From: Acidobacteriota bacterium
Lineage (GTDB): Bacteria > Acidobacteriota > Terriglobia > Terriglobales > Acidobacteriaceae
Direction of reading: 5' to 3'
NCBI GenBank assembly: GCA_021798735.1
Contig: JAJZCA010000005.1
Location: 1-32,919 of the forward strand
Length of the DNA: 32,919 bases
Within the stretch, counting starts at the first letter, position 1, and every line of letters starts with the position of its first letter. Below are positions 1 through 32,919 of the stretch, one piece after another. A model generated the notes under the pieces. That model worked only from the letters and a program-made list of their open reading frames with translations, had not been told where the DNA came from and did not search any database. A program made the position numbers and the translations under genes.

Positions 1-46
1 GATAATGGCCTGCGGAAAATCCCGCTTCCACGGTAACTTCGTACAT
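1..46 (-). CDS. queD: 6-pyruvoyl-tetrahydropterin synthase / QueD-like protein, N-terminus only (runs off left edge)
   Basis: Reverse complement of 1-46 reads ATG TAC GAA GTT ACC GTG GAA GCG GGA TTT TCC GCA GGC CAT TAT = MYEVTVEAGFSAGHY, resembling the N-terminus of the PTPS/QueD family. Only 15 codons are visible. Confidence 0.5.
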   Translation of the reverse strand, partial: MYEVTVEAGFSAGHY

Positions 47-156
47 GCTTTTCCTCTAGCGGCGCGGAGAATTTCCCAGCCTCTTCTATTGTATCGAGCG
101 AGAGGGAAATCGGCAGAAGTCACCAGCCGTTGCGATCACACGAAGACGCAGACAGT

Positions 157-573
157 TCATCGGTGATAGAACAGCCAGCGACTCAAGGTGAAACGGCCGC
201 CGTCCGTCAGCAGGATCATCAGGTTAATGATGACGAAGGTCAAATCGTAGTGCCAGCCCGACGATTTCTCTCCCCAGAAGCCGGTCTTCCATTTCACCGC
301 CTTCATGTAAATGGCGCCAAACATGATCAGGATCAATCCCAGCGCAGCCCATTGCGTCAACACCCCGAACAGGATACCGAGGGCCCCCAGCACTTCTGCC
401 CAACCGAGGAAGATCGTGAAGCCGACGCTGAGACCCAGGCTTTCCGCCCGTTGCTGCGGAGATTTCAAGTGCGCCGAGCCGCTGGAAATGAAGACCGCAG
501 CGGAAATGATTCGCAGCAGCAGAAATCCCCAGTCGGCATATTGCATTGAGTTTGGAAACAGGAGGAATCCCAT
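157..573 (-). CDS. DoxX family membrane protein
   Basis: MGFLLFPNSMQYADWGFLLLRIISAAVFISSGSAHLKSP... with four hydrophobic segments and a DoxX-like layout. Start trimmed to an internal Met within ORF 157..726. Confidence 0.75.
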   Translation of the reverse strand: MGFLLFPNSMQYADWGFLLLRIISAAVFISSGSAHLKSPQQRAESLGLSVGFTIFLGWAEVLGALGILFGVLTQWAALGLILIMFGAIYMKAVKWKTGFWGEKSSGWHYDLTFVIINLMILLTDGGRFTLSRWLFYHR

Positions 574-646
574 GGACAACCCTCGCAAGTTCTGGAATTG
601 AGATGCGTGCGTAGCGGGTGCCGGAAAAAAGATGCCTCCGCTGTCG

Positions 647-922
647 TTATGGCCGCTTGCGCTCTCGGCGTTCGCGTTCTTCGTGACGGCGGCTGGCCTG
701 CTCAAACAGATTGGTGAGCGTGCCAATCAGACCCGAGAGCGCTCCCAGCACAAACAAACCCAGCGCAATCATGCGCCACATCTGCGCCTCGCCGGGCAGG
801 CCCGGTTCGTTCGCGCCATGCGTCCACGACATACCGAAAGAAGCAAGCGCGAAAACAATCAGCGCCGCCGAAAGAATATAGAGATTGCGGGACATATTGT
901 TGTTTCGCTTGTCTTGTTTCAC
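647..922 (-). CDS. Small membrane protein of unknown function
   Basis: 91-aa ORF with GTG start (or ATG at 895), two hydrophobic helices and a basic C-terminus (RRHEERERRERKRP). Confidence 0.5.
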   Translation of the reverse strand: MKQDKRNNNMSRNLYILSAALIVFALASFGMSWTHGANEPGLPGEAQMWRMIALGLFVLGALSGLIGTLTNLFEQASRRHEERERRERKRP

Positions 923-1036
923 TCGTCAGGGCAATTCACCCGCGATTCGTCCCTCATGGTAGCAGCAGGACGACAACGTTCCAAACGTCCCTGCAACGCC
1001 GAAGGCAGGATGTCGCACTCACAGAGATGCGTTGGC

Positions 1037-3076
1037 TTATTCGAAGAAGACTTCCACGTCTTCAATGCGTTGCGTGACGCGATAGGGCGGCAGGCTCTCC
1101 ATAAATACGCGGCCGTAGCGCTGGCGCTGCAGACGCGGATCCAGCAGCACCAACACGCCACGGTCACTCAAGGATCGAATTAACCGGCCAAAGCCCTGCT
1201 TCAGCGCGATCACAGCGGAAGGGATTTGATATTCTGCGAACGCGTTTCCGCCTTCCGCTTCTATCGCCTTCATGCGCGCGGCAACCACAGGATCGCTGGG
1301 AACGGAAAACGGCAGCTTGTCGATGATGACACAACTCAACTGCTCACCCTGCACATCCACCCCTTGCCAGAAGGAAGAGGTACCAAGCAGCACGGCATTG
1401 GGGGTGATGCGAAACTCCTCCAGCAGCGCATTGCGCGGGGCAGTGCCCTGTAGGAGCAAAGGGAAGCCAACGCGCGCGATCAGTTGTTCATGCACCTGCC
1501 GCATCTGGCTGTAGCTGGTAAACAGGCAAAAGGCGCGGCCGTGGGTAATATTGAGAACCTCGCAGATTTTATCGACGGCAGTCCGTGTAAAGCCAGGTTC
1601 GCGAGGATCGGGCATTTCCGGCGGAAGATACAGCAGGGCCTGCTCGCCGTAGCGAAAATGCGAGGGCACGACAAGCTGCCGCGCACCGGTAAGCCCCAGG
1701 CGGCGCTGAATATGGTCGAAGTTTCCCTGAACCGTCAGCGTGGCAGAAGTCAGCACCACGGACGGTATGGATTCAAACAAATCATTCGCGAGTAATGAGG
1801 CAATTTCAATCGGCGTGGCCTGCAGCCAGGTGTTCGTTCCCGACTGCCGCAATCCGGTTGCACTGCGCCGTTCAATCCAGAAAACGAATCCGCGATCCGT
1901 CGACTCCAACAAAAATGTCAACTGGTTTGCCAGCTCGGCCGTGCGCTTTTTCAGGCCGCTCGCCTCTTCCACTCCACGCAGGCGTTCCAGCTCGCCAGTG
2001 AGCCGTTCGAGCGCATTGACAAGGTCAAGATACACGTCGCCGGATTGCTCCAGGAACTCCTCCCGGCCCGTGAAAGGCATGCGTCCTTCCGCGCCTTTCG
2101 GCTCTGGAAGCGCCGCGAAGAACATGCGCCCACGCTCACGGACCAATTCCGCCGCGGCAGTCAGCGACGCGGACAAAGCTTGCTTGGCGCGCAATAGTAT
2201 CTCCACATCGCGAGCCAATTCTTCAAAGCGCAGATTGCTGATGTTTACGCCAAAGTAGCTGGACGCAATCTCTTCCAGTTCATGCGCTTCATCGAAAACA
2301 ACGGCTGCGGCTTCGGGCAGTACGCCGGCGTCGGGCGCATTCTGCGCCTGCCTGCGAATCGACAAGTCCGCAAAGAAAAGATGATGATTCACGATGACGA
2401 TGTCGCTTTCCAGCGCGCGTCGACGCATTTGCGTGATGAAACAAGGCTCGTAGTTTGGGCAGGAGGAGCCGAGGCAGGCTTCTCCGCGCGCATCCAGACG
2501 ACTCCAAAGCGGGCTATTTTCAGGAATCGTTGTCAGCTCGGCGCGATCGCCATGTTCCGTCGTTTTTTCCCAATCGCGGATGGTGTTGAATTGATCGACC
2601 ATGTCGATGCCGGTCAGGATGGGCTGATCGCGCAGGGCGTAGAGCTTGTGGCGGCAAAGGTAATTGCCGCGACCTTTCATGTAGCTAACGTTCAGCGGGC
2701 CGAGCAGCGACTCGAGAAATGGAATGTCCTTGAAGAAAATCTGCTCCTGCAGATTTCGTGTTCCCGTCGAGATGATGACGCGCTGGCCCAGTCGCAGCGC
2801 GGGCAACAGATAAGCGAGCGTTTTGCCGGTGCCGGTTCCCGCTTCCACAATCAAATGCCGCTTTTCAGTGAAGGCGCGCTCCATGGCGCGGGCCATTTCC
2901 AACTGCCCTGGTCGGTATTCATAGGGCAATCCAGAGCGCGACAGGATACCGCCGGGCGAGAAAAATTCTTCCAGCCGGGGCAGCTTGCGATCCGTCGAAG
3001 GTTCCGTCGAGGAGGGTAGGGGCAAGGGTGAGAAGCACTCCAAATACTGCTTGTTCCTATAATAGGGAAGCAGCAT
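1037..3076 (-). CDS. ATP-dependent DNA helicase, DinG/YoaA (XPD-like) family
   Basis: Walker A EAGTGTGKTLAYLLPA, DEAH box (VVFDEAHELEE), four Cys in the Fe-S-type region (CLGSSCPNYEPCF and CRHKLYALR), C-terminal GTSSFWQGVDVQGEQL and QGFGRLIRS motifs. The exact start is uncertain. Confidence 0.9.
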   Translation of the reverse strand: MLLPYYRNKQYLECFSPLPLPSSTEPSTDRKLPRLEEFFSPGGILSRSGLPYEYRPGQLEMARAMERAFTEKRHLIVEAGTGTGKTLAYLLPALRLGQRVIISTGTRNLQEQIFFKDIPFLESLLGPLNVSYMKGRGNYLCRHKLYALRDQPILTGIDMVDQFNTIRDWEKTTEHGDRAELTTIPENSPLWSRLDARGEACLGSSCPNYEPCFITQMRRRALESDIVIVNHHLFFADLSIRRQAQNAPDAGVLPEAAAVVFDEAHELEEIASSYFGVNISNLRFEELARDVEILLRAKQALSASLTAAAELVRERGRMFFAALPEPKGAEGRMPFTGREEFLEQSGDVYLDLVNALERLTGELERLRGVEEASGLKKRTAELANQLTFLLESTDRGFVFWIERRSATGLRQSGTNTWLQATPIEIASLLANDLFESIPSVVLTSATLTVQGNFDHIQRRLGLTGARQLVVPSHFRYGEQALLYLPPEMPDPREPGFTRTAVDKICEVLNITHGRAFCLFTSYSQMRQVHEQLIARVGFPLLLQGTAPRNALLEEFRITPNAVLLGTSSFWQGVDVQGEQLSCVIIDKLPFSVPSDPVVAARMKAIEAEGGNAFAEYQIPSAVIALKQGFGRLIRSLSDRGVLVLLDPRLQRQRYGRVFMESLPPYRVTQRIEDVEVFFE

Positions 3077-3090
3077 GGTTTTCCCACCTT

Positions 3091-4596
3091 ATGACTCCCA
3101 TAAAAAAAGGCACACAATCCGGAGCGCGCGATCGCCGACGCCGGAATCCCGCTGCGGACGCACGCTGGCCGCTGGTCGCAATTGTTGGCCGTCCCAACGT
3201 TGGCAAGTCGACGCTGTTCAATCGCCTGACCCGCAGCCGCCGTTCCATCGTCGGCGACGAGCCTGGAATTACCCGCGACCGCATCTACGGCGTTGTCGAT
3301 TGGGGCGGTCGTAATGCCCGGCTGGTCGATACCGGAGGAGTTTTGCCCTCCGATCAGGAATTTATTCCGGCTGAGATTTTTCGCCAGGCCAAGGTTGCCT
3401 TCGATGAAGCCGCCGCCGTGGTGATGGTGGTGGACGGGCGAACGGAGCTAGCTGCGCCGGACCTGGAACTGGCGCGCTTGTTGCTGCGCCTGGGCAAACC
3501 GCTGATTCTCGCTGTGAACAAAATGGATGTCGAGGCGCTGCTGCCGCAGGCGGAAAATTATCGCCGCCTCGGGTTCAAAGAAATGGTTCCAGTGTCCGCG
3601 GAGCATGGAACCGGCATTGGCGACCTGTTGGATGCCATGTTTGCGGTGCTGCCGGTCGACGATTTTGCTCCGGAAGACGACGAAGAAGAACCTGCGCCTG
3701 CGGAAAAAGGCGGAATTGAAGAGCCTTTGCCGGAGGAAGAAGAAGAGATTCCATCCATTCCCGCCAAGGCTCCTGACGAAGTGAATGTGGCGATTATTGG
3801 CAGGCCCAACGTAGGGAAAAGCACGCTGCTAAACGCACTCACCGGCAAAGCCCGGGCCATCGTTTCGCCTATCGCCGGGACCACGCGCGACGCCGTGGAT
3901 GAACTGGTCGAGCGCGAAGGACAGAAATTCCGCTTCATCGATACAGCCGGAATTCGCCGCAAAGGCAAGACACATGAGATGGCGGAAAAGCTGTCCGTGC
4001 TGATGGCGCGCAAGCATTTGGAAGCCGCCGACGTCTCGCTGCTGGTGGTGGATGCCACCGCAGGCGTACTTGCGGCGGATGCAACCATCGGCGGCTACGC
4101 GCATGAAAGCGGTCGGTCGATGGTGATTGTGGTAAACAAATGGGACCTGGTCACCACGAAACGGACCGATGGCAAGCCGCCCGCAGACCGGAAAGTCTTT
4201 GAGGAACAATTACGCTACGCGCTGAAGTTTCTGTCGTACGTTCCGGTAATTTTTGTCTCTGCTGCCGAAGGCCAGAACATCGAACAGGTCTTTGCCACGG
4301 TGGTCCGTGTTGCCGCCGAACGGCAGAAGCGCGTCGGTACCGGCCAGATGAATCGATTCCTGGAGCGAGTGGATTTTGAGCGCGCGCCGGTGCCGATGTC
4401 GCGCAGAATGCGCATCCTGTATATGACGCAGGCTGGTGTTGCGCCGCCGACGTTTGTGCTGTTTACGGACCGCGACGTAAAACTGCATTTTTCTTACGAG
4501 CGCTTTCTTGAAAACCAGATTCGCGAAGCTTTCGGTTTTGAAGGCTCTCCGATTCGCTTCAAGATCCGGGCTCGGAAGCCGCGTTCACAGCGCTAA
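3091..4596 (+). CDS. der: Ribosome biogenesis GTPase Der (EngA), tandem G domains
   Basis: Two GRPNVGKST P-loops (VAIVGRPNVGKSTLFNRLT and VAIIGRPNVGKSTLLNALT), NKMD and NKWD motifs, KH-like C-terminus. Start taken at ATG 3091. Confidence 0.95.
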   Translation: MTPIKKGTQSGARDRRRRNPAADARWPLVAIVGRPNVGKSTLFNRLTRSRRSIVGDEPGITRDRIYGVVDWGGRNARLVDTGGVLPSDQEFIPAEIFRQAKVAFDEAAAVVMVVDGRTELAAPDLELARLLLRLGKPLILAVNKMDVEALLPQAENYRRLGFKEMVPVSAEHGTGIGDLLDAMFAVLPVDDFAPEDDEEEPAPAEKGGIEEPLPEEEEEIPSIPAKAPDEVNVAIIGRPNVGKSTLLNALTGKARAIVSPIAGTTRDAVDELVEREGQKFRFIDTAGIRRKGKTHEMAEKLSVLMARKHLEAADVSLLVVDATAGVLAADATIGGYAHESGRSMVIVVNKWDLVTTKRTDGKPPADRKVFEEQLRYALKFLSYVPVIFVSAAEGQNIEQVFATVVRVAAERQKRVGTGQMNRFLERVDFERAPVPMSRRMRILYMTQAGVAPPTFVLFTDRDVKLHFSYERFLENQIREAFGFEGSPIRFKIRARKPRSQR

Positions 4597-4717
4597 GCTG
4601 CCTTGCATTGGTGCGAAAGAAAGGCAAAGTTTTCTCCGTCCACGTCTTGTTGCTCGCCCAAGATATTCACATGATTGCAAGGCCAGCGACCGCGGCGGAT
4701 TTGCTATCCTGAGAATC

Positions 4718-5779
4718 ATGGCAGACAAGAAAACACTCCTAAGCCAACCTATTCAGCACATTGATATCAAGCAGCATGATGTACGCGCTCTGGTCGACGC
4801 CATGCATTCCATGGCCTACTCCTCGCGTGACTTGGCGCGTGCCGCCGAGATTTATGAGCGGATGCTCCGCGACCAGGATTGTGGCGTGATTCTGTGCCTG
4901 GCGGGATCGCTGATCAGCGCGGGTCTGAAGCAGATTTTCGTCGACCTGGTGCGCAACAACATGGTGGACGCCATTGTTTCGACGGGCGCCAATATCGTCG
5001 ACCAGGACTTTTTTGAAGCACTCGGTTTTCGCCACTATATTGCGGGCGATGAATATAAGTCTGGCACTCAGGACGGGGTGTTGCGCGAGTTGATGATCGA
5101 TCGCATCTATGACACTTTTATCGACGAAGAAGAACTGCGCATCTGCGATGAAACCACGCAGAAAATTGCCGACTCTCTCACCCTCCGCCCCCATAGCTCG
5201 CGCGAGTTTATCCGCGCCATGGGCGCATATTTGCAGCAGGAAGGAAAAACGCCGGCCAAGGGCGGTACGGACTCGATCGTACTGGCGGCCTACGAAAAAG
5301 ATGTTCCGATTTTCTGTCCGGCGTTCAGCGACTGCTCGGCTGGATTTGGCCTGGTCGCACATCAACACGCGCGGCAGGATAAGCCCAAGGTATCCATCGA
5401 TTCCGTGAAGGACTTCTACGAACTGACGCAGTTGAAGATCGCCAACCCTACGACCGGTCTGCTGATGATCGGCGGCGGTGTGCCCAAGAATTTCGCGCAG
5501 GATATCGTCGTGGCAGCGGACGTTCTAGGAGCGGACGCGCCCATGCACAAATACGCCATCCAGATCACTGTGGCCGATGTGCGGGATGGCGCGCTTTCCT
5601 CCAGCACATTAAAAGAAGCCAGCTCCTGGGGCAAGGTCGACACGACCTATGAACAGATGGTCTACAGCGAAGCCACGTTGGCTCTGCCGCTGCTTGCCGG
5701 GTACGCGTTTCACAAGGGCGCGTTCGCGGAACGTAAAGAACGCCGCTGGGCCCGTCTGCTGGAACCTGTGACGGCGTAG
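4718..5779 (+). CDS. Deoxyhypusine synthase-like protein (SpeY / homospermidine biosynthesis type)
   Basis: 353 aa; CLAGSLISAGLKQIFVDLVRNNMVDAIVSTGANIVDQDF and GGGVPKN motifs of the deoxyhypusine synthase family. Lys257 sits at the position of the catalytic Lys. Confidence 0.88.
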   Translation: MADKKTLLSQPIQHIDIKQHDVRALVDAMHSMAYSSRDLARAAEIYERMLRDQDCGVILCLAGSLISAGLKQIFVDLVRNNMVDAIVSTGANIVDQDFFEALGFRHYIAGDEYKSGTQDGVLRELMIDRIYDTFIDEEELRICDETTQKIADSLTLRPHSSREFIRAMGAYLQQEGKTPAKGGTDSIVLAAYEKDVPIFCPAFSDCSAGFGLVAHQHARQDKPKVSIDSVKDFYELTQLKIANPTTGLLMIGGGVPKNFAQDIVVAADVLGADAPMHKYAIQITVADVRDGALSSSTLKEASSWGKVDTTYEQMVYSEATLALPLLAGYAFHKGAFAERKERRWARLLEPVTA

Positions 5780-5817
5780 AATTTCTGCTGAAAGGCCAAC
5801 GGCCGTCCTTTGCTGTT

Positions 5818-6462
5818 GTGTCCCTGTATATCCCGTTGAATGGACCCGAAAAAACTCGGCGTGTGGAAGCGGTGTTGCTTTTTCTGGCCATCGTCGCCAC
5901 CGCGTGCATGATGCTGTATCAAGCGCAGCACTCCGTCAATGGGGCCTCTCATCACGATTTGATTTTCAATCCCGGATATCAGCACGCCCAGCGCCTGAGA
6001 GTCGCTACGGCGCGGGCTGCTATGGATGTGCTTGGGATGGCTGGCGCAGACAAGCAAGATCCCGCTGCCACGGCCGGCTACCAGACGGATTACCGTCTGC
6101 AGCGGGTACAGATCCACGCCGACTCCGAGGGGCTGGAGCGATGGGGCGCAAACGATGTCCACCGCCGTGGCTTGTTGCTCGAAATTCGCGCCAGTCTGGT
6201 TGATTTGAACGCGGCGCTGGACCAGGCGGCAGGTTCATCGCCGAGCGACAGCAGCCTTGGCAAGGTTCCTCTGTTGCCCGCGCTGAACCGCGCGGAGAGC
6301 GCATTCAGCAACTACGCAGCCAGCCTGACAGAACCCGCGCAGTTGCAGACGACGCATTATCTATTTGCCTCTCCGGTGTTGCTATGGTGGCTGCTGATGC
6401 TTCTGCTGCTTGAGGCAGCGGCCTTGACATGGGTGGTTTTGTCGGGGAAATTCACGAGTTAA
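5818..6462 (+). CDS. Unknown protein with one N-terminal and one C-terminal TM helix
   Basis: GTG-start 214-aa ORF, same strand, 38 bp after the DHS-like gene. N-terminal VLLFLAIVATACMMLY, C-terminal VLLWWLLMLLLLEAAALTWVVL, hydrophilic middle. Confidence 0.55.
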   Translation: MSLYIPLNGPEKTRRVEAVLLFLAIVATACMMLYQAQHSVNGASHHDLIFNPGYQHAQRLRVATARAAMDVLGMAGADKQDPAATAGYQTDYRLQRVQIHADSEGLERWGANDVHRRGLLLEIRASLVDLNAALDQAAGSSPSDSSLGKVPLLPALNRAESAFSNYAASLTEPAQLQTTHYLFASPVLLWWLLMLLLLEAAALTWVVLSGKFTS

Positions 6463-6499
6463 CTTTCCTGTGACTCCGCTGGCAGCCGCGCAACCAGGC

Positions 6500-7675
6500 T
6501 TAGAAGGAATGGCTTTCATCGATCGCTGCCTTGTTGACCGCGAGGCCTTTCCGTTGCTCGGTAGACAAAAGAGAAGCTTCTGTCTGTGAACGTAGCCCGG
6601 TGATCTGGGTCCAATTGCTGCGCTTTCCGGGTTGGGGATAAAACGGAGGCAGATCCTGCATCAGCAGGCGTCCCAGCTGATATGCCTGGGGCTCATACAT
6701 CGCGCGCAATTCCCGCAGCCGTTGCAGCGAAGTATCCCCCGCGCACAGCGTAAAGCCCGCTTGGGCCAACGGCTCACATATGTTCTGTAAGCTGGCCTGG
6801 GGTAGGCGATCTACCCCCGATGCGACATCTTCCAGCCCAAAAATATGCGCCAGGTCCAGAACAGCATGACGAGCCATCACAAACGTCAGTTGCGCCTGTC
6901 GAACTGCTTCCCCCTCGACGGTAGCTATCAATACGGCGCATGTATCCAGCATCGCCACCAGCGCGCTGAGCCAGCTTTGGTTGTCATGCTGGGAGCGAAA
7001 GAAACACAGTTGCGGATAGGAGATATGACTCTCCAACAATTCCGCGCTCCAGCGCTCCCATTCCACCAATAGGGTTTGCAGCGCCAACTCCCCGGCGGAG
7101 CCAGCATGGCGACGAAGTAGCTCCAGCGCTGTGGGCGGAGAGCCTGCCCGTGCATCCAGCAGAATGATGCTGACCTCGCGCCGCGAAAAGGCACCGTATA
7201 ACACAGGTAAATAGCCGATGACGCCTGCCACAAAGGCCAGCCCCATTCCGCCCTCCAGCGACACCAGAAATCGCGCAGGAACAGACAGCGGTACTACGTC
7301 GCCAAGACCAAGAGTGAACAGCGTTGTTCCGCTGACATAGAGATCCGTTTCCCAATTGCCAACGGAATGAGCGTCGGCAAATGGCGAACTGATCGCATGG
7401 TAGAGCAACGCGAAGCCGAGGATCAGGCCCGACGCCCAAATCACCACCAGCATCAACAATGAGAGCGGCCCAAAATAACTGAGAAAACTCTCGCGGCGGT
7501 TCGTCCGCCGCATTTTTTTGGCGATTGTCCGCCAGCGAATCCACATGGCGGTCATGAAGATTCGGGAGACGCGAAACCTGCCGCTAGCTCTTCGCGGCAG
7601 AATGATGGTCTGAAACGCATCCAGCAAGACTTCCGCCAGGCAAAGCATACCGAGGATGAGCGTGAGTAGCCACAT
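6500..7675 (-). CDS. Two-TM potassium channel family protein with large soluble C-terminal domain
   Basis: TLFTLGLGDVVPLS selectivity-filter-like motif between hydrophobic helices. ORF opens with TTG at 7696; ATG at 7675 (MWLLTLILG) is the more likely start. Confidence 0.8.
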   Translation of the reverse strand: MWLLTLILGMLCLAEVLLDAFQTIILPRRASGRFRVSRIFMTAMWIRWRTIAKKMRRTNRRESFLSYFGPLSLLMLVVIWASGLILGFALLYHAISSPFADAHSVGNWETDLYVSGTTLFTLGLGDVVPLSVPARFLVSLEGGMGLAFVAGVIGYLPVLYGAFSRREVSIILLDARAGSPPTALELLRRHAGSAGELALQTLLVEWERWSAELLESHISYPQLCFFRSQHDNQSWLSALVAMLDTCAVLIATVEGEAVRQAQLTFVMARHAVLDLAHIFGLEDVASGVDRLPQASLQNICEPLAQAGFTLCAGDTSLQRLRELRAMYEPQAYQLGRLLMQDLPPFYPQPGKRSNWTQITGLRSQTEASLLSTEQRKGLAVNKAAIDESHSF

Positions 7676-8025
7676 AGCAGTTCTGCAGAGATTCAATCAC
7701 GACTGGCGCGACTCCGCAAAAGCTTTGAAAGAATACCGGTAGCTTTTGGCGGCTTGTGGGATATCTGTCTCAAAACTTCAAAGAATTTGTGCTCAAGATC
7801 GCAAAAATTAGGCTCTGTGCTCACTGACATTCCAGTGGCCGTACATGCACAATACGCAACCGTAAAGCGATATGACGATTCTCCCCGTTTGACCCGATTG
7901 CAACACAGCGTTCGACGCACTCTATCTGTCGCGGCTGGCCTTTTTCCATGACCTTAAAGCCTTGACTTCCGCACCAACGGCTTTTCGGCGAAGACGCGCC
8001 GCTAACGAGGAAGTCAGGCAGTACG

Positions 8026-8390
8026 ATGAAGCGCTAAATCTTGGTTGTTGACGACGAACAAACGGTAGCCGATACCCTGTGCATGATTTTAGAGAAGCGC
8101 GGATTTGATTGTTGGACCAGCGACTCCGGAGCTGAGGCTGTCGCCTTCGCAGACGAATTTTGTCCCGAACTGTTGCTGTGCGACATGAGCGGTCTGGAAG
8201 TAGTTTCGAAAATTATAAGAAAATGCCCAGACCGTCGCGTCCTGCTTCCGACGGGACATTATACGAACCTAGGGTCCGCCCAGAAATGGACACTCTCTCA
8301 CTCCACACCCAGCCGCGTCATGACCAAGCCCGTGCCGCCTGCCTGCTGCTGGAAGCGGCTGTGGCTTTGCTTCAGTCTCCACAACCGTAA
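8026..8390 (+). pseudogene. Degenerate response-regulator receiver (REC) domain gene
   Basis: ATG AAG CGC TAA ATC TTG GTT GTT GAC GAC GAA = MKR*ILVVDDE. Receiver-like reading (TVADTLCMILEKRGFDCWTSDSGAEAVAFADEFCPELLLCD...SGLEVVSKI...MTKPVPPA) continues in a different frame as ACLLLEAAVALLQSPQP*. Confidence 0.75.
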
Positions 8391-8434
8391 GAATGCGATG
8401 CAAGCCGACGCTGCCCCGGCCTACACTGTACTGG

Positions 8435-8659
8435 ATGCAGGAACTGGGACGTTGGCTGATCTACGCTGGAGTTTTCATCGTCATCCTGGGGGTCTGCGTG
8501 TTGCTGGCAGAGAAACTTGGCGTGCCGTTCGGCCGCTTGCCCGGGGACTTTGCGTGGAAAGGCAAACGATCTTCCGTCTACTTTCCCCTGGCCACATCCC
8601 TGTTGCTCAGCGCAATCCTCTCATTGTTGCTGTACGTGCTTGGCCGGCTGCGACGTTGA
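8435..8659 (+). CDS. DUF2905 family small membrane protein
   Basis: MQELGRWLIYAGVFIVILGVCVLLAEKLGVPFGRLPGDFAWKGKRSSVYFPLATSLLLSAILSLLLYVLGRLRR matches the DUF2905 pattern (GRLPGD, YFPLATS). Confidence 0.85.
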   Translation: MQELGRWLIYAGVFIVILGVCVLLAEKLGVPFGRLPGDFAWKGKRSSVYFPLATSLLLSAILSLLLYVLGRLRR

Positions 8660-8805
8660 GATATGGTTCTCCTCTGCTACTGCGGCGAAGGCGGTATGCG
8701 ATGCAGAGCGCAGGCGGTGCTAGACTCATCGTTGCGATACATGGATTTGGTGTCGCTTTCACCGCCGATAGGAACCCTGCTGGTGCTCCATTTGAGAATT
8801 CACCG

Positions 8806-10290
8806 ATGAGTCCGTCCTTCAAATCGCCGTGGGAAAAATCGCCAGGGAGTTCGCGTCAACCGGCCACGTCCGGCAGCTCACGCCCGCAGATGGACCTTCT
8901 GTTTCCAGCCAGCGCTTCGGCTGCACAAGCCGGCGATTTCGTGCGACCGCCATGGAAAGTGCATGAGCTGGTCTTCGAGATCCGTGGCCACGTGGAGAAG
9001 GAATATCGCGATTTAAGGGTGGAGGGAGAGATTTCGAATCTTCGCCAGGCTTCCTCCGGGCACGTCTATTTCACCTTGAAGGATGATCGAAGCCAGTTGC
9101 CCGTCGTGCTGTTTCGAGGCAAAGCGCGGCTGCTGAAATTCACTCCGAAAGATGGCCTGGAAGTGCAGGTACGCGGCGGCATCTCGGTGTACGAGGATCG
9201 GGGGCAATTGCAACTCGTCGCCGAATCCATGGAACCGCGCGGCAAGGGATCATTGCAGGTCGCATTTGAACAGCTCTACGCCTTGCTGAAAGAAGAAGGA
9301 CTGTTCCAGTCGGAAAGAAAACGTTCGCTGCCAATGTACCCGCGCACCATCGGTGTGATTACGTCGCAAAAGGGCGCCGTCATCCACGACATTCTGAACG
9401 TGCTTGCGCGTCGTCATTCCAGAGCGCATGTTCTGTTGTATCCGGTGGCCGTGCAGGGAGAAGCGGCGGCCAGCGACATTGTCAACGCCCTGGCATGGTT
9501 CCAGAAAAACCCTTGCGTGGATGTGCTTGTCGTGGCGCGCGGCGGCGGCTCTCCAGAAGATTTGGCGGCCTTCAACAACGAAGGTGTTGCGCGGGCAATT
9601 TCCGGATCGGCAATTCCGGTGGTCTCCGCAGTTGGTCATGAAACAGACTTTACGATTGCAGATTTCGTAGCGGATTTGCGCGCTCCAACGCCCTCAATTG
9701 CCGCGGAAATTATCACGGACGCGCAATATCGCGTGGAAGAGTATCTGGAGCTGTTGGCGGCGCGTCTGGAACGGTCCGTCCGTTATCAGCGGATGCGAGC
9801 GCGGGAACGGTTTGCGCAGTTAAATGCATCCGCCGTCTTTGCGGGAGTTCAGCATGGTTTGGCGCGCCGTCAGCAGCGCGTCGATGAGTTGCGTTTTCGT
9901 CTGGAGTCGTCGTGCGAGAAGATCTCTGCTGCTGCCGGTCAGCGGATCGCCGTTGCGCAAGCGAATTTAATGCGGCAGGATGTTCGCAGGCAGATGACGC
10001 TTCACGGAGAACGTCTGCGCGCGTTGCAGATAGGGTTAGGCCGCGCCTGGAATGCGTACTCGGAACGTTGCCGGACTCGATGCAGCCGTGGCGCCGACCG
10101 ACTGTGGGCGCTTTCGCCGCTCGCCGTGCTTGATCGCGGCTACGCATTGGTGTATGACGGCAGTGGAAGTCTTATCAAGACGTCGGAAAGTCTGCATCCG
10201 GACGACGCGTTACGGCTACGGTTCGCCCACGGGCAAGCGCATGCAACAGTCGTTAGTCTTGAGACAGCAAAGAAAAAGAATGACAATTAA
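8806..10290 (+). CDS. xseA: Exodeoxyribonuclease VII large subunit
   Basis: N-terminal OB fold (VEGEISNLRQASSGHVYFTLKDDRSQLPVVLFRGKA), RTIGVITSQKGAVIHDILNVLARR, RGGGSPEDLAAFNNE, PVVSAVGHETDFTIADFVADLRAPTPSIAAE. The 749-aa ORF is trimmed to ATG 8806. Confidence 0.93.
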   Translation: MSPSFKSPWEKSPGSSRQPATSGSSRPQMDLLFPASASAAQAGDFVRPPWKVHELVFEIRGHVEKEYRDLRVEGEISNLRQASSGHVYFTLKDDRSQLPVVLFRGKARLLKFTPKDGLEVQVRGGISVYEDRGQLQLVAESMEPRGKGSLQVAFEQLYALLKEEGLFQSERKRSLPMYPRTIGVITSQKGAVIHDILNVLARRHSRAHVLLYPVAVQGEAAASDIVNALAWFQKNPCVDVLVVARGGGSPEDLAAFNNEGVARAISGSAIPVVSAVGHETDFTIADFVADLRAPTPSIAAEIITDAQYRVEEYLELLAARLERSVRYQRMRARERFAQLNASAVFAGVQHGLARRQQRVDELRFRLESSCEKISAAAGQRIAVAQANLMRQDVRRQMTLHGERLRALQIGLGRAWNAYSERCRTRCSRGADRLWALSPLAVLDRGYALVYDGSGSLIKTSESLHPDDALRLRFAHGQAHATVVSLETAKKKNDN

Positions 10291-10300
10291 ACGGGATCCG

Positions 10301-11650
10301 ATGAGAAAACTTTTTGGAACGGATGGAATTCGCGGGGTCGCCGGACAGTTTCCGCTGGACAGAAAAACTGTGTATGCAATCGGCCTGGCTGTTGCGCATT
10401 CGCTGCGCAAACAACGCCGGAATCCGCATGTGCTGGTCGGCATGGATACCCGCGAATCGAGCACGGATATTGCTGCCCTGCTCACTCATGGTCTCCGTCA
10501 AGGCGGCGCGGAGGCCACCAGCGCCGGCGTGATTCCCACACCCGGCGTAGCGTACCTGGCGCGTATTCGTGGATTTGACGCGGGCGTGGTTGTCTCCGCT
10601 TCGCACAATCCCTGGCAAGACAACGGGATCAAGATTTTTGGCGGCGACGGCTACAAACTGGCAGACGCAGTTGAACTCGCGATTGAGAATGAAATCTTTG
10701 CCCGGCTTTCGCAGCCGCATGATCCTGATATTTCAACGACGGTTGCGCCGGAAGTGGACCCATCCTTGCCCGCTGCTTACATCGACTTCTTGCGCAGCCA
10801 GGTTCCCGATTTGCGTCTGGATGGAAGAACTATTGTCGTAGATTGCGCGAATGGCGCAGCCAGCGCAATTGCGCCGCCATTACTGGCCCACTTTGGCGGC
10901 AATATCCTGCTGACCCATACTTCTCCCAATGGTCGCAATATCAACGAGCATTGCGGCGCGCTGCACCCGGAGGTCGTCGCAAAAGAAGTGGTGGCGCGCC
11001 AAGCCGATCTCGGCATGACTTTTGACGGCGATGCAGACCGCGCGATGTTTGCCGATGAACATGGAAAAGTGGTCAATGGCGATGCTGTGCTGCTGATCGG
11101 GGCACGCGATTTGCACGCTCGCAATCGGCTCAGCAAGAATCTTGTCGTCGCCACGACCATGTCGAACATGGGCCTGGAAGCCGCGCTGCGAACCAATGAG
11201 ATAAAAATGCTGCGCGCTCCCGTGGGTGACAAGTATGTGCTGGAGGAGATGCAGAAGCATGGGGCCATTCTGGGGGGTGAACAGTCCGGCCACATGCTCT
11301 TCCTGGATCGCAGCACAACTGGCGATGGCATGCTGACGGCGTTGATAGTTCTGGACATTCTGCAGCGTTCCGGCGGACCGCTATCGCAGCTAACCAAGGA
11401 TTTAAAGGTGTTTCCGCAGGTGATTGTAAATGTGCGCGTGCGGGAAAAGCATCCCCTTGAGACGCTGCCGACTGTTGTTGCCGCAATTCATGACGCAGAG
11501 ACCGAACTGCACGGCAATGGTCGAGTGGTGATTCGCTATTCCGGGACTGAAGCGCTGGCGCGGATCATGATTGAGGCAGAATCCGAGCAAGTGATGCAAC
11601 ACCATGCCGAACGCATTGCGGAAGCGATTCGGGCGGAGTTGGGTGTCTGA
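10301..11650 (+). CDS. glmM: Phosphoglucosamine mutase
   Basis: MRKLFGTDGIRGVAGQFPL, phosphoserine loop VVVSASHNPWQDNGIKIFGG, metal loop TFDGDADR, GGEQSGHM, IRYSGTE. Confidence 0.95.
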   Translation: MRKLFGTDGIRGVAGQFPLDRKTVYAIGLAVAHSLRKQRRNPHVLVGMDTRESSTDIAALLTHGLRQGGAEATSAGVIPTPGVAYLARIRGFDAGVVVSASHNPWQDNGIKIFGGDGYKLADAVELAIENEIFARLSQPHDPDISTTVAPEVDPSLPAAYIDFLRSQVPDLRLDGRTIVVDCANGAASAIAPPLLAHFGGNILLTHTSPNGRNINEHCGALHPEVVAKEVVARQADLGMTFDGDADRAMFADEHGKVVNGDAVLLIGARDLHARNRLSKNLVVATTMSNMGLEAALRTNEIKMLRAPVGDKYVLEEMQKHGAILGGEQSGHMLFLDRSTTGDGMLTALIVLDILQRSGGPLSQLTKDLKVFPQVIVNVRVREKHPLETLPTVVAAIHDAETELHGNGRVVIRYSGTEALARIMIEAESEQVMQHHAERIAEAIRAELGV

Positions 11651-11827
11651 CGGATCTTTCGGGGCGAAAAACTGGAAGCGACAACTCATCTTCAATCAAC
11701 CGCTTGCCCGCGGTTTTACGCTCTTCCCCCGCAGGAAGATCCGTCGGTGTGGATTTGAGGAGCGATCCCAAAGCCGCAGTCTCCAGGTTTTCTATTGTCG
11801 TAGAAGCATTCTTTTGCTTGCGCCTGC

Positions 11828-12790
11828 TCACGACTTGGGTTTGAACCTGGATCGCGCATGACTGAGTGCGAAGTAATGCCGGGCGTGAGCCACATCCTTG
11901 CCAATCTGCGCCTTCAGCGCATCGGGAGACGGCCACGCGATTTCTGCGCGAATGCGGTCGAGGAAGCGAAGCCGCAACTGCGTGTTCTCGTCCAGCGAGA
12001 TGGGATGAAAGTCAAGGACATGGGTCTCCACCGCAAACGATTCCTCGCCGAAGGTGGGCCGGTTGCCGACATTGGTGACAGACTCGAATCGTTCTCCATT
12101 GATTTCCAGGCAAGTGGTGTACACGCCGTTGGCCGGCAGCAGTTCCTTATAGGGAGCAAGGTTGATGGTGGGAACGGTGTATCGCGATCCGTAGCCGCGG
12201 CCGGGCGCCGGCGCAGAAAAAATCTCAAATGGCCGACCCAGTAGTTGGCGTGCCGCGCGCATGTTCCCCATCGCGATTGCAGCTCTCACGATACTGCTGG
12301 ACACAACGGTCCCTCGTCGTTGAGTCGGGGCATGTACGCGGACCTTGAATCCGAATTCCTCGCCTAGAGAGGACAGTGCGCGTACATCCGCGCCGGCGTC
12401 CGCGCCAAAACGAAAATTTTCTCCCTCATGGACTTCAATCGCTTTCAGCGCATCCTGAAGAACCGTGCGGGCAAACTCCCGCGCTGTCAGTCGAGAAAGC
12501 GCTTGGGTAAATGGAAGAACGAGCGCAGCGTCGATGCCGGTCTGCGTCAGCAAGTCGATCTTTTGTTCTTGTGGGGTAATCAGGCGGAGCGGTGTCTGCG
12601 GTCGAACGACGCGGACCGGGTGAGGGTCGAAGGTCACGGCGACAGAGCGGGCATGAAGAGCGCTCGCTCGTGCCATCATGTCCTGGATGACAGCCTGATG
12701 CCCGCAGTGCACGCCATCGAAATTCCCAATGGTCACAATGGACGGGCCAAAACCGGCAGGAAGTTCCTCAACGGAATGGAAGATTTGCAT
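11828..12790 (-). CDS. ribF: Bifunctional riboflavin kinase / FAD synthetase
   Basis: TIGNFDGVHCGHQAVI, TFDPHPVRV, FRFGADAGADV, RPFEI, GRGYGSRYTVPTINL, NVGNRPTFGEE. Confidence 0.93.
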   Translation of the reverse strand: MQIFHSVEELPAGFGPSIVTIGNFDGVHCGHQAVIQDMMARASALHARSVAVTFDPHPVRVVRPQTPLRLITPQEQKIDLLTQTGIDAALVLPFTQALSRLTAREFARTVLQDALKAIEVHEGENFRFGADAGADVRALSSLGEEFGFKVRVHAPTQRRGTVVSSSIVRAAIAMGNMRAARQLLGRPFEIFSAPAPGRGYGSRYTVPTINLAPYKELLPANGVYTTCLEINGERFESVTNVGNRPTFGEESFAVETHVLDFHPISLDENTQLRLRFLDRIRAEIAWPSPDALKAQIGKDVAHARHYFALSHARSRFKPKS

Positions 12791-12792
12791 GG

Positions 12793-13575
12793 CTATAGCT
12801 CGATGGGAATGCGAAGCCCGTCATAAGCCATGTGGACGTGGGCGGGGAGTTCATTTTCAGTTTCGACGTGTCCCAGGTCGTGAGCAATATGTGTGAAATA
12901 GGCTAGTCTCGGGCGGATTTTTTCCACGAACTTCAAGGATGTTTCAAGATTCGAATGGCTGGGGTGCGGTGTCCGCCGCAATGCGTCGACAATCAGAACG
13001 TCCAAATCCTGTAACAGCGCGAAACTTGTCTCTGGGATATCGCTCATATCCGTCAAATAGGCTGCGTTCCCGAAGCGGAAGCCCACGGTTTTGAGGGTGC
13101 CGTGTACCAAAGGAACAGTCGCGAACTCGGCGCCGAAGATGCGTGTGTACTCCTTCAGCGGACGAAGCTCTACGCGGGCTTTGTAAGGATACTTGTTGTC
13201 CTCGGAAAATGTGTACGCGAAGACTTGCTGCAGCACCTGTGTGGTGGTCTGGTCTGCGTAGAGCGGAATTTTACGGAGATTCTTGAAGCTGAGCGGCCGC
13301 AGATCGTCAAGTCCGAGGATGTGGTCGGCGTGCGCATGTGTGTACAACACGGCGTCAATGGTGTGCAGATTTTCGCGCAAGGCCTGTTGACGAAAGTCGG
13401 GGCCAGTATCGATCAACACGCACCGCTCGCTGTCGCCGTCGCGGAACAGAACGATGATCGAGGGCCGCATGCGCCTGTCTCTGGGATCGATCGAAGTACA
13501 GACCGCGCAGCCGCATCCCAGCGTCGGAACTCCCATCGAGGTGCCGCTGCCTAAGAAAACGATCTCTGCTTGCAT
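12793..13575 (-). CDS. MBL-fold metal-dependent hydrolase, PhnP-like
   Basis: FLGSGTSMGVPTLGCGCAVC, THAHADHILGLDDLRPL, DALRRTPHPSHSNLETSL; PhnP/RNase Z-like beta-lactamase fold. Confidence 0.88.
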   Translation of the reverse strand: MQAEIVFLGSGTSMGVPTLGCGCAVCTSIDPRDRRMRPSIIVLFRDGDSERCVLIDTGPDFRQQALRENLHTIDAVLYTHAHADHILGLDDLRPLSFKNLRKIPLYADQTTTQVLQQVFAYTFSEDNKYPYKARVELRPLKEYTRIFGAEFATVPLVHGTLKTVGFRFGNAAYLTDMSDIPETSFALLQDLDVLIVDALRRTPHPSHSNLETSLKFVEKIRPRLAYFTHIAHDLGHVETENELPAHVHMAYDGLRIPIEL

Positions 13576-13620
13576 TTGGACTTTCTCATTGCGGGTTCAA
13601 GCTTGCAAAAACTGCTCCGT

Positions 13621-14253
13621 TTACTTGCGCCCGGACGGTTGCTGTTGCGGGGATTTTGCCGCATTGCGCGCAATGGCGTTCGTAATCTCCAGGAACATCA
13701 TGCGCAGCTCGAACAGGGCGCTTTCCAGCAGGCGCTGCTCGTTCGCAGTCAGGTTTCCCTTGGTTTTTTCCGCCAGCACGCCCAGCAAATCGATGGTCTG
13801 GCGCGCACCCATCAAATCGATGCGGGGCTTCTCTCCGGGTTGCGTGCCTGCGCCCATGCTCATCATGGCTGTCATGTACATAGACTGAACCAGATGATCG
13901 AAAACAACCGGTCCGAGATGAGAGGAATCCGGTGCCTTGGCGCGCAACATCTCATCGAGTTGTTGTGTGGTCTCCTGGTAGGCGGCATGGGACTCCGCAC
14001 TTTCCTTTGCCGTTGGTCCTTCCGGTAACGGCTGTTCCGATGCGACGTTTTCACCAGGACGAGCTTGCGTAGCCGGGCTCCCAGTTGTGCTGGATTCCGC
14101 CGGCTCTGTTGCGACGGCTACCGGTTGTGGGGTTTCAGACTGCCGCCGTTTTTGTTCTTCGGCTTCGCTTTCCGCGACACCTGGACGAATTTCTCCATCG
14201 GAAGAAATCTTGCGGCGATCGGTAAATGTAACCTGTGGTTCTTTTTCTGACAT
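13621..14253 (-). CDS. DUF1844 domain-containing protein
   Basis: C-terminal FDHLVQSMYMTAMMSMG...LMGARQTIDLLGVLAEKTKGNLTANEQRLLESALFELRMMFLEI fits DUF1844; the N-terminus is low-complexity. Confidence 0.8.
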   Translation of the reverse strand: MSEKEPQVTFTDRRKISSDGEIRPGVAESEAEEQKRRQSETPQPVAVATEPAESSTTGSPATQARPGENVASEQPLPEGPTAKESAESHAAYQETTQQLDEMLRAKAPDSSHLGPVVFDHLVQSMYMTAMMSMGAGTQPGEKPRIDLMGARQTIDLLGVLAEKTKGNLTANEQRLLESALFELRMMFLEITNAIARNAAKSPQQQPSGRK

Positions 14254-14305
14254 AAGACAACTCTTTTCGTTGTTATAAAATTTCTCGACTCACCGTCATA
14301 GTTCC

Positions 14306-15493
14306 TTAAGGCTGGACTGCCTCGCCGATGAAGTCAAATGGAAGCGGCGACGGGTTCGCAACGGTTTCACCGGCCATCAATGCAAGCCCGCGTTCCAGTG
14401 CCTCGCGACGGATGCTGCCCAAAGCAACCACTCGCTCGCCCGTCTTCGGCAGTACGACCCGAGTGATGCTGGTGATTTCGCCGACAGCCTTACCGTCGGC
14501 GAGCAGCGGCGTTCCCGGTGACACGTTCGCATCCGCAAGCACAAAGCCAGTCAAGACCCGGTGCACATTTCCGCGGGAATGAATTCGTTCGACAATTTCC
14601 TGTCCCAGATAGCAGCCCTTCGTGAAATGAAGCGCGCGCATCTGGTTGGTTTCCTGCGGCAAGTCTTTGCCGGTGATGTCGACCGAGTACGCCGGGGTGC
14701 CCTCAAGAATTCGCAATTGCTCAACGGACTCCGCCCCGCAAGGTACAGCGCCTGCATCTGTCAAAGCGTTCCATAGGTCGGATACATACTCCTGTTCCAG
14801 CCAAATTTCATAGCGCGGAACCAGGGGGCAGTGGGCCGCAACCGTAACGACACGACGGCCTTGCCAGGTTACTTCGGATATGTGTAGGGGCGAAGAGGGA
14901 ACCGGCAATCCGGCTTTGATTGTTTTCGCAGCGGCATGCGGCCCGGCGACTCCAATTGCGGTCCACTGGGGCTGCAGATCGAGAGCCACGTCATCCATAA
15001 TGATGTAGTGGTCCAGGAAGGCGGTCAGCGTTTCAACCTGGGACGTGTCGGTTTCGAGCCAAAGCGAATCTGCGCGGCGATAGACATCCAGGTCGCCCTG
15101 AATGCGGCCCTGCGCATTGAGCACGAAGGCATAGCAACCGGTATTCTCCTCCAGGCCACTTACAAAATTTGTGACCATGCCATTTAGCCAGCGCACGCGG
15201 TCCTCCCCGGTACAGCGGAGAAAACGTCGCCAACCGAGACTGTAGACGCCGACGGAGTTGAGAAGTGCAGCCAGCTCGTCAGACGGGTTTGAAAATGTTG
15301 CAGTGGTTTCTGCGCCGCGATATTGCCGATGGGGCAGGGAACTCGACCTCACCACGGCATCCGTTAACGGAGTTGCCTGAGCAGTGGCCGTCATGGTGGT
15401 GGCCGCCGCGTCGGCTGTCGTTCCGCCCAAGGGGCCAGGAGTCGTTGACCCGCTGGAAGCTGTTTCGAATCGATTGGGGGTGGAATTGCTCAT
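14306..15493 (-). CDS. YgfZ/GcvT family folate-binding protein (Fe-S cluster maintenance type)
   Basis: KGCYLGQEIVERIHSRGNVHRVLTGF signature plus GcvT-like N-terminal fold. Start set at MSNSTPNRF. Confidence 0.85.
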   Translation of the reverse strand: MSNSTPNRFETASSGSTTPGPLGGTTADAAATTMTATAQATPLTDAVVRSSSLPHRQYRGAETTATFSNPSDELAALLNSVGVYSLGWRRFLRCTGEDRVRWLNGMVTNFVSGLEENTGCYAFVLNAQGRIQGDLDVYRRADSLWLETDTSQVETLTAFLDHYIIMDDVALDLQPQWTAIGVAGPHAAAKTIKAGLPVPSSPLHISEVTWQGRRVVTVAAHCPLVPRYEIWLEQEYVSDLWNALTDAGAVPCGAESVEQLRILEGTPAYSVDITGKDLPQETNQMRALHFTKGCYLGQEIVERIHSRGNVHRVLTGFVLADANVSPGTPLLADGKAVGEITSITRVVLPKTGERVVALGSIRREALERGLALMAGETVANPSPLPFDFIGEAVQP

Positions 15494-15576
15494 AGAGGCA
15501 CGTGTACAACGTCTCACAAAGGTACACTCCAAATTATAGCGGGGATGCAGAATCAGCCCTGCCTCGAAGAGGTTTG

Positions 15577-17301
15577 ATGAAGGTTGACAAATGTTGGCCG
15601 GATCACGATCTGGCCCAATGCCTAAGACAGTATTTTCGACATCATAGATTGCGGTGTCTGGCAATAAGTTGGTTAGGAGTTTTGATCTGCCTGCCGTTTC
15701 CGGTCTTGCGACCTGGACTGTGGGCCCAGTCGGCGACTCCGCCGTCACCACCGCCCATAACGTCAGTACCCCGCGCGACGGCCAAGCCTGCGAATCCTGC
15801 CAACCCAGCCGCGCCGACGCATATTACGCCGGAGCAGGCCCGGCAATTATTCAGCTCCGTCGATGCAGTTTTGCAGTTTGACAGCAAAGAGACCGGACTG
15901 CCTGTCTTGCAACCGGTGAAACGTCGCCTGGTGACTCGCGACGAAGTCGAGCAGTATCTGATGCGCCAATTGCACAATGACCGCGATGCGAAGCGGCTGC
16001 AACGGAGTGAACTTGTTTTGAAAAAGTTCGGCCTGCTCGATCGCGATTTTGAACTGAAGCCCTTCCTTATCCAACTGCTTCGTGAGCAGATTGCCGGCTA
16101 TTACGACGACAAGACCAAGACCGTGAATTTGCTGGATTGGATTCCGCCTGATGAGCAGAAGCCGGTTCTAGCCCATGAATTGACGCACGCGCTGCAAGAT
16201 CAACACATTCATCTGGAAAAATGGGACCGCGACACTGACCTGTCGATCGCAAAAAATGTGCGGCAGGATAACGAACACATCGCCACCGATGAAGAAGACA
16301 CAGTTCGCGACGCCGTAGTCGAAGGTCAGGCGATGGCTGTGTTCGTCAACTACATCCTGGCTCCCAGCGGAAAAAATCTTCTGACTGCGCCGCAACTTGC
16401 CGACAAAATGAATCAGGCGATGGGCGATACCGGCGATTCGCCGACGCTTGCCAATGCTCCGCTGTTGTTGCAGCAGTCCTTGATATTTCCCTACATCGAT
16501 GGCCTGGATTTTGTTCGCGCGGTGTGGACTGCCAAGGGAAAGCAAGCTGCGTTCGCCGGAATGCTGGACCATCCGCCATCTTCGACCTACGAAATCATGA
16601 CTCCCTCGGTGTATCTCCACCATGGGCCGGTGCCGCAACTGCGGATGCCCGACATTCACCCACTAATTGATCCGCAGTATCGGCCGTACGACATTGGAGT
16701 GATGGGCGAGTTCGATGTGCAGGTAATGGCGGAACTTTTCGGTGGGCACGCAGCGGCAGACGCACTGGCACCCGCATGGCGCGGGGGAATTTACTATACC
16801 GCGCAAACCAAGGCAGCGACGACCGCAAATGCGCGAAACTCTACCGCATCCCTGGCGCTGCTCTATTTGTCTCGATGGACGACTCCACAGGCCGCGCTCG
16901 CTTTCGCAAATCTTTACGCGTTGGAGATACCACGAAAATACGATCATGCTGTCATTGAACCGGCGAACGACACGGATACCGATACCTCAGATACACCCAT
17001 CGCTACGCGAATCTGGAATACTTCGGAGGGACCGGTACTGGTGGCAGTCTCGGGAAAAACAGTTTTCATCAGCGAAAGCTTCCCGATCGATCTGGCGCGC
17101 AAGCTCGAATTCGTCATGATGGGTAGCATTGTGGGCAGTGCCACCAGTGTGACCGTGCAGAACAACATGCCGCGAAAGGACTTGACGGCGGGTCTACGAC
17201 GATGGCTGTTCGTCTTATCGACTCCGCAGACGCTCAGTTCTCCACGGTATACTAACCCAGGCTCGGTTTTACCCCATAATGCGGGCCCTAAGGTGTATTG
17301 A
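15577..17301 (+). CDS. Exported protein with HELTH (HExxH-type) motif, putative metalloprotein of unknown function
   Basis: N-terminal hydrophobic segment, Pro-rich linker, LAHELTHALQDQHIHLEKW, and a later EGQAMAVF segment that could supply a third ligand. Confidence 0.65.
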   Translation: MKVDKCWPDHDLAQCLRQYFRHHRLRCLAISWLGVLICLPFPVLRPGLWAQSATPPSPPPITSVPRATAKPANPANPAAPTHITPEQARQLFSSVDAVLQFDSKETGLPVLQPVKRRLVTRDEVEQYLMRQLHNDRDAKRLQRSELVLKKFGLLDRDFELKPFLIQLLREQIAGYYDDKTKTVNLLDWIPPDEQKPVLAHELTHALQDQHIHLEKWDRDTDLSIAKNVRQDNEHIATDEEDTVRDAVVEGQAMAVFVNYILAPSGKNLLTAPQLADKMNQAMGDTGDSPTLANAPLLLQQSLIFPYIDGLDFVRAVWTAKGKQAAFAGMLDHPPSSTYEIMTPSVYLHHGPVPQLRMPDIHPLIDPQYRPYDIGVMGEFDVQVMAELFGGHAAADALAPAWRGGIYYTAQTKAATTANARNSTASLALLYLSRWTTPQAALAFANLYALEIPRKYDHAVIEPANDTDTDTSDTPIATRIWNTSEGPVLVAVSGKTVFISESFPIDLARKLEFVMMGSIVGSATSVTVQNNMPRKDLTAGLRRWLFVLSTPQTLSSPRYTNPGSVLPHNAGPKVY

Positions 17302-18221
17302 TGGCTAAGGAAGAAGGAGTACAGCCCAGGATGTTTCATGCAGAGATCGGGATTATCGGCGGAACCGGACTATATCATATGTCTGGACTGGCGAATGTGC
17401 ATGAGGAACAGATCAGCACACCATTCGGAGATCCCTCCGACTGGTTAACTTTTGGTGAGTTACATGGGCGCAAGGTAGCGTTTCTTGCGCGACATGGGCG
17501 GGGCCACGGCATTCTGCCTTCCGACATTAACTACAGGGCGAACATCTACGCGATGAAACAGGTTGGCGTGAATGCGATTCTTTCCATTTCCGCTGTCGGT
17601 TCGCTGAAGGAAGAACATAAACCGGGAACATTTCTTGTGCCGGATCAGTTCATCGACCGCACCTATGCGCGCCGCAGCACATTTTTCGGCCCCGACGTTG
17701 TTGCCCACGTGTCGATGGCCGATCCGGTGTGCCCGGATGTGGGCACCGCAATTATGGCGGCATGCGGCGTTCAAAATGTTCCTGCAACACGGGGCGGAAC
17801 CTACGTTTGCATCGAGGGTCCGCACTTTTCGACCAAGGCGGAGTCGAACCTGTACCGGTCGTGGGGCGCGGATGTAATCGGAATGACCAACATGCAGGAA
17901 GCGAAGCTGGCGCGTGAAGCTGAGATTTGTTATGGAAGTCTGGCTATGGTGACCGATTACGACTGCTGGCATCCCAGCCATGATTTCGTCACTACCGACC
18001 AGATTGTAGCCGTGCTAAATCAGAACAATGCGACCGCGCTGAAAGTGATGGACGCGGCCGTGGCAGCTCTGCCTGCAAATCGGCAATGCCATTGCCAGCA
18101 CTCGTTGAAAGACGCGATCTTGACCCGGCAGGCATTGATCTCCCTGGGCACTCGGCAGAAATTGCGCTTGCTACTCGATCGCTATTTGCAGCCGGCGAAT
18201 AAGTTGCTGGAAAAACCGTAA
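17301..18221 (+). CDS. mtnP: S-methyl-5'-thioadenosine phosphorylase
   Basis: IGIIGGTGLYHM, LARHGRGHGILPSDINYRANIYAMKQVGVNAILSISAVGSL, CIEGPHFSTKAES, VIGMTNMQEAKLAREAEICYGSLAMVTDYDCW. ATG overlaps the upstream TGA (TGATG). Confidence 0.93.
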   Translation: MAKEEGVQPRMFHAEIGIIGGTGLYHMSGLANVHEEQISTPFGDPSDWLTFGELHGRKVAFLARHGRGHGILPSDINYRANIYAMKQVGVNAILSISAVGSLKEEHKPGTFLVPDQFIDRTYARRSTFFGPDVVAHVSMADPVCPDVGTAIMAACGVQNVPATRGGTYVCIEGPHFSTKAESNLYRSWGADVIGMTNMQEAKLAREAEICYGSLAMVTDYDCWHPSHDFVTTDQIVAVLNQNNATALKVMDAAVAALPANRQCHCQHSLKDAILTRQALISLGTRQKLRLLLDRYLQPANKLLEKP

Positions 18222-18263
18222 GACGCACGCCCAAAACTCAAGTCAGGAAAGTCTTGTACGCTC

Positions 18264-19199
18264 ATGTCCATTCTTGTCGTTGGCTCGGTCGCATTCGATA
18301 GTATTAAAACGCCTCACGGCACGGTCGATCGTTGCCTGGGTGGCGCTGCCACCCACTTTGCCCTTGCTGCCAGTTTCTTTACGCCGGTCCGCGTTATTGG
18401 TGTCGTTGGAGAGGATTTCACCGCCCAGCATGAAGCCGTTTTTCATGCTCGTGGAATCAACATCGAAGGCATCGAACGTTCCGCGGGTAACAGTTTTCAT
18501 TGGACCGGGGAATATCGCGAGAACCTGAACGAAGCGCACACACTACGCACGGATTTGAACGTATTCGAGCGCTTCCAGCCTAAGATTCCAGCATCGTATC
18601 GCGACAGCGAATTCCTGTTTCTGGCGAATATTGATCCGGCACTGCAACAGCAGGTTCGCCAGCAGATGCCGCGCGCACGGATTGTTTGCGGCGACACCAT
18701 GAATTACTGGATCACTGGCCACACGGAAAATCTGAAAACCGTGATGAAAGGTTTGGATGTTCTGCTGATTAACGACGGTGAAGCCAAACTGCTGGGTGAA
18801 GATGCGAACTTGGTACGCGCCGCTGAGCGCATCATGGAGATGGGTCCGAAAGCGCTGATCGTCAAGCATGGCGAGTACGGTGCGACGGCGTTCTTTGGCG
18901 AGCACTCATTCCCTGGCGGTGTCCATGACCGTTTCTTCCGTGCACCCGCAATGCCGTTGGCGGAAGTGGTCGATCCCACCGGCGCCGGCGATTCGTTTGC
19001 GGGTGGCTTCTTCGGTTACCTGGCATCACAACCGGAAGTTACTCCGGCCCGATTCAAGCGGGCAATGTTTTACGGGGGCGTTATGGGTTCCTTTGCAGTG
19101 GAACGTTTTGGTACGGAGCGCATGCAGGCCCTGACACGCGAAGAAATCGATCAGAGATTTGCGCGCTTTCAGGAGCTGTCGCACCTCGATGCCGAATAA
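18264..19199 (+). CDS. PfkB-family sugar/nucleoside kinase
   Basis: ILVVGSVAFDSIKTPHG...GGAATHFALAASFF and C-terminal DPTGAGDSFAGGFFGYLA (PfkB signature 2). Confidence 0.88.
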   Translation: MSILVVGSVAFDSIKTPHGTVDRCLGGAATHFALAASFFTPVRVIGVVGEDFTAQHEAVFHARGINIEGIERSAGNSFHWTGEYRENLNEAHTLRTDLNVFERFQPKIPASYRDSEFLFLANIDPALQQQVRQQMPRARIVCGDTMNYWITGHTENLKTVMKGLDVLLINDGEAKLLGEDANLVRAAERIMEMGPKALIVKHGEYGATAFFGEHSFPGGVHDRFFRAPAMPLAEVVDPTGAGDSFAGGFFGYLASQPEVTPARFKRAMFYGGVMGSFAVERFGTERMQALTREEIDQRFARFQELSHLDAE

Positions 19200-20838
19200 G
19201 AAGCTGAGTCCCCGCTCCAGTCGTCCAGTTAGTATCCCCACACTGGGGGAAGAAACTAAGTTGGTATCTACGGTGGCGGTTTTGTTGACGGCCGCTTCAC
19301 TCGCTGTCTGTGCCAGGAACGGATACCTGCTTCTCTATGGAGATGCTGTTGCGCATCTCCATATTGCCCGGCGGATTTTCGACTCCCTCGATCCCGGCTT
19401 CGGTCAATTTGGTTCTGTTTGGCTGCCATTGCCGCATCTTTTACTGTTGCCGTTTGTCCAGCGGACCGACTGGTGGCAGAGTGGCCTGGCGGGCGCCATT
19501 CCTTCCATGGCCAGTTACGTGATGGCTTGCGCTGGAATCTATCGGCTGGCGCGGCGATGGATGCGTCCCCTGCTGGCACTTCTGGTCTTCGCAGCGCTCG
19601 CTCTCAATCCTGGCCTGCTGTACATGTCCGTTACAGCCATGACGGAGCCGCTCTTTTTGGCCCTGATGATCTGGAGCGTGGTCCATCTCACGGCCTTTGA
19701 GTCTGCGCTGCGAGAGGCCGACGCGCCCGCCGCTCGCGGCGCTCTAATAAAACTTACGCTGGTTCTCATTGCTGCCGTTTTCACCAGATACGATGGATGG
19801 ATTCTCGGCACGCTCGCATGGTTGGCGGTCGCGTATTGGACCGTGCGGCGTGGATGGTGGAAAGAGTCGGTCAACGCAGGAGTGTTTTTCGTTTGCACGC
19901 TCTGTTTGCTCGCGGCTCCGTTGACATGGCTGGGCTACAACTGGCGCATGTACGGTGACCCGTTAGATTTTCTGCGTGGCCCCTACTCCGCCGCAGCGAT
20001 TGCCAAGCGAACCACCAAGCCCGGCTCGTTGCCGTATCCGGGCTGGCATCATCTATGGTGGGCGTTTCTCTACTACGTCAAGTCTGCCAAGATGGGTGCA
20101 GCGCCTTTGCGCTGCGGGCGATGGCTGGTGCTGATGGCTGCCGCAGGCACGGCTTACGCGCTGGCGCGCTTTCACAGTCTTGCTGTACCGGCTGCCCTGT
20201 TGTTCTGGATGCCCATCCCCTTCTATGCCTATTCGGTGGCCTATGGTTCCGTGCCGATTTTTCTGCCTGTCTGGTTTCCTCACTCCTACTACAACACGCG
20301 ATACGGGATGGAACTGCTGCCTGCATTCGCCCTATTTCCAGCGTTCGCAGCGTTGGCAGCGATCCAGAAGCGACCCCAGTGGACTCAGCCTATCCTAGGT
20401 TTTGCTTTGCTGCTCATCGTCGCCAGCAACGCGTTTCTGTTGCATGCCACCCCGTTGGTTTTCCAGGAGGCGAAAGCCAACGCTGCAACGCGTGTCCCGT
20501 TTGAACAGGCATTGGCAAACAAGCTGATCGTTCTTCCTCCACAGGCGACATTGTTGATGGACACATCGGCGCACATTGGCGCGCTGCAGCAGATTGGGTT
20601 TCCGCTGCGTCGGACGATCAACGAGGGCGATTACGGTCTGTGGCGGCAGGCACTTGAAGGTCCAGCCGCTGCGGCCGATTTCATTGTCGCGATTGACGGG
20701 GATCCCGTGGCGGAAGCAGTCAGGCGGCATCCACTGAACCTGGAACTGATGTTCGTCATTTGCAGCACTGGTCAGCCCTGTGCGCGGTTATACCGGTCGA
20801 CATCTGAAGTTCGGCTGGCCGTTGAACACGCCAAATAA
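19189..20838 (+). CDS. Polytopic membrane protein, glycosyltransferase family 39 (ArnT/PMT-like)
   Basis: Multiple TM helices; YGDAVAHLHIARRIFDSLDPGFGQFGSVWLPLPHLLLLPF resembles the GT39 first loop. Start codon overlaps the end of the PfkB gene. Confidence 0.65.
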   Translation: MPNKKLSPRSSRPVSIPTLGEETKLVSTVAVLLTAASLAVCARNGYLLLYGDAVAHLHIARRIFDSLDPGFGQFGSVWLPLPHLLLLPFVQRTDWWQSGLAGAIPSMASYVMACAGIYRLARRWMRPLLALLVFAALALNPGLLYMSVTAMTEPLFLALMIWSVVHLTAFESALREADAPAARGALIKLTLVLIAAVFTRYDGWILGTLAWLAVAYWTVRRGWWKESVNAGVFFVCTLCLLAAPLTWLGYNWRMYGDPLDFLRGPYSAAAIAKRTTKPGSLPYPGWHHLWWAFLYYVKSAKMGAAPLRCGRWLVLMAAAGTAYALARFHSLAVPAALLFWMPIPFYAYSVAYGSVPIFLPVWFPHSYYNTRYGMELLPAFALFPAFAALAAIQKRPQWTQPILGFALLLIVASNAFLLHATPLVFQEAKANAATRVPFEQALANKLIVLPPQATLLMDTSAHIGALQQIGFPLRRTINEGDYGLWRQALEGPAAAADFIVAIDGDPVAEAVRRHPLNLELMFVICSTGQPCARLYRSTSEVRLAVEHAK

Positions 20839-20986
20839 TACACCGAGGTCTCCAGCAAAAGGCGGCCGTATGTCAGCTACGAGGCGGCTCATTCTGGTTC
20901 TTGCGGCAGCAGTTACATTTTATTCGCTTCTCACTGTCCCAGTCTGGGAGTGCTTTAGCAAGCGCGCCGCCCGATAGACTTGGGAG

Positions 20987-21460
20987 ATGTCAGAGTATCG
21001 ACGCAGCGCGCATACGATATTCGAAATTCATTTGCATGGGGTGTTTACGACCAAGTAGCGCAAGCCGGTTTTTGGTGGTGAAGTGGGGACGCGGGTGCGG
21101 GAGTTGATACGCGACATTTGCGCCCAGCATGAGGAGAAGATCATGCAGGGGCATGTGGCCAAAGACCATGTGCATCTGTTCCTGTCGATTCCGCCGCAAG
21201 TGACCATCAGCCGGTTGCTGCAATGGTGGAAGGGGAAGACGGCGCACCATCTGCTGGGAGAGTTTGCCCACCTAAAAGAAGCAGTTTTGGGGGCGGCATC
21301 TGTGGGCGCGAGGATACTTCTGTTGCAGTTCCGGTAATGTGACCGACAAGATCATAGCCGAGTACATAGCGAATCGGAACGAGAATATTGATCGCTGGTT
21401 GAGTTCGCATTGCAAAACGCCGCAACGACGAACCGATAGAAAGCGTTTCTGTCCCTGTGC
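20987..21460 (+). pseudogene. IS200/IS605-family tnpA (HUH/Y1 transposase) remnant, disrupted by stop and frameshift
   Basis: MSEYRRSAHTIFEIHLHGVFTTK*RKPVFGGEVGTRVRELIRDICAQHEEKIMQGHVAKDHVHLFLSIPPQVTISRLLQWWKGKTAHHLLGEFAHLK, then in another frame FWGRHLWARGYFCCSSGNVTDKIIAEYIANRNENIDR. HVH (HUH) motif and candidate catalytic Tyr in AEYIA. The 3' end is approximate. Confidence 0.85.
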
Positions 21461-21611
21461 TATTGCGAAGGCATCTGCAATGGCAAAGTGAATGTCAATC
21501 CCGCTCGACTCGTTCGGCATCGCCGCTCGCCGGCGAGTCGTCTGCGATTCCTGGGCCGCAACGAGTACAACAAGCTGCATGAGGTGATCTCCCGCCGATT
21601 TCGTGTGGCGC

Positions 21612-22781
21612 TTATAATCTGCTCTTTGCATCGAGCACATGCAGCACAGCTTCTTCCGCGGTCTTTCCGACAGCGGATAAATGCCCCATCTTTCGGCCTG
21701 CGCGCGGAACATGTTTTTCATATAAATGCAATCGCACGCCGGGAACCGCCAAGGCCAAATCGAAGCGCGGACCTGTCTCCGCATCCGCATTCAGCCATAC
21801 ATCCCCCAGCAGATTGACGATGGCTGCGGGTTGGACCACCTCTACATCTCCCAACGGCAGGTTGCAGACGGCACGAACGGCCTGCTCAAACTGGCTGGTG
21901 ACGCAGGCGCGCTCGCTCGAGTGATAACTATTATGCGGGCGCGGAGCCAGCTCGTTCACCAGCAAGCGGCCGTCTTTCGCGATAAACATCTCCACGGCCA
22001 GCAATCCTTCGAGATGGAACTGCTCCGCAATCGAGAGCGCCAGCTCTCGTGCGTGGGCTGCAGTCGTAGCAGGAATGTTGGCTGGAATTGCACTCCAAGC
22101 CAGAATTTGTTGCTCGTGATAGTTGACGGCGGCAGGATAAGCCTTCATTTCGCCGCGCGGGGAGCGTGCAACCATCACGGAGATTTCCATCTCCAACTCG
22201 ACCGCTTGCTCGACTACAACTGGACGTCCGCCGAGCGATTTCCATGCTGCCTCAATCGCCACCGCATCCGTGGGCTGTGAAAAGCCTAGTTTTTCCTGAC
22301 TGCGACCGTCATAGCCGCCGTGTGCGCTCTTCACGAAGCAGCGACCACCCAATTTCTGAATGGCTGCATGAAGTTGATCCAGGTCATAGACGGCGCGATA
22401 GTCACCGACCGGCAAGCGATGGGCCACCAGCCACTTTTTTTGCAAGATGCGATCCTGAATGATCGCGAGCATTTCAGAACCCGGGCGCACGGGCGCGTGG
22501 CGCTCCGCAGCTTCGAGCGCGGGGACGGAAATCTGCTCGATTTCGAGAGTCACGACATCGCAACCGCGAGCAAGGTCCCCGGCTGCGCGAGCGTCGCTCC
22601 AGGCTGCCTCAAAACAGGCATCGACGACAAAGCGAGCCGGACAGGAGGGATCGGGATCGAGCACCTGAATGCGATAGCCGAGCGAGCGGGCTGCCATGGC
22701 CATCATGCGACCCAACTGGCCGCCTCCTAGGATGCCAATGGTCGCGCCGGGGAGAATGACTTGCTGCGTGGAATCCGGCAT
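21612..22781 (-). CDS. purK: N5-carboxyaminoimidazole ribonucleotide synthase
   Basis: ATIGILGGGQLGRMMAMAARSLGYRIQVLDPDPSCPA, ATP-grasp motifs, ELAPRPHNSYHSSERACVTSQFEQ. ATG at 22781 overlaps the purE stop. Confidence 0.93.
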   Translation of the reverse strand: MPDSTQQVILPGATIGILGGGQLGRMMAMAARSLGYRIQVLDPDPSCPARFVVDACFEAAWSDARAAGDLARGCDVVTLEIEQISVPALEAAERHAPVRPGSEMLAIIQDRILQKKWLVAHRLPVGDYRAVYDLDQLHAAIQKLGGRCFVKSAHGGYDGRSQEKLGFSQPTDAVAIEAAWKSLGGRPVVVEQAVELEMEISVMVARSPRGEMKAYPAAVNYHEQQILAWSAIPANIPATTAAHARELALSIAEQFHLEGLLAVEMFIAKDGRLLVNELAPRPHNSYHSSERACVTSQFEQAVRAVCNLPLGDVEVVQPAAIVNLLGDVWLNADAETGPRFDLALAVPGVRLHLYEKHVPRAGRKMGHLSAVGKTAEEAVLHVLDAKSRL

Positions 22782-23287
22782 CAGGCGGGGAACTCCGGCG
22801 ACGGAAGTGTCTGCGCCAGCACTTCTTGCTTGCGTGCTTCTCGCCAGGCGCACAGTCGATCGCGCAGAGCTCGATCTTCCAGAGCGAGAATGGAAATCGC
22901 GAATAATGCTGCGTTTGCAGCACCCGGCTTGCCAATGGCCAGCGTGCCGACAGGAATGCCCTTGGGCATCTGCACGATGGAAAGCAAGGAGTCGATGCCG
23001 GCTAGCATCGTCGCCGGAATGGGCACGCCCAACACGGGTAGATGCGTCTTGGCGGCGAGCATTCCGGGCAGGTGGGCGGCGCCACCCGCACCGGCAATCA
23101 GCACGCGCAGACCGCGCTCCTCGGCAGTTGTAGCGTATTCGAAGAGCCAATCTGGGGTGCGATGCGCTGAGACGATCCGCGACTCGTGAGGGACAGAGAA
23201 TTCCTGCAGAATCTCAATGGCAGGCTGAAGGATTTCGTAATCGCTGCGGCTACCCATAACCACGCCGACCTGCGGAGCTCGCTTCAT
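22781..23287 (-). CDS. purE: N5-carboxyaminoimidazole ribonucleotide mutase
   Basis: VGVVMGSRSDYEILQPAIEILQEFSVPHESRIVSAHRTPD, AGAGGAAHLPGMLAAKTHLPVLGVPI, MPKGIPVGTLAIGKPGAANAALFA. Confidence 0.95.
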   Translation of the reverse strand: MKRAPQVGVVMGSRSDYEILQPAIEILQEFSVPHESRIVSAHRTPDWLFEYATTAEERGLRVLIAGAGGAAHLPGMLAAKTHLPVLGVPIPATMLAGIDSLLSIVQMPKGIPVGTLAIGKPGAANAALFAISILALEDRALRDRLCAWREARKQEVLAQTLPSPEFPA

Positions 23288-23474
23288 CCGCTGATTATAC
23301 GATTTTGCATCGGGTAGGCCACGTCATGAGAAGCGCGCTCTTGAGAAGATTCTCGTCTAGCGCCAGCGAATACGAAGGCTGCAAAAAGCTCTCCCTCCAG
23401 ACAAAGCGGCTGCCAGCATGGAGCTGACAGCCGCCGAATCAGGAAATGGATGAAAGGTTCTGGTTCCGCAGGAA

Positions 23475-24110
23475 CTATCTGTGCCCTCCACCGCCATGGA
23501 AGCCACCACCGTGGAAACCACCACCATGGAAGCCACCACCACCGTGGAATCCGCCGCCACCATGGAAACCGCCGCCGCCACGCGCGCCACCGCCATGGAA
23601 GCCACCACCGTGGAAACCACCACCGTGGAAGCCGCCGCCACGCGCGCCACCGCTTGCATAAACCCGGCCACCGCCGCGTCCGTAGCCACCACGTCCGCCA
23701 TATCCGCCGCGTCCGTAGCCACCACGCCAGCCGTCTCCACCACGCCAGCCGTCTCCGCCGCGCCAGCCGTCTCCGCCGCGCCAGCCATCTCCGCCGCGCC
23801 AGCCGTCTCCGCCGCGCCAGCCGCCATCTTCACCCCAGCCGTCTCGATACCATCCGCCTCCCCATCCCCAGCCATACCATGGACCGACACCGAGAAAGAT
23901 GCCGTTGTTGAACCATTGTGGACCGTAATATCCGTAAGGCGCGCACGCATAGGGGTAGTAGTTGTAATAGCCATACATGCAATTTGGCTGTTGATAATAC
24001 CCGCCATCGTCATCGCCGCCAATACTGACTCCGAAGGACACCTGGGCACGGACATACGTAGCGGGAATCAGAAGAACCCCGAGTAAAGCGATGTACCGTA
24101 AATATCGCAT
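23475..24110 (-). CDS. Secreted Gly/His/Trp-rich low-complexity repeat protein
   Basis: Signal peptide MRYLRYIALLGVLLIPATYVRA, then a Tyr/Trp-rich region, WRGGDG repeats and FHGGG(G) repeats. GAGGAGGT Shine-Dalgarno just upstream of ATG 24110. Confidence 0.8.
   Translation of the reverse strand: MRYLRYIALLGVLLIPATYVRAQVSFGVSIGGDDDGGYYQQPNCMYGYYNYYPYACAPYGYYGPQWFNNGIFLGVGPWYGWGWGGGWYRDGWGEDGGWRGGDGWRGGDGWRGGDGWRGGDGWRGGDGWRGGYGRGGYGGRGGYGRGGGRVYASGGARGGGFHGGGFHGGGFHGGGARGGGGFHGGGGFHGGGGFHGGGFHGGGFHGGGGHR
23484..23650 (+). repeat. Degenerate tandem coding repeat (CCACCACCGTGGAAG-type units) encoding FHGGG(G)
   Basis: Repeated ccaccaccgtggaa(a/g)/ccaccaccatggaa(a/g) units visible directly. Confidence 0.85.
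23719..23825 (+). repeat. 18-bp tandem coding repeat encoding WRGGDG
   Basis: Successive near-identical units of ccgccgcgccagccgtct, about six copies. Confidence 0.85.
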
Positions 24111-24220
24111 GTTCAACCTCCTCATCGAAACCCTAGAGCAGTCGCGTCTCAGCCGAAGGGATTCAGCCAGCCAGGTGTCTGAATTCCTCTACTGTTAAGA
24201 ACGTTACTGAAAAAGGAAAG

Positions 24221-24262
24221 TTGCGTTATCGTAATTGCGTTATCGTAATTGCGTTATCGTAA
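24221..24262. repeat. Three perfect 14-bp tandem repeats TTGCGTTATCGTAA
   Basis: ttgcgttatcgtaa x3 at 24221-24234, 24235-24248 and 24249-24262, intergenic. Confidence 0.95.
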
Positions 24263-24350
24263 TCATGTTCCAGGAATTGGACTTCCAGCGATAGTGTTTT
24301 CTTTGATTCTTGCTGGTTACGAGCCAATCATAGGCCTGCTGCATCGGCGG

Positions 24351-25061
24351 TTAATAGAAGTCGATCAACCGATCCGACTTGGTTGCGGAATATGATGTCA
24401 GCGGTCGATTGAGGAATTCGATCAACGGCGCGGCAGCGAGGAAACGCGAGACAATCTCCTTGCGCAGGGTGGGCTTCAACGAGATTTCGGCGGGCAGCGT
24501 GGTTGAGACTCCCCATTGACGGCAGGCGATCAGGTCCGCGGCCGGATGATCTTTCGGGAAGCCCTTCGGCGGACGCATGAGACGTTTGCCGTCGAAATCG
24601 CTCATCAGCCGCTGCAGGCTGCGCGCCTTCGAGAGCTTGCGAAATTCTTCATGGTGTTCCATCAGGTGATTGCGGATGGCGAGCAATTGCTCTCGTTCCG
24701 GCATATAGACACCCGCAGCAATCACCAATTCTTCTGCGGAGAGATGAAAGTAGAAGCCGCCGCCAGATTTCTTCTCGAGCCCCTGACGCGCCCACCACGC
24801 GGAAATGTGTTTTTTATACGGTGTTTTATCGGGTGAAAATCGTGTGTCGCGGTAGATGCGGAACATACATTTTGAAGCTGGGCGAATATGCTCCGGCGCG
24901 AAGTCCATCAGGTCGCCGTTGATTTCTTCAATCAGCGCCAGCAGCGGCGCTTTCAATTCTGTTTCATACACTTGCTTGCGAGCGTCGAACCAGTCGCGTC
25001 GATTGTTGCGCGCCAGACCGCGCAGAAATTGGATGGCTTGCGGAGAGAAATGCGTCGGCAT
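24351..25061 (-). CDS. DUF2461 domain-containing protein (TIGR02453-like)
   Basis: FLRGLARNNRRDWFDARKQVYE, FRIYRDTRFSPDKTPYKKHISAWW, GGGFYFHLSAEELVIAAGVYMPE. Confidence 0.9.
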   Translation of the reverse strand: MPTHFSPQAIQFLRGLARNNRRDWFDARKQVYETELKAPLLALIEEINGDLMDFAPEHIRPASKCMFRIYRDTRFSPDKTPYKKHISAWWARQGLEKKSGGGFYFHLSAEELVIAAGVYMPEREQLLAIRNHLMEHHEEFRKLSKARSLQRLMSDFDGKRLMRPPKGFPKDHPAADLIACRQWGVSTTLPAEISLKPTLRKEIVSRFLAAAPLIEFLNRPLTSYSATKSDRLIDFY

Positions 25062-25135
25062 GACTCATTTTAAAGCGGTGATGGCGATGTATGCAGCACG
25101 TTCAAACAGCAGGCGATTGATACAATCAAGGGTCT

Positions 25136-27139
25136 ATGGCTTTTACGGAACAATACGACCTGGTCATCGTCGGAGCCGGTCATGCGGGCTGCGAAGCGGC
25201 CATGGCGGGCGCGCGCATGGGCCTGCGAACGGCGCTTTTTGCGCTGAATCTGGATCTGATCGCGCAGATGTCGTGCAATCCTGCGGTCGGCGGCATCGCC
25301 AAGGGCCACCTGGTGCGGGAAGTCGACGCTCTGGGCGGCGTGATGGCCGAAGTGACGGATGCGGTCGGAATTCAGTTTCGCCTGCTGAATACCTCCCGCG
25401 GCCCAGCAGTGTGGTCGCCGCGGGCGCAATGCGACAAGCAGCAGTACCGCGTGAAGATGCGCGAAGTTTTGGAGTCTCAGCCGAACTTGTACATCAAGCA
25501 GGCGGAAGTCGTTGATGTGGTGCTGGAAGACTTGCCGGACTCGAAGACTGGATCAGCGCATCGCTTGGTGCGTGGGGTAAAACTGCGCGACGGGAGGGTT
25601 GTTTACGCAGGCGCGACCGTCATCACTACTGGAACTTTTTTGAATGGTCTCATCCATTGTGGCGAAGAACATTATCCTGCCGGACGCAGTGGCGAGCCGG
25701 CGGCGGTGCTTCTTGGAGAATCTTTAAAGCGCCTGGGCCTGCGCAATTGCCGCCTGAAGACGGGAACTCCGCCGCGCATCGATGGCCGGACAATTGATTG
25801 GTCGAAATTTGACGAGCAACCGGGCGACTCCGAGCCGACACCGTTCAGCTTTCGCACGGAAGCGATTACGCGGCCCCAGATCAGTTGCCACATCGCCTTC
25901 ACCACACCGGAAACGCTGGCCATCATCCGAGACAATGTGCATCGTTCACCCATGTATTCCGGGCAGATTCAGGCCACCGGACCGCGCTATTGCCCGTCGA
26001 TTGAAGATAAGGTCGTCCGCTTTCCGGAGAAACTGCAACACCAGCTTTTTCTGGAACCGGAAGGACTGCACACGCATGAGGTCTACATCAATGGCATGTC
26101 CACGTCGCTGCCAATGGATGTGCAGGCCGCGGTGCTTCGCTCCATCCCAGGCCTCGAAAACGCGGAAATGCTGCGACCGGGATACGCCATCGAATATGAC
26201 GCCATCGACGCGACGGAACTGGATCATGCGCTTGCGGTGAAGAGCATCTCTGGGCTGTATCTGGCTGGCCAGATCAATGGGACCTCCGGTTATGAAGAAG
26301 CTGCCTGCCAGGGATTGATGGCGGGAATCAATGCTGCCCTGCATGTGAAGGGCGAGCCGGCATTCGTGCTCAACCGCAGCGAAGCGTACACCGGCATTCT
26401 GATTGACGACCTGATCAGCAAAGGAACCAACGAGCCATACCGCATGTTTACTTCGCGCGCGGAATACCGCCTGCACCTGCGCATCGACAATGCCGACCGC
26501 CGGTTGACTCCCTATGGCCGCAGGCTGGGTCTGATCGACGACCGCGCGTGGAAGGCTTTCGAGGCCAAGCAGGCCCGCATGCAGGCCTTCGCAAACATGT
26601 TGGCCGCGCAGAAGCCCGACCTGGAGCGCCTGTCCGCGAACTCGCCCGAACTTGCCGCCAGGTTGAACAGTGCCGTGGGTCAAACGTATGCGCAGTTGAT
26701 GAAGCGGCCGGAGGTCACCATCGAAGCCCTGCGCACCATCTTGACCGCCAGCCTGGAGCAGGCAGCAGCATCCGCGTCCAGTGCCGATGCAATCCATTTG
26801 GAGACCATCCGCACGGCCATGGTGAAAGATCATGTTCCAGCGCATGTGCGCAATGAATGGAAGGCAGTCGAGACGGAGATCAAGTACGCCGGCTATCTTG
26901 ACCAGCAGCGCAAGTCGATTGAGCGGATGAAGAACGCCGAGCACCGGGCCATCCCTGCCTGGTTCGATTACATGGCCGTCAGCGGGCTGTCACGCGAGAT
27001 GCAAGAAAAGTTGCTGCGCGTTCGCCCCGGAACCATCGGCCACGCCAGCCGCATCCCAGGAGTGACGCCGGCCGCCCTGTCGCTGATCAACATCTATATC
27101 GAAATTCAGGGCCGCAATGCCGAAGCGGCGACGGCATAA
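25136..27139 (+). CDS. mnmG: tRNA uridine-5-carboxymethylaminomethyl(34) synthesis enzyme MnmG
   Basis: [100 protein letters not shown]. Confidence 0.97.
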
Positions 27140-27157
27140 ACAGGTCTGTGCAATAAC

Positions 27158-27766
27158 TCATTGTTGCGGCTGCGAGCCGGAGTCGGAGCTATGATGCAGG
27201 CCGGGAAAATGGAATCCAAGGTCATGGTTCAAGGGCTTCGCCGTCGAGGTATCCGCTGACTTCTTTTTGCCCTTGACCGTGGGCTCCTGAATGATGGTGC
27301 GCTGAGAATTGATGCATTCCCAGGTATTCCGCGCCCGCACATAGACCTGACTGAAAACGCCTCGTTCGGTTCTTGACTTGGTGCGACTCAGTTTATTGCC
27401 CTGAAACGCGCGATCGTACGTTCCATTTATCACCGCCACGTCCCCGACCATCCGAACGCTTACGACTTTCTGCGTCAACGAGAAACGCGGTGCATCCTTC
27501 ATCATCATTTCAGAAATCTGCTGGTCCCGATTCGTGACCTCGCCCTTGTCGGAAATGTCGATGTACTGCGGCGCAAGCACCAGTTCCAGCGCGTATTGAT
27601 CGTGCTGGTAGACGGCTTCATCCCAGCGGTCGGCAACTTTCTGCAGCTCCGCGACCTGCTGGGTCATTTGCGCCGTGGACTCTTGCGAGTTCGACTCCAT
27701 CGGCAATTGCGCGCGGGAGGTTAAAGAAGACGTGAGGATGAGTCCAAATACGAGGCCGGACAACAT
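27158..27766 (-). CDS. Exported NTF2/SnoaL-like (DUF4440-type) protein
   Basis: Signal-like MLSGLVFGLILTSSLTSRAQ; ELQKVADRWDEAVYQHDQYALELVLAPQYIDISDKGEV...VAVINGTYDR. Start set to internal Met of the 27158..27988 ORF. Confidence 0.72.
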   Translation of the reverse strand: MLSGLVFGLILTSSLTSRAQLPMESNSQESTAQMTQQVAELQKVADRWDEAVYQHDQYALELVLAPQYIDISDKGEVTNRDQQISEMMMKDAPRFSLTQKVVSVRMVGDVAVINGTYDRAFQGNKLSRTKSRTERGVFSQVYVRARNTWECINSQRTIIQEPTVKGKKKSADTSTAKPLNHDLGFHFPGLHHSSDSGSQPQQ

Positions 27767-27980
27767 GAAATGCCGGGGGAAAGGTAGAAATCGCTGAATC
27801 GTCAATCGAAAACTCCTCGTGCCGCAATGGAGCCAACGGATCGGGGAATCTGTCGGATCGCTCAGTTGCAAAACACTATTAGTATGATACTGCGCGCGAC
27901 CGCTTTTTCCACTTCTCCACTTCGCGCAGCCGAATTCCACTGGTGTTTGCACAAGCTGCCCGAGGCTACACTCATAAACA

Positions 27981-29390
27981 GTGGCCACCCTATCTCAAAT
28001 CTCGCTTGAACACGGCCTGCCGGCCAGCGTGGAGGCAGAGCGTACCATTCTGGGCGCCATCCTGCTGGACAACGCCGCGTATAGCGAGGCAGCGGAACGA
28101 CTGGTTGCGGATGACTTTTCGCTGGATTCGCATCGCCGGATTTATGCCCGCATGGGCGAGCTGATCGACGCCAACCGCGCTGTCGACATTATTACCTTAA
28201 GCGAGGAGTTGGATCGCCAGAAGGAGCTGGAATCGATCGGCAACCGGGCGTACATCTTTTCTCTGACGGAAAATCTTCCGCGCCGCCTGAGCATTGAAGA
28301 TTACGTCCGCATCGTCAAAGACAAGTCGATTCTGCGTCAGTTGATGGGCATCTGCGCGACGGCGCAGGCGCGGGCTGCCGATCAAAGCGAAGACGCGCTG
28401 GACGTGCTGAATGCAACAGAGACCGCGTTGCTGGAAGTCTCCGAGCGCGGCATCACCCAGGGATTTTCCAGCATCCCAGAGATCGTCAAAGGCTCCTTCG
28501 GCTCGATCGACAACCTGTACAAAGAAGGCCGCGAAATTACCGGCCTGGCCACGCACTATCATGAGTTCGACCGCATGACCAGCGGGTTGCAGCCGTCGGA
28601 ATTGATCATCATTGCGGCGCGCCCTTCCATGGGTAAAACTGCCTGGGCGATTAACATTGCGGAAAACGCCGCCGTCCGCGATGGCAAAGTGGTGGGAGTA
28701 TTTTCGCTGGAAATGTCGAAGGAAGCGCTGCTGCGACGCATGCTGGCTTCGCAATCCATGGTGAACATGCGCCACATTCAGACTGGATTCCTCACCCGCG
28801 ACGACCGCGATAAGCTGGTCAGCGGTCTTGAGCGCTTGGCAGAAGCCAAGATGTTCATCGACGATACTCCCGGCATTTCTTTGGGCGAGATGCGGGCCAA
28901 GGCGCGCCGCCTGCGCCAACAGGGTGGCGGACGGCTCGACTTAATTGTCATCGATTATCTGCAATTGATGAGCGCCAGCAGCGGTGGGCCAAACGGTCGC
29001 CGCCCCGAAAATCGCACCCAGGAAGTGTCCACCATTTCTCGCGGACTGAAGGCCCTGGCAAAAGAGATGCGTGTGCCGGTGATTGCGCTTTCGCAACTGA
29101 GCCGTGCCAGCGAACAACGCGGCGGCGACAAGAAGCCGATGCTGTCTGACCTGCGCGAATCGGGATCCATCGAACAGGATGCCGACGTGGTCGCCTTCAT
29201 TCATCGAGATAGCTACTACAATCGCGATGATGATGGTGGCGAAGATGCTGAGTCCAAAAATCAGGCGGAGATCATCATCGCCAAGCAGCGCAACGGCCCC
29301 ACCGGCGTGGTCCACTTGATGTATATGCCCGAGTTCACCCGATTTGAAAATCCTTATAAGGGCGAAGATGCCAACGTCCCCAGTTACTAG
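27981..29390 (+). CDS. dnaB: Replicative DNA helicase DnaB
   Basis: GTG start; LPASVEAERTILGAILLDN, LIIIAARPSMGKTAWAINIAENAA, GVFSLEMSKEALLRRMLASQ, LIVIDYLQLM, QLSRASEQRGGDKKPMLSDLRESGSIEQDADVV. Confidence 0.97.
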   Translation: MATLSQISLEHGLPASVEAERTILGAILLDNAAYSEAAERLVADDFSLDSHRRIYARMGELIDANRAVDIITLSEELDRQKELESIGNRAYIFSLTENLPRRLSIEDYVRIVKDKSILRQLMGICATAQARAADQSEDALDVLNATETALLEVSERGITQGFSSIPEIVKGSFGSIDNLYKEGREITGLATHYHEFDRMTSGLQPSELIIIAARPSMGKTAWAINIAENAAVRDGKVVGVFSLEMSKEALLRRMLASQSMVNMRHIQTGFLTRDDRDKLVSGLERLAEAKMFIDDTPGISLGEMRAKARRLRQQGGGRLDLIVIDYLQLMSASSGGPNGRRPENRTQEVSTISRGLKALAKEMRVPVIALSQLSRASEQRGGDKKPMLSDLRESGSIEQDADVVAFIHRDSYYNRDDDGGEDAESKNQAEIIIAKQRNGPTGVVHLMYMPEFTRFENPYKGEDANVPSY

Positions 29391-30600
29391 GGTTGAAATT
29401 TCCCGCTCACGACTCCTTGCCAATTTCAAATATCTGCGGTCGCTGCTCTCCTCCAATGCGACGCAGAAACGCCCGGAAGAAACCGCCGCAGTGAGCGATT
29501 TGCTGGCCGTAGTCAAGGCCGACGCCTACGGACATGGCCTTTCGCCATGCGCTCCCTGGTTGGTGCAGGCAGGCGCGAAGTGGCTGGGAATCACCTCCGT
29601 CGAAGAAGGACTAGCGCTGCGCCGACTTTGCCCGAAGGTCCGCATTCTTGTCATGCGCGGCCTGCTGGCGGGTGAGGCCGATGCGTTGATCGACGCGCAA
29701 TTGCTGCCGACTGTCTGGGATCCGCAGCAGCTCGGTTGGCTGGCGGATGCGGCGCAAAAACGAGAGCTGGCTCTAGGCAGCGTCCCTATCCACCTGGAAA
29801 TCGACACTGGCATGACCCGCCAGGGAGTTGGGCTGGCGGACCTGCCGAAGTTCCTCCGCGCTTTGCAGAACCTGCCCGCGCTGCGGCTGGCCGGCGTCTA
29901 TACCCACTTCGCTTCTGCCGACATGCTGGACACGGAGCAGAACTGGCTGCAGAGGGCCGCATTCCGACAAGCCTTGGAACAGATCTTGGCTGTGGGGTTT
30001 CATCCGCAGTGGATTCACGCCGGAAATTCCTCAACCCTCCTGGCACAGCAGTATGAAGACCGTATCGGCTTCCCTCAGATGGAAGGCGCGAGGCGTCTGA
30101 TTCGTCCTGGAATTGCGCTGTACGGATATGCCCCGCAGTTTTCCGGGGCCGACCGCGAGGCTGCCGAAGAAGCGCGCGCTGCGCTGCGACCGGTGCTGAC
30201 ATGGAAAACGGCCATCGCGTCCACTCGATCGGTGGCGCCGGGAACTGCCGTCGGCTACAACGCCACCTTCGTCGCTCCAACGGCGATGCGGCTTGCGCTG
30301 TTGCCCGTTGGATATGCCGATGGATTGAATCGCAAACTGTCCGGCAGCAACCAGTCTCCCGGCGGCCATGTGCTGATCCATGGAGTGCCCGCCCCCATTG
30401 TGGGCCGCGTGTCGATGGATTTAACGGTTGTCGACGTCACCCATGTCCCCAACGCTGCCGCCGGCGATGAGGTCGTAATCCTTGGCGAGCAAAACGGCCA
30501 GCGCATCACCGCCGACGATCATGCCCGCTGGGCGGGAACCATCCCCTATGAAATTCTGTGCGCCATCGCCGCCCGCGTGCCCCGCATCGCCTCGGAATAA
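29368..30600 (+). CDS. alr: Alanine racemase
   Basis: LLAVVKADAYGHGL (PLP-Lys site), HLEIDTGMTRQGV, YTHFASAD, RPGIALYGYAP, VGYNATFVAP, LPVGYADGLNRKLS, VGRVSMDLTVVDVT. Start overlaps the dnaB 3' end. Confidence 0.95.
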   Translation: MPTSPVTRVEISRSRLLANFKYLRSLLSSNATQKRPEETAAVSDLLAVVKADAYGHGLSPCAPWLVQAGAKWLGITSVEEGLALRRLCPKVRILVMRGLLAGEADALIDAQLLPTVWDPQQLGWLADAAQKRELALGSVPIHLEIDTGMTRQGVGLADLPKFLRALQNLPALRLAGVYTHFASADMLDTEQNWLQRAAFRQALEQILAVGFHPQWIHAGNSSTLLAQQYEDRIGFPQMEGARRLIRPGIALYGYAPQFSGADREAAEEARAALRPVLTWKTAIASTRSVAPGTAVGYNATFVAPTAMRLALLPVGYADGLNRKLSGSNQSPGGHVLIHGVPAPIVGRVSMDLTVVDVTHVPNAAAGDEVVILGEQNGQRITADDHARWAGTIPYEILCAIAARVPRIASE

Positions 30601-30627
30601 ACTCTCCGCTGCTAGCATTGAAGCAGC

Positions 30628-31887
30628 ATGCTGAAACAGTTGTACGCACAATGGATGTATGCCTGGGAAACGGAGCTGACGACGCGGGACACCAACCGCA
30701 TCGTCCGCCCGCTGGAATGGGGATTCGACTGGCTGGAAGATTGGATCGCATCGCGCAACCTGCCCATCCGCGATGCCATCGCCGGCGATGATCCAACCCA
30801 ACTCCACGAGGCGATGCTGGCGGTGAATGAGAGCATCATCGCCGAATCCGAGCAGTTCTACGGCTACAAAACCCCCACAGATTTTCGCCTGGAAGAACGC
30901 CATCCGCAATTGTTTCCGACCAATGTGCGCCCGGAGACATTGCGCCAGGACGCAGAGTTGAAACAATTGGCCGCCGAAGGCAAGCTGCCCAAGGCGCAGT
31001 TTCTGCGCTTCACCTCGCCGCTGCGGACTCCCTATCCAGAGAACGATCAGGTCAACGCGCGCTGGTATCCCGCGCCACCGGAAAAGCAACAAGGCAAGCC
31101 CAGGCAAGCCATCATCGTCATGCCCCAATGGAACGCGGATGCCTTCAGCCACAACGCGCTTTGCAGCCTGTTCAATCGCTTTGGCATCTCCGCGCTGCGG
31201 CTCAGCAAACCCTTCCACGACGTGCGTCGCCCGGCGGAGTTGGAACGCTCCGACTACGCCGTCAGCGCCAATATTGGTCGCACCATTGCAGCCTGCCGCC
31301 AGGCGGTCGTCGATATCCGCAGTTGCCTCGACTGGCTGCAGCAGCAGGGATACGAGCAGTTCGGCGTGCTCGGCACCAGTTTGGGATCCTGCTATGCCTT
31401 TATTGCCAGCGCGCACGATGCCCGGCTGCGCGTGAATGCCTTCAACCATGCCTCCACCTGGGTGGGGGAAGTGGTGTGGACCGGCCAAAGTACTCGCCAT
31501 GTTCGCGCCGCTTGTGAGCAAGCCGGGCTGACGCAACTGGATTTGCGGATGCTGTGGAGCGGCGTCAGTCCGATGGTCTACATGGATCGCTTTGCCGGAG
31601 TCGCTCCGCAACAGCGAATTTCAGACTGGCCGAAGAAGCGCACCCGTGTCATCTACGCGCCCTACGACCTTACATTTCTGCGCGAATTTTCCGAAGACGT
31701 GCTGCGCGAATTTCGCCAGCGCGGCGTGGACTTCGACGCGAAAATGCTCCCCTGCGGCCACTACACCACCGGCGAAACTCCCTACAAATATATTGACGGC
31801 TGGTACCTAGGATCCTTCGTCTACAACGCCTTCAAAAAACTCGCGCAAGAAGGAATGTTGCGTAGCCGAAGATCGGCAGTGAATTAG
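30628..31887 (+). CDS. Alpha/beta hydrolase family protein
   Basis: AIIVMPQWNADAFSHN, nucleophile elbow FGVLGTSLGSCYAF, C-terminal CGHYTTGETPYKYIDGW with candidate catalytic His. Confidence 0.75.
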   Translation: MLKQLYAQWMYAWETELTTRDTNRIVRPLEWGFDWLEDWIASRNLPIRDAIAGDDPTQLHEAMLAVNESIIAESEQFYGYKTPTDFRLEERHPQLFPTNVRPETLRQDAELKQLAAEGKLPKAQFLRFTSPLRTPYPENDQVNARWYPAPPEKQQGKPRQAIIVMPQWNADAFSHNALCSLFNRFGISALRLSKPFHDVRRPAELERSDYAVSANIGRTIAACRQAVVDIRSCLDWLQQQGYEQFGVLGTSLGSCYAFIASAHDARLRVNAFNHASTWVGEVVWTGQSTRHVRAACEQAGLTQLDLRMLWSGVSPMVYMDRFAGVAPQQRISDWPKKRTRVIYAPYDLTFLREFSEDVLREFRQRGVDFDAKMLPCGHYTTGETPYKYIDGWYLGSFVYNAFKKLAQEGMLRSRRSAVN

Positions 31888-31893
31888 TCGCCA

Positions 31894-31918
31894 ACATCTA
31901 GTTGCGTTAACTAGGTGT
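31894..31918. terminator. Hairpin between convergent genes (possible bidirectional terminator)
   Basis: ACATCTAGTT-GCGTT-AACTAGGTGT, 10-bp stem with one T.G wobble and 5-nt loop, lying between convergent stops at 31887 and 31918. No clear U-tract. Confidence 0.4.
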
Positions 31919-32568
31919 CATTTGGACACACCAAACTTAGAGAGCATTCTTTCGATCCAGTGTTGCTTTTGCTTCGACAAGCCGCTGAGAGCATCCATTC
32001 TGTCGAGGAAGAGTCTCCTCTGACTACTTTCAGGAACCTTCAAATCCTGACATAATCGGTTGAATTCAACGATGATCCGCTCATGGAATATACTTCGATT
32101 TATTATCCGTGAGTTATCCTTCTTTAGCAGGAGCTGGTCGGTGTCTCTCCGTATTTTCCAATTTCCGCGGGTTTCCCCATTGTGGAATAATCCATTTCTG
32201 ACATCGGCAAAAAACTCTCCCCTGTCCTTACTTTTAAAATCCGAGAATGATGCAGCCTTCAAGAAGTTCTTGAAAGATTTTGCCGTACTCGTTTCCCCGG
32301 TTTTGATTCGCCCCTCTCGAAATGACTGGATCGTATCAATCAGTAGACAATCGAGCGCGAGGATTGCAAATCCCGACCTCATCGTTAGGCTTTTATCTTG
32401 CTTTAAGAGTTCTTCGATTGGCTTGAGAAATCTTTCCGAGATGCGTCGATGAAAGGCATCCAACACTCGCTTCCATTCCTCGCTTGATTCCTGGCTACTC
32501 AATTTGTCTCGAATTTCGAGATAACTCCCAATCGTGAACTTCGACGCAAGTTCTGTCTCCAGATCCAT
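31918..32568 (-). CDS. Uncharacterised 216-aa protein with HEPN-like Rx4H motif
   Basis: Good SD (GGGAGAA) before ATG; mainly helical composition; GEFFADVRNGLFHNGETRGNW contains RNGLFH. Confidence 0.6.
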   Translation of the reverse strand: MDLETELASKFTIGSYLEIRDKLSSQESSEEWKRVLDAFHRRISERFLKPIEELLKQDKSLTMRSGFAILALDCLLIDTIQSFREGRIKTGETSTAKSFKNFLKAASFSDFKSKDRGEFFADVRNGLFHNGETRGNWKIRRDTDQLLLKKDNSRIINRSIFHERIIVEFNRLCQDLKVPESSQRRLFLDRMDALSGLSKQKQHWIERMLSKFGVSK

Positions 32569-32659
32569 AAAATTTCTCCCGACTTTGTCCAGATTATAAG
32601 TTCAACGCACTTCAGGCCAGGCGACATCAACAACTAGCAAGATACTCCAAGGTGACCCC

Positions 32660-32919
32660 ATGTCGATTCCGTATGCCTTGCAAGGAATATTTCAAGGCCT
32701 TCCCCCAAATACACAATCCCTCGTCCTGCGCGACTATGGAGTCCGCAAGAAATCCGGACTCTTCGCCTACTTTTTCTGGTTCTTCTTCGGCTTCCATTAC
32801 CTCTATCTGGGCCGCATCGGGATTCAGTTGATCTACTGGCTGACAGTCGGCGGTTTCGGCCTCTGGATGCTGATCGATCTGTTCCGCATCCCCGGCATGG
32901 TGGAGCGGAAAAACGAAGA
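32660..32919 (+). CDS. TM2 domain-containing protein, truncated by right edge
   Basis: Translation from ATG 32660: MSIPYALQGIFQGLPPNTQSLVLRDYGVRKKSGLFAYFFWFFFGFHYLYLGRIGIQLIYWLTVGGFGLWMLIDLFRIPGMVERKNE; TM2-like G-x-H-x-x-YLGR-x-G and W-x-L-I-D-L-F pattern. Confidence 0.85.
   Translation, partial: MSIPYALQGIFQGLPPNTQSLVLRDYGVRKKSGLFAYFFWFFFGFHYLYLGRIGIQLIYWLTVGGFGLWMLIDLFRIPGMVERKNE

Follow-up and report, generated by a model that had tools for sequence, protein, structure and literature searches.

The window, that is, the whole stretch of 32,919 nucleotides of the Acidobacteriota contig analysed here, carries close to its right-hand end an open reading frame (ORF) for a HEPN-like protein of 216 aa. 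The RNGLFH stretch that the initial annotation had reported in this ORF, at residues 124-129 on the complement of 32182-32199, was recovered exactly at that place. The features of the gene and of its predicted product are listed below.

31918..32568, minus strand: ORF of the HEPN-like protein P0001, 216 aa, ATG start (sequence reading and homologues)
32182..32199, minus strand: Rx4H motif RNGLFH, residues 124-129, R124 and H129 being predicted catalytic residues (invariant in 29/29 aligned and 6/6 held-out sequences)
32335..32337, minus strand: codon of D78, the acidic position of helix 2 (D/E in 29/29), second HEPN feature of PMC3710099
32398..32481, minus strand: predicted helix 1, residues 30-57, with R42 and R46 (AlphaFold2 model and alignment)
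32314..32373, minus strand: predicted helix 2, residues 66-85 (AlphaFold2 model)
32179..32232, minus strand: predicted helix 3, residues 113-130, with the motif at its end (AlphaFold2 model)
32098..32160, minus strand: predicted beta strands after the motif, residues 137-157 (AlphaFold2 model; compare the beta-hairpin of Csx1, PMC3710099)
32038..32097, minus strand: predicted helix 4, residues 158-177 (AlphaFold2 model)
32575..32579, minus strand: GGAGA, likely ribosome-binding site, 6 nt 5' of the ATG (sequence reading)
32593-32598: TATAAT upstream of the ORF (sequence reading)

A convergent gene of the alpha/beta-hydrolase-like type ends 30 nt downstream of the ORF, and about 90 nt upstream of it begins a divergent TM2-type ORF (32660-32917), which the contig end truncates. 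The GC content of the HEPN-like ORF is 0.447, compared with a mean of 0.575 (sd 0.024) for the 651-nt stretches of the window before position 31900; the lowest of these reaches 0.507, and the ORF thus surpasses every other part of the window in AT content. GC3 follows the same trend (0.52 versus 0.69-0.73 in the adjacent genes), in accordance with the earlier impression of a region AT-richer than its neighbours. The acquisition of the gene that had been proposed on these grounds is also supported by the closest relatives of the protein, which belong to different phyla (Vulcanimicrobiota, Acidobacteriota, and Pseudomonadota), and by the place in which the gene is found. In fact, other genes occupy the position after the hydrolase in congeners, which makes it a variable spot, and six congeners lack the TM2-type ORF after the hydrolase, so that it may share the acquired stretch with the HEPN-like gene. 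A separate observation concerns the hydrolase itself. In two genomes, a partial copy of the 3' end of its gene (L077:9700-9850 in G004 and L078:1311-1401 in G009; 88-89% identical to the window hydrolase at the DNA level) recurs some 1.1 kb after the intact gene, from which a c-type-cytochrome-like gene separates it; this hints that the DNA behind the hydrolase is a site of recombination or insertion.

The caution expressed at the outset that so short a motif can occur by chance was well founded: Rx4-6H is present in 70% of the shuffles of the window protein and R[NDH]x3H in 4.6% of them, so the motif on its own is weak evidence. As judged from the aligned sequences, it is the invariance of the motif across homologues, and not the bare motif, that goes beyond chance. 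Homologues were sought with the window protein and then with the alignment as query, and the resulting family alignment comprises 29 sequences with 22-58% identity to the window protein. Only eight query columns are invariant where filled (R42, R46, G66, F99, F102, R124, H129, and F161), and position 78 is always acidic (D or E). R124 and H129 are fixed while the positions between them vary (C/N/H, G/A/S, I/L, and others), which is the behaviour of a catalytic pair. Six homologues from later profile searches, kept outside this alignment, all carry the motif in register (RCGILH, RCGLLH, RHGLLH, RCGIFH, RCSLIH, and RNSIIH) and keep an acid within the helix-2 stretch. R42 and R46, present in 28/28 sequences of alignment A2, are not retained in the remotest relatives, and the core of the family is thus reduced to the helix-2 acid and Rx4H. 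Lack of conservation of R124 and H129 had been named as a ground for abandoning the HEPN reading, and both residues turned out to be kept by all 29 aligned and all six held-out proteins.

The HEPN domain has been described as a pair of alpha-hairpins, four helices in all, with an insert separating helix 2 from helix 3, in which the motif lies at the end of helix 3 or the start of the helix 4 loop, with a polar residue (N, D, or H) after the Arg, and in which helix 2 bears a conserved acidic residue, often as Ex3[KR] (PMC3710099). The AlphaFold2 model of the window protein, obtained with 23 homologues (pLDDT 92.9, pTM 0.87), consists of helix 1 (30-57), helix 2 (66-85), an insert that includes a short helix, helix 3 (113-130), strands, and helix 4 (158-177), and that of a second family member has the same layout (pLDDT 91.2). 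Both models have the HEPN order of elements, with the motif (124-129 in the window protein) at the end of helix 3. The initial annotation would have given up its reading for a predicted fold of another kind; the model is helical and has its elements in the HEPN order. The comparison of this fold with the PDB by Foldseek, in two lists, gave no significant match, the best TM-scores, below significance, corresponding to AbiV (9bj7, 0.36 by target length) in one list and to AF0298 (2hsb, 0.50) in the other, in which chains of the HEPN RNase Csm6 occupy ranks 1-3, also below significance. The TM-scores of these HEPN proteins are supportive of a HEPN fold for the modelled protein, without being proof of it.

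Profile searches were negative for HEPN. The window protein had no match in Pfam, NCBIfam, or PADLOC, and the HEPN part of the 29 members had none in the same libraries either; by hmmscan, no member was matched at E<=1 by the Pfam families RiboL-PSP, Apea, AbiV (PF18728), or HepT, and a sequence search of the PDB returned nothing relevant. Since no HEPN profile matches, membership is based on the motif, the order of elements, and the structure matches below threshold. A HEPN profile match is a practical aid to assignment and not a defining biological feature; when the family was compared by hhalign with RiboL-PSP, AbiV, and HepT sets (PF18739 and PF18736 had too few sequences), even these known HEPN families missed one another, so that the comparison speaks neither for nor against membership. 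Two details of the family depart from the HEPN description: in 19 of the 29 members the Arg is followed by Cys in place of N, D, or H, and Ex3[KR] is absent, position 82 being S/A/G/C instead of K/R. An unrelated helical protein, conserving Rx4H for some other reason, would explain why neither a profile nor a PDB fold matches significantly, but it is an improbable candidate, given that the position of the motif, the acidic residue of helix 2, and the order of elements are as in HEPN and that the top TM-scores belong to HEPN proteins. The HEPN-type reading of the initial annotation is thus sustained by conservation and by the model, with Foldseek HEPN matches of sub-significant score and no HEPN profile match, and the family is best described as an undescribed HEPN-type family, named in no library.

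The family is rare and patchily distributed. Homologues were found in 6/150 related genomes (own genome counted), at 21 loci of the GTDB collection, and on 10 plasmids, chiefly of Agrobacterium, Rhizobium, and Sinorhizobium, and whole-genome surveys yielded 2/396, 1/385, and 6/395 positive genomes, each count including the genome on which the search was centred. Seven phyla are represented (Acidobacteriota, Pseudomonadota, Bacteroidota, Campylobacterota, Fibrobacterota, Chloroflexota, and Vulcanimicrobiota). Low GC, patchy occurrence, relatives across phyla, and plasmid copies are the marks of a family that is spreading horizontally. These frequencies also bear on the reading of the protein as a non-cutting binder of RNA or nucleotides with the HEPN fold and a housekeeping or regulatory role. 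Activity is missing in some HEPN domains (PMC3710099), and the residue that follows the motif Arg, N in the window protein, is unusual in most members (C in 19, N in 9, and H in 1 of the 29). However, the strict conservation of R and H favours catalysis, and such rare presence argues against housekeeping, so that a non-cutting binder has little probability. As for individual copies, that of the Rhizobium sp. C104 plasmid (L031:5956-6590) is split across two reading frames and is probably broken, and that of Chloroflexota (L013:3607-4264) runs in two frames near the N-terminus, owing to a sequencing error or decay. The contig titled 'Helicobacter pylori PMSS1' (L019) is a MAG out of a larger survey, and the organism name may be unreliable.

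The genomic neighbourhood has been used to look for a partner. HEPN toxins are often paired with an antitoxin, for example in HEPN-MNT systems (PMC7641770), and the protein might be the toxin of such a pair, with its antitoxin next door or elsewhere. This is unlikely, since the window gene is monocistronic and has no small ORF adjoining it, and when the genes surrounding 26 homologues were compared all against all, no family recurred, the only repeats being those of two closely related plasmids and a single weak match. The lack of a conserved neighbour speaks against an obligate partner or a toxin-antitoxin pair. In particular, the HEPN-MNT nucleotidyltransferase antitoxin is absent beside the window gene, and no neighbour of the family is conserved. 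The earlier remark that no partner antitoxin is visible also holds. The search for defence genes gave a divided answer, as they are found near some relatives and not beside the window copy, which lies among housekeeping genes. Near the relatives, Shedu was found at L029, CBASS 2TM and 4TM effectors at L017 and L032, DrmA (DISARM-like) and PDC-S33 at L025, MzaA at L026, TmtA at L023, and Lit together with a QueC-type gene and an XRE regulator at L034 and partly at L033. PADLOC families amounted to 147 over 138 ORFs near homologues versus 36 over 59 ORFs in a control that is small and crude (single-genus, with generic matches such as DinG); the difference is suggestive, and the association is consequently claimed for the named loci and not as an enrichment. 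On two Agrobacterium plasmids, the QueC-like 7-cyano-7-deazaguanine synthase and the XRE regulator are both conserved next to the family member (L033:3920-5296 and L034:3915-5294) and look like a separate defence-type cassette.

Some relatives carry an additional domain. The three closest homologues (L007, L008, and L009; 51-58% identical) and the more distant L010 possess a C-terminal AIG2/GGACT domain that matches human gamma-glutamylcyclotransferase (GGCT) with an E of 4e-9 and contains a conserved E-x-G-Y stretch, which in our reading would sit at the expected place of the catalytic Glu. The window copy stops before this domain, as does the majority of the family. The tree groups the window copy, with full support, as the sister of L007-L009, and two changes are required to account for the domain: the window copy may have lost it, or it may have been gained twice independently. 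Another candidate fusion, a 760-aa open frame at L020, was rejected because a 739-aa antisense ORF overlaps it. The window gene could also be seen as a decayed or unregulated HEPN-GGCT remnant, possibly non-functional after losing its C-terminal domain. The presence of GGCT in the sister clade and in L010 and the mere 30 nt between the stop codon and the next gene would fit such a history, for which we nevertheless see a small chance: most family members are naturally free of GGCT, the domain may have arisen twice, the ORF is full with none of its catalytic positions damaged, and model confidence is high along the whole chain. In the relatives that carry it, the GGCT-like domain probably supplies control or sensing. 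A more specific scheme, a new kind of one-protein defence in which the HEPN RNase is under the control of the fused GGCT-like domain, with gamma-glutamyl (e.g., glutathione-related) chemistry coupled to RNA cleavage and the window copy freed from the domain, is put forward tentatively, as a possibility that we consider rather unlikely. A full-text literature search found no paper naming both HEPN and gamma-glutamylcyclotransferase.

A link with phages has been found through structure. Viral contigs contained no relative, and a phage search with the window protein as query found none; Foldseek against viral models gave two matches with a probability of 1.00. One of them is a 229-aa protein of Arthrobacter phage Nandita (gp35 by its length), which bears the motif RCSFLHQG and whose gene adjoins the integrase. 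This protein belongs to phrog_18591, a temperate-phage family annotated as of unknown function, with members in Gordonia, E. coli, B. subtilis, and Acinetobacter phages. In phrog_18591 the R, the H, and the helix-2 Asp are invariant (Rx4-6H in 7/7), and several copies adjoin integrases or sit a few genes off. Profile-profile comparison with the window family gave an E of 2.2e-5 with the motifs in register. Both share the RCxxLHxG motif and the acidic helix-2 residue, although they are only about 13% identical and the phage proteins have no annotated function; phrog_18591 is thus a sister family and not the same family. In Escherichia phage ECP1, an unannotated 158-aa ORF of this phage HEPN-like family (RCKCLH) lies in an annotation gap (L085:2501-2977).

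Taken as a whole, these data make it fairly likely that the window ORF encodes a solo HEPN-type ribonuclease effector of a family without a name in any library, and its predicted product is probably a solo antiphage or stress-triggered RNase. By analogy with HEPN enzymology, two subunits would pair and their R124/H129 motifs would jointly form one metal-independent RNase site, in which H129 would activate the 2'-OH, R124 would steady the transition state, and D78 would assist. In healthy cells the protein would be kept inactive until infection or stress triggers it, and the ensuing cleavage of RNA would stop growth or the production of phage, as in the abortive infection exerted by the solo HEPN proteins Tha and DS-11. 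Plasmids and accessory regions would mediate transfer between hosts, a related family being carried by temperate phages, and the window copy would operate without the GGCT-like domain, or would have lost it. The proposal is of biological significance because a family with relatives in several phyla, on plasmids, and in phages thereby receives a function that is open to testing and for which the catalytic residues are named, and because an unannotated temperate-phage family is now linked to it; the HEPN-GGCT fusion, for its part, would point to a new control of a suicide RNase.

Several known systems can be compared with the window protein. The Pfam families RiboL-PSP, Apea, AbiV, and HepT have an RN-x-(I/L/V)-x-H type signature like that of the window protein, although its His is typically missing from AbiV (PMC3710099). 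The CRISPR HEPN RNases Csm6 and Csx1 have Rx4-6H in common with the family, and Csx1 has a beta-hairpin directly after the motif (PMC3710099), matched by the strands of the window protein model; however, neither a CARF domain nor a CRISPR context is seen here, and the sequences are far apart. Closer in organization is Tha, a HEPN defence protein of a Staphylococcus aureus prophage, whose motif is R265NSIMH270 and whose H270A mutation abolishes defence (PMC11087260). As described, Tha is also a solo HEPN protein without a partner antitoxin, and it resides on a mobile element, just as the related phage family is often near an integrase; on the other hand, it has 301 aa, an N-terminal region, and a tail-protein trigger (PMC11087260). 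Finally, DS-11 is a one-protein defence system of the CBS-HEPN type (PMC13092281), in which HEPN is joined to a metabolite-type partner domain as in the GGCT-fused relatives, although that partner is CBS and not GGCT and the window copy has none. Tha and DS-11 indicate that single HEPN proteins are capable of the kind of defence proposed here.
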